Both the position numbers and the translations under genes were made by a program. From Myxococcales bacterium (lineage in GTDB: Bacteria; Myxococcota_A; Polyangia; GCA-2747355), in the NCBI GenBank assembly GCA_020431405.1, contig JAGQIK010000712.1:1-40178 (forward strand): 40,178 nucleotides of DNA, in the 5' to 3' direction. The notes beneath the pieces are model-generated. The model was given only the letters and a program-made list of their open reading frames with translations. It did no database searches and was not told the origin of the DNA. Below are positions 1 through 40,178 of this stretch, piece after piece; the first letter of the stretch is position 1, and each line of letters opens with the position of its first letter.

Positions 1-513
1 GACGCACGTCGCGCCGCCCGCTGGCGGCTGGGGCTCGGCTTCGGTCTGATCAGCAACCTCGGCGCCCTCAACACGCCGCGCTTCGCGCTCGAGAGCTCGC
101 TGGTCTTCGCCCTGCCGCGCGGCTGGCTCGGCGCGCGTGTCAGTGTCGGCGTCGGCTGGGCCACGCAGGACATCAGCGATGGCACGGCGCGCGCCAGCTC
201 GCGGCTCGTGCTGCTGCCCATCGCGATCGGCGCGCACTACGAGCTTCCGCTCGGCCGCTTCGCGCCCTACGTCAGCCTCGCCTTCCTGCTCTCGCTGGTC
301 GCCACCAAGAACGCCGTCGACGGAGAGCCTGGACAGACGCGCGTCGACGCGGCGCCGGGGCTGCTCGCGCTGGGCGGCTGCGCGATGGCCATCGGACCCG
401 GCGCGCTGTTCCTCGAGGCAGGCTGGCAACAGAGCCGCCTCGAAACGGAGCAGGTCAGCGGCCTCGTCGGCGGCCTCGTGCTCTCCGGCGGCTTCCGGCT
501 GGATCTGCGCTGA
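1..513 (+). CDS. Outer-membrane beta-barrel-like protein, C-terminal part
   Basis: The reading frame is open from the first base to the TGA at 511-513, so the N-terminus lies outside the window. About 170 residues are visible. They show short runs of alternating hydrophobic and polar residues split by glycine or polar turns (for example RLGLGFGLISNLG, VSLAFLLSLVATKN, GLVGGLVLSGGFRLDLR), which is the pattern of a small outer-membrane barrel. The last strand ends in LDLR rather than the usual terminal aromatic residue. No catalytic motif is seen. The stop overlaps the next start codon (TGATG), so the two genes are probably cotranscribed. Function is unknown; barrel topology is an inference. Confidence 0.6.
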   Translation, partial: DARRAARWRLGLGFGLISNLGALNTPRFALESSLVFALPRGWLGARVSVGVGWATQDISDGTARASSRLVLLPIAIGAHYELPLGRFAPYVSLAFLLSLVATKNAVDGEPGQTRVDAAPGLLALGGCAMAIGPGALFLEAGWQQSRLETEQVSGLVGGLVLSGGFRLDLR

Positions 514-902
514 TGTCGGGCGGCGAGCACGAGCAAGACCAGCCGCAGCGCCGGCGCCTGCCCACCGAGCGCACGGGCGTGACGCACGCCTTCTCCATCG
601 GCGACATGCACGGCACCATCACGGCCAACCTCGAAGACGGCGAGGTGCGCGAGTTCTTCGTCGACGTCGACAAGCCGGGTGACACGCTGCGCGGGCTCAT
701 CGACGCCGTCGCCATCTGTACCAGCGTGGCGTTGCAGCACGGTATCGAGCTCGAGGTGTTGGCTACCAAGTTCATCGGCAGCCGCTTCGAGCCAGCTGGC
801 TTCACCAGCAACCCCGACATCCCACGCGCCACCTCGCCGCTGGACTACATCTTTCGCTGGCTGCGGCAGCTCGAGGCCCGCAAGCGCAAAGGGCCACGCT
901 AG
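513..902 (+). CDS. Free-standing TSCPD-domain protein (NrdJ C-terminal-like)
   Basis: This 129-residue protein matches the C-terminal TSCPD region of vitamin B12-dependent (class II) ribonucleotide reductases. The markers are THAFSIGDMHGTITANLEDG at 23-42, the EFFVDVDKPGDTLRGLIDAVA block, SVALQHGIELEVLATKFIGS and the ending RFEPAGFTSNPDI...SPLDYIFRWL. In full NrdJ this domain follows the catalytic barrel; here there is no catalytic domain at all. Some bacteria split NrdJ into two proteins, so this may be the small partner of a reductase encoded elsewhere, or an independent accessory or regulatory module. The ATG overlaps the upstream stop. No cysteine pair suited to reductant transfer is visible in the tail, which ends in a basic KRKGPR. 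Confidence 0.8.
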   Translation: MSGGEHEQDQPQRRRLPTERTGVTHAFSIGDMHGTITANLEDGEVREFFVDVDKPGDTLRGLIDAVAICTSVALQHGIELEVLATKFIGSRFEPAGFTSNPDIPRATSPLDYIFRWLRQLEARKRKGPR

Positions 903-966
903 CGAAAATATCGATGCACGAGTTTTTAGTATTTCAGATTACTTGTTCCTGTGCGCAAAATATAGC
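903..966. promoter_or_regulatory. AT-rich island with two AAAATAT elements upstream of the HEAT/AgmX gene
   Basis: This gap is strikingly AT-rich against its GC-rich surroundings. It holds two copies of GCG(C)AAAATAT, with AAAATAT at 905-911 and 957-963, 52 bases apart (close to five helical turns). The second copy, GCGCAAAATATAGCGT (953-968), resembles the palindromic NrdR-box pattern at about 12 of 16 positions as I recall it. It is most simply a promoter/operator for the next gene; a clean -35/-10 pair was not found. Confidence 0.4.
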
Positions 967-1956
967 GTGCCCTCGGGACCTCGTCGCAGAGCGGTGCTCG
1001 CAGCCAGCGTGGCCTGCGCGGCGCTTTGCTTCAGCGGACGCGCCGAAGCCGACTCGGTGATGGAGCTCATCGGCGTGATGCAGGCTTCCGAGCACTACAA
1101 GGAGCGCGTCACGGCGGTCATCGGCCTCGCGCGCCTGCGCTCGCCGCGCAGCGTGCCCGCCCTGCTCGCGCAGCTCGAAGACAAACATCACGCCGTGCGC
1201 GGCGTCGTCGCTGCGGCCCTCGGCAAGATCGGCGACCGGCGCGCGCTCGAGACGCTGCGCGCGCTGGCAGCCTCCGACAAGAACACCTTCGTCAGGCGCC
1301 AAGCCAAGCGCGCGATCCGCGCCATCGAGCGCGCCAAGCCGCGCGCGCCCGCAACGCCGCCGGTGCGCCCCATGCGCTCGATGAAGCTCGCCGGAACCCT
1401 CGGCAGCCTCGACGCCGGCTTGATTCAACAGACCGTCAACCAGAACCTCGGCCGCGTGACGCGCTGCTTCAACACCTCCTTCCAGAGCCAGCCGTTCCTC
1501 GGCGGCGAGGTCAAGCTGCGCGTGCGCGTCAAGCGCGACGGCAGCGTCAAGTGGCTGCGCATCGAGCACAGCAACCTCGGCTCGCGCCGCAGCGAGAGCT
1601 GCATCCTCGCCACCATGCGCTACGTGCGATTCGATCGGCCGAGCGGCGGCGAAGCCGAGTTCACCATCCCGCTGCGTTTCGGCGGCGGCGACGCGCCGCG
1701 GCTGCTGACTCGCGGCTCCGCGGTGGCGCGAGCGCTTCGAGCGCGTTGCCGCGCGCTGCTCGGCGCCGCCAGCGCGCCGCCCGATCTGACCATCACGGCC
1801 TACGTCAAGCGCGGCCGCGTGGTCTCGGCGGGCCTCTCGTCAGCGGCGGCGCCGATCTCCGACGCCTTCGCCAATCGACTCATTCGCGGACTAACACGCG
1901 CCGCGCTCGGCCACACTGGCCGGCGTGTCGCGAAGCTCACGTACAGCTGCCGATGA
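967..1956 (+). CDS. Exported HEAT-repeat protein with AgmX/PglI-type C-terminal domain
   Basis: I place the start at the GTG at 967 because it gives a clean Sec signal peptide: basic MPSGPRRR, a hydrophobic stretch, then a cut near SGRAEA (about residue 28). The frame stays open further upstream but reads through the preceding gene. Mature residues about 30-115 are HEAT-like helical repeats (RSVPALLAQLEDKHHAVRGV, DRRALETLRALAASDKNTFV). Residues about 145-240 match the AgmX/PglI (TonB-like) domain: a QQTVNQNLGRVTRCF start, GGEVKLRVRVKRDGSVKWLR, a SCILATMRYVRF segment and an IPLRF end, with two cysteines that may pair. A last segment, about 245-329, is a weaker second copy of the same kind of fold. 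Family members are linked to gliding motility and envelope complexes; the role here is unknown. Confidence 0.7.
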   Translation: MPSGPRRRAVLAASVACAALCFSGRAEADSVMELIGVMQASEHYKERVTAVIGLARLRSPRSVPALLAQLEDKHHAVRGVVAAALGKIGDRRALETLRALAASDKNTFVRRQAKRAIRAIERAKPRAPATPPVRPMRSMKLAGTLGSLDAGLIQQTVNQNLGRVTRCFNTSFQSQPFLGGEVKLRVRVKRDGSVKWLRIEHSNLGSRRSESCILATMRYVRFDRPSGGEAEFTIPLRFGGGDAPRLLTRGSAVARALRARCRALLGAASAPPDLTITAYVKRGRVVSAGLSSAAAPISDAFANRLIRGLTRAALGHTGRRVAKLTYSCR

Positions 1957-1988
1957 ACGTGGCTTAAGGGCAGCACACGAGGTATTCG

Positions 1989-2594
1989 ATGAGCAACAAG
2001 AGACAGCACAAACGCCAGCTGCGGAACTTCCTGCTCGACCGCAAGGTGCAGCTGCGTATCGCCCTGACGATGGTGCTCCTCACCGCGATGCTCACCACGG
2101 CGCTGGGCTTCTTCTGGTACGCCGAGATGCGCAAGGCCTCGAGCGTGATCCGCATCAACGCCATCTCCACGCTGGGCAAGCCCGCGGCGACGCAGCTCGA
2201 CGACGAGCTCGCACGGCAAGATCGCACGCGCCTTCTGATCCTCGTCGGCTTCGCGACGCTCTTCGCGCTGCTGATCTGCGCCTACGGCATCGTCATGACG
2301 CACAAGATCGCGGGGCCGCTCTTCAAGATCAAACGCTACATCAACGACATCGAACAGAACCGGCTCGACGAGCTGTGGCCTCTGCGCCGCACCGACCAGC
2401 TGCAGGAGTTCTTCACGGCCTTTCGGGACATGCATGGCGCCCTGCGCGCGCGCGTCGAAGGCGACGTCGCGGCGCTCGAAGCCCTGGCGTCAGCCATCGA
2501 GGGCGGCGAGGACCTCGCACCGCACGTCCCCCGGCTGCGCGAGCTGATCGAGGACAAGAACACGAGCCTGCGCCCGGCTGCGCGAGAGGGCTGA
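1989..2594 (+). CDS. HAMP-like two-helix inner-membrane protein
   Basis: The 201-residue protein has a basic N-terminus (SNKRQHKRQLRN), a transmembrane helix at about 22-44, a short periplasmic loop, a second helix at about 82-103, and then a HAMP-like segment (HKIAGPLFKIKRYINDIEQN) leading into a helical cytoplasmic tail. It resembles the membrane half of chemoreceptors or sensor kinases, but there is no kinase, methyl-accepting or cyclase output domain. Such short HAMP proteins recur in deltaproteobacteria and their output is unclear. GAGGT lies seven bases before the ATG. The gene ends just before the tRNA promoter at 2605. Confidence 0.7.
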   Translation: MSNKRQHKRQLRNFLLDRKVQLRIALTMVLLTAMLTTALGFFWYAEMRKASSVIRINAISTLGKPAATQLDDELARQDRTRLLILVGFATLFALLICAYGIVMTHKIAGPLFKIKRYINDIEQNRLDELWPLRRTDQLQEFFTAFRDMHGALRARVEGDVAALEALASAIEGGEDLAPHVPRLRELIEDKNTSLRPAAREG

Positions 2595-2604
2595 GCGCGG
2601 GGGC

Positions 2605-2633
2605 TTGACAGCCCGCTGACCTTCACCTAGAAA
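2605..2633 (+). promoter_or_regulatory. Sigma-70-type promoter of the initiator tRNA
   Basis: A perfect TTGACA (2605-2610) is followed by a 17-base spacer and TAGAAA (2628-2633), four of six to TATAAT. Transcription would start near 2640, about six bases before the mature tRNA 5' end at 2646. Together with the terminator at 2733-2763 this makes a single-gene tRNA unit. Confidence 0.8.
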
Positions 2634-2645
2634 GCGCTTCAGTGC

Positions 2646-2719
<74 letters not shown>

Positions 2720-2732
2720 GAGAGAAGCTGAG

Positions 2733-2763
2733 AAGGGCCGCGGCAGAAGCCGTGGCCTTTTTT
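2733..2763 (+). terminator. Rho-independent terminator of the initiator tRNA
   Basis: A nine-base-pair stem, GGCCGCGGC (2736-2744) with GCCGTGGCC (2749-2757), closes a four-base loop and is followed by six T residues (2758-2763). It is the clearest intrinsic terminator in the window. Confidence 0.92.
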
Positions 2764-2793
2764 CGTGGAGGCGGCGCCGGCGACGAGCCTCCC

Positions 2794-3576
2794 CTAGGGC
2801 GCCACCAGCGCCGCCGCGCCAGACAGCGTCAGAGCGCGCTTGGCGCCGGTCAGGTCGGAGGCCGGGCCGTCAAAGTCAAACGCCACCACGTGCGTTGGCC
2901 CCACCGTGAGCTTGGACGGCGGTGTGAAGTAGTCGCGGTGCGGCGCCTCGGCGCGCAGCTCGAGGTTGTCGATGTCGGCGCATAGACCGTTGGACACGCC
3001 GCCGAGGATCACCTCCTCGGCTGTCAGCGGCGGCATGTCGGCGTAGAGCGTGCCCGCCGGGGCACCGTCGATGTGCAGCGCCAGCATGCGGCCGCAGCGC
3101 GTGACCTGCACGTGGTGCGACCACATGGCGATCGTCGGGCTGTTGAAGCTGCGCCACGAGACCCGCGTCGTCGAGACCACGCCGCGATCGCCGAGCCACA
3201 CCACCACGAAACCCTCGACGAGCGAGACGTGCAGCGAGCCCGCCTCGATCAACGCGCCGGTGCTGTCATAGGGGGTGACCTGAAAGCCGAGCGTGAAGTC
3301 GTCGAGCGCCACCTCGCCCCCGATCAGCGCTTCGCCCTGGCAGAGCGCCAGCGTGCGCGGCGTGGCGCGCATGCTCGGCCCTTCGAGCGCGCTCGCGAAC
3401 GCCCCTGCCCGCGGATCGACCATCGCATAGCCAGGCATCGGCTCGAGCTGCTTGGTCGTGTAGCCCGGCATCGGGTCGAGCTGGTCGAGCGCCGCGCGGC
3501 GCGTCCCTACCTCGGGTGCGGTGCCGCCGCAGCCAACGCCGAGCAACACCACACCGATCGCGATGATTCGTGACAT
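2794..3576 (-). CDS. Lipoprotein with LamG/concanavalin-like domain
   Basis: The ATG at 3576 follows a good GGGGGAGGA site and starts a lipoprotein signal ending LLGVGC (Cys at about 16), giving 260 residues. An internal near-repeat, LDPMPGYTTK and LEPMPGYAMV, follows the anchor. From about residue 65 the order of strands looks like a LamG/concanavalin-like jelly roll: DFTLGFQVTPYDSTGALIEAG, VVVWLGDRGVVS, MWSHHVQVTRCGRMLALHIDG and ILGGVSNGLCADIDNLEL. Such domains bind carbohydrate or protein at the cell surface. The lipobox has glycine at -3, which is not ideal. No enzyme motif is seen. The frame could extend 31 codons upstream, but without signal-peptide sense. Confidence 0.65.
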   Translation of the reverse strand: MSRIIAIGVVLLGVGCGGTAPEVGTRRAALDQLDPMPGYTTKQLEPMPGYAMVDPRAGAFASALEGPSMRATPRTLALCQGEALIGGEVALDDFTLGFQVTPYDSTGALIEAGSLHVSLVEGFVVVWLGDRGVVSTTRVSWRSFNSPTIAMWSHHVQVTRCGRMLALHIDGAPAGTLYADMPPLTAEEVILGGVSNGLCADIDNLELRAEAPHRDYFTPPSKLTVGPTHVVAFDFDGPASDLTGAKRALTLSGAAALVAP

Positions 3577-3738
3577 GTCGTCATCCTCCCCCGTGCGTGC
3601 AGTGCACGAGGCAGGAGAAAGCACGGCCGGTGCCACCCGCGCGGCCGACGATATCCGCGCGATAGACAACGCTCCGACGCGCCGTCGAAGCAGAACGACC
3701 CCGGCCTTCGAGCGAGGGCCACTACGCCGCGCCCGCGT

Positions 3739-3782
3739 GACTCGCGAGTCGGCGCGACACCGCAGCCGCGAGCTAGCTCGCG
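3739..3782. repeat. Two perfect palindromes upstream of the LamG lipoprotein
   Basis: GACTCGCGAGTC (3739-3750) and CGCGAGCTAGCTCGCG (3767-3782) are perfect 12- and 16-base palindromes whose centres are 30 bases apart. They lie about 165-205 bases upstream of the lipoprotein start at 3576. They could be operator sites or simply fold in RNA; no partner regulator is evident. Confidence 0.5.
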
Positions 3783-3900
3783 CCAGCCGACGTCGCAGAG
3801 CACGCAGGTTGGAAATCGAGCGCCGTAGACTTGCGGCGCGAGCGCGAGCGCAGCGAGCGACATTGGGGTGAGCGGGCGACGGGCCGCCCCTAGCCCGCGA

Positions 3901-3919
3901 GGGGGCTCGGAGAGCCCCC
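3901..3919. terminator. GC-rich hairpin without a T-tract
   Basis: GGGGGCTC (3901-3908) pairs perfectly with GAGCCCCC (3912-3919) around a three-base loop. No T-run follows on either strand, so it may be a Rho-independent-like stop of weak type or an RNA-stabilising structure downstream of the SEC-C gene. Confidence 0.4.
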
Positions 3920-3930
3920 TAAGGTGATCG

Positions 3931-3970
3931 TAGGACTCGAGCGAGCGCGAATGCGCTTGTTCGAGTCCTA
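3931..3970 (-). terminator. Long stem-loop overlapping the stop codon of the SEC-C gene
   Basis: TAGGACTCGA (3931-3940) and TCGAGTCCTA (3961-3970) are exact inverted copies. The inner bases also pair, with wobble pairs, around a GCGCGAATGCGC core, giving one stem of about 18 base pairs. The outer arm includes the TAG stop of the minus-strand gene at 3968-3970. It probably stops or protects that transcript; there is no T-run. Confidence 0.5.
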
Positions 3971-4273
3971 GTTGCCGAAGTTGATGTTGCTGGCGCCGCC
4001 GCGCCCGCTCGGCGGCGGCGGGTCACGCACGGAGAGGAAGATGCCAACGACCAGCGCGCCAACCGCGCCGACGCCGATGCCGGTCTTGAAGCCGATCAGA
4101 AAACCGGTCGCGACGCCCGCGGCGATCACGAGCAGACCGAGGCCGATCGGCAGCGCCAGGTTGCTGCGGGTGAGCGTCTTGCCCATGCAGCACTGCTTGT
4201 ACTTCTTGCCGCTGCCGCAGGGGCATCGATCGTTGCGTCCAAGTGCCTTCGTCGCCGCCATCGCGGCCATCAT
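3968..4273 (-). CDS. SEC-C zinc-motif membrane protein
   Basis: The first third carries GRNDRCPCGSGKKYKQCC, a textbook SEC-C zinc-binding motif (Cys-x-Cys, then Cys-Cys/His) like the one at the end of SecA. It is followed by two glycine-rich hydrophobic segments that look like paired membrane helices, and a short tail SGRGGASNINFGN. The SEC-C motif of SecA contacts SecB and ribosomes; small proteins with this motif are common but mostly uncharacterised, and joining it to two membrane helices is less usual. The start is uncertain: ATG at 4273 or 4270 fits best, five bases after the upstream stop, giving about 101 residues. Confidence 0.75.
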   Translation of the reverse strand: MMAAMAATKALGRNDRCPCGSGKKYKQCCMGKTLTRSNLALPIGLGLLVIAAGVATGFLIGFKTGIGVGAVGALVVGIFLSVRDPPPPSGRGGASNINFGN

Positions 4274-4278
4274 AGCAG

Positions 4279-5016
4279 CTATCGCTGGCAACCGAGCGCG
4301 GCGGCGTAGTCGGCCGTCACGGGCAGCACCGAGAGCGGCAGCTGGATGCTCATCTGCGTCGCTACACCCTCGTCGCTGGGGGTGTCGTCGCGCGTGATGC
4401 TGCCGCCGAGCAGCGGGATCAGCTTGGGGTGATCGACGATCAGCAGCGTCAGCGCCTGCGAGATGTCAGCGAGGCGCTCGAGCGGGCAGACGGCGTGCAG
4501 CACGTCGAAGCGCCCGTCGCGCTCGACCACCAGCGGCGCGAAGAGCTCCGCCCGCCCGGCGGCCGCGCGCAGCTTCTCGGCGCGCGCCTGCGCCGACGCT
4601 TCGCTCGGCTCGCTGGCGAGTATCAGGTAGTACTGGCGCTGGGAGACGAGGTCGCCGAGGACGTTGCTGACCACCTCGGTGACCTGCGCCAGCGCCTGCT
4701 GCAGCGCGACGCGCAACGCCTGCCGCACGGCCAGGCGGATCTGCTCGCGCTCGCGCTGCCCGACCCCGAGGTCGAACTTGCCGTCGTCGAGGCGCGCCGG
4801 TAGGTCGTCGCACGAGGAGGCGATGATCTGGTGCGCTGCCATCGGGCTGCACTGCGCCGCCAGCGCGGCACCGACGCCCGCGCCGAGGCACTGGTCGACG
4901 CGCTGAGCCGCCCGCGCGCAGACATTGCCGCCGTCCGCCGCGGGCCCACCGCAGCCACTCGCAGCGAGCGCGGCCAGTGCCAGCAGCGTGACGAAGAGTG
5001 CTTGGACGATGCGCAT
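4279..5016 (-). CDS. Lipoprotein of unknown function, possible SPOR-like region
   Basis: The 245-residue protein starts with a lipoprotein signal ending LAASGC (Cys about 22). A cysteine-containing helical region follows (VCARAAQRVDQCLGAG, AAQCSPM, SSCDDL), then a helix rich in alanine and valine (residues about 95-125). The segment from about 130, QRQYYLILASEPSEASAQAR..FAPLVVERDGRFDVLHAVCPL, has the layout of a SPOR peptidoglycan-binding domain, though this is a weak resemblance. Its stop lies five bases before the SEC-C start, so the two probably form one transcript. The start ATG at 5016 was chosen for its signal peptide. Confidence 0.6.
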   Translation of the reverse strand: MRIVQALFVTLLALAALAASGCGGPAADGGNVCARAAQRVDQCLGAGVGAALAAQCSPMAAHQIIASSCDDLPARLDDGKFDLGVGQREREQIRLAVRQALRVALQQALAQVTEVVSNVLGDLVSQRQYYLILASEPSEASAQARAEKLRAAAGRAELFAPLVVERDGRFDVLHAVCPLERLADISQALTLLIVDHPKLIPLLGGSITRDDTPSDEGVATQMSIQLPLSVLPVTADYAAALGCQR

Positions 5017-5167
5017 GTGCTTCGAGTGAGCAAGCGTCGTTCCAGCGGCGGCGGCCGCGATTTCATCGACTTGGCGAGCGCCGCCGTGGCTGATGCGGCT
5101 GCGCGCGCCGCTTGCCGGCTAGCCACCGAAGACACGGCCCGCGCGTCGAGTGGCGACAGAAAACGCG

Positions 5168-5196
5168 TTGACCCGCCGGTCAGCCGATGCTAATCC
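5168..5196 (+). promoter_or_regulatory. Putative promoter of the BKACE-cysQ pair
   Basis: TTGACC (5168-5173), a 17-base spacer, then TAATCC(T) from 5191. The -35 is five of six to consensus; the -10 is weak but resembles the TAATACT used at the fab operon promoter. The predicted start near 5203 leaves a leader of about 28 bases before the GTG at 5231. Confidence 0.4.
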
Positions 5197-5230
5197 TGCA
5201 CAACCGTTAGATATCACAAGGAAACCGACC

Positions 5231-6106
5231 GTGCGCGATAAGGTCATCATCACCGACGCCATCTCTGGCGTGCTGGCCAACCGCAACCAGTGCGAGGCCA
5301 TCCCCTACACCCCTGCCGAGTTCGCCGCCGAGGCCAAGCGCAGCTACGACGCCGGCGCTGCGGTGATCCACATTCACGCCCGCGAGGACGATGGCTCGCC
5401 CTCGTTTCGACCCGAGCGCTACGGCGAGATCCAGGACGCGATCCGCGCTGCCTGCCCAGTGCTGACGAACTTCTCCACCGGCGCCATCGGCATCCCCATC
5501 GAGCAGCGCGTCGCGCACATCACCGACTACCCGCCCGAGATCGGCGCGCTCAACATGGGCTCGCTGACCTACGCCAAGTACAGCGCCAAGCGAAAGGCCT
5601 TCGTCTTCGACATGGTCTTCGCCAACCCCTTCAAGGACATCGTCTACCTGCTCGAGCGCATGAACGCGTCGGGCGTCAAGCCCGAGCTCGAGTGCTTCGA
5701 CACCGGCCACGTGGCGAGTGTCGAGCCGCTGCTCGACATGGGCGTGCTGAAGACGCCGCTCGACTTCAGCTTCATCCTCGGCGTCGTCGGCGGCCTCAAG
5801 GCCACGGCGGATCACCTCGCCTTCCAGGCGCGCAACGTGCCGGCGGGCTCGACTTGGAAGGTCATCGGCATCAGCCGCGAGCAGTGGCGGCTCATCGCCG
5901 GCGCGCTGTCGCTCGGCGGCGACGTGCGCGTGGGGCTCGAGGACAACTTCTATCTGCCCAACGGCGAGATGGCGCGCTCCAACGGCGATCTGGTCGCCAA
6001 GGCAGCGCAGATGGCGCGCGATTGCGGGCGCGAGCCGGCCACGCCCGACGAGGCGCGCGAGCTGCTCGGCATCGCGCATTCGCCCGCGCCCAGCAAGGAC
6101 GCATGA
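5231..6106 (+). CDS. Beta-keto acid cleavage enzyme (BKACE / Kce family)
   Basis: The family condenses a beta-keto acid with acetyl-CoA, giving a CoA ester and acetoacetate; the founding member cleaves 3-keto-5-aminohexanoate in lysine fermentation. Key residues are in place: the zinc histidines in VIHIHARED (47 and 49), TNFSTG (about 79-84), and the R233/E237/D238 set in [11 protein letters not shown]. The 291 residues form a TIM barrel of normal size. I start it at GTG 5231 because AAGGAAA sits about six bases ahead and [13 protein letters not shown] matches family N-termini; the frame is open further up to ATG 5150. The substrate cannot be told from sequence. It overlaps the next gene by four bases (ATGA). 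Confidence 0.85.
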
Positions 6107-6921
6107 GCCTCGCGCGCGAGCTCGAGGTCGCCACCGACCTCGCACGGCAAGCAGGCGCGCTGCTGCTGCGCTACTTTCGCTCCGACATCGACGTCGACCG
6201 CAAGGCCCACGGCGAGCCGGTCACCGAGGCTGATCGTGGCTCGGACGCGCTGATCACCCGCGGGCTGCGCGACGCGTTCCCCGACGACGGCGTGCTCAGC
6301 GAGGAAGCCGACGAGCATGACAGCTGGTCCCGCGCGCGACGCGCCTGGCTGGTCGATCCGATGGACGGCACGAAGGACTTCGTGGGCGGCCGAGAAGGCT
6401 TCTCGGTGATGATCGGTCTGCTCGAAGGGGGCCGCCCGATCCTCGGCGTGGTCTACCAACCCACCACGGGGCTGTGCTATCGCGCCGCGCGCGGCCACGG
6501 CTGCGAGGTGCAGCGCGACGGCGAGCCCGCCGAACCGGCGCGGCCAAGCGACGTCAGCGATCCAGCGCGCGCGCGCCTGGTGGCCAGCTACTCGAGCCGC
6601 TCGCCGCGCATCGGAGAGATCAAGCAGCGCCTCGGCACCACCGACGAGCTCAACGTCGGCAGCGTCGGCCTCAAGGTCGGGCTCGTCGCGCGTGGCGTGC
6701 GCGATCTGTACGTCAACCCAGAGGGACACTGTCGGCTGTGGGACGTCTGCGCGCCGGAGGCGATCCTTCGCGAAGCCGGCGGCTGCATCTCCGACCTCGC
6801 CGGCAACGACCTCAGCTACGAGCCCGGCCAGCTGCGCGTGCGCGGCGGCATCGTCGCTTCGGCAAACCCGGTGTTGCACGCCGAAGTGATCGCCAAGATC
6901 GCGCCGCTCTTCGCCCGCTGA
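6103..6921 (+). CDS. cysQ: Inositol-monophosphatase-family phosphatase, CysQ-like
   Basis: The 272-residue protein carries the metal-binding set of this superfamily: [15 protein letters not shown] near 38, a LSEEAD acidic pair (65-70), DPMDGTKDF at 85-93, and [15 protein letters not shown] near 208. CysQ hydrolyses 3'-phosphoadenosine 5'-phosphate from sulfate assimilation; inositol monophosphatase and histidinol phosphatase share the fold. The spacing and the DPMDGTKDF form favour CysQ or a close sugar-phosphatase relative, but the substrate is not settled. Translation is coupled to the BKACE gene by an ATGA overlap, an uncommon pairing with no obvious pathway link. The gene ends three bases before the convergent recombinase gene. 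Confidence 0.8.
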
Positions 6922-6924
6922 TAC

Positions 6925-7815
6925 TCAGGCGCGTGGGTGGTGCTTGCGATAGACGTCGAGCACGTGCTTCTTGCTGACGTGGGTGTAGATCTGCGTCGTC
7001 GAGATGTCTGCGTGACCGAGCATCACCTGCACCGCGCGTAGGTCTGCGCCGCGCTCGAGCAGGTGCGTGGCGAACGAGTGGCGCAGCATATGCGGCGTGA
7101 TGCGCTTGTGGATGCCCGCCGCCTGAGCGTGGCCGCGCAGCAGCTTCCAGAAGGCCTGACGCGTCATCGGCCCGCCGCGGCGCGTGATGAAGAGCGCTTC
7201 GGACGGGCGGCGAGAGATCGCGTCGCGGGCCTCGCCGAGATAACGCTGCACCAGCGCGACGGCGATCTCGCCGACAGGCACGAGGCGCGTCTTGCGCCCC
7301 TTGCCGGTGGCCCGCACCACGCCGCGCTCGAGGTCGAGCTCGTCGGCGCGCAGTCCGCACAGCTCGCTGACGCGCAGCCCGGTGGCGTAGAGCAGCTCGA
7401 GCATCGCCGCGTCGCGCAGGCCGAGGGGCCTGTCGCGATCGGGCGCCTCGAGCAGCGCCTCGACCTCTGCGAGGCTCAGCACGTCGGGCAGCTTGCGGCC
7501 CACGCGCGGCAGCTCGAGCGTCGCCGTGGGATCGCCTTCGCAGAGGCGTTCGCGCTGAAGGTGCCGAAACAGCCCGCGCAGCGCGACCAGCGCGCGCGCC
7601 TGAGTGCGCACGGCGAGCCCGCCGCGCGAGAGCGAGATCAGATACTCGAGCAGCGCGCCCGCGTCGACCTGCTCGATGCGATCGAGCTTGCGCTTGGCGG
7701 CGAACTGCCGAAAGCGTCCGAGGTCGCTGGCGTAGGCGACAACCGTGTTTTCCGCCAAGTTGCGCTCGACTTTGACGTGCAGCAAAAAGGCGTCGATGGC
7801 GTGATCGAGCTCCAC
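6925..7815 (-). CDS. xerD: Tyrosine recombinase XerD-type
   Basis: All catalytic residues of a Xer recombinase are present: R148 in TGLRVSEL, K172 in GKGRKT, H242 and R245 in HMLRHS, H268 in LGHADI and the nucleophile Y277 in IYTHVS. At 296 residues with a SAM-like N-terminal DNA-binding half (residues 1-100) it has the length of XerC/XerD, which resolve chromosome dimers at dif with FtsK. XerD is the better guess, but XerC cannot be excluded without the second copy. GTG 7815 is the only start before an in-frame stop upstream. It stands alone, divergent from the protease gene, with no integrase-type neighbours or attachment site. Confidence 0.88.
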   Translation of the reverse strand: MELDHAIDAFLLHVKVERNLAENTVVAYASDLGRFRQFAAKRKLDRIEQVDAGALLEYLISLSRGGLAVRTQARALVALRGLFRHLQRERLCEGDPTATLELPRVGRKLPDVLSLAEVEALLEAPDRDRPLGLRDAAMLELLYATGLRVSELCGLRADELDLERGVVRATGKGRKTRLVPVGEIAVALVQRYLGEARDAISRRPSEALFITRRGGPMTRQAFWKLLRGHAQAAGIHKRITPHMLRHSFATHLLERGADLRAVQVMLGHADISTTQIYTHVSKKHVLDVYRKHHPRA

Positions 7816-7875
7816 GGCTGCGTACTATCCCAGGCGTGAACGCGGGGCGCAAAAGAACGCCACGCTCGCGGTGGT

Positions 7876-7900
7876 TTGACAGCCTGTGCGACCCTATACT
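7876..7900 (+). promoter_or_regulatory. Possible promoter of the site-2 protease-scpAB-rluB unit
   Basis: A perfect TTGACA (7876-7881) and a near-consensus TATACT (7895-7900) lie only 13 bases apart, which is too short for a normal sigma-70 promoter. Either a displaced -10 (TACTAC at 7897) is used or an activator compensates. It is the only promoter-like block in the 160-base gap between the divergent genes. Confidence 0.35.
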
Positions 7901-7942
7901 ACTGACAGCAAGCCGCGGCGGCCGCGGCTAAGTGGGCCGCAA

Positions 7943-7972
7943 CACTAGAGGAACGCATCACTAGAGGAACGC
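7943..7972 (+). repeat. Tandem copy of a Shine-Dalgarno-bearing 16-mer
   Basis: CACTAGAGGAACGC occurs at 7943-7956 and again at 7959-7972, a 16-base period. Each copy contains an AGAGGA ribosome-binding core. The second sits about seven bases before the GTG start at 7976; the first is one repeat further upstream and has no start codon of its own. Confidence 0.8.
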
Positions 7973-7975
7973 TAG

Positions 7976-8692
7976 GTGCCGGACGCGATCTACGACATCA
8001 CCAACGCCCTCTTCGCCGGCCCCGACCCGGCGCAGCTGGCCAAGATCCGCGAGGGTGTCGTCTTTCTCATCGCGTTGATCCTCTCCATCGCGGTGCACGA
8101 GTTCGGACACGCCATCGTCGCCGACAAGCTCGGCGACAGGACGCCGCGTCACCAGGGTCGCGTCACGCTCAATCCGCTGGTACACGCGGATCCCATCGGC
8201 ACGCTGATCTTCCCGATCGTCGGGTTCTTCTTCATGGGCGGCGTGATCTTCGGCTGGGGCAAGCCGGTGATGGTCAATCCCGCGGCCTTCACGCGAAAGC
8301 TGCGCATGAAGGTCTCGCACCTGCTGGTCGCCATCGCCGGTCCGGTGATGAACGTGTTGTTGGCGATCCTCGTGAGCGGGATCCTCGCGATCCTGCTCGC
8401 CACCCACGTCGTCAAGGCTGGCACGCCGATCTTCTCCGGCATCGTCGGCGTGATCCTGCTCAACTGGATCCTCGTCTTCTTCAACCTGATCCCGTGTCCG
8501 CCGCTCGACGGTGGCACCGTGTTGGCGGGTCTTTTGCCCGACAAGTACAACAACGTGGTCGAGTTTCTGCAGCAGTACGGCTTCATCATCCTGCTCGGTC
8601 TGCTGCTCACCGGTGCGATCGGCATCTTCGTCAAACCGGCCATCTGGCTCACGAATCTCACGATCAGGCTGCTCTTGCCGCTCGCGGTGTAG
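7976..8692 (+). CDS. Site-2 protease-like M50 metallopeptidase
   Basis: This 238-residue integral membrane protein has the M50 zinc site HEFGH (41-45) and the second-ligand motif NLIPCPPLDGG (170-180, Asp178). It has about five to six hydrophobic segments and no PDZ domain, like the short Rip/SpoIVFB-like group that cleaves membrane-bound anti-sigma factors or signal-peptide remnants. In many proteobacteria this protease gene precedes scpA-scpB and an rluB homologue, as here. Start GTG 7976 is supported by AGAGGA at the right distance. The substrate is unknown. Confidence 0.88.
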   Translation: MPDAIYDITNALFAGPDPAQLAKIREGVVFLIALILSIAVHEFGHAIVADKLGDRTPRHQGRVTLNPLVHADPIGTLIFPIVGFFFMGGVIFGWGKPVMVNPAAFTRKLRMKVSHLLVAIAGPVMNVLLAILVSGILAILLATHVVKAGTPIFSGIVGVILLNWILVFFNLIPCPPLDGGTVLAGLLPDKYNNVVEFLQQYGFIILLGLLLTGAIGIFVKPAIWLTNLTIRLLLPLAV

Positions 8693-8734
8693 GGCTGTTG
8701 CTTCCCCGCGCGATGTACTAACGTCCGCGGTGCG

Positions 8735-9568
8735 ATGAGCACCATGGACCTCGAGCAGGAGTACCAGGTCGAGCTGCCGGACTTCGAGGGTCCGCTCGAC
8801 CTGCTGCTGCACCTGGTCAAGCGGCACGAGCTCGAAATCCTCGAGATCCCCATCGCCTTCATCACCGAGAAGTACCTCGAGTACCTCGACCTGATGCGCG
8901 CGCTCAACCTCGACGTGGCCGGCGAGTATCTGCTGATGGCCGCCACCCTGGCCCAGATCAAATCCAACGAGCTCTTGCCGCGCCCCGAGGTGGTCGACGA
9001 GGACGACGACGAGAGCGACCTCGGTGACCCGCGCGCGGAGCTGATCAAGCGCCTGCTGGAGTACCAGCGCTACAAAGAGGTCGCGCACGAGCTAGGCCAG
9101 CGCCCTGCCCTCGGACGCCACATCTTCCCGCGCGGCTCCGAGATGCCGACCGTGGACGCCAGCGAGCGACCGCTCGCCGAGGTCGGGGTGTTCGCCCTGC
9201 TCGATGCCTTGGCGCGCGTGATGAGGCGCAACGACATCAAGATGCAGTACGACGTCGTCGTCGACCGCATCTCGATCACCGACCGCATCAACGAGATCGT
9301 CGATCGGCTCGCGGCGCGCACGACGGTGCCGTTCCTCGACTGCTTCGATCTGTCGGGCGGCGAGGCGGCGCGCCACGAGATCGTGGTCACCTTCCTCGCG
9401 ATCCTCGAGCTGGCGCGCCTGCGCATGATCCGCATCGTGCAGCGCGCGCAGGCCGCGGACGCGAGCGCCGACGAGGCCGAGCCGGGCGACGAAGAGATCC
9501 TGATCACGCGCACGGCGGCGCTCGAGAACATCGACGACGCCGAGGCCAGCTTCGCGGCGACCGAGTGA
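8735..9568 (+). CDS. scpA: Segregation and condensation protein ScpA
   Basis: ScpA is the kleisin of the bacterial SMC condensin and bridges the SMC heads. The N-terminal signature is clear: YQVELPDFEGPLDLLLHLVKRHELEILEIPIAFIT, then a helix bundle with LLMAATLAQIKSNELLPRP. The C-terminal winged helix (about 175-240) includes VTFLAILELARLRMIRI. The linker (about 85-100) is very acidic (EVVDEDDDESD). At 277 residues it is of normal length, with a short C-terminal tail. The ATG at 8735 has no strong ribosome site; ATG 8744 is an alternative. scpB follows within 15 bases. Confidence 0.92.
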   Translation: MSTMDLEQEYQVELPDFEGPLDLLLHLVKRHELEILEIPIAFITEKYLEYLDLMRALNLDVAGEYLLMAATLAQIKSNELLPRPEVVDEDDDESDLGDPRAELIKRLLEYQRYKEVAHELGQRPALGRHIFPRGSEMPTVDASERPLAEVGVFALLDALARVMRRNDIKMQYDVVVDRISITDRINEIVDRLAARTTVPFLDCFDLSGGEAARHEIVVTFLAILELARLRMIRIVQRAQAADASADEAEPGDEEILITRTAALENIDDAEASFAATE

Positions 9569-9578
9569 CCGAGTGACC

Positions 9579-10436
9579 ATGAACCTGCAGAGCGTCATCG
9601 AAAGTCTGATCTTCGCGGCCGACAAGCCGCTGACCAAGCGTCAGCTGCGCGGCCTCACCGGCGCCGAGAAGGAGGACATCGATCCTTGCCTCGAGGCCTT
9701 GCGCGAGGCCTACGAGGATCGCGGTGTGCAGCTGGTCGAGACGGGCGGCGGCTTTCAGTTCCGCACGCATCCCGAAAACGGCGACTGGGTACGCAAGCTG
9801 CTGGCAGGCCGTCCGGTGCGCCTGACGCGCGCCATGCTCGAGGTGCTGTCGATCATCGCCTATCGCCAACCCGTCACGCGCCCCGAGGTGGAGGAGATCC
9901 GCGGCGTGGACTGCGGCTCGACGCTGCGCGTGCTGCTCGAGCGCGACCTGATCCGCATCGTGGGCAAGAAGGAAGAGCCCGGCCGGCCGCTGATCTACGG
10001 CACCACCAAGTACTTCCTCGAGTTCTTCAACCTCAAGGACCTGCGCGAGCTGCCGTCGCTCAAGGAGTTCACCGAGCTCACCGACGAGCACAAGAAGCAC
10101 GTCGACGAGCAATTCGGCGGCGGGCCGCCGACCATCGTCGAGCAGGACGACGAGCAAGGCGAAGAGGGCGAGACCTTCGCGGTGGGCACGGTGCACGCCG
10201 GTCCCGAGCTCGACGAGGAGGCCGAGCGCGCCATGGATGCGCTCGACGCGGCGATGGACAAGGTCGCCGACGTGCTCGACGCGGGCGACCCCAAGAAACA
10301 GGCGGCGGCGGCAGCAGCAGCTGCGGCGGCGGAGCCAGCGAACGACGACGAGGACAACGCCGAGCCTACGCCCGCGGCTGAATCGGCGGCGCGCGAGACT
10401 GCAGCGCCGAACGTCGGCGCGGAAGGCGAAGCATGA
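9579..10436 (+). CDS. scpB: Segregation and condensation protein ScpB
   Basis: ScpB dimers bind ScpA and complete the SMC condensin. Two winged-helix domains are visible in the first 160 residues, with the family blocks ESLIFAADKPLTKRQLRGL, RLTRAMLEVLSIIAYRQPVTRPEVEEIRGVD, LLERDLIRIVGKKEEPGRPLIYGTTKYFLEFF and LKDLRELP. The last 90 or so residues are not part of the conserved core: acidic and alanine-rich, with a run of nine alanines, and probably disordered. ATG 9579 is preferred; an in-frame GTG at 9573 would add two residues. The gene overlaps the next by four bases (ATGA). Confidence 0.92.
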   Translation: MNLQSVIESLIFAADKPLTKRQLRGLTGAEKEDIDPCLEALREAYEDRGVQLVETGGGFQFRTHPENGDWVRKLLAGRPVRLTRAMLEVLSIIAYRQPVTRPEVEEIRGVDCGSTLRVLLERDLIRIVGKKEEPGRPLIYGTTKYFLEFFNLKDLRELPSLKEFTELTDEHKKHVDEQFGGGPPTIVEQDDEQGEEGETFAVGTVHAGPELDEEAERAMDALDAAMDKVADVLDAGDPKKQAAAAAAAAAAEPANDDEDNAEPTPAAESAARETAAPNVGAEGEA

Positions 10437-11503
10437 GCGAGATGCGCCTGCAGCGGTTCCTGGCGCAGGCGGGCGTCGCTTCGCGGCGCGCCAGCGAGGC
10501 GCTGATCGAGGCCGGACGCGTCGCGGTCAACGGCAAGGTCGTGCGCGAGCTCGGTACCAAGGTCGACCCCGAGCGCGACCGCGTCACGTTCGACAAGCGC
10601 CGCGTGCTCGCGCAGGACCACGTCTGGCTGCTGCTCAACAAGCCCGACGCGACGGTCTCTACCGCGAGCGACCCCGAGGGGCGCACCACCGTGCTCGACG
10701 TAGTCGGCAGCCAGGGTGTGCGGCTCTTTCCGGTCGGACGGCTCGACTTTCACACCCAGGGCGCCCTGCTGCTGACCAATGACGGCGAGCTGGCCGCAGC
10801 GCTGCTGCACCCGAGCAAGAAGCTGCCGCGCATCTACCACGTCAAAGTTCAGGGGCAGCTCACGCCGGCCGACCTCGCGCCGCTGCGTGACGGCGTGGTG
10901 CTCGACGACGGCAAGCGCGCCGCCGCGGACAACGTGCTGATCATCGGCAGCACCGGAAAGCACACCTGGCTCGAGATGATGCTGCGCCAGGGCCTCAATC
11001 GGCAGATACATCGCATGATGGAGGCGATCGATCGGCGCGTGCTGCGGCTGATCCGGGTGTCGTTCGCAGGGCTGACGGTGGAGGGGCTGGCGCCGGGCGA
11101 GCATCGGCCGCTGACGCAGCGAGAGGTTAACGAGCTGCGCGCGGCGCTGTCGCTGCCGGGGGAGACGAAGCGCGAGAAGAAGCGTGACGGGCGGCGGGGG
11201 CGGTCTCCGTCTAAGTCTAAGTCTAAGACGAAGACCAAGCCCAAGGTCGAGGCCAAGGCCAAGACCAAGACCAAGACGAAGACCAAGACGAACACCAAGG
11301 CGAAGACCAAGACCAGGACCAAGACCAGGTCGGAGGCGTCGGCTAGACCGAAGCCCGGGGCCAGGCCGAAGAGCCCGGCCAAGGCGAAGAGCCCGGCCAG
11401 GGCGAAGCCCCCGGCTAAGGCGAAGCCCCGGACCGGCAGGGACAAGGCTAAGGCCTCGAGCAAGGGCAAGAGCAAGGCTGTTTCTCGGGGGAAGCGCAGG
11501 TAG
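10433..11503 (+). CDS. rluB: RluB-type 23S rRNA pseudouridine synthase with H1-like tail
   Basis: An S4 RNA-binding domain (MRLQRFLAQAGVASRRASEA, about 4-50) is followed by the RsuA/RluB catalytic domain with GRLDFHTQGALLLTNDGEL; Asp105 is the catalytic residue. RluB makes pseudouridine in helix 93 region of 23S rRNA; RluE/RluF/RsuA relatives differ in target, so the gene name is by context with scpAB. The core ends near 240. Residues about 245-356 are a low-complexity basic tail built of KT, KA and KS dipeptides and SPAKAKSPARAKPPAKAK units, resembling histone H1 tails. The tail is encoded by short tandem repeats and is likely to bind RNA or DNA loosely. Confidence 0.85.
   Translation: MSEMRLQRFLAQAGVASRRASEALIEAGRVAVNGKVVRELGTKVDPERDRVTFDKRRVLAQDHVWLLLNKPDATVSTASDPEGRTTVLDVVGSQGVRLFPVGRLDFHTQGALLLTNDGELAAALLHPSKKLPRIYHVKVQGQLTPADLAPLRDGVVLDDGKRAAADNVLIIGSTGKHTWLEMMLRQGLNRQIHRMMEAIDRRVLRLIRVSFAGLTVEGLAPGEHRPLTQREVNELRAALSLPGETKREKKRDGRRGRSPSKSKSKTKTKPKVEAKAKTKTKTKTKTNTKAKTKTRTKTRSEASARPKPGARPKSPAKAKSPARAKPPAKAKPRTGRDKAKASSKGKSKAVSRGKRR
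11209..11330 (+). repeat. Hexamer repeats within the rluB tail
   Basis: AAGTCT is repeated about three times near 11213-11228, then AAGACC/AAGACG-type hexamers recur through to about 11330. They keep the reading frame and encode lysine-threonine/serine/alanine dipeptides. Such repeats are prone to length change by slippage without frameshift. Confidence 0.8.
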
Positions 11504-11552
11504 GGGCGTGTGCTATGCTTCCGGCGCTTATTGTCGTGCTGGGAGTTTCTTG

Positions 11553-12932
11553 ATGTCGAAGGCGTTGCGCTTCTTCGTGGCCCTCGTGCTCGTGGTGGGC
11601 TGCTCGAGCGATCCTGTCAATCCGGCCGCAGATGGCAAGGTCCCTGGTGATGGGGGCGTGTTGCCAGAATTTGGCAGCGGCGACGACGGGCCGGTGGACG
11701 CGCCCGAGACGCCATCCAACCTGACGTACTGGGAACACGCCAAGCCGATCATCGACGCCAAGTGCACCGGCTGCCATCGCACCGGCGGCATCGGCCCCTT
11801 CCCGCTCACCAGTTACGCGGCCGTCAAGGCCGTCACGCCCATCGCGCGCGGCGCGATCTTCGACCGCTACATGCCGCCGTGGCACGCCGCTAAGGGCTGT
11901 TCGGACTACCAGCACGACGCGTCGCTCACCGACCTGCAGCGTCAGACGCTGCTCGACTGGATCGACGCCGGCGCCCCCGAAGGCGACCCCAAGAACGAAG
12001 GCGCCCCACTCGACGGCCCGCCGACCCTCAAGAGCGTCGACGTCACGTTGACGATGAAGGCGGCGTACACGCAGCAGCTCAAGCCCGACGAGTACCGCTG
12101 CTTCATCATCGACTGGCCGTACCAGACGACCAAGTACATCACCGGCTTCAACGTCAAGCCGGGCAACGGCGGCGTGGTTCACCACATGATCGCCTACCTC
12201 GCCACCAAAAAGAGCGACATCGACAAGATCACCGCCAAGGACGGCTCGGACGGCCACGAGGGCTACAAGTGCTTCGGCACGCCGGGCTTCGGCGACGTGC
12301 TCTCCACGCCGTGGCTCGGCGCTTGGGCGCCCGGTACCGGCGCCGTCAACTTCCCGGCCGGCACCGGCCTCGAGATCCCACCCGGCGCCAAGGTCGTGCT
12401 GCAGATGCACTACAACGCCGACAGCAGCGGCGGCGGCAGCGATCAGAGCTCCATCGAGTTCTCGGTCGCCGACACGGCGACCAAGGCGCGCCTGCAGCCG
12501 CTGACCAACCCGCTGTGGCTGTCAGGCAACGCGATGCCGATCCCCAAGGATCAGGACAACGTCAAACACGAGTTCACCATCGACCCGACGATCCTCACCG
12601 GCGGCAAGGCGATCACGTTTTACAACGTGATGGCCCACATGCATTACCTGGGCAAAGGCTTCCAGCTCAAGATCAACCACAAGGACGGCAGCGAGAGCTG
12701 CATGCTCGACATCAAGCGCTGGGACTTCAACTGGCAGCGCTTCTACCAGTTCGCGCAGCCCAAAAAGCTCGCCAGCGGCGACACGCTCACCATCCGCTGT
12801 CTGTGGGACAACACCGCGGCCAACCAGCCGGTGATCAACGGACAGAAGGCCGCGTCGCAGGACGTCAACTGGGGCGAAGGCACGCGCGACGAAATGTGCC
12901 TCGCGGTCGCCTACATCCTCGACCCGTTCTAG
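11553..12932 (+). CDS. Lipoprotein: haem c domain fused to PHM-like copper monooxygenase
   Basis: The 459-residue protein starts at ATG 11553 (GGGAG seven bases ahead) with a lipoprotein signal ending VLVVGC (Cys17). Residues 55-145 form a cytochrome c domain with CTGCH (71-75) and a likely Met ligand in YMPPW (107). The rest matches copper type II, ascorbate-dependent monooxygenases such as peptidylglycine alpha-hydroxylating monooxygenase: the CuH set H210-H211 (VVHHMIAYL) and H286 (QMHYN), and the CuM set H362/H364 (AHMHYLGKGF) and M448 (RDEMCLA). All six copper ligands are kept. The haem domain probably feeds electrons to the coppers in place of ascorbate; substrate unknown. Likely outer-membrane anchored and facing periplasm or surface. 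Confidence 0.85.
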   Translation: MSKALRFFVALVLVVGCSSDPVNPAADGKVPGDGGVLPEFGSGDDGPVDAPETPSNLTYWEHAKPIIDAKCTGCHRTGGIGPFPLTSYAAVKAVTPIARGAIFDRYMPPWHAAKGCSDYQHDASLTDLQRQTLLDWIDAGAPEGDPKNEGAPLDGPPTLKSVDVTLTMKAAYTQQLKPDEYRCFIIDWPYQTTKYITGFNVKPGNGGVVHHMIAYLATKKSDIDKITAKDGSDGHEGYKCFGTPGFGDVLSTPWLGAWAPGTGAVNFPAGTGLEIPPGAKVVLQMHYNADSSGGGSDQSSIEFSVADTATKARLQPLTNPLWLSGNAMPIPKDQDNVKHEFTIDPTILTGGKAITFYNVMAHMHYLGKGFQLKINHKDGSESCMLDIKRWDFNWQRFYQFAQPKKLASGDTLTIRCLWDNTAANQPVINGQKAASQDVNWGEGTRDEMCLAVAYILDPF

Positions 12933-12933
12933 G

Positions 12934-12961
12934 CCTCAGGCCTCAAGCCTCAGGCTTCAGG
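12934..12961 (+). repeat. Heptamer array starting at a stop codon
   Basis: Four heptamers, CCTCAGG, CCTCAAG, CCTCAGG, CTTCAGG, follow the TAG stop of the monooxygenase gene after one base. A related array with the same last unit is found at 37708-37742 after another TAG. Confidence 0.8.
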
Positions 12962-13048
12962 CCCGCCTGCGATTGCGCGGCACGCTTCGCAGCGGCGTCT
13001 TGCGACAGGGGCGATCGGCACTCGAAGCAAGCATGCCCGTTCGCGCCC

Positions 13049-13173
13049 GTGGCCCGTGGCCCGTGGCCTGAAGCCTGACCGCCTGAAGCCTGACCGCCTG
13101 AAGCCTGACTGCCTGAAGCCTGACCGCCTCGAGCGTGATCGCCGGAGGCCGGAGGCCCGAGGCCCGAGGCCCG
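13049..13173 (-). repeat. Composite heptamer / 15-mer tandem repeat downstream of nusB
   Basis: Plus-strand reading gives three GTGGCCC units (about 13049-13066), four copies of GCCTGAAGCCTGACC (13066-13125, one with a final T) and a degenerate fifth (13126-13140), then CCCGAGG units (13156-13173). Read on the minus strand these are CCACGGG, CTTCAGG and CCTCGGG heptamers, the same family as at 12934 and 37708. There is no spacer pattern, so it is not CRISPR. It fills the gap between convergent genes and may end transcription or translation-coupled readthrough. Confidence 0.75.
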
Positions 13174-13189
13174 CGCCAGCGCCCTCGCG

Positions 13190-13621
13190 CTACAGCGAGC
13201 GTGCGACCTTGTCGAGCACGCCGTTGACGAAGCTGCCCGACTTCGCGCTGCCGTAGCGCTTGGCCAGCTCGACCGCCTCGTTGATCACCGCGCCGGCCGG
13301 CACGTCTGCGCGCATCAGCTCCCAGGTGGCGAGGCGCAGCACGTTGCGGTCGACGAGGTCCATGCGCGAGAGGCGCCAGTTGGCAGCAGCCGCCTCGATC
13401 GCGCCGTCGACGCGCGACAGCTCGGCGCTCACCCCCTCGCAGAGCTCGCGCGCGAAGAGCAGCGCCTCGTTGCTGACGATATCCTCGAAGCAGGCGCGCT
13501 GCTGCGCGAGCTCCGCCTCGATGTCGACGTCCTCGCCGCTGCCGATCAGCGCGCGCGCGTCGAGCTGATACAGGAGCTGCAGCGCGAGCGCGCGCCCGCG
13601 GTGACGCGGTCCCGCGACCAT
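13190..13621 (-). CDS. nusB: Transcription antitermination factor NusB
   Basis: NusB binds boxA RNA with ribosomal protein S10 in rRNA antitermination. The 143 residues show the all-helical family pattern: RGRALALQLLYQLDA near the start, then WRLSRMDLVDRNVLRLATWEL and PAGAVINEAVELAKRYGSAKSGSFVNGVLDKVA at the end. ATG 13621 gives the normal length and lies five bases after the ribH stop. It is the last gene of the long riboflavin-fatty acid array; ribH-nusB adjacency is standard in proteobacteria. Confidence 0.93.
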   Translation of the reverse strand: MVAGPRHRGRALALQLLYQLDARALIGSGEDVDIEAELAQQRACFEDIVSNEALLFARELCEGVSAELSRVDGAIEAAAANWRLSRMDLVDRNVLRLATWELMRADVPAGAVINEAVELAKRYGSAKSGSFVNGVLDKVARSL

Positions 13622-13626
13622 CGCTT

Positions 13627-14100
13627 CTACTCGGCGTCCATGGCGCGCACCAGGTTGCACATCTCGACCGCCGACATCGCCGCGTCGAAGCCCTTATTAC
13701 CGGCCTTGGTGCCCGCGCGCTCGATCGCCTGCTCGATGGTGTCCGGCGTCAGCACGCCGAACGCCACCGGAATGTCGACCTGAGACGCAACCGCGGCGAT
13801 GCCTTTGCTCGCCTCGGCCGCGACGTACTCGAAGTGCGGCGTGGCGCCGCGGATCACCGCGCCGATGCAGATCACCGCGTCGAACTTGCCCGACGTCGCG
13901 GCGCGCCGCAGCACGGCCGGGATCTCGAACGCGCCCGGCGTTCGATAGACAACCACTGCGTCGGGGTCGCCGCCGCAGCGCTTGATCGCGTCGAGCGCGC
14001 CCTCGAGCAGCCGGTCGGTGATGAAGGCGTTGAAGCGGCTCTGCACGATCGCGAAGCGCAGGCCGGCAGCCGAGAGGTTTCCTTCGACGATGCGTGCCAC
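13627..14100 (-). CDS. ribH: 6,7-dimethyl-8-ribityllumazine synthase
   Basis: RibH condenses the pyrimidine intermediate with dihydroxybutanone phosphate to make lumazine, the riboflavin synthase substrate. The protein has 157 residues with the substrate loops [27 protein letters not shown] and [17 protein letters not shown], in which His89 is the general acid/base, and [19 protein letters not shown] at the end. These are complete, so it should be active and form the usual pentamer or capsid. Gaps are 13 bases from ribB(A) and five to nusB. Confidence 0.95.
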
Positions 14101-14113
14101 GGTGTCTCTTTCG

Positions 14114-15220
14114 TCAGCTCTGAAGCGCCACTCGCTCGACGATGGAGAGGCCGAAACCCTCCAGGCCGACGATGCGCATCGGGTTGTCGGTCATCAGCCG
14201 GATGTTGCGCACGCCGAGCGTAGCCAGCACTTGCGCGCCGAGGCCGAACTCGCGCAGCTCGGGCGGACCGCCTCGCGGCGTCGCCGGCGCCTCGCCGCGA
14301 AGCTGCGAGACCTGGTCGGCGAGGTCGACATCGGGCGGCAGCACGTAAACGAACACGCCGCGCCCGGCGCGCTCGATCATCTGCAGCGCCGTCTGCGTCT
14401 TGCTCGGCGCCACACCGAACACGTCGGTGGGAACACTCGCGCGATGCATGCGCACCAGCACGGGGTCGTCGGTGCGCAGGTCGCCGAGCGCCAGCGCCAG
14501 ATACTGCGTGCCGCTCACCGAAGCGGTATAGGCCAGCAGCCGAAACGACGCGCTAACGCCCGCCGGCACCACCTCGGCCTCGCTCGTCAGCTCGATCTGG
14601 CTCTCGCGCTCGAGGCGATAGCGGATCAACTGCTCGATGGTGACGATGCCGAGCCCGTGCTCGCGCGCGAAGACCTCGAGGTCCGGTCGCCGCGCCATGT
14701 CGCCATCGTCCTTCATGATCTCGCAGATCACACCCGCCGGCTGAAGCCCCGCCAGCCGCGCTAGATCCACCGAGCCTTCGGTCTGACCGGCGCGCACGAG
14801 CACGCCGCCGTCGCGGGCGCAGATCGGAAAGACGTGTCCTGGCGAGACGACGCTCATCGGCGTGGCGTCCGCCGCCATCGCCGCGCTGACGGTGCGCGCG
14901 CGGTCGGCCGCCGAGATGCCGGTGGTCACGCCCTCGCGCGCTTCGATGCTGGTGTAGAAGTTGGTCCCGAAGCGCGACTGGTTGCGCTCGGCCATCTTGG
15001 ACAGCCCGAGCTGCGACGCGCGCTTGGCGGTGATCGTCAGGCACACCAGGCCGCGCCCATAGCGCGCCATGAAGTTGATGCCCTCGGGCGTGACGCGATC
15101 GGCAGCCATACAGAGGTCGCCTTCGTTTTCGCGGTCCTCGTCGTCGACGAGGATCACCTGCCGACCCTGTCGGATCTGCTCGATCGCCTCTTCGACCGTG
15201 AGGTTGATGCTCTCGCTCAT
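14114..15220 (-). CDS. ribB: DHBP synthase fused to a degenerate GTP cyclohydrolase II domain (RibBX-type)
   Basis: Residues 1-205 are a full 3,4-dihydroxy-2-butanone 4-phosphate synthase: [10 protein letters not shown] (26-35), RTVSAAMA and the SPGHVFPI loop (His129), and CEIM near 167. Residues 210-368 align with GTP cyclohydrolase II (RibA), with a well kept end [18 protein letters not shown]. But the zinc cysteines are gone: the HSECLTGD region reads [12 protein letters not shown] and the CDCGFQ region reads APSKTQ. The catalytic RQEGRNIGL stretch reads [11 protein letters not shown]. The second half should therefore be inactive as a cyclohydrolase, as in RibBX variants. ATG 15220 gives the family N-terminus; an earlier start at 15292 is less likely. 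Confidence 0.9.
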
Positions 15221-15278
15221 CTGGCTCTGCTCGCGCGCAACCGCTTTTATCACAGCAACTCTCCCAATGCTCAGACCG

Positions 15279-15977
15279 CTACATGAATCCATGGCGCCGC
15301 AGCAACGCCTCGCTCAGCCCGCCGCCGCCGCCGCCGCCGCGACCACCATCGCCGCCGCCCTCGCCGGCCGCAAACGAGAGCAGCCGCTCGACATACTTGG
15401 CGACGATATCGACCTCGACGTTGACGCGCTGACCCACCTGAAGCTCACCGAAGGTCGTGTGACCGAGGGTGTGCGGCACGAGCGCCACGGTCAGCGCTTC
15501 GTTACGCGGCAAGCGGGCCACCGTCAAGCTGACGCCGTCGAGCGCCACCGAGCCCTTCTCGGCGACGTAGCGCGCCAGCGCCGCGGTGCCCGTCTCGCCG
15601 GGCGAGCCCAGCGCGAACGTGATCTCGCGCGAGTCTCCGCGCGTCTCGATCGCTTCGACGCGCGCGACGCCGTCGACGTGGCCTTGCACGAGGTGGCCGC
15701 CGAGCGGCGCCCCGGCTGCCAGCGCAGGCTCGAGGTTGACCCGCGATCCGCCGCGCAGCGCACCGAGCGTCGTGCGCGCCAGCGTCTCGGCGATAGCCGT
15801 CGCTTGCACCTTGCCGCTGCCCGCCGGTGTCACGGTGAGACAGACGCCGTTGACCGCGAGGCTGTCGCCGGGCGCGAGGCGCTCGGCCAGCGTGGTTTCG
15901 ATCGTCAGTGTCGCGCCTTGATTTTCGCGCGAGATGGCCGCGATGCGACCTACGTCCTGTACGAGCCCGGTAAACAC
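15279..15977 (-). CDS. ribE: Riboflavin synthase alpha subunit
   Basis: It converts two lumazine molecules to riboflavin plus the pyrimidine. The start [12 protein letters not shown] is diagnostic, and two similar lumazine-binding barrels follow: VNGVCLTV and [15 protein letters not shown] in the first half, ALDGVSLTV and [15 protein letters not shown] in the second. Length is 232 residues against about 215 usually, the excess being a glycine-run tail (GGGGGGG near 215) that is likely disordered. It starts five bases from the ribD' stop. Some genomes call this gene ribC. Confidence 0.95.
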
Positions 15978-15981
15978 GACA

Positions 15982-16680
15982 CTACTCCACGAAGCGCGGG
16001 CGCGCTTCGAGCATCAGGTCGCTGCCGACACGCACCACGGTAAGATCTTCGAGCTCGAGCGCGCCCCCGAGCGTCGCCACCGCCGGCCCGAACAGCATCG
16101 GCGTGGCCTCGGCATCACCGATGACCTTGGGGGCGATAAAGCTGATCCAGCGATCGATACGCCGCGCGCTCAGAAAGGCGCCCGCCAGCGTCGGGCCGCC
16201 CTCGAGCAGCAACGTCTCGATGCCGAGCTCGGCGAGACGCGCGAGCATCAGGGGCACGGCGACGCGGCCATCAGGCCCCGCTGGCACGCGTTCGACCTTG
16301 GCGCCCGCCGCGCGAAGCGCTGCCTCGCGCTCGTCGCTCGCACCGCTGGCGCAGACGATCCAGCTCTCGGCGCTCGACTCGGCCGCCACCCGCACCACCG
16401 CGGCGTCAACCGGCGTGCGCAGCTGCGAGTCGACCACGATGCGAATCGGATCGTGCCCCGCCTTGCCGCGCACCACCACCCGGCAGGTCAACTGCGGGTC
16501 GTCAGCGAGCACCGTGCCCACGCCGACCGCGATCGCGTCGTGGTTGGCGCGAAGCTCGTGGCTCGCCTTGCGCGCGCGCGCCCCCGTGATCCAGCGGCTC
16601 GCGCCGCTGCGTGTCGCGACGCGTCCGTCGAGCGTGTGAGCGACCTTGTAGGTCACCCGCGGTACAGCATCGCCGCTCAA
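15982..16680 (-). CDS. RibD C-terminal-type reductase without the deaminase domain
   Basis: The 232-residue protein matches the reductase half of RibD (5-amino-6-(5-phosphoribosylamino)uracil reductase, dihydrofolate-reductase-like fold): [27 protein letters not shown], then [29 protein letters not shown], and [17 protein letters not shown]. The zinc deaminase half, with its HxE and PCxxxG..PCC motifs, is absent and no frame upstream encodes it. The gene could serve as a RibD partner of a separate deaminase, or be a related reductase. The start codon appears to be TTG 16680, three bases from the nrdR stop; the family start around PRVTY requires it. Confidence 0.85.
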
Positions 16681-16683
16681 GGA

Positions 16684-17148
16684 TCAGCCCTTCTGCTGCG
16701 TGCTGAGCAGGTGCTTGAGCTCGTCGAGAAACTCACCCACGTCGCGAAACGAACGGTACACCGAGGCGAAGCGAACGTAGGCGACGCCGTCGACGGTGCG
16801 CAGCCGATCCATCACGCGCTCGCCGATATAGCTCGAGGGGACTTCCTTTTCGCCGACCTCTTGCAGCTCGCGCTCGATCTCGACGGCGATGCCCTCCATG
16901 GTCGCCACGGAGACCGGCCGCTTTTCGCAGGCGCGCCGGATGCCGCCGAGCACCTTCGCCCGATCAAAGCTCGCGCGCGAGCCGTCCTTCTTGACGACCA
17001 TCGGCAGCACTTCTTCGACGCGCTCGTAGGTCGTGAAGCGGCTGCCGCAGGCCTCGCACTCGCGCCGCCGGCGGATGACGTCGCCGTCTTTGGACAGACG
17101 CGAGTCGATGACCTTGTTCTGCTGGTGGCCGCAGAACGGGCACTTCAT
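16684..17148 (-). CDS. nrdR: Transcriptional repressor NrdR
   Basis: NrdR represses ribonucleotide reductase genes in response to (d)ATP. The zinc ribbon is intact (CPFC at 3-6 and CEAC at 31-34), followed by the ATP-cone from about 46 ([34 protein letters not shown]). The end, [21 protein letters not shown], is typical. The protein has 154 residues. ATG 17148 overlaps the rpiB stop by four bases. nrdR next to ribD is standard context. The target genes are not in this window except perhaps the NrdJ-like fragment at 513. Confidence 0.95.
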
Positions 17149-17711
17149 GACTTGGACTCGCCGCGCTGGGACTCTATCGCTGCGATCTTGTCGACACGCC
17201 GCGCGTGGCGGCCGCCCTCGAACTCGGTCTCGAGAAACGCCTCGAGCACCGTACGCGCCACCTCCGGGCCCACGGTGCGCCCGCCCATACACAGCACATT
17301 GGCGTTGTTGTGAAGGCGCGCCATCCGCGCGCTGTACGGCTCGCTGCAGAGCGCCGCGCGGATGCCGACCATCTTGTTGGCCGAAATGCAGATGCCGATG
17401 CCCGAGCCGCAGATCAGAAGGCCCAGCGCGTGCTCGCCGCTCTGGATCTTCTGGCCGAGCTTGGCGGCGTAGTCGGGATAGTCGACCGACTCGACGGTCT
17501 GCAGCGTCCCCGTCGCTTCGTCGTAGCGCAGCCCCGTGGCGCGCCCATCGACGATGCCGCCGACGCCGACATCATCGATCTCGTAGCCCCACCCCGCGAG
17601 CGCGCGCATCATCTCGTACTTGAGGGCCAGGCCCCCGTGGTCGCAACCGACGACGATGCGCTTGTCGCTGTCGCCCGTGAGGCTACTGTCGCTCTTGAGG
17701 CTGTTGCCCAT
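17145..17711 (-). CDS. rpiB: Ribose-5-phosphate isomerase B, with an insertion
   Basis: RpiB interconverts ribose 5-phosphate and ribulose 5-phosphate, the precursor of the RibB reaction two genes downstream. Active-site blocks are kept: CDHGGLALK (23-31), [33 protein letters not shown] with the catalytic Cys101, and LCMGGRTVG. At 188 residues it is longer than the usual 145-150, due to a 16-residue N-terminal extension ([16 protein letters not shown]) and an insertion of about 20 residues ([20 protein letters not shown]) before SVDYPDYA. The insertion falls near the substrate-binding edge. It could be a pentose or hexose isomerase relative (LacAB family), but context favours RpiB. Confidence 0.85.
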
Positions 17712-17715
17712 GGCG

Positions 17716-18957
17716 CTACTCGAAGCGTTTGAGCAGCACCGTCGCGTTGGTACCGCCGAAGCCCGCGCTGTTGCTCAGCGCGTAGTCGACGCGCACCTCG
17801 CGTGGCGTGTTGGGCACGTAGTCGAGGTCACACGCCGGATCCGGCGTCTCGTAGTTGATGGTCGGCGGCAGCACGCCGCGCGCCAGCGCCAGCGCGGTGA
17901 AAGACACTTCGATGCCGCCTGCCGCACCGAGCAGGTGACCGGTCATCGATTTGGTCGAGCTCATGGCGAGCTTGTCGGCGTGGTCGCCGAAGACAGCACG
18001 CGTGGCCGCCGTCTCCGTCTCGTCGTTGAGCTTGGTCGACGTGCCGTGCGCGTTGATGTAGCCCACCGCGTCGGGGGTGACCCCGGCGTGGCGCAGCGCC
18101 ATCTTCATACAGCGCTGCATGCCCTCGCCGCCCGGCGAGACCTGCGTGATGTGGAAGCCGTCGCCGCTGAGGCCGTAGCCCACGACCTCGGCGTAGATGC
18201 GTGCACCACGCTTCTTGGCGCGATCGAGCTCTTCGAGGATCAGGATCCCTGCGCCCTCGCCCATCACGAAGCCATCGCGGTCGGCGTCGAACGGGCGGCT
18301 GGCGCGCTGCGGCTCGTCGTTGCGCTTCGAGAGCGCCTTGCAGGCGTTGAAGCCGCCGACGCCCAGCGGGCTGACGGTGGCTTCGGTGCCGCCGGCGAAC
18401 ATCACGTCGGCGTCGCCGCGCTGGATCGAATAAAAGGCCTCACCGATGGAGTGCGCGCCCGTCGAGCAGGCCGATACGTGGCTCAGGTTCGGCCCCTTGC
18501 AGCCGTAGCGGATCGAGATCTGCCCCGGCGCTAGGTTGACGATGATCTGCGGCACGAAGTACGGCGAGATGCGCCGCGGCCCACGCTCGATCAGCGTCAC
18601 CACCGTGTCCTCGATGGTGCGCACGCCGCCCAGGCCGGCGCCGACAAACACGCCGACGCGCTCCGCCTCTTCCTCGGTCCACTCGAGCCCGGCGTCCTCT
18701 TTGGCGAGGTCACCGGCCGCGACGGCAAACTGCACGAAGCGGTCGAGCGTCTTGCTGAGCTTGCGCTCCATAAAACGCTCGGGGTCCCACGCCTTGACCT
18801 CGCAGGCGAAGGTGGTGCCGTGCTTTTCGGTATCGAAGAGCGTGATCGGCGCCGCGCCGGACGTGCCCGCGAGCAGCGCCGACCACGTCTCGTCGACGCC
18901 GATGCCGACGGGGGTGACCAGGCCGATGCCGGTGATGACGACGCGTCGCTGGGACAC
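17716..18957 (-). CDS. fabF: Beta-ketoacyl-ACP synthase II
   Basis: FabF extends acyl-ACP with malonyl-ACP in fatty acid synthesis. It has 413 residues, normal size, with the Cys-His-His triad: C164 in [10 protein letters not shown]304 in [11 protein letters not shown] and H341 in [12 protein letters not shown]. The N-terminus [15 protein letters not shown] and the C-terminal [17 protein letters not shown] are typical. The gene lies eight bases after acpP and four before rpiB. The active-site set makes loss of function unlikely. Confidence 0.96.
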
Positions 18958-18965
18958 GGTCCCTC

Positions 18966-19202
18966 CTAGGCGTGCTGCTCGATGTAGGTGATCGCGTCCT
19001 GGACGGTGCGGATTTTCTCGGTGTCCTCGTCGGGGATCTCGATGCCGAACTCCTCTTCGAGGGCCAGCACGAGCTCGACCACGGCCAGCGAGTCGGCTTT
19101 GAGGTCGTCGGTGAACGAGGCCTCGGGCTTGATCTTGTCAGCTTCGATCTCGAGCTGTTTGCTGATGATCTCGATGACTTTTTTGGTGGTGTCTTCGCTC
19201 AT
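18966..19202 (-). CDS. acpP: Acyl carrier protein
   Basis: The 78-residue acidic helical protein has the phosphopantetheine site Ser38 in [20 protein letters not shown]. Its size, charge and position between fabG and fabF all fit the primary fatty-acid ACP. A GGAG site lies about ten bases ahead of the ATG, downstream of two hairpins in the gap from fabG. Confidence 0.96.
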
Positions 19203-19215
19203 CGGTATTTTCTCC

Positions 19216-19261
19216 GTGGCCTTTCTGCGGCCACTTCTATCAAGCGAGCGTCCTTCTCGCT
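19216..19261 (-). promoter_or_regulatory. Two hairpins in the fabG-acpP gap
   Basis: AGCGAG/CTCGCT (19243-19248 with 19256-19261) and GTGGCC/GGCCAC (19216-19221 with 19229-19234) are perfect six-base-pair stems, each with a seven-base loop, in the 81-base gap before acpP. The acpP ribosome site lies just below the second. They may guide processing or protect the acpP message, which usually exceeds its neighbours. Confidence 0.5.
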
Positions 19262-19283
19262 AGCGCCAATTTACGGAGTTTTT

Positions 19284-20024
19284 CTACATGTACAGGCCGC
19301 CGTTGACGCGCAGGACGTGACCTGTGACGTACGCGGCGGAGGGGGAACAGAGGTAGGCCACGGCAGCGGCGACGTCCTCGGCGTCGCCGATGCGGCCCAG
19401 GGGAATGCTGGCCAACAGCTTCTCGCGCGCCTCGCCCACCACGTGCTCGTCGGTCATCTTGGTGGCGATGAAGCCCGGCGCCACGGCGTTGACCGTCACA
19501 CCGCGGCCCGCCAGCTCGAGCGCCAGCGTGCGCGTCACGCCGAGCAGCCCTGCCTTCGAGGCCGAGTACGCCACCTGGCCGGCATTTCCGGCCTCGCCCA
19601 CCACCGACGAGATGTTGACGATGCGGCCCTTGTCCTTGGCCTTGAGCAGGTGGCGCGAGGCCGCCTTGCAGCAGTTGAAGGCGCCGGTGAGGTTGACCTC
19701 GAGCACCTTGTTCCACTGCTCGGGCTTGAAGCGCATCAGCAGGCCGTCGATGGCGATGCCGGCGTTGTTGACGAGGATCTCGAGCGATCCGAAGCGCTCG
19801 ACCACCGCCTTGACGGCCTTGTCCACCGCCTCGGCGTCCGTCACGTCACACGGGAAGTACGCCGACTCACCAGGCAGCGCCGCCAGCGCCTCGTCCGCCG
19901 AATCGACCATGTCGCAGATCGCCACGCGCGCGCCCATACCGCTCAGGCGCTTGGCGATCGCGAGGCCGATGCCGCGCGCGCCGCCGGTGACGAGCGCTAC
20001 GCGCTCTGCAAGCTCGTTGCTCAT
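19284..20024 (-). CDS. fabG: 3-oxoacyl-ACP reductase
   Basis: FabG reduces 3-ketoacyl-ACP with NADPH. The 246 residues show the short-chain dehydrogenase pattern: TGGARGIG (13-20), DVTDAEAV, NNAGI at 86-90, and the catalytic Ser140, Tyr153 and Lys157 in NISSVVGEAGNAGQVAYSASKAG split across two short blocks, then VNAVAPGFIATKMT and VTGHVLRVNGGLYM. ATG 20024 follows GGAGGA by about ten bases. Its place between fabD and acpP is the standard order. Confidence 0.95.
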   Translation of the reverse strand: MSNELAERVALVTGGARGIGLAIAKRLSGMGARVAICDMVDSADEALAALPGESAYFPCDVTDAEAVDKAVKAVVERFGSLEILVNNAGIAIDGLLMRFKPEQWNKVLEVNLTGAFNCCKAASRHLLKAKDKGRIVNISSVVGEAGNAGQVAYSASKAGLLGVTRTLALELAGRGVTVNAVAPGFIATKMTDEHVVGEAREKLLASIPLGRIGDAEDVAAAVAYLCSPSAAYVTGHVLRVNGGLYM

Positions 20025-20052
20025 GACAGTGCGTTCCTCCGCGCGACGGCCG

Positions 20053-20970
20053 CTAGGCCGCCAGCGCCACGATGTGCTCCGGCGTCTCGACGCTGCTGAC
20101 GTCGATATCTTTGTCGATGCGCCGCAGCAGGCCCGCCAGCACCGCGCCCGGTCCAACCTCGACGAAGCGGTTGACCCCGAGGTCGCGCATCTTCTGGACC
20201 GACGCGCGCCAGCGCACCGGCGCCGTCATCTGCTGCTCGAGCAGCGCGGCGATGCGACCCGCCTCGCTGTAGGGCTCGGCCTCGACGTTGCCGATCACCG
20301 GCAGCTTGCAGTCCTGCCAGGCGATCTCGGCCAGCCGCTCGGCGAGCTTGTCGGCCGCCGGCTGCATGAGCGAGCTGTGAAACGGCGCGCTGACCTTGAG
20401 CGGGATGCAGCGCGCGCGCTGCGCCTTGGCCAGCCCGCGCGCACGCCCGAGGGCCTCGCTGTGACCGGCGATCACGATCTGGCCGCCGCCGTTGTCGTTG
20501 GCCAGCTCGAGCACCTGCTCCTCGGCCGCCGCCCGGCAAAGCTCGCGCGCGCCATCGGCGTCGAGCCCCATCAGCGCCGCCATGCCGCCGACGCCTGCAG
20601 GCACGGCCTGCTGCATCAGCCGCCCGCGCTCTCGCACCAGCCGCAGCGCGTCGCCGAGCGACAGCGCGTCGGCCGCCACCAGCGCCGAGTACTCGCCCAG
20701 GCTGTGGCCCGCCACGTACGACGGCGAAAGCGCCGTGTTCTCGCGCAGCGCGCGCAGCGCCGCCACGCTGCAGGCGAGGATCGCCGGCTGCGCGTTCTCG
20801 GTCAGCTTGAGCGCTTCCTCGGGGCCCTCGAGGCACATCTGCCGCAGATCGAAGCCGAGCGCGTCGTTGGCCTCCTCGAAGGTGCGCCGCGCGACCTCGA
20901 AGCGTTCGATCAGATCGCGTCCCATGCCGACGCGCTGCGAGCCCTGTCCCGGAAAGATGAAAGCGAGCAT
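20053..20970 (-). CDS. fabD: Malonyl-CoA:ACP transacylase
   Basis: FabD moves malonyl from CoA to ACP. The family start MLAFIFPGQGSQRVGMG fits ATG 20970, which has an AGGAG about eight bases ahead; an in-frame start 33 bases upstream lacks this. Ser90 in GHSLGEYSALVAA is the nucleophile and His198 in VSAPFHSSLM the base. The protein is 305 residues, with the ferredoxin-like subdomain in the middle and a QMTAPVRW element near the end. Confidence 0.95.
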   Translation of the reverse strand: MLAFIFPGQGSQRVGMGRDLIERFEVARRTFEEANDALGFDLRQMCLEGPEEALKLTENAQPAILACSVAALRALRENTALSPSYVAGHSLGEYSALVAADALSLGDALRLVRERGRLMQQAVPAGVGGMAALMGLDADGARELCRAAAEEQVLELANDNGGGQIVIAGHSEALGRARGLAKAQRARCIPLKVSAPFHSSLMQPAADKLAERLAEIAWQDCKLPVIGNVEAEPYSEAGRIAALLEQQMTAPVRWRASVQKMRDLGVNRFVEVGPGAVLAGLLRRIDKDIDVSSVETPEHIVALAA

Positions 20971-21030
20971 CACGAGCTCCTGTTGCCTATCTGTTTCGCG
21001 CACCTCGGGGAACCCGCGAGGTCAAGTACT

Positions 21031-22014
21031 CTACCAGCGCACGAGCGCCGAGCCCCAGCTAACTCCGGCCCCTAGCGCGGTCAGCAGAAACAGATCGCCC
21101 TTGGCGACGCGGTCCTGCTCGATCGCCTCGCTCATGGCGATGGGGATCGACGCAGACGACGTGTTGCCGTAGCGGGCGATGTTGTTGAAGAAGCGCTCCA
21201 TGGGAATGCGCGTGCGCTGGCTGACGCTCTCGAGGATGCGGATGTTGGCCTGGTGCGCGAACACCGTGTTGACATCGTCGGGTCCGAGGCCGTTGCGCTC
21301 GAGGATCTCGCTGGAGGCCGACGACATGTTTCTTACAGCCTGCGTGAAGATCTGGCGTCCGTTCATGTGAACGAAGTGCAACTTCTTCTCGACGGTGTCA
21401 TGCGTGGCCGGATGCTTCGTGCCGCCGCCCGGGATCTCGAGGTGGCAGGCCTGCTCGCCGTCGCTGGCGATCAGCGTGTCGATGATCCCGCGCTCGGGAT
21501 CATCGCTGGCCGTCACCACCGCCGCACCCGCGCCGTCGCCGAACAGCACGCAGGTGGTGCGATCGGTCCAGTCTAGCGAGCGCGAGAGGATCTCGACGCC
21601 GACCACGAGCACGCGCTCGCAGGCGCCGCGGCCGACAAAGCTGTCGGCGATCGACAGGCCGTAGATGAAGCCGGCGCAGGCCGCCGAGATGTCGAACGCG
21701 GGGCAGCGCGGCGCGCCCAGCTTGTGCTGCACGAACGTCGCCGTCGCGGGCATCGGCATGTCGGGCGTGACGGTGCCGACGATGATCATGTCGATGTCTT
21801 TGGGCTCGAGCTCCGCCTGGGCCAGCGCCTTGCGGCCCGCCTCGGCGGCGAGATCCGAAGTGCACAGATCGTCGGCGAGGATGCGGCGCTCCTTGATACC
21901 CGAGCGATCCGTGATCCACGCGTCCGACGTCTCGACGATCTTCTCGAGGTCGAAGTTGGAGAGCACCTTCTCGGGCACCGCCCTGCCGACACCTGCAATT
22001 CTCGACCGTCTCAT
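21031..22014 (-). CDS. fabH: Beta-ketoacyl-ACP synthase III
   Basis: FabH starts fatty acid synthesis from acetyl-CoA (or branched acyl-CoA) and malonyl-ACP. Its 327 residues contain the triad Cys113 (SAACAGFIYGL), His254 (VFAHQANIRI) and Asn284 (RYGNTSSAS). The substrate choice, straight or branched chain, cannot be read from sequence alone. The start at ATG 22014 gives the usual N-terminus. plsX lies 27 bases upstream and fabD 60 downstream. Confidence 0.95.
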   Translation of the reverse strand: MRRSRIAGVGRAVPEKVLSNFDLEKIVETSDAWITDRSGIKERRILADDLCTSDLAAEAGRKALAQAELEPKDIDMIIVGTVTPDMPMPATATFVQHKLGAPRCPAFDISAACAGFIYGLSIADSFVGRGACERVLVVGVEILSRSLDWTDRTTCVLFGDGAGAAVVTASDDPERGIIDTLIASDGEQACHLEIPGGGTKHPATHDTVEKKLHFVHMNGRQIFTQAVRNMSSASSEILERNGLGPDDVNTVFAHQANIRILESVSQRTRIPMERFFNNIARYGNTSSASIPIAMSEAIEQDRVAKGDLFLLTALGAGVSWGSALVRW

Positions 22015-22041
22015 CAGTGTTTCCGTCCTCTACGTCTGCAT

Positions 22042-23163
22042 CTAGGCGGGCGCGCTGGTGGCGGCTACTTCGTCGCCCTCGCGCGTCAGCCTCGGGCCCT
22101 CGGCCCGTGCTGTCTCGAAAAGTGCCTCGTGATCGGCCAACGCTCGCTGCAAGGATCCGATCAGATCGCGGCTGGCAAAGCGCTCGGCGCCGAGCAGTGC
22201 GTTCTTGATCGCCTTGGCGTTGGATCCGCCGTGGCAGATGATCGCCGCGCCGCGCAAGCCGAGCAGCGGCGCCCCGCCCCACTCCGCGTAGTCCACGCGG
22301 CGCTTGAGCTTGCGCAGCGTCGGCAGCAGCGGCAGCGCGAGGATCTTGCCGAGCGTGGTGCTGGTGACGACGTCCTTGACGATGGCGATCATCGTCTCGG
22401 CTACGCCCTCGCTGATCTTGAGCACCAGGTTGCCGGAGAACCCATCGCAGACGACGACGTCGACCTTGCCGCTGAAAACGTCGCGCCCCTCGATATATCC
22501 GGCGTAGTGAAAGCCGAGGTTGGTCGCCGCCGACAGCGCGCGGTGCGTCTCACGCGTCAGCTCGGTGCCCTTGTGGACCTCGCTGGCGTTGGCCAAAAGG
22601 CCCACGCGCGGGCGCCAGGTGCCGACCACGTTCTTGCTGTAGCAGGCGCCCATCACCGCGTACTGACACAGGTGAAGCGGCTTGCACTCGACGTTGGCGC
22701 CCATGTCGATGAGCACCGCCTCGCCCGTGCGCGTGGGGAACGTCGTCAGGATGCCGGGCCGATCGACGCCCTTGAGGCGCCGCAGCACGAACAGCCCGCA
22801 CGCCACCATCGCGCCCGAGTTTCCGGCCGACACCAGCGCGCTGGCCTCGCCGCGCGCCACCAGGTCGGCCGCCACGCGCATCGACGCGTCGCGCTTGCGC
22901 CGCACCGCCTGCGCGGGCGCGTCATCCATCGTGATGACCTCGCCGGCGTGCACCACGTGCAGCGGCAGCTCGACGGCGCGCCCGTCGCGCACCGTCACGC
23001 CGCAGCGGCGCAGCTCGCGCTCGATGCCGTCGCGCTTGCCGACGAGCAACACTTCGACGCCGCCTTCGCGTGCGGCCGCGACGGCGCCCTCCACCTCGAC
23101 GGCAGGCGCGCGGTCGCCGCCCATGGCGTCGAGCGCGATCTTGGATGTTGAAGTCGAGGTCAC
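22042..23163 (-). CDS. plsX: Phosphate acyltransferase PlsX
   Basis: PlsX makes acyl-phosphate from acyl-ACP for phospholipid synthesis by PlsY. The markers are KIALDAMGGDRAP at the start, SAGNSGAMVACGLF, RPGILTTFPT, LIDMGANVECKPLHLCQYAVMG and VVCDGFSGNLVLKISEGVAE. The 373 residues exceed the usual 330-345 through short tails at both ends. The start codon appears to be GTG 23163; the leading TSTSTS has no conserved role, so an internal start is possible. rpmF is 24 bases upstream. Confidence 0.93.
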   Translation of the reverse strand: MTSTSTSKIALDAMGGDRAPAVEVEGAVAAAREGGVEVLLVGKRDGIERELRRCGVTVRDGRAVELPLHVVHAGEVITMDDAPAQAVRRKRDASMRVAADLVARGEASALVSAGNSGAMVACGLFVLRRLKGVDRPGILTTFPTRTGEAVLIDMGANVECKPLHLCQYAVMGACYSKNVVGTWRPRVGLLANASEVHKGTELTRETHRALSAATNLGFHYAGYIEGRDVFSGKVDVVVCDGFSGNLVLKISEGVAETMIAIVKDVVTSTTLGKILALPLLPTLRKLKRRVDYAEWGGAPLLGLRGAAIICHGGSNAKAIKNALLGAERFASRDLIGSLQRALADHEALFETARAEGPRLTREGDEVAATSAPA

Positions 23164-23187
23164 AGCAGCCGTGGCGTCAGCTCGGCG

Positions 23188-23373
23188 CTACTCTTCTTCG
23201 ACCTCGATGATCTCCTCGCCCTTGTAGTGTCCGCATGACGGGCAGACCCGGTGCGGCAGCTTGGGCTCGGAGCAGTTCGGGCACGCCACGATGGACGGCG
23301 CAGACATGCGGTCGTGATTGGCGCGGCGCTTGTTTCGTCGCGTGGGCGACTGCCGCTTCTTTGGAACAGCCAT
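23188..23373 (-). CDS. rpmF: 50S ribosomal protein L32
   Basis: The 61-residue protein has the L32 pattern: [20 protein letters not shown], then a four-cysteine zinc ribbon (CPNC and CPSC) and HYKGEEII, with an acidic end. A strong GGGAGGA lies ahead of the ATG. The yceD-rpmF-plsX order is conserved in many bacteria. Confidence 0.96.
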
Positions 23374-23388
23374 GGCTCGGGTCCTCCC

Positions 23389-23949
23389 TTAGGACATGCT
23401 CTCTTTGATCCCTTTGAGCGCCGTGACCCAGCTCGACTCCGCGGCCGGCTCGTCACTGCACTCGCAGGGGGCTTCGTTTTGGTTGGCGCCGCACCTAGAG
23501 CACAGGCCGGCGCAGTCGTCGCGACATAGAGGCGCGATCGGGATCGCGAGCACGAGGTACTCGCGCACGAGCGGCTCGAGGTCGATGGACTCGCCGTCGT
23601 GAACGTAGGTGTCGAGATCCTCGGCGGTAAGCTCGGTCTCTTCTTCTTCGCTGGCGCGCGCGAGCGTCTCGGCGGGCACGAAGGTGGCGATGAGTGCCAG
23701 CTCCTCGGCGACGATGCGCGCGGGCGCCAGGCAGCGAGCGCAGGGGACGTCGAAGTGTCCGGCGAGGGTGCCGCGCGCGACGACGCTGTCGTCGACGACC
23801 TCGAGCCGCAGGGCGAGCCGGGCTGCTGCCTCCTTCGAATCGGAGAGCTCGACGGTGGAAGCGGCCAAGAGGGCTTCCACTTCGTCGTGTCCGAGGACGC
23901 GCTCGTAGACGTCGCCCTCGACAGCTATATCTTTGATTTTCAACCTCAA
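23389..23949 (-). CDS. yceD: YceD/DUF177 family protein
   Basis: DUF177 proteins sit before rpmF almost everywhere and have been linked to 23S rRNA and L32 accumulation. The protein shows the family core: a RLKIKDIAVEG start, FDVPCARCLAPARI, then LEPLVREYLVLAIPIAPLCRDDCAGLCSRCG split by its cysteine cluster and a CEC that may bind metal. A start at TTG 23949 (or TTG 23943) gives the right length (about 186 residues). The open frame runs on to 24021, but that would put the translation start over the promoter. It is the first gene of the long minus-strand array. Confidence 0.82.
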   Translation of the reverse strand: MRLKIKDIAVEGDVYERVLGHDEVEALLAASTVELSDSKEAAARLALRLEVVDDSVVARGTLAGHFDVPCARCLAPARIVAEELALIATFVPAETLARASEEEETELTAEDLDTYVHDGESIDLEPLVREYLVLAIPIAPLCRDDCAGLCSRCGANQNEAPCECSDEPAAESSWVTALKGIKESMS

Positions 23950-23992
23950 AGTACGTCCAGGCCCGTGGCCGCGCTCGTGCGGCAAGTGGCGC

Positions 23993-24021
23993 AGTATTAG
24001 AACACTGCCCAAGGGTGTCAA
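23993..24021 (-). promoter_or_regulatory. Promoter of the yceD-rpmF-plsX-fab array
   Basis: On the minus strand, TTGACA (24021-24016) is followed by a 17-base spacer and AATACT (23998-23993), four of six to consensus; the overlapping reading TAATACT has a 16-base spacer. Transcription would begin near 23986, about 37 bases before the likely yceD start. No other comparable promoter was found within the next 10 kb of same-strand genes. Confidence 0.7.
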
Positions 24022-24122
24022 GCACTTCCGGTGCCAGTGTAGGTGGCGGTACGCAGCCCCCCCTCGCCGCGTGGAGCGTGGGCCGAGGCACCCGTGGCAG
24101 CGCGGCTACACCGCCGGCTCGA

Positions 24123-25751
24123 CTACCTCGAGACGGAGCCGGTCAAGGCGCTACCGCCGACGAGCAGCAGCGAGCGCAGATCCTGATCGTTGAAGCGGAT
24201 CTGAGCGCCAAGGAAGAAGTCGCGGCCGCCGCCGGTGCCGTCGCGCGGGCGCTCGTTGAAGAGGTCATCGACGCCGCCGACGATGTAGAGCCGCTTGAAG
24301 AACTCCCAGGCGACGAGGGTCTTGAGGCGCGGATAGATGTTTGCCTGAAAATCGAAGATGTCGGCCGTGATCCAGAGGTGGTCGTTGAACAGGTGCACGT
24401 CGAAGCCGAGGCCGCCCGTGCTCTCCTTGATGCCGAAGCGGCCGGTGAACGGGCCGACGCGCTTGGCGAACATGAAGCTGAAGCGGAAGCTGTCGGTGAC
24501 GGTGACCTTGGTCTCGCGCACGTCGCCGGCCGACCCCGGGTCGTTGCTGGTGGTCAGCGTCTGGGTGACGGTGCGCTGGCCGCGCGGGTCGTCGATGAGC
24601 TCGATCATGTAGTACTTGTCGGGGCGCGGCCGCAGCTCCACCGTCAGGTACGTCTTGATCGAGCCGGCGAGGAAGTTGTACTCGCTGCGCAGCCCGACGA
24701 ACGTCTGCAGGCCCACCAGCGACTTGATGAAGCCGCCGGCGTCGCGCACGACGCCCTCGACGTCGTTGATCAGCGTCTCGTCCTTGAGCAGGCGCCCCAC
24801 GGTGCCTTTGCCCTCTTCGACGCCCTGGGCGATCTTCTTGACGTTGCCCATGGCGTTGTCGAGCTTGTCGGCCGCCGAGGTCAGCTTGTAGATGCCCTGC
24901 TTGAGCGACTTGCTGTACTTCTTGAGGTCGCCCTTGTCGCCAGCCACCACCTCGCGCACGGTCTTGGTCACCGCCTTGATGTCGGCGAGGATCTGTTTGA
25001 CGTCGGCCGGCGTGCCCGCGGTGACGGCGCGGATGTCGCGCGTGATGCGGTCGACGTTGCGCAGGATGCCGGCGATGGCCTTGCGGTTCTCTGCGATGCC
25101 GTCGTTGATGTTCTTGCCGATCTTGGAGAGCGGGCCGCGCACGAAGCCGCGGATGTCCTGCGCCAGGCCCTTGACCACCGGCATCAGGTCGCTGACCTGC
25201 TGCACCAGCTTGGGCGCGGTGGCGGCCTCGCCGACGTAGCGGATGCGATCGCCGTCCTTGAGCACCTCGCCTTCGTGGCGCTTGCAGCGCGACTTGGGCG
25301 AGAGCTGATCGCAGTAGGGGCGCGCGACCTGCTCGCCGCTGAGGGTGTCTTCGTACCAGACGTGCGTGCCGGGATCGATCTCGAGGTAGAACTCGCCCAG
25401 CAGCGAGGCGCTGCGCTTGTAGATCACCGCGTTGGAGTAGATGCGCGGCACGAGCTTGCGCCGCAGCGCCACCGTGACCTTGGCGAAGCGCTTCTGCTTG
25501 ATCAGGTGCTTGCCCTTGGGCGCGACGTTGAGCTCGCGCGAGACGATGTAGCCGATGTTGATGCCGGCGATCTGCACGCGCGACTTCTCGACGAGCAGCG
25601 TGGCGTCCTTGAAGAAGGCATGCAGGCGGATGATGCCCTGGTCCTCTGAGGCGCAGCTGCCCTTGGCCAGCATCATGAAGGCCCAGTAACCCAACGCCGC
25701 GACGACGACGAAGGTGAGACCGACCTTGAGTGCGGGACCGAGGTTTCGCAC
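24123..25751 (-). CDS. MCE-family lipid-transport protein with predicted C-terminal barrel
   Basis: This is the substrate-binding MCE (MlaD-type) component. A membrane anchor (about 8-28) is followed by an MCE domain (about 38-128) with the signature VQIAGINIGYIV and the SLLGEFYLEIDPG end. Residues 180-345 are a long helical region, heptad-like in places (KSLKQGIYKLTSAADKLDNAMGNVKK). The last 190 residues change character: ten or so alternating strands such as KYYMIELIDD, SFRFSFMFAK, GGLGFDVHLF, HLWITADIFDFQANIY and KRLYIVGGVDDLF, as in an outer-membrane barrel. MlaD itself is only about 180 residues. The protein may thus span from inner to outer membrane; this is inferred. Its stop is the end of the mla set. 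Confidence 0.8.
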   Translation of the reverse strand: MRNLGPALKVGLTFVVVAALGYWAFMMLAKGSCASEDQGIIRLHAFFKDATLLVEKSRVQIAGINIGYIVSRELNVAPKGKHLIKQKRFAKVTVALRRKLVPRIYSNAVIYKRSASLLGEFYLEIDPGTHVWYEDTLSGEQVARPYCDQLSPKSRCKRHEGEVLKDGDRIRYVGEAATAPKLVQQVSDLMPVVKGLAQDIRGFVRGPLSKIGKNINDGIAENRKAIAGILRNVDRITRDIRAVTAGTPADVKQILADIKAVTKTVREVVAGDKGDLKKYSKSLKQGIYKLTSAADKLDNAMGNVKKIAQGVEEGKGTVGRLLKDETLINDVEGVVRDAGGFIKSLVGLQTFVGLRSEYNFLAGSIKTYLTVELRPRPDKYYMIELIDDPRGQRTVTQTLTTSNDPGSAGDVRETKVTVTDSFRFSFMFAKRVGPFTGRFGIKESTGGLGFDVHLFNDHLWITADIFDFQANIYPRLKTLVAWEFFKRLYIVGGVDDLFNERPRDGTGGGRDFFLGAQIRFNDQDLRSLLLVGGSALTGSVSR

Positions 25752-25754
25752 GTT

Positions 25755-26645
25755 CTACCTGCGCACTTCCGCGGTAGCCACGTTGACGCCAGAGTGCTCG
25801 AGGAACTCGCGCAACTGCGGGTGGTCGTTGGTGATGATCTCGCTGGGGGACCCGCTGGCCACGATTTGCCCCTTGTACAGCATCGATACTCGGTGGCCAA
25901 TGCGAAACGTCGAGGCCATGTCGTGGCTGATGACGACGCTGGTCACGCCGAGCTGCTCTGAGATCTCTGCGATCATCTCGTCGACGTTCTTGGTGGCGAT
26001 GGGATCGAGGCCCGTCGTGGGCTCGTCGTAGAACAGCACCTCCGGCTGCGTGATGATCGCGCGCGCCAGGCCGACGCGCTTGCGCATGCCGCCCGAAAGC
26101 TCGGCGGGGTACTTCTGCTCGACGTTGTAGAGGCCCAGCGACTGCAGCTTCTCGCGCACCAGCTCCTTCATCTGCGCGCGCGACATCTCCTTCTTCCTGT
26201 GCTCGAGCAGCGGGAACATCACGTTCTCCTCGACGGTCATCGAGTCGAACAGCGCCGCGTACTGAAAGAGCATGCCGAACTTGCGGCGCACGCGATTGAG
26301 CTGGTAGTCGTCGAGCGGCACGATGTCCTCGCCGTCGACATAGATGTGGCCCGCGGTCGGCTTGAGCAGGCCGATGAGGTGCTTCATCATCACTGACTTG
26401 CCGGCGCCCGAGCCGCCGATGATGACGTTGATGTGGCCGCGCTCGATGTCGAGGTCGACGCCGCGCAGCACCTCGTGCTCGCCGAAGGTCTTGGCCAGCC
26501 CGCGCACGCGGATCTGATGGTTCTCGGAGCGCTGCTCGAGCCCGCTGGCGTCGTCGCCAGCAGCGGCGCCGCGCGCGCGCACCTGCGTGACGTCGCCGTC
26601 GCCGTGGGCTTGCTGCTTTGCCCGCTCTTTGCTCGCCCGCGCCAC
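25755..26645 (-). CDS. ABC transporter ATP-binding protein, MlaF-type
   Basis: All ATPase motifs are present: Walker A GGSGAGKS, Q-loop near FGMLFQYAALFDSMTVEENV, signature LSGGMRKR, Walker B VLFYDEPTTGLD and the switch His in VVISHDM. The FQYAALFDSMTV block and LLEHRKK are typical of MlaF (Ttg2A) which powers phospholipid movement with MlaE. The first 45 residues are an extra charged, glutamine/alanine-rich segment not seen in E. coli MlaF. The start is GTG 26645, directly after the permease stop. Confidence 0.92.
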   Translation of the reverse strand: MARASKERAKQQAHGDGDVTQVRARGAAAGDDASGLEQRSENHQIRVRGLAKTFGEHEVLRGVDLDIERGHINVIIGGSGAGKSVMMKHLIGLLKPTAGHIYVDGEDIVPLDDYQLNRVRRKFGMLFQYAALFDSMTVEENVMFPLLEHRKKEMSRAQMKELVREKLQSLGLYNVEQKYPAELSGGMRKRVGLARAIITQPEVLFYDEPTTGLDPIATKNVDEMIAEISEQLGVTSVVISHDMASTFRIGHRVSMLYKGQIVASGSPSEIITNDHPQLREFLEHSGVNVATAEVRR

Positions 26646-27449
26646 CTAGAAGCCGACCTGCATCAGGATCTGGGTCAGCACGAAGTCCATCACCAGGATC
26701 GCCACCGACGTGATAACGACCGTACGCATGGTGGCGATGCCGACGCCCTTGGCGCCACCGCCCGCGTTGTAACCCTGATGACAGCCGACCAGTGCCAGCA
26801 TCAATCCGAAGAAGGTGGCTTTGATCAGCCCCATGCCGAGGTCGCCGACGTCGGTGTACCAACGGATGTTGTGGATGAAGATCCCCTCATCTACGCCCAT
26901 CACGAGCACGACGAAGACGTACGCGCCGAACATGCCGCAGACGTTGAAGACGATGGTCAGGATCGGCAGCATCACGGTGGCGGCGATGAGGCGCGGGACG
27001 ACGAGGTATTGGATCGGGTTAACGCCGAGCGTGGCGAGGGCGTCGATCTGTTCGCTGATGCGCATCGAGCCGAGCTCGGTGGCCATCGCCGAGCCGGCGC
27101 GCCCCGAGACCATCAGCGCGCTGATCACGGGCGCGATCTCGCGCGTCAGCGTCAGCGAGACCGCGGTGCCGACGTAGCCGTCGGCCTGAAAGACGCGGAA
27201 GGCCTTGACGCTCTGCAGGCCGAACACGCCGCCGGTGAACATGCTGACCAGCACGATGATCGACAGCGAGCCGACGCCGATGAACTCCATCGCCTGCAGC
27301 GTCAGGCCGATGCGGTACGGCGGACGCAGGCCCCACAGAAAGGCGCGCCCCAACATCGTCAGCATCTCGCCGAGCGTGTCGAGAAATCGTATCGGTGTGG
27401 CCCAGATGCGATCGATGCCGCGCGACATCGACGAGATGAGCTTGCTCAC
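26646..27449 (-). CDS. ABC transporter permease, MlaE-type
   Basis: MlaE permeases pair with MlaF and MCE proteins in the inner membrane. The 267-residue protein has about six hydrophobic segments and the family block LTREIAPVISALMVSGRAGSAMATELGSMRISEQIDAL, the EQ-loop region that contacts the ATPase, here split only by name. It then shows RLIAATVMLPILTIVFN and MGLIKATFFGLMLALVGCHQGYN. The start is GTG 27449, overlapping the alr stop by four bases, so it is coupled to alr. No MlaB STAS or MlaC gene is nearby. Confidence 0.92.
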   Translation of the reverse strand: MSKLISSMSRGIDRIWATPIRFLDTLGEMLTMLGRAFLWGLRPPYRIGLTLQAMEFIGVGSLSIIVLVSMFTGGVFGLQSVKAFRVFQADGYVGTAVSLTLTREIAPVISALMVSGRAGSAMATELGSMRISEQIDALATLGVNPIQYLVVPRLIAATVMLPILTIVFNVCGMFGAYVFVVLVMGVDEGIFIHNIRWYTDVGDLGMGLIKATFFGLMLALVGCHQGYNAGGGAKGVGIATMRTVVITSVAILVMDFVLTQILMQVGF

Positions 27450-28633
27450 GGGCGCTCCTCTCGTCGCGTCTCGGGCTCTTCGCTGAATGCAGGCTCCTCT
27501 CCGACGTAGACTCGCGGCACGCGCTTTCCGATGCCTGCGAGCACCTCGTAGGAGATCGTCTGCGCCCAGCCGGCGAGCTCGTCGGGGGTGATCGAATCGT
27601 CGCCGTCCTCGCCGAGCAGCGTGACGGTGTCGCCGACGGCGGTGCCCGGCACGTCGGTGACGTCGACCATGCAGAGGTCCATACACACGCGGCCGACCAC
27701 CGGCGCGCGGCGGCCGCGCACGAGCACCTCGGCGCGGTTGGACAGCGCGCGCGGGTACCCGTCGGCGTAGCCCACCGGCAGCGTGGCGATGCGCGAGGGG
27801 CGCGAGGTGACGTAGGTCGCGCTGTAGCTGATGCGCGTGCCGGCCGGCGCGTCACGCATGGCGTTGATGCGCGTGCGCAGGCTCATCACCGGCTTGAAGC
27901 CGGGGTCTGGCACCTCGCTCGAGGGCAGCGCGCCGTAGAGCACGAGGCCGGTGCGCACCAGGTCGAAGCGCGCGTCGGGGAAGCGCAGCGCGGCCGCCGA
28001 GTTGGCGGCGTGGATGACCTGCGGGTCGCCGCCGACGGCGCGCACCGCGTGCAGGCACTCGACGAACAGCGCCAGCTGCTGCTCGGTGCTGCTGGCGTCG
28101 GGCTCCTCGGCGCACGCGAAGTGCGTAGCGAGGCCGTCGACGCGAATCGAGGGGTAGCGTGCACAGCGGCGCAGGAATGCGTCGAGCTCGCGCGCCATCA
28201 CGCCGAGGCGTGTCATGCCGGTGTCGATTTTGACGTGGATGCCGAAACGCACGCGGTCGGCGCGCGACGCGGCCTCGGCGAAGCGGTCGACGTCGCCCGG
28301 ATCGCCGACCACCGGTGTGAGGTCGTGCTCGATGACGGCGTCGTGGCGATCGCCGAAGGCGGCGCCCATCACCAGGATCGGCAGCCGCACGCCCGCGGCG
28401 CGCAGCTCGGCGCCCTCCTCCACCGTGGCGACGCCGAAGCCCCACACGCCGACGCCCTCGAGCAGGCGCGCCACCCGCGGGGCGCCGTGTCCGTAGGCGT
28501 CGGCTTTGACCACCGCGATGACCCCCACCTCGGGACCAACCACCGAGCGCAGGCAGCGAAAGTTATCGCTGAGCCGTCGCAGGTCGACGCGCGCTTCGGT
28601 GGGGCGCACGCCTGATGGAGGATTGGGCGTCAC
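27446..28633 (-). CDS. alr: Alanine racemase
   Basis: Alr supplies D-alanine for peptidoglycan. It has 395 residues, PLP Lys43 in VVKADAYGHG and catalytic Tyr270 in ISYSATY, with the RVDLRRLSDNF start and GRVCMDLCMVDVTD near the C-terminal domain. The start is GTG 28633, or perhaps GTG 28609; neither has a clear ribosome site, and a perfect inverted repeat ends right at 28634. Its C-terminal 20 residues (EEPAFSEEPETRREERP) are an acidic extra. It is translationally coupled to the mlaE-type gene, an unusual pairing. Confidence 0.93.
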   Translation of the reverse strand: MTPNPPSGVRPTEARVDLRRLSDNFRCLRSVVGPEVGVIAVVKADAYGHGAPRVARLLEGVGVWGFGVATVEEGAELRAAGVRLPILVMGAAFGDRHDAVIEHDLTPVVGDPGDVDRFAEAASRADRVRFGIHVKIDTGMTRLGVMARELDAFLRRCARYPSIRVDGLATHFACAEEPDASSTEQQLALFVECLHAVRAVGGDPQVIHAANSAAALRFPDARFDLVRTGLVLYGALPSSEVPDPGFKPVMSLRTRINAMRDAPAGTRISYSATYVTSRPSRIATLPVGYADGYPRALSNRAEVLVRGRRAPVVGRVCMDLCMVDVTDVPGTAVGDTVTLLGEDGDDSITPDELAGWAQTISYEVLAGIGKRVPRVYVGEEPAFSEEPETRREERP

Positions 28634-28700
28634 GCACGGGAGTCTATGTCGAAGTGGGCCGAAGTCGAAGCCTTCGAAGACGCAGCGAAGACTCCCGTGC
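28634..28700 (-). terminator. 12-base-pair inverted repeat between the Crp-type gene and alr
   Basis: GCACGGGAGTCT (28634-28645) and AGACTCCCGTGC (28689-28700) are exact inverted copies with a 43-base loop that contains a smaller stem (CGAAG/CTTCG). It starts next to the alr GTG. It may end the regulator transcript, or act as an attenuator or ribosome-site mask for alr. No T-run follows. Confidence 0.5.
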
Positions 28701-28717
28701 GGAGCGCGACGAGGACG

Positions 28718-29434
28718 CTAGGCGGCGCGGCGCGCGCTGGCGACGAGCTGAGGACGCAGCAGCAGGCTGCGGCCGCGCGACACGACGAGACCGCGGCGCG
28801 CCATCGCGGACAGCGCGCGAGAGACCGTCTCGCGACAGGTGCCGACCATGTTCGCCAGGTCCTGCTGGGTCGGACGATAACGGATCAGAATGCCGTCCTC
28901 GCTCTCCTCGCCGACCTCTTCCGCGAGCGTGATCAACGTGCGGGTGAGGCGCGAGTTGACATCGTGAAGCGCGAGGTTGGCGATGATGTCGGCCGAGGAG
29001 CGCACGCGGCTAGCCATCGACTCGAGCAGCGCGCGCATGGTGCGCGGGTGCATCTCGAGGTGGTCGAGGAAGGCCTCGCGGTCGAGCACGAGGAGGATCG
29101 CGTCGTCGGCGGCGACGACGTTGGCAGCGCGTGGTTTGCTGTCGATGAGGGAGAGCTCGCCGAAGAAGTCGCCGGTGCGAAGGGTGGCGAGGGTGATTTC
29201 GCGGCCGTTCTCGCCGAAGAGTGACACCTTGGCGCGACCGCCGTAGACGATGTAGAGCGCCTGGTCCATCTCGTGTTGGCCGACGATGATGGCTCCAGCC
29301 GTCCAGCGCTTGACGCTCATCCTGCGTGCCAGGTCACCGAGGACCGTCTCGTCGAGGTGTCGGAAGATCGAGACGCGGCGAAGTAGGTCCGCTTGGCGAT
29401 TGAGCCCGATGATCGTCTCCAGCTTGTCAGCCAT
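28718..29434 (-). CDS. Crp/Fnr-family transcription regulator
   Basis: The 238 residues divide into a cyclic-nucleotide-binding-like beta-roll (about 22-140) with GDFFGELSLIDSKPRAANVVA, a dimer helix, and a winged helix-turn-helix with LTQQDLANMVGTCRETVSRALSAM-like spacing (here TQQDLANMVGTCRETVSRA). GELSLI..PRAA keeps the acidic and arginine residues that hold cyclic nucleotides in CRP. There is no N-terminal FNR-type cysteine cluster. The ATG follows a GGAGGGA. A sigma-54-type promoter and an inverted repeat precede it. Ligand unknown. Confidence 0.88.
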   Translation of the reverse strand: MADKLETIIGLNRQADLLRRVSIFRHLDETVLGDLARRMSVKRWTAGAIIVGQHEMDQALYIVYGGRAKVSLFGENGREITLATLRTGDFFGELSLIDSKPRAANVVAADDAILLVLDREAFLDHLEMHPRTMRALLESMASRVRSSADIIANLALHDVNSRLTRTLITLAEEVGEESEDGILIRYRPTQQDLANMVGTCRETVSRALSAMARRGLVVSRGRSLLLRPQLVASARRAA

Positions 29435-29502
29435 CTGTCCCTCCGTAGCTGCCGTTTTTTGTGCAGTAAGCTTTTGTTGGCTAAGTAACGCCCCCTTCCA
29501 TG

Positions 29503-29518
29503 AGCAAGGGCGGTGCCA
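29503..29518 (-). promoter_or_regulatory. Sigma-54 (-24/-12) promoter of the Crp-type gene
   Basis: On the minus strand the 16-mer TGGCACCGCCCTTGCT (29518 to 29503) matches the -24/-12 consensus TGGCACG-N4-TTGCW at every fixed position but one. The expected start near 29493 leaves about 58 bases before the ATG at 29434. Confidence 0.7.
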
Positions 29519-29581
29519 GCCGAAAAGGGCAGCGATTTCGGTGAGACGTTTTTCGGGAAGCTTCGAGGCGTGACCATCGCT

Positions 29582-29602
29582 TCACACCCCTGTGTGGTGT
29601 GA
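29582..29602. promoter_or_regulatory. Inverted repeat TCACACC-N7-GGTGTGA, likely upstream activator site
   Basis: The arms at 29582-29588 and 29596-29602 are exact inverted copies. The site lies about 89-109 bases upstream of the predicted sigma-54 start, the usual distance for an enhancer-binding protein. It might also be a site for the regulator itself. Confidence 0.5.
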
Positions 29603-29724
29603 CGGATACACGCTCTGCTATTTCACAAACTAGCGGAAATTCTCGGGAAGGAATGCTTTGCTGGCCGCGTAGCGGCACAGATCACACGCGCGATCGCGTC
29701 GGCTCAGCCGCGGGAGCTGTGAAG

Positions 29725-30687
29725 CTATTCGTACACCGGCAGGGCTTTGCAGTTGGCGAAGGAGCCCTCCTTCACGCAGCCCTCGAAGCCCATACCCTTG
29801 CAGTCGAAGGTGCGGCGCTTGCCGTCGATGCAGACGACGAGGGTGTCGCCCTGGCACTCGTCGAAGAACGAGTCGGTGTTGCACTCGGTGCCCGCGCCCA
29901 CGCAGTCGGCCAGGCCCGTATCGCACTTCTTGCTGCCGAACTCCTTGGAGCAGTCGCGGACCCACTCGTAGCCCTGCTCGCAGCGAAACACCGAATCACC
30001 GCGACACTCGGGGGAGAAGTCGCGGCAGCTGCGCCCTTTGCCTTCGCAGACGCCCTTCTTGGGATCGCGGCACTGCAGGCCCTGCTCGGGGCAGTCGATG
30101 ATCTCGATGGCGCCGCCCACGCACTGCAGCAGCTTCTGGTCGGTGCTGCAGTCGGCCTTGAACTGCTGTTCGTCGCAGGTGCCGCCGCCGCAGACGGCTT
30201 GCGTCTGCGAGCCGGCCTTCTTGAGGCCGCACTTGAGCCCGCCCAGCGAGCACTTGATGCCCTGCTCCCACTTGGCCAGCAGATCGCAGTTGTAGGCGAC
30301 GTCGCCGTCACAGCGCGGCTGGTAGCCCGTGCCGCAGGTCTGAGGCTTGCCCTGAAAGCCGAGGCACTCGCGGATGATCTTGCAGTCACCCTTGCCGGCG
30401 TTGGCGCAGCGATACATCGACTGGTACAGCGCGCGCTGGCCAAAGCGCACGAAGCGGTTGTAAAAGTCGCTGAAGCAGTCGCCGGTGCGCGGGTGTTTCT
30501 GGATGCCGCAGGCGTGCAGTCGGACGCAGGCTTCGAGCACCTGGTCCTCGTTCATCGGCGTGTTGTCGATCTTGCCGTCGGTGCCGCCGTCCGGCGTGTT
30601 GTTGCTGTCGTTCTTGCCGCAACCTGCGAGGATTGCGAAGACCCCCAACACCACCAGCCCAGCAAATGCTCTTCGTGCGCGAACCAC
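29725..30687 (-). CDS. Cysteine-rich lipoprotein
   Basis: The 320-residue protein starts at GTG 30687 (GGAGAA ahead) with a lipoprotein signal ending AILAGC. After an acidic, asparagine-rich linker (GKNDSNNTPDGG) come roughly 30 cysteines in a loose repeat of the form C-x-G-D-x-(V/L)-x-x-C-x-x-G...DC....G..C, seen near CDGDVAYNCDLLAKWEQGIKC, CRGDSVFRCEQGYEWVRDC and CQGDTLVVCIDGKRRTFDC. Each unit looks like a small disulfide-bonded beta module of about 40 residues. Such proteins are frequent in myxobacteria and unassigned. No enzyme motif is seen. Likely exposed on the outer membrane. Confidence 0.7.
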   Translation of the reverse strand: MVRARRAFAGLVVLGVFAILAGCGKNDSNNTPDGGTDGKIDNTPMNEDQVLEACVRLHACGIQKHPRTGDCFSDFYNRFVRFGQRALYQSMYRCANAGKGDCKIIRECLGFQGKPQTCGTGYQPRCDGDVAYNCDLLAKWEQGIKCSLGGLKCGLKKAGSQTQAVCGGGTCDEQQFKADCSTDQKLLQCVGGAIEIIDCPEQGLQCRDPKKGVCEGKGRSCRDFSPECRGDSVFRCEQGYEWVRDCSKEFGSKKCDTGLADCVGAGTECNTDSFFDECQGDTLVVCIDGKRRTFDCKGMGFEGCVKEGSFANCKALPVYE

Positions 30688-30784
30688 AGCTATTCTCCAA
30701 GCAAAAGCGCCCTAAAGTGAACCGAAGCCATACCTTGGACCGCCAACTCGTGCCAGCGCTTTTTCGCGCGCCGCGGAGCAGTCG

Positions 30785-31393
30785 ATGAAGCGCGTCGCGG
30801 TCACGCTGCTGCTGCTCGTCATCATCGCCGCGGTGGTTGGCAAGCTCGTGGTGTTCGACATCGCGACCATCGCGGGCTCCGGTATGGCGCCCACGGTGCT
30901 GCCCGGCGACTGGCTCGTAGCCTACAAGCTCGACACCAAGCCTAAGCGCGGCGACCTCGTGCTGATGCAGCACCCCAAGCGCAACGTGGTGATGGTGCGC
31001 CGCGTGGTCGGTCTGCCCGGCGAGCGCGTGGCGGTGCGCGCCGAGGTGCCGCACGTCGATGGCAAGGCGGCCGCCCGCAAGGCGCTCGGCGAAGGCACGC
31101 TCTCGATGAGCGGTGAGAAGGTCAAGGTGCGGCGCATCGAGGAGCGCGTGGGCGGCGTGGGCTACGTCGTGCTCAAGGACCTCGGGCGGCGCTCGGTGGA
31201 CTTTGGCGAGGTCAAGCTCTCGGGCGCCTACTTCGTGATGGCCGACAACCGCAACCGCGGCACCGACAGCCGCACGTTCGGGCCGGTGCCCGAGGGCAAC
31301 ATTCGCGGCGTGATCGTCAAGCGGCTCAAGGCCGGCGAGCCGCGCATGGCTGGGGAGACGGCGCGCGGCGACTTCGCGCCGACCTTGAAGTAG
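30785..31393 (+). CDS. Signal peptidase I homologue lacking the catalytic pair
   Basis: The fold markers of S26 signal peptidases are clear: a single N-terminal membrane helix (about 4-22), then APTVLPGDWLVAYK, VRRVVGLPGERVAV and ADNRNRGTDSRTFGPVP with the box E layout. But the catalytic Ser-Met reads Gly33-Met34 (GSGMAPT, so the serine is displaced by one), and the catalytic Lys is Arg72 in VRRVVGLPGE. Both members of the dyad are therefore altered. At 202 residues it is close to normal minimal size. It is probably a non-cleaving relative; a shifted serine cannot be excluded. Start ATG 30785 has GGAG eight bases ahead. It is divergent from the cysteine-rich lipoprotein. Confidence 0.75.
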   Translation: MKRVAVTLLLLVIIAAVVGKLVVFDIATIAGSGMAPTVLPGDWLVAYKLDTKPKRGDLVLMQHPKRNVVMVRRVVGLPGERVAVRAEVPHVDGKAAARKALGEGTLSMSGEKVKVRRIEERVGGVGYVVLKDLGRRSVDFGEVKLSGAYFVMADNRNRGTDSRTFGPVPEGNIRGVIVKRLKAGEPRMAGETARGDFAPTLK

Positions 31394-31417
31394 CGGGCGA
31401 CGCGGGAAGCACGGCGC

Positions 31418-31777
31418 TCAGGCGCACGCGGCGAGGTAGCTATCGAGCAGCGCCTGCGTGTCGGCCGGCATGTCGGCGTCGAACGCGATGCCGAGCCCGC
31501 ACCACACGTCACGCCAGCGCACGACGCCCTCGACCAGACACATGCGGCGCCGGCGGGCGCCGTGGTCGCGCACCTGCAGCGGGAGGAAGACCTTCACGCG
31601 GGTGCCGAGGGGCAGAACCAACGGGCTCTGGATACGCAGGCCGCCGGCGCTGACATCGGCGGCGCGACCGTTGAGCACGCGGCGGCCGTGTAGCAGCTGG
31701 ATCTGGGCGTCGTAGGGGGTGCGAGGGTGCTTGCGCTGCTCTTGGTGGACGTGGTTAGTCAGCCTGGTCGCCATCAT
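31418..31777 (-). CDS. PilZ-domain c-di-GMP-binding protein
   Basis: The 119-residue protein is a stand-alone PilZ domain. The ligand motifs are both kept: RKHPR at about 17-21 (RxxxR) and DVSAGGL at about 42 (D/NxSxxG). The end forms the usual beta strands (LVEGVVRWRDVWCGLGIAF). I choose the ATG at 31777, next to a GGAGGA; the frame extends 18 codons further without such a site. Single-domain PilZ proteins act as c-di-GMP adapters, in myxobacteria often for motility, though the partner is unknown. Confidence 0.85.
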   Translation of the reverse strand: MMATRLTNHVHQEQRKHPRTPYDAQIQLLHGRRVLNGRAADVSAGGLRIQSPLVLPLGTRVKVFLPLQVRDHGARRRRMCLVEGVVRWRDVWCGLGIAFDADMPADTQALLDSYLAACA

Positions 31778-32002
31778 CGGATCCTCCCGGTGGTCGTCGC
31801 GTCGCTGTCGAAGCAACACGGACGAGTGCAACGGGAGGGCCAGACTGGAAGGTTTCGCGGCGTCGTCGCGTACCGGCGCGGAGCGCGCGATTTCGGCGCT
31901 CTAGCGCTGACGGGGGGCGAGTGATGTGGTGTGGGATGGCGCGAGAGGCCTGGTGGCCGTGGCCTGTGCGGCCAACGCGCGTTCGGACGAGGTGCTAAGC
32001 AG
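31778..32002. other. 225-base gap, no gene seen
   Basis: Between the PilZ start and the tRNA-Thr 3' end I see no gene. The bases around 31951-31975 form small GGCC-centred repeats (GCCTGGTGGCCGTGGCCTG). No clear terminator for the tRNA was found. Confidence 0.4.
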
Positions 32003-32075
32003 AGCCACCCAGCGGACTTGAACCGCTGACCTATGGTTTACGAAACCATTGCTCTACCAACTGAGCTAGGGTGGC
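32003..32075 (-). tRNA. tRNA-Thr (anticodon CGT)
   Basis: The minus strand folds as a full cloverleaf of 73 bases: acceptor GCCACCC/GGGTGGC, D arm GCTC/GAGC, anticodon stem ATGGT/ACCAT with loop TTCGTAA (CGT reads ACG threonine codons), and T arm AGCGG/CCGCT with TTCAAGT. The discriminator is T and CCA is not encoded. Confidence 0.95.
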
Positions 32076-32103
32076 GTTCGATCGATGTTCTCGACCGCTG
32101 CGA

Positions 32104-32132
32104 CTGGTAGCGCAGCGTCGCGGCGCTGTCAA
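32104..32132 (-). promoter_or_regulatory. Promoter of tRNA-Thr
   Basis: Minus-strand TTGACA (32132-32127), 17-base spacer, then TACCAG (32109-32104). The -35 is perfect and the -10 weak. The start near 32097 gives a 5' leader of about 22 bases. It lies inside the leader of the divergent gene at 32150. Confidence 0.55.
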
Positions 32133-32149
32133 TCAGGAGCTGGCAGAGC

Positions 32150-33718
32150 ATGAGCGAACAACAGCAGAGCAGCGAGGCGCCGGTGGCGGCGGCACGGCGG
32201 ACGGTGCTGCTGGCCTGGTCCTCGCGCGACGCGGAGACGCGCATTCGCGCGCGCGCCCTCGCGGCGCGGCTGTCGCGCGCGACCCCGCGGTTGGACGTCA
32301 TCGAGGCTGACCTGCCGGAGCTGATGGGTGCGTTTTCGGTGGGCCAGACCATCGCCTCGCTGGTGGGCAGCGGCGCCGAGGCCGCCGTGCTGGCGCGCGT
32401 GGCAGGCCAGGCGCTCGAGGAGGAGCTGCGCCGGCGGCGCCCCACGCTCGCCGTGGCGCTCGATCCGACCGCCGCCGCGGTGCTGCGCACGTGGCGCCAG
32501 CGCGCGCTCGTGCCGGCGCCGTTGGTGGGCATCGCCGACGGGCTGCACCTCTCGTCGCGCTGGTACGACATCGATCCCGATCGCCTGCTGGTGCTCGACG
32601 AGCCGCAGGCCGAGGCAGCGCAGAAGCTCGGCGTCGAGCGCGAGCGGGCGCTGGTGGTCGCGGTCGAGCCTGCCGGCCTGCCGGTGGACGGCGACAAGCA
32701 CGCGCTGCGCGACCGCTTCGGCATCGACAGCTCGCTGCCGCTGGTGCTCGTCGACTGCGCGTCTGTCGGCGACGACACGCTCACCGACCTGCTGTTTCAG
32801 CTCAGCCTCGCGGTCGACAAGTGCAACGTGCTCTTCGACACCGGACAGAGCGGCGACGAGACGCGCGAGCTTCTGCGCAGCCGAGCCGAGATCTACGGCG
32901 TCCCAGCGCAGATGTTTGGCGACGTGCCCGAGCGCGACGAGCTGTGGGCGGCCTGCGACGTGGTCATCGGCCGTCCGCGCGCGCTGCTCGAGCGTCGTGC
33001 CATCGCGGCGGATCTCGCGATCCTCGCCTACCTGCCCGAGGAGGGCGAGGAGACGGCGCGCAGCGCAGCCTACGAGCAGCGCGCCCTCGGGCGCGGCGTG
33101 ACGATGCCGACACTGCTCTCGGTGGAGCTCGAGCACATGGTCGCGCGAGAGGCGCTCGAGCTGGCGCGGCGGGCGGCGGCGCGCGTGCGGGAGGGGCAAC
33201 CCGTAGGCGAGGCGCTCGGCGAGCTGGCGTCAAGGTCCGACGCGATCCTCGCCGAGAGCGTGCGCCGCGAACGCGAGCGCGCGGCGCGGCCCGCCAAGCC
33301 GAGCAGCGACAAGCCCGAGGCGACCGCGCGCGCCAAGCTCGGCCCGCTGGAGTCCATCGGGCCTGGCGCCTCGCCGCCTGGACGCGAACCGGGGCTGGCC
33401 AGCGAGTCGTTGGCGACGGCCGCGCGGCGCGCCCGCGCCGAGCGCAACCTGCGCGAGATGCGTGCGCAGGAGGAGCTCGACCGCATCAAGCGCGAGCAGC
33501 TCGGCGCCGAGGCGCTGCGCGACTACGAGCGTGGCGACGCGCCGAGCACCAACACGCCCGCGCAGACGGACAAGGACAAGGCCGCCAACGACGCGCCGCA
33601 GCCGCAGGCCGCCGCAGAGCCCGAGGGCCGGCCCGTCGGGCTCGACCCGACCTTCAAGAAGCGCAGCCAGAAGGTCGAGGACGAGCTGGCCGCGCTAAAG
33701 AAGAAGATGCAGGAGTAA
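32150..33718 (+). CDS. GT-B-like protein with coiled-coil C-terminal tail
   Basis: The gene of 522 residues is not a known one. The first 290 residues resemble the two Rossmann halves of GT-B glycosyltransferases of the MurG/MGDG-synthase type: TVLLAWSSRDAETRIRARALAARL at the start, PAPLVGIADGLHLSSRWYDIDPDRLLV between halves, LPLVLVDCASVGDDTLTDLLFQLSLAV, and VPERDELWAACDVVIGRP near 260-277, which recalls the donor-site loop. No clear catalytic residue can be named. From about 330 on the protein is charged and helical, with a coiled-coil at about 425-465 and lysine-rich ends. It may be a structural or sugar-transfer factor; low certainty. AGGAG lies about 13 bases ahead of the ATG. Confidence 0.55.
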   Translation: MSEQQQSSEAPVAAARRTVLLAWSSRDAETRIRARALAARLSRATPRLDVIEADLPELMGAFSVGQTIASLVGSGAEAAVLARVAGQALEEELRRRRPTLAVALDPTAAAVLRTWRQRALVPAPLVGIADGLHLSSRWYDIDPDRLLVLDEPQAEAAQKLGVERERALVVAVEPAGLPVDGDKHALRDRFGIDSSLPLVLVDCASVGDDTLTDLLFQLSLAVDKCNVLFDTGQSGDETRELLRSRAEIYGVPAQMFGDVPERDELWAACDVVIGRPRALLERRAIAADLAILAYLPEEGEETARSAAYEQRALGRGVTMPTLLSVELEHMVAREALELARRAAARVREGQPVGEALGELASRSDAILAESVRRERERAARPAKPSSDKPEATARAKLGPLESIGPGASPPGREPGLASESLATAARRARAERNLREMRAQEELDRIKREQLGAEALRDYERGDAPSTNTPAQTDKDKAANDAPQPQAAAEPEGRPVGLDPTFKKRSQKVEDELAALKKKMQE

Positions 33719-33736
33719 CGTCTAGCCGGCGCCGCG

Positions 33737-33760
33737 AGGCGCGAATGCGCCTTACTTTTT
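33737..33760 (+). terminator. Rho-independent terminator after the GT-B-like gene
   Basis: AGGCGC (33737-33742) pairs with GCGCCT (33747-33752) around a GAAT loop, followed by TACTTTTT. The GCGCGAATGCGC core also occurs in the stem at 3931-3970. Confidence 0.6.
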
Positions 33761-33796
33761 GGGCATCCGCCGAGGTTTCGTTACGATGGTAGGCGG

Positions 33797-34891
33797 ATGT
33801 ACTCCTCACGCCTACCTCTTGCTGTCTTCACCGTCTCGGTGGCGATCTTCATCGCGGCGTGGGCCAACCGCCCTCCGGCCGTCCTTGGTGGCGCAGCCGC
33901 GGCCACGACGGCACCGCGCCAACGGCTCGCCCCCACGCGCCTGACGCTGCGCGGCCGGCCTTCAGCGCGAGGAGCTGGCGAGCCGCGCGACACGCCGGTA
34001 ATCTGGGGCGATCACGCGCAGCACCGGGTGGCGCTGACCTTCGACGACGGACCGCACTACCTCTACACGCCCAAGCTGCTCGCGACCCTCGCCCGCCACG
34101 GCGCCAAGGCGACCTTCTTCGTCAACGGCTACTGGCTCGAGCCACACCAGCCCAAGGCCGAGCAGGCCGCCGCGATCCTCGCTCGCGCGCACGCGCAGGG
34201 ACATCACATCGGCAATCACACCTACCATCACCGACTGCTCAGCCGGCTCACGCCCGAGCAGCAGTCCTTCGAGATCCTCGCCAACGAGCGCGCCATCGCG
34301 CGTGTCATCGGCGAGCGCCCGCGCCTCTTTCGCCCGCCTTATGGCCAGATGACCGACCACAGCCGCGCGTTGATCGCCCGCCAGGGCTACACGCTCGACG
34401 CGCGCTGGAGCGCCACCTCGCACGACGAGCAGAAGCCCGCCAAGACCATCGCCCGCGAGGTGGTCAGCTGGCTCATTCACCACGAGGGCGGGATCGTGCT
34501 GCTTCACGACACGCAGCGCGAGTCGGTGGAAGCGGTCGAGCTCATCCTCGCCAAGCTGGCGCGCATCAATCGGCGCCGCGCCCGCGACAAACGGCCGCAA
34601 TTTCAGCTTGTTTCGCTCGAATACTTCCTTCGCAGCGAGGAGCAGCGCAAGCCTATCGACGTCGACGCCTTCCTCTCTCGCGCATCTCCCTTGTCAAAAC
34701 GCAGCCCGGTGCGATATGGGGGCGCGACACCGATAAGTAGGCGCCGTACACGCGGCGCCGCCAAGACGGGGAGGATCGGCACGGATGGCCGGACCACGCG
34801 ATACGCGAGACTCGCGGCGAAAGGCTTCTCCGCGGCAAGGGGAGCAAGCGAGCTCGTCCCGCGGCACCGGTCCGATCGAACCCGGCCGTGA
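33797..34891 (+). CDS. Polysaccharide deacetylase (NodB family)
   Basis: The 364-residue protein has an N-terminal membrane anchor (about 6-22), a linker, then a CE4 NodB domain from about 78: TFDDGP with Asp83/Asp84, the metal histidines 141 and 145 in GNHTYHH, FRPPYG at 179-183, and IVLLHD with His237. These are the residues needed for metal-dependent removal of N-acetyl groups from peptidoglycan, chitin-like or capsular sugars. The domain ends near 285; a basic tail of about 75 residues follows and overlaps the next gene by 107 bases in another frame. A start at ATG 33797 has AGGCGG just ahead. Likely exported and facing the periplasm. Confidence 0.82.
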   Translation: MYSSRLPLAVFTVSVAIFIAAWANRPPAVLGGAAAATTAPRQRLAPTRLTLRGRPSARGAGEPRDTPVIWGDHAQHRVALTFDDGPHYLYTPKLLATLARHGAKATFFVNGYWLEPHQPKAEQAAAILARAHAQGHHIGNHTYHHRLLSRLTPEQQSFEILANERAIARVIGERPRLFRPPYGQMTDHSRALIARQGYTLDARWSATSHDEQKPAKTIAREVVSWLIHHEGGIVLLHDTQRESVEAVELILAKLARINRRRARDKRPQFQLVSLEYFLRSEEQRKPIDVDAFLSRASPLSKRSPVRYGGATPISRRRTRGAAKTGRIGTDGRTTRYARLAAKGFSAARGASELVPRHRSDRTRP

Positions 34892-37706
34892 GGTCTCCTC
34901 CGACGGCGAGGACGCCACCGTCTCCGGCGAGGTCGTCCCGCCGCCGCTGCCGCTGCAGGACATCAGCACCGACCCCGAAAACGAGCTCGCCCCCGAGCCC
35001 AAGACCGGCCCGGTGCTGCCCAACGTGCCGCTGCTCGTCGACGACGCGCGCGCCGAGATCCGCTACGACCTGACGCCCGGCGACGAGCCCGCCGACCTGC
35101 GCGTGCGCTTCGTCAACCGCCAGGCCGAGCTCAAGCAGCTCAAACAGCTGCTGCGTCACTGCCGCGATCAACGGTCGGCGGTGTTCGTCACGCTGCTCGG
35201 CGAGCCTGGCGCCGGCAAGTCGCGTCTAGCTCAGGAGTTCGCCCGCTCGGTGCGCGCGGCGATCCCCGAGGCGCGCGTGCTCGCCGGCGACTGCGGCCGC
35301 AACCCGCAGAGCTACGAGCCGATCGTGCGCGTGCTCGAGCAGCGCTTCGGCATCAGCGACGCTGACCACGGCCAAGCGGCGCGCAACAAGATCGCGGCGG
35401 GCGTGGCCGAGGTGGTGCCCGAGCAGTATCTCACCGAGGTCACGCATCTGCTGGCGCACCTGATGGGCGCGCCGTTCGAGGACAGCCCGGTGGTGGAGCC
35501 GCTCGCGGCGATGCCGGGTCAGCTCGAGATGCGCATGTACATCGCGGTGCGGCGCTTCTTCGAGAAGGACGCGCAAAACGGGCCGCTGCTGATGGTCTTC
35601 GACCGCGTGCAGAACGCGCGCGCCGAGACGATCAACCTGATCCACTTTCTCGCCGAGGGCCTGACCCAGGCGCCGGTGATGCTCGTCACGGCGGCACGCC
35701 CGACGGTCTATCGCCGCCACCCGCGCTGGGGACAGGGCGACTTCGCGCTGCATCGCATCGACGTCGAGGGGCTGCCGCCCGACGACGCCCTGGCGCTGTT
35801 TCAGGCGCTGGCGCGCGCTCCGGAGCTTCCCGAGGCGCTCGAGCTGGTGGCGCGCTCGCGGCTGCGCGGCAGCCCGCGCGCGATCTACGAGTTCGTGCGC
35901 TACCTGCTCGAGACGACCGTGCTCGCGCGCGACGCCGAGGGCAACTGGCGCGTGGATGAGACCCGGCTACGCGTGATGGACCTGCCGCGCAGCCACGAGG
36001 AGATCCTGCGCCAGCGCCTGCGCAACCTGCCGAGCTCGGAGCGCGCCGTGCTGGAGAAGGCGGCCGTCGTCGGCGAGGTCTTCTGGCTCGACGCCGTCGT
36101 GGCGCTCTCGCGCGCGGCGACGGTGAGCTCCAAAGACCCCGACGGGCCGACCCTCGAGGAGATAGCGGCCTCGGGCGATCGCATTCGCACGCAGGTCGGC
36201 GAGGCGCTCGTCTCGTTGGCGCAGCGCGGGCTGGTGCGCGCCACGCAGCCGAGCAGCATCACCGGCGAGCGCGAGTATCGCTTCGCCTACGCGCCGATCT
36301 GGGACCTCGCCTACGAGCTGGTCGACACGCAGACCAAGCGCTACCACCACCGCCTCGCCGCGCAGTGGCTCGAGCTGCGACCCGAAGGACGCGCCGAGCG
36401 GCAGCAAGAGCAGGTCGGCCACCACCTGCAGCGCGCCGGCGACGGACGCGGGGCGGCTTCGCGCTATCGCCGCGCGGCGGACTCGGCACGCGCGCGCTAC
36501 TTCAACCACAAAGCGATCCGGCTCTACAAGCGCTCGCTCAGCTGCATGGCAGACGCCGACCTCGCGGCGCGCATCCACATCTGGCACGACCTCGGCAGCG
36601 TCTATCAGCTCAAGGGCGACTTCGACGGCGCGCTCGACGCGTTCGAGCGCATGGTGCGTCTCGGCTGGGTCGTCGCGTCGCGGCCCAAGGCGGCCGTGGC
36701 GTTCAACAAGATGGGGCGCGTGTGGCGCCAGAAGGGCAACCTCGAGCTGGCGCGCGAGTACCTCGAGCGCGGGCTCGAGATGTTCACGCGCTCGGGGGAC
36801 CAGCGCGGCGTGGCCACCAGCCTCGACGACATCGGTCAGGTCTACTGGCTGCAAGGTCGCTACGACGCGGCGCTCGACCGCAGCGCCACGGCGCTCGAGA
36901 TGCGCAGGCACGCGGGCGATCGGCGCTCCATCGCCGTGTCGCTCTCCAACATCGGCAACATCGAAAAGACGCGCGGCCTCTTCGACGAGGCCGAGTCGTG
37001 CTACCGCGAGGCGCTCTCGCTGCGACGCGACATCGGCGATCGCTACGGCGAGGCAGCCACGCTCAACAACATCGCCGCCCTCGCCTTCGAGCGCGGCGAG
37101 CTCGACCACGCGCGCGACGAGTGGGAAGAGGCGCTCGGCATCGCCGAGACCATCGGCGCCCTGCCGCTGCAGGCGATCACGCTCAACAACCTCGGCGAGA
37201 CCGCGGCCAAGCAGCAGCGCCCCGCCGACGCGCGCCAGCGGCTGCGCAAGGCGCTCGCGGTGACGCGCGAGATCGCCCAGGTGCGCACGACCATCGACGT
37301 GCTGCGCAACCTCGGCATGCTCGAGCTGTCCGAGGGCAACCACGAGCGCGCGCGCGAGTACGCCGAGGAGTGTCTCGGTCTGGCGCGCGAGGCGCAGATG
37401 CAGGAGATGGTCGGCCGCGCGATGCACGCGCTGGGCGAGGTCTACGCCGCCACGCTATTCGACGCGTCGAGCCCCGTGGGCGGCGGCGGTAACAGCGACG
37501 ACTACTTCCGGCAAGCCATCGACGTCTTCCGAGAGCTCGGCAACGAAGCCGAGCTCGCGCGTGCGCTCAAGCGGCGCGGCGAGGTGCAGCTCGAGCGCGG
37601 CAACCTGCAGGGCGGGCGCGAGATGCTGGCAGAGGCGGCGGAGATCTTCGAGCGGCTTGGGATGCCCGAAGGGTCGACGATCTACTCGATCATCTCGGGG
37701 TTGTAG
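34785..37706 (+). CDS. AAA/STAND-type ATPase with C-terminal TPR array
   Basis: The 973-residue protein begins with about 100 residues of proline/acid-rich linker, then FVNRQAELKQLKQLLRHC and Walker A GEPGAGKSRL (139-148), Walker B-like LLMVFDRV with Asp273, and a helical ATPase lid and winged-helix region to about 530. From about 545 to 960 runs a tetratricopeptide array (AFNKMGRVWRQKGNLELAREYLERGLEMF, SNIGNIEKTRGLFDEAESCYREAL). This is the layout of MalT/AfsR-like and adenylate-cyclase-associated ATPases, here with no kinase, cyclase or DNA-binding domain at the N-terminus. ATG 34785 has a strong GGGGAGGA nine bases ahead, so the overlap with the deacetylase is real. Ligand unknown. Confidence 0.8.
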   Translation: MAGPRDTRDSRRKASPRQGEQASSSRGTGPIEPGREVSSDGEDATVSGEVVPPPLPLQDISTDPENELAPEPKTGPVLPNVPLLVDDARAEIRYDLTPGDEPADLRVRFVNRQAELKQLKQLLRHCRDQRSAVFVTLLGEPGAGKSRLAQEFARSVRAAIPEARVLAGDCGRNPQSYEPIVRVLEQRFGISDADHGQAARNKIAAGVAEVVPEQYLTEVTHLLAHLMGAPFEDSPVVEPLAAMPGQLEMRMYIAVRRFFEKDAQNGPLLMVFDRVQNARAETINLIHFLAEGLTQAPVMLVTAARPTVYRRHPRWGQGDFALHRIDVEGLPPDDALALFQALARAPELPEALELVARSRLRGSPRAIYEFVRYLLETTVLARDAEGNWRVDETRLRVMDLPRSHEEILRQRLRNLPSSERAVLEKAAVVGEVFWLDAVVALSRAATVSSKDPDGPTLEEIAASGDRIRTQVGEALVSLAQRGLVRATQPSSITGEREYRFAYAPIWDLAYELVDTQTKRYHHRLAAQWLELRPEGRAERQQEQVGHHLQRAGDGRGAASRYRRAADSARARYFNHKAIRLYKRSLSCMADADLAARIHIWHDLGSVYQLKGDFDGALDAFERMVRLGWVVASRPKAAVAFNKMGRVWRQKGNLELAREYLERGLEMFTRSGDQRGVATSLDDIGQVYWLQGRYDAALDRSATALEMRRHAGDRRSIAVSLSNIGNIEKTRGLFDEAESCYREALSLRRDIGDRYGEAATLNNIAALAFERGELDHARDEWEEALGIAETIGALPLQAITLNNLGETAAKQQRPADARQRLRKALAVTREIAQVRTTIDVLRNLGMLELSEGNHERAREYAEECLGLAREAQMQEMVGRAMHALGEVYAATLFDASSPVGGGGNSDDYFRQAIDVFRELGNEAELARALKRRGEVQLERGNLQGGREMLAEAAEIFERLGMPEGSTIYSIISGL

Positions 37707-37707
37707 G

Positions 37708-37742
37708 CCTCGGGCCTCGGGCCTCGGGCCTCGGGCTTCAGG
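37708..37742 (+). repeat. Heptamer array starting at a stop codon
   Basis: Four CCTCGGG units and one CTTCAGG follow the TAG stop at 37704-37706 after one base. It shares its sequence and its position with the array at 12934-12961. Confidence 0.85.
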
Positions 37743-37790
37743 AGCGTCGGCCGGCGCCGTGCTCGCGTCGCTGGGGGCGAAGGGGTCGCG

Positions 37791-38249
37791 CTAGCGTGTC
37801 GGCATCACGCGGGTGACGAGGATCCACTCGCGGGTGGTGGCGTCGGTGGCGGTGGGCAGGCGCAGGGTCATGGCGGCGCCGTGCTTGGGCAGCGCGATGC
37901 GGTTGGCGATCACGTCGCCGGTGCTGGCGATCATCTCGGCGTCGAGGGTGTCGGGCGAGAGGCGGATCTGAGCGCGCAGACCGCGGCCTTCGAGGTGTAC
38001 TTCGGCGCGGCCGTTCAGCGGGGCGCATAGGCGCGGCGCGCTCTCGAGGCGCTGGCGGCCCTCGCTCTGCGCGCGCACGAGGCGCACGTCGATCATGTGG
38101 CGCCCGCGGCGCGCGATCGTCGAGCAGATGCGGGCGCCGGCGAGCTTGACGGCGAAGGCGCGGCGGGCGGCGGTCAGCGAGTCTGGCGCTTGGCGAGCGC
38201 AGCCACCGAGGGCGAGCGCGGCGACGAGGGCGACTGCGGCGTGACGCAC
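37791..38249 (-). CDS. Small lipoprotein of unknown function
   Basis: The 152-residue protein starts at GTG 38249 (AAGGAG seven bases ahead) with a signal ending LALGGC (Cys17). The mature part contains a few beta strands and two further cysteines (ICSTIARR, LCAPLNGR) that may pair, with a strand-rich end MTLRLPTATDATTREWILVTRVM. No family is recognised. It is read on the opposite strand to the TPR ATPase, convergent with it. Confidence 0.55.
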   Translation of the reverse strand: MRHAAVALVAALALGGCARQAPDSLTAARRAFAVKLAGARICSTIARRGRHMIDVRLVRAQSEGRQRLESAPRLCAPLNGRAEVHLEGRGLRAQIRLSPDTLDAEMIASTGDVIANRIALPKHGAAMTLRLPTATDATTREWILVTRVMPTR

Positions 38250-38331
38250 GATGGGCTCCTTGGACCGTGTAGGCGCGTGTATGCATCTTCTCGCGCCACG
38301 CGACGGTGACCAAGTTTTCAGCCGTCGCCCG

Positions 38332-39063
38332 TCAGCTGTCGTCGCGCTCCATCAGCGCCAGAGCCGCCTTGGCCGCCTGCTGCTCGGCGCCCTTCTTGGA
38401 CCGGCCTTCGGCGCGCGCCAGCTCGCGCTCGCCGATGAAGACCGCCACCTCGAAGACCTTGTCGTGGTCAGGCCCGCGCTCGCTGACCACCTCGTAGCGC
38501 GGCACGTCCGACAGCTCGGCTTGCGCGACCTCCTGCAGCCGAGTCTTGTGATCGCGGTCGAGCTCGCCGGCGACGGCCTCGTCGACGAGCGTCGCGAGCA
38601 ACGTGCGCGCGACATCGGCGGCGCGGTCGAAGCCGGCGTCGAGGTAGATCGCGCCGAGCACCGCCTCGAAGGCGTCCGAGAGGATCGATGCCTTGTCGCG
38701 CCCGCCGGTCTGCTCCTCGCCGCGCCCGAGGCGCAGGTGCTCGCCGAGGCTGATCGCGTTGGCCGCCCGCGCGAGGCTCGCCTCGGAGACGACCATCGCG
38801 CGCAGCTTCGAGAGCCGCCCTTCGCGCGCGCGCGGCAGCTTCTGCATGAGCAGGTGACCGATGGCGAGATCGACGACGGCGTCGCCGAGAAACTCGAGCC
38901 GCTCGTTGTGCAGCAGCCCGCTGCTCGTGGCCGCTGCGTCGGCGTTGTTCTCCGCGGCGGAGCGCTCGTTGACGAAGGAACGATGTGTCAGCGCGCGCTG
39001 CAGCAGCTCGGCGCTCTCGAAGCGATAGCCAAGGGCGCTCGAGAGCTGGTCTTCGCCACTCAC
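38332..39063 (-). CDS. rnc: Ribonuclease III
   Basis: RNase III cuts double-stranded RNA in rRNA and mRNA processing. The catalytic signature is intact: HNERLEFLGDAVVDL (52-66) with Glu57 and Asp61 as metal ligands, and ILSDAFEAVLGAIYLD with the second acidic pair. A double-stranded RNA-binding domain closes the protein (DHKTRLQEVAQAE... KKGAEQQAAKAAL). A start at GTG 39063 gives the family N-terminus (LGYRF at the right place), 243 residues; the frame is open to GTG 39123. A TATAAT lies 7 bases upstream of 39063. An extra ~20-residue loop (ERSAAENNADAAATSSGLLH) precedes the signature. Confidence 0.9.
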   Translation of the reverse strand: MSGEDQLSSALGYRFESAELLQRALTHRSFVNERSAAENNADAAATSSGLLHNERLEFLGDAVVDLAIGHLLMQKLPRAREGRLSKLRAMVVSEASLARAANAISLGEHLRLGRGEEQTGGRDKASILSDAFEAVLGAIYLDAGFDRAADVARTLLATLVDEAVAGELDRDHKTRLQEVAQAELSDVPRYEVVSERGPDHDKVFEVAVFIGERELARAEGRSKKGAEQQAAKAALALMERDDS

Positions 39064-39104
39064 CGGCTGATTATATATAAGTGGTACAGTGATCGCGCGA
39101 AGGG
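39064..39104. promoter_or_regulatory. AT-rich bidirectional promoter between rnc and the kinase-like gene
   Basis: On the minus strand TATAAT is perfect (39075-39070), with the rnc GTG at 39063 seven bases past it. On the plus strand TATATA (39073-39078) or TACAGT (39085-39090) could serve the kinase ATG at 39105. No -35 box stands out for either. Confidence 0.5.
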
Positions 39105-40178
39105 ATGCCCAGCCCGCGAACACTAGGCAAGTACCACGTCCTCGAGCGGCTCGCCGCCACTCCGTTGGCCGAGATCTTCAAGGTCAAGACCGTCGGCATC
39201 GCGGGCTTCGAGAAGGTGCAGGTACTAAGCCGCGTCACCCCAGGCTACAGCCAGGATCCGGCCTTCGCGCGCGCGTTTGTCGAGGAGGCCAAGATCGCCT
39301 TCTCGCTCAACCACCGCAACATCGTCCAGGTCTTCGAGTTCGGCAAGGTCGACGGCGAGCTTTTCCTCGCCACCGAGTACATCCCCGGCGTGAACCTGCG
39401 CGAAGTTTTGCGCGTCTGCCGCGAGCGCGAGACGACGCTGCCGGTGGGTCTGGCCTGCTACCTGATGGGCGAGGTCGCGGCGGGTCTCGAGTACGCCCAT
39501 CGCAAGACCGATCAGTGGGGCCAGGCGCTCGGCGTCGTGCACTGCGACTTGTGCCCGCTCAACATCGCCTGCTCGTTCGAGGGGTCGGTCAAGATCCTCG
39601 ACTTCGGCTCGGCGCGCGCGGCGTACCAGACCGTGCCCTATCTCGAGCGCCACCTCGAGCTGCCGCACTACATGTCGCCCGAGCAGGTCAGCGGCGAGCA
39701 GCTGGCGGCCAAGGGCTTTCCTGGCGGCAACGAGGTCGACGCGCTGTCGGACATCTTCAGCTTCGGCACGATCCTCTGGGAGCTGCTGACGGGCACGCCG
39801 CTGTTCGGCGGCGACACCATCGCCGAGGTTCACGAGGCGATCGTCGACGGTCCGATGCCGACGCCGCGCACGTTCAATCACGACGTGCCCGACTCGCTCG
39901 ACGACGTGACCATGCGCTGCCTCGAGCGAAAGCCCGAGCGCCGCTTCACCAGCGCCAACGACCTGCAGCTCGAGCTGCATCGCATCCAGCGCGACGTCGG
40001 CGCGGTCATCGGCTCGCGCGCCCTGTCGACGTTCCTCGGCGAGCTGCTGCCCGACTACCCGGACACGCGCGACGTGCGCCAGGAGAGCATCGCCGGCAGC
40101 GAAGACCGCCTCGCCACGCGCAGGCGCGACGAGGGCAACCGCATGCGCCGCGGCGAGTCGCTGATCGACGCGGCCGCC
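39105..40178 (+). CDS. Protein kinase-like gene, runs off the window end
   Basis: 357 codons are visible and open to the last base. The layout is that of a myxobacterial Ser/Thr kinase: GKYHVLERLAATPLAEIFKVKT, FARAFVEEAKIAFSLNHRNIVQVFEFG, the catalytic loop HCDLCPLN (146-153), DFGSAR (166-171) and the APE-type MSPEQVSGEQL, then a helical lobe to about 300. But the glycine loop (LAATPLAEIF) lacks its glycines, and the beta-3 lysine position reads Ser42 (VQVLSR where VAIKR is expected); HRD is HCD. Glu61, Asp148, Asn153 and DFG remain. It may be a pseudokinase. ATG 39105 is the first in-frame start after a stop at 39090. Confidence 0.85.
   Translation, partial: MPSPRTLGKYHVLERLAATPLAEIFKVKTVGIAGFEKVQVLSRVTPGYSQDPAFARAFVEEAKIAFSLNHRNIVQVFEFGKVDGELFLATEYIPGVNLREVLRVCRERETTLPVGLACYLMGEVAAGLEYAHRKTDQWGQALGVVHCDLCPLNIACSFEGSVKILDFGSARAAYQTVPYLERHLELPHYMSPEQVSGEQLAAKGFPGGNEVDALSDIFSFGTILWELLTGTPLFGGDTIAEVHEAIVDGPMPTPRTFNHDVPDSLDDVTMRCLERKPERRFTSANDLQLELHRIQRDVGAVIGSRALSTFLGELLPDYPDTRDVRQESIAGSEDRLATRRRDEGNRMRRGESLIDAAA

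What the first reader, a model, noticed from the sequence alone, without database searches (positions are those of the whole stretch)
30785..31393. Signal peptidase I homologue with both catalytic residues changed
The catalytic Ser before Met is glycine (Gly33), with a serine one place early, and the general-base Lys is Arg72. The membrane anchor and box-E motif are kept, so the fold seems intact. It sits divergent from a lipoprotein gene and not in a lepB-rnc setting. It could bind signal sequences without cutting, or use a shifted serine.
Basis: seen in the sequence. Interest (0 to 1): 0.72.

Follow-up and report, generated by a model that had tools for sequence, protein, structure and literature searches.

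The report
Non-cutting signal peptidase lookalike family
This gene makes a membrane-anchored relative of the enzyme that trims export signals off secreted proteins, but its cutting machinery is gone; related dead versions are kept under selection across a whole bacterial class beside working enzymes, so the protein probably binds exported proteins rather than cutting them.

Summary
ORF 30785-31393 (+) is a 202-aa S26 protein (PF10502 99 bits; TIGR02227 102 bits, above cut-off). Ser90 is Gly33 and Lys145 is Arg72; two supporting positions have also changed (Gly272 to Ala153, Ser278 to Gly159). Three other S26 genes in the same genome keep Ser and Lys. The nearest relative (51%) has Asp/Arg; others have Glu/Gly, Glu/Arg, Asp/Arg, Gly/Gly, Ala/Gly or Ser/Gly. 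Aligned Lys-less sequences (55 in the tree) form one side of a fully supported branch. Arg146, Asp273, Asp280, Ser281 and Arg282 stay invariant while the catalytic columns drift; dN/dS is below 1 in every pair tested. This is an old, selected pseudo-signal-peptidase family, not an error or a decaying gene. The 'shifted serine' idea fails: Ser32 is not conserved. A modest model matches SipA best (Z 13.7), the Streptococcus pyogenes non-catalytic SPase homologue needed for pilus assembly. Likely role: membrane-anchored periplasmic peptide-binding scaffold (inferred). In other families it sits beside thiSGE, yajC-secDF, sppA or a secreted YbjN-like protein. Two genomes of the window's order have no ThiG yet keep this gene. 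Kind known (SipA, SpsA); a class-wide Gram-negative family is a new variant.

The parts
30785..31393 (+). pseudo-signal peptidase (S26*), 202 aa
   Evidence: PF10502 99 bits at residues 6-178, TIGR02227 101.8 bits against cut-off 47; codon-position GC 0.71/0.44/0.95
30794..30856 (+). N-terminal membrane anchor, residues 4-24 (VAVTLLLLVIIAAVVGKLVVF), preceded by MKR, so the S26 domain is expected on the periplasmic side
   Evidence: sequence; helix 2-23 in the model, pLDDT 80-88; topology inferred from the positive-inside rule
30869..30910 (+). box B, residues 29-42 (IAGSGMAPTVLPGD); nucleophile position is Gly33 (30881-30883), Ser32 one place early (30878-30880)
30998..31000 (+). Arg72 at the general-base Lys145 position, followed by the invariant Arg73 (Arg146 equivalent)
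31226..31282 (+). box E, residues 148-166 (AYFVMADNRNRGTDSRTFG); Ala153 (31241-31243) at the Gly272 position, Gly159 (31259-31261) at the Ser278 position; Asp154, Arg156, Asp161, Ser162, Arg163 kept
29725..30687 (-). divergent Cys-rich lipoprotein gene; the divergent pair is also present in G003 (52% identity) but in none of the other enlarged loci
   Evidence: no Pfam family
28718..29434 (-). CRP-type regulator, part of the conserved neighbourhood
27446..28633 (-). alanine racemase, part of the conserved neighbourhood (also next to S26* in f2, f11, f14, f20, f23, f32)
24123..27686 (-). mlaE-mlaF-mlaD lipid transport genes, part of the conserved neighbourhood
   Evidence: MlaE confirmed by Pfam; MlaF and MlaD named from the ORFs, not Pfam-tested

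Best explanation
It is a member of an old family of type I signal peptidase (S26) paralogues that has lost proteolysis but keeps the fold, the membrane anchor and probably the peptide groove. Shown: no Ser nucleophile, no Lys base, Gly272 and Ser278 changed; the structural box residues are invariant across the family; the family is one side of one branch and under purifying selection; working S26 enzymes are encoded elsewhere in the same genome. Inferred: the S26 domain faces the periplasm and works like SipA of Streptococcus pyogenes, holding or presenting exported polypeptides (signal-peptide-like or other extended segments) at the membrane without cutting them. In some families the client or partner may be the secreted YbjN-like protein encoded next door; in the window's order it may be the divergent lipoprotein.
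For:: dyad absent here and in relatives; in 89 Lys-less against 52 intact sequences Arg146, Asp273, Asp280, Ser281 and Arg282 are 100% in both; Ser90 has become G 35, S 34, A 10, D 4, E 4, T 2; Lys145 has become G 68, R 9, A 8, L 4; Ser278 and Gly272 drift; 55 Lys-less rows are one side of a branch (100/99) with catalytic columns left out of the tree; nucleophile column 17 changes, Lys column 6; dN/dS 0.04-0.8, below 1 in all 12 pairs (one with saturated dS); three intact S26 genes in the same genome; best structural match SipA (Z 13.7, rmsd 2.6, 126 aligned), then SpsB with peptide and E. coli LepB. PMC4049620: SipA has Asp and Gly at the dyad, Gly272 and Ser278 also replaced, and keeps the peptide-binding cleft; secreted YbjN-like neighbour in several families.
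Against: No binding or client shown. The model is of modest confidence (pLDDT 62.6, residues 99-136 under 50). In SipA a mutation designed to block the groove did not stop pilus assembly (PMC4049620), so even there groove binding is not proven to be the function. The YbjN-like neighbour is missing in the window's lineage, and the neighbours differ between families.
Confidence: 0.5

Rival explanations
1. It binds signal sequences or the working signal peptidases and slows or tunes their cleavage (a decoy or regulator), as the first reader suggested in part.
For: Same fold and box B/E scaffold; in one family it lies next to yajC-secD-secF, in another near an S49 (SppA-type) gene.
Against: No evidence of interaction with LepB; neighbours differ between families; pocket residues are only loosely conserved.
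Confidence: 0.2
2. It has a job unrelated to polypeptide binding (for example lipid contact or a structural role in a membrane complex).
For: Ancestral neighbourhood is mlaEFD, alanine racemase, CRP and thiSGE, none of them a peptide pathway; the cap region (99-136) varies strongly.
Against: Box B and box E scaffold kept over large distances; thi genes can be lost without losing S26*.
Confidence: 0.18
3. It is still a protease that uses Ser32, Arg72 or another residue.
For: A Ser lies one place early; about a third of the family keeps Ser at the nucleophile column.
Against: Ser32 column is not Ser in 87 of 89 relatives; nearest relative has Gln-Asp; Lys missing in all; Gly272 and Ser278, which shape and hold the Lys (PMC4049620), are also changed; no other conserved Lys/His takes their place.
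Confidence: 0.04
4. A decaying duplicate or a sequencing error with no function.
For: Window gene itself has no close relative, so its own dN/dS cannot be measured; the same-family genomes G001 and G002 (83% and 67% complete) show no copy.
Against: Same loss in many families; invariant structural residues; dN/dS below 1; open frame and coding composition kept; kept after loss of the thi genes.
Confidence: 0.06

Closest known systems
SipA/LepA of Streptococcus pyogenes (PDB 4n31, 4k8w; PMC4049620)
   Same: S26 fold with N-terminal anchor; Ser and Lys of the dyad replaced (Asp/Gly there; Gly/Arg here, Asp/Arg in G003, Glu/Gly in G004); Gly272 and Ser278 also replaced; best structural match
   Different: SipA sits in a sortase pilus cluster of Gram-positive bacteria; here a Gram-negative class, no pilus neighbours among the genes tested, standing next to alanine racemase/mla/thi genes
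SpsA of Staphylococcus aureus (PMC12445088)
   Same: S26 paralogue that lacks two catalytic residues and coexists with a working enzyme
   Different: here no second S26 gene on the same 40-kb contig; family spread over a class rather than one genus as described
Working type I signal peptidases (LepB, TIGR02227, PF10502)
   Same: fold, anchor, boxes B-E scaffold (Met91, Pro93, Gly98, Arg146, Asp273, Asp280, Ser281, Arg282)
   Different: no Ser-Lys dyad, Gly272 and Ser278 changed; yet it scores over the NCBIfam equivalog cut-off, so automatic annotation would call it signal peptidase I

Membership tests
Type I signal peptidase (active S26A) | S26 fold / family profile | tested here: met
   PF10502 99 bits, TIGR02227 101.8 bits; fold match Z 11-13.7 to SPases and SipA
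Type I signal peptidase (active S26A) | Ser nucleophile before Met in box B | tested here: not met
   Gly33
Type I signal peptidase (active S26A) | Lys general base in box D | tested here: not met
   Arg72; absent in all relatives of this branch
Type I signal peptidase (active S26A) | Gly272 and Ser278 next to the Lys | tested here: not met
   Ala153, Gly159; G and S in 52 of 52 intact sequences
Type I signal peptidase (active S26A) | signal peptide cleavage | not testable with these tools
   needs an assay
Non-catalytic S26 homologue of the SipA kind | S26 fold with both dyad residues replaced | tested here: met
Non-catalytic S26 homologue of the SipA kind | retained peptide-binding groove | tested here: inconclusive
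   groove strands modelled with pLDDT roughly 60-86; pocket residues mostly still hydrophobic by alignment; no pocket computation or binding test
Non-catalytic S26 homologue of the SipA kind | pilus/sortase gene cluster | tested here: inconclusive
   neighbours tested by Pfam are PilZ, polysaccharide deacetylase, AAA/TPR, CRP, alanine racemase, MlaE; not every gene of the window was tested
SpsA kind (inactive partner beside active SPase) | adjacent active paralogue | tested here: not met
   the three intact S26 genes lie on other contigs, C626, C698, C258

The most novel reading that the evidence does not exclude
A class-wide family of membrane-anchored pseudo-signal peptidases serves as a periplasmic peptide-binding module of Gram-negative bacteria, working in several families with a secreted YbjN/TY-chaperone-like protein encoded next to it: a so far undescribed step between Sec export and folding.
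Probability: 0.15. Interest if true: 0.75.

Novelty: new variant of a known kind. Interest (0 to 1): 0.52.

Why it matters
Inactive type I signal peptidases are known from a few Gram-positive bacteria. Here one is found as an inherited family over about fifteen family-level groups of one Gram-negative class, with a step-by-step record of catalytic loss (Lys gone in all, Ser kept in some, replaced by G, A, D, E or T in others) while the scaffold is frozen. It shows that a signal peptidase fold can be kept for something other than cutting, offers natural controls for which residues serve catalysis and which serve binding, and marks genes that pipelines label signal peptidase I by mistake.

Tried and rejected
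Sequencing error: rejected, relatives share the loss. Shifted serine: rejected, column not conserved. Pseudogene: rejected on selection and conservation. Functional tie to thiamine synthesis: the thiS-thiG-thiE-S26* order is widespread, but G000 and G003 have no full-length ThiG hit and still carry S26*, so this looks like old neighbourhood rather than function. Scan of named genomes with the window protein found only two distant Lachnospiraceae proteins. Viral contigs hold no relative of the window protein. Promoter/terminator scan of the locus found nothing. The YbjN-like profile found no solved structure and no NCBIfam model. Literature searches found no description of this family in myxobacteria-like organisms; the library lacks most subscription papers.

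Full report
1. The observation. The ORF 30785-31393 (+) encodes 202 residues starting MKRVAVTLLLLVIIAAVVGKLVVF. Pfam places residues 6-178 in Peptidase_S26 (99 bits, cut-off 22.9) and NCBIfam in sigpep_I_bact (101.8 bits, cut-off 47), so a pipeline would name it signal peptidase I. Box B reads IAGSGMAPTVLPGD, so the residue before Met is Gly33; box D reads MVRRVVGLPG, so the base position is Arg72. Box E reads MADNRNRGTDSRTFG: the position of E. coli Gly272 is Ala153 and that of Ser278 is Gly159. In working enzymes a side chain at Gly272 would clash with the Lys, and Ser278 stabilises it (PMC4049620). So four catalytic-site positions have changed, not two.

2. Working enzymes are encoded elsewhere. 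The same genome (11.2 Mb, 733 contigs) has three more S26 genes, on C626 (386 aa, SGSM/IKR), C698 (SESM/IKR) and C258 (340 aa, SNSM/VKR). None lies on the window's contig.

3. It is a family. Searching 59 relatives and then 318 genomes of the class and reading the loci shows short (~205 aa) S26 proteins without the Lys in about fifteen family-level groups (f1-f4, f10-f12, f14, f20, f23, f24, f28-f30, f32). The nearest, 51% identical, in the same order (G003), reads GQDM/IRR; G004 GNEM/MGR; G045 SDEM/IRR; G012 GDDM/LRR; G005 SNDM/LRR; the f14, f32 and f28 groups mostly HNGM/VGR, with Ala or Ser for Gly in some; f10 NYSM or SYSM with VGR or VLR; f12 ASIAPT-type with VGR. Three more (L162/L190, L208, L212) come from another class of the phylum. 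S26* was not seen in the two other genomes of the window's own family, G001 and G002, which are 83% and 67% complete.

4. One branch, frozen scaffold. With the two catalytic columns left out of the alignment, the 55 Lys-less rows are one side of one branch against 21 Lys-bearing rows, support 100/99. Four Lachnospiraceae rows were left out there; with them in, that branch is broken by long branches. On that tree the nucleophile column changes 17 times and the Lys column 6 times. Across 89 Lys-less and 52 intact sequences Arg146, Asp273, Asp280, Ser281 and Arg282 are invariant in both sets and Arg275 nearly so, Gly98 and Pro93 nearly so; Ser90, Lys145, Ser88, Ser278 and Gly272 drift in the Lys-less set and are (nearly) invariant in the intact set. 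The Ser32 column, where a shifted nucleophile would have to be, is Ser in 2 of 89. Nei-Gojobori dN/dS in close pairs is 0.04-0.22 in f10, f14 and one f32 pair, and 0.37-0.80 in f12 and a second f32 pair, where high GC lowers the synonymous estimate. The window's own gene has no relative close enough for this test.

5. Fold. A single-sequence model failed (pLDDT 37). With ten S26 sequences that the tool permits (loci of the search for related loci) the model reached pLDDT 62.6, pTM 0.61, with the core strands at about 60-86 and residues 99-136 unreliable. Its best structural match is SipA (4n31: Z 13.7, rmsd 2.6, 126 residues), followed within about 1-2 Z by SpsB and E. coli LepB. Most helper sequences were working SPases, so the match to the family is expected; what it adds is that the substituted sequence is compatible with the fold.

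6. Surroundings. In the window the order is plsX, yceD, mlaD, mlaF, mlaE, alr, crp, lipoprotein, then S26* divergently, then a convergent PilZ gene and a tRNA-Thr. Parts of this order (alr with mlaE/mlaF and/or crp) recur beside S26* in f2, f11, f14, f20, f23 and f32, there usually with thiS-thiG-thiE directly before S26*, which supports orthology of the window protein with the HNGM/VGR group. G000 and G003 have no full-length ThiG, so S26* stayed when the thiamine genes went. In f10 S26* lies next to yajC-secD-secF or a Mur ligase gene; in f12 next to a trypsin-like protease gene or proB, with an S49 (SppA-type) gene nearby in several genomes. In f10, f24, f28, f32 and part of f14 the gene directly beside it, usually downstream, is a secreted protein of about 180 aa with two invariant Cys (alignment A3) related to YbjN (PF10722, best E 9.5e-8 over 5 of 9 members; weak hits to the TY-Chap peptide-binding chaperones). 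Among 59 relatives its seven strong hits all lie beside S26*; the window's lineage has none. Its order has instead the divergent lipoprotein (52% identical in G003).

7. Reading. Loss of catalysis is as well supported as sequence can make it. The function is inferred: the closest precedent, SipA, is a non-catalytic SPase needed for pilus polymerisation that keeps the peptide-binding cleft (PMC4049620); SpsA is another inactive SPase (PMC12445088). I take a membrane-anchored, periplasmic, peptide-binding scaffold or chaperone as the most likely role (about 0.5), a regulator of the working peptidases next (0.2), and a role without peptides next (0.18).

8. Novelty. The kind (inactive S26 homologue) is known; I found no description of a class-wide Gram-negative family (limited library). 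I rate it a new variant of a known kind.

Noticed in passing
L029 (G013), L032 (G021), L163 (G008), L166 (G020): A second, separate set of S26 proteins with a long N-terminal extension that have lost the Ser (PSAGM, PSSGM, PSAEM) but keep the Lys in three of four (IKR, IKR, VKR; IQR in the fourth). The window genome's own C258 protein (340 aa, PSNSM/VKR, intact) groups with the G008 member in the tree.
   Followed up: partly
L035 and L036, 4857-5432 (+): In Lachnospiraceae (Porcincola intestinalis and a MAG) an S26 gene with Ser kept and Lys replaced by Arg (GSSM/VRR) lies directly downstream of an intact one.
   Followed up: no
L083 7771-8355 (+), L173 6750-7376 (+), L183 9258-9800 (+) and others (alignment A3): Secreted YbjN/TY-Chap-like family with two invariant Cys and an NTDSNFDRRAFR motif, beside the pseudo-signal peptidase in several families; no NCBIfam model, only weak Pfam hits.
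   Followed up: partly
window 29725-30687 (-): Cys-rich lipoprotein with repeated C..G....C stretches and no Pfam family, conserved with the window's order only.
   Followed up: no
window 32150-33718 (+): 522-aa ORF with no Pfam match, directly after the tRNA-Thr gene; no homologue seen in the enlarged related loci.
   Followed up: no
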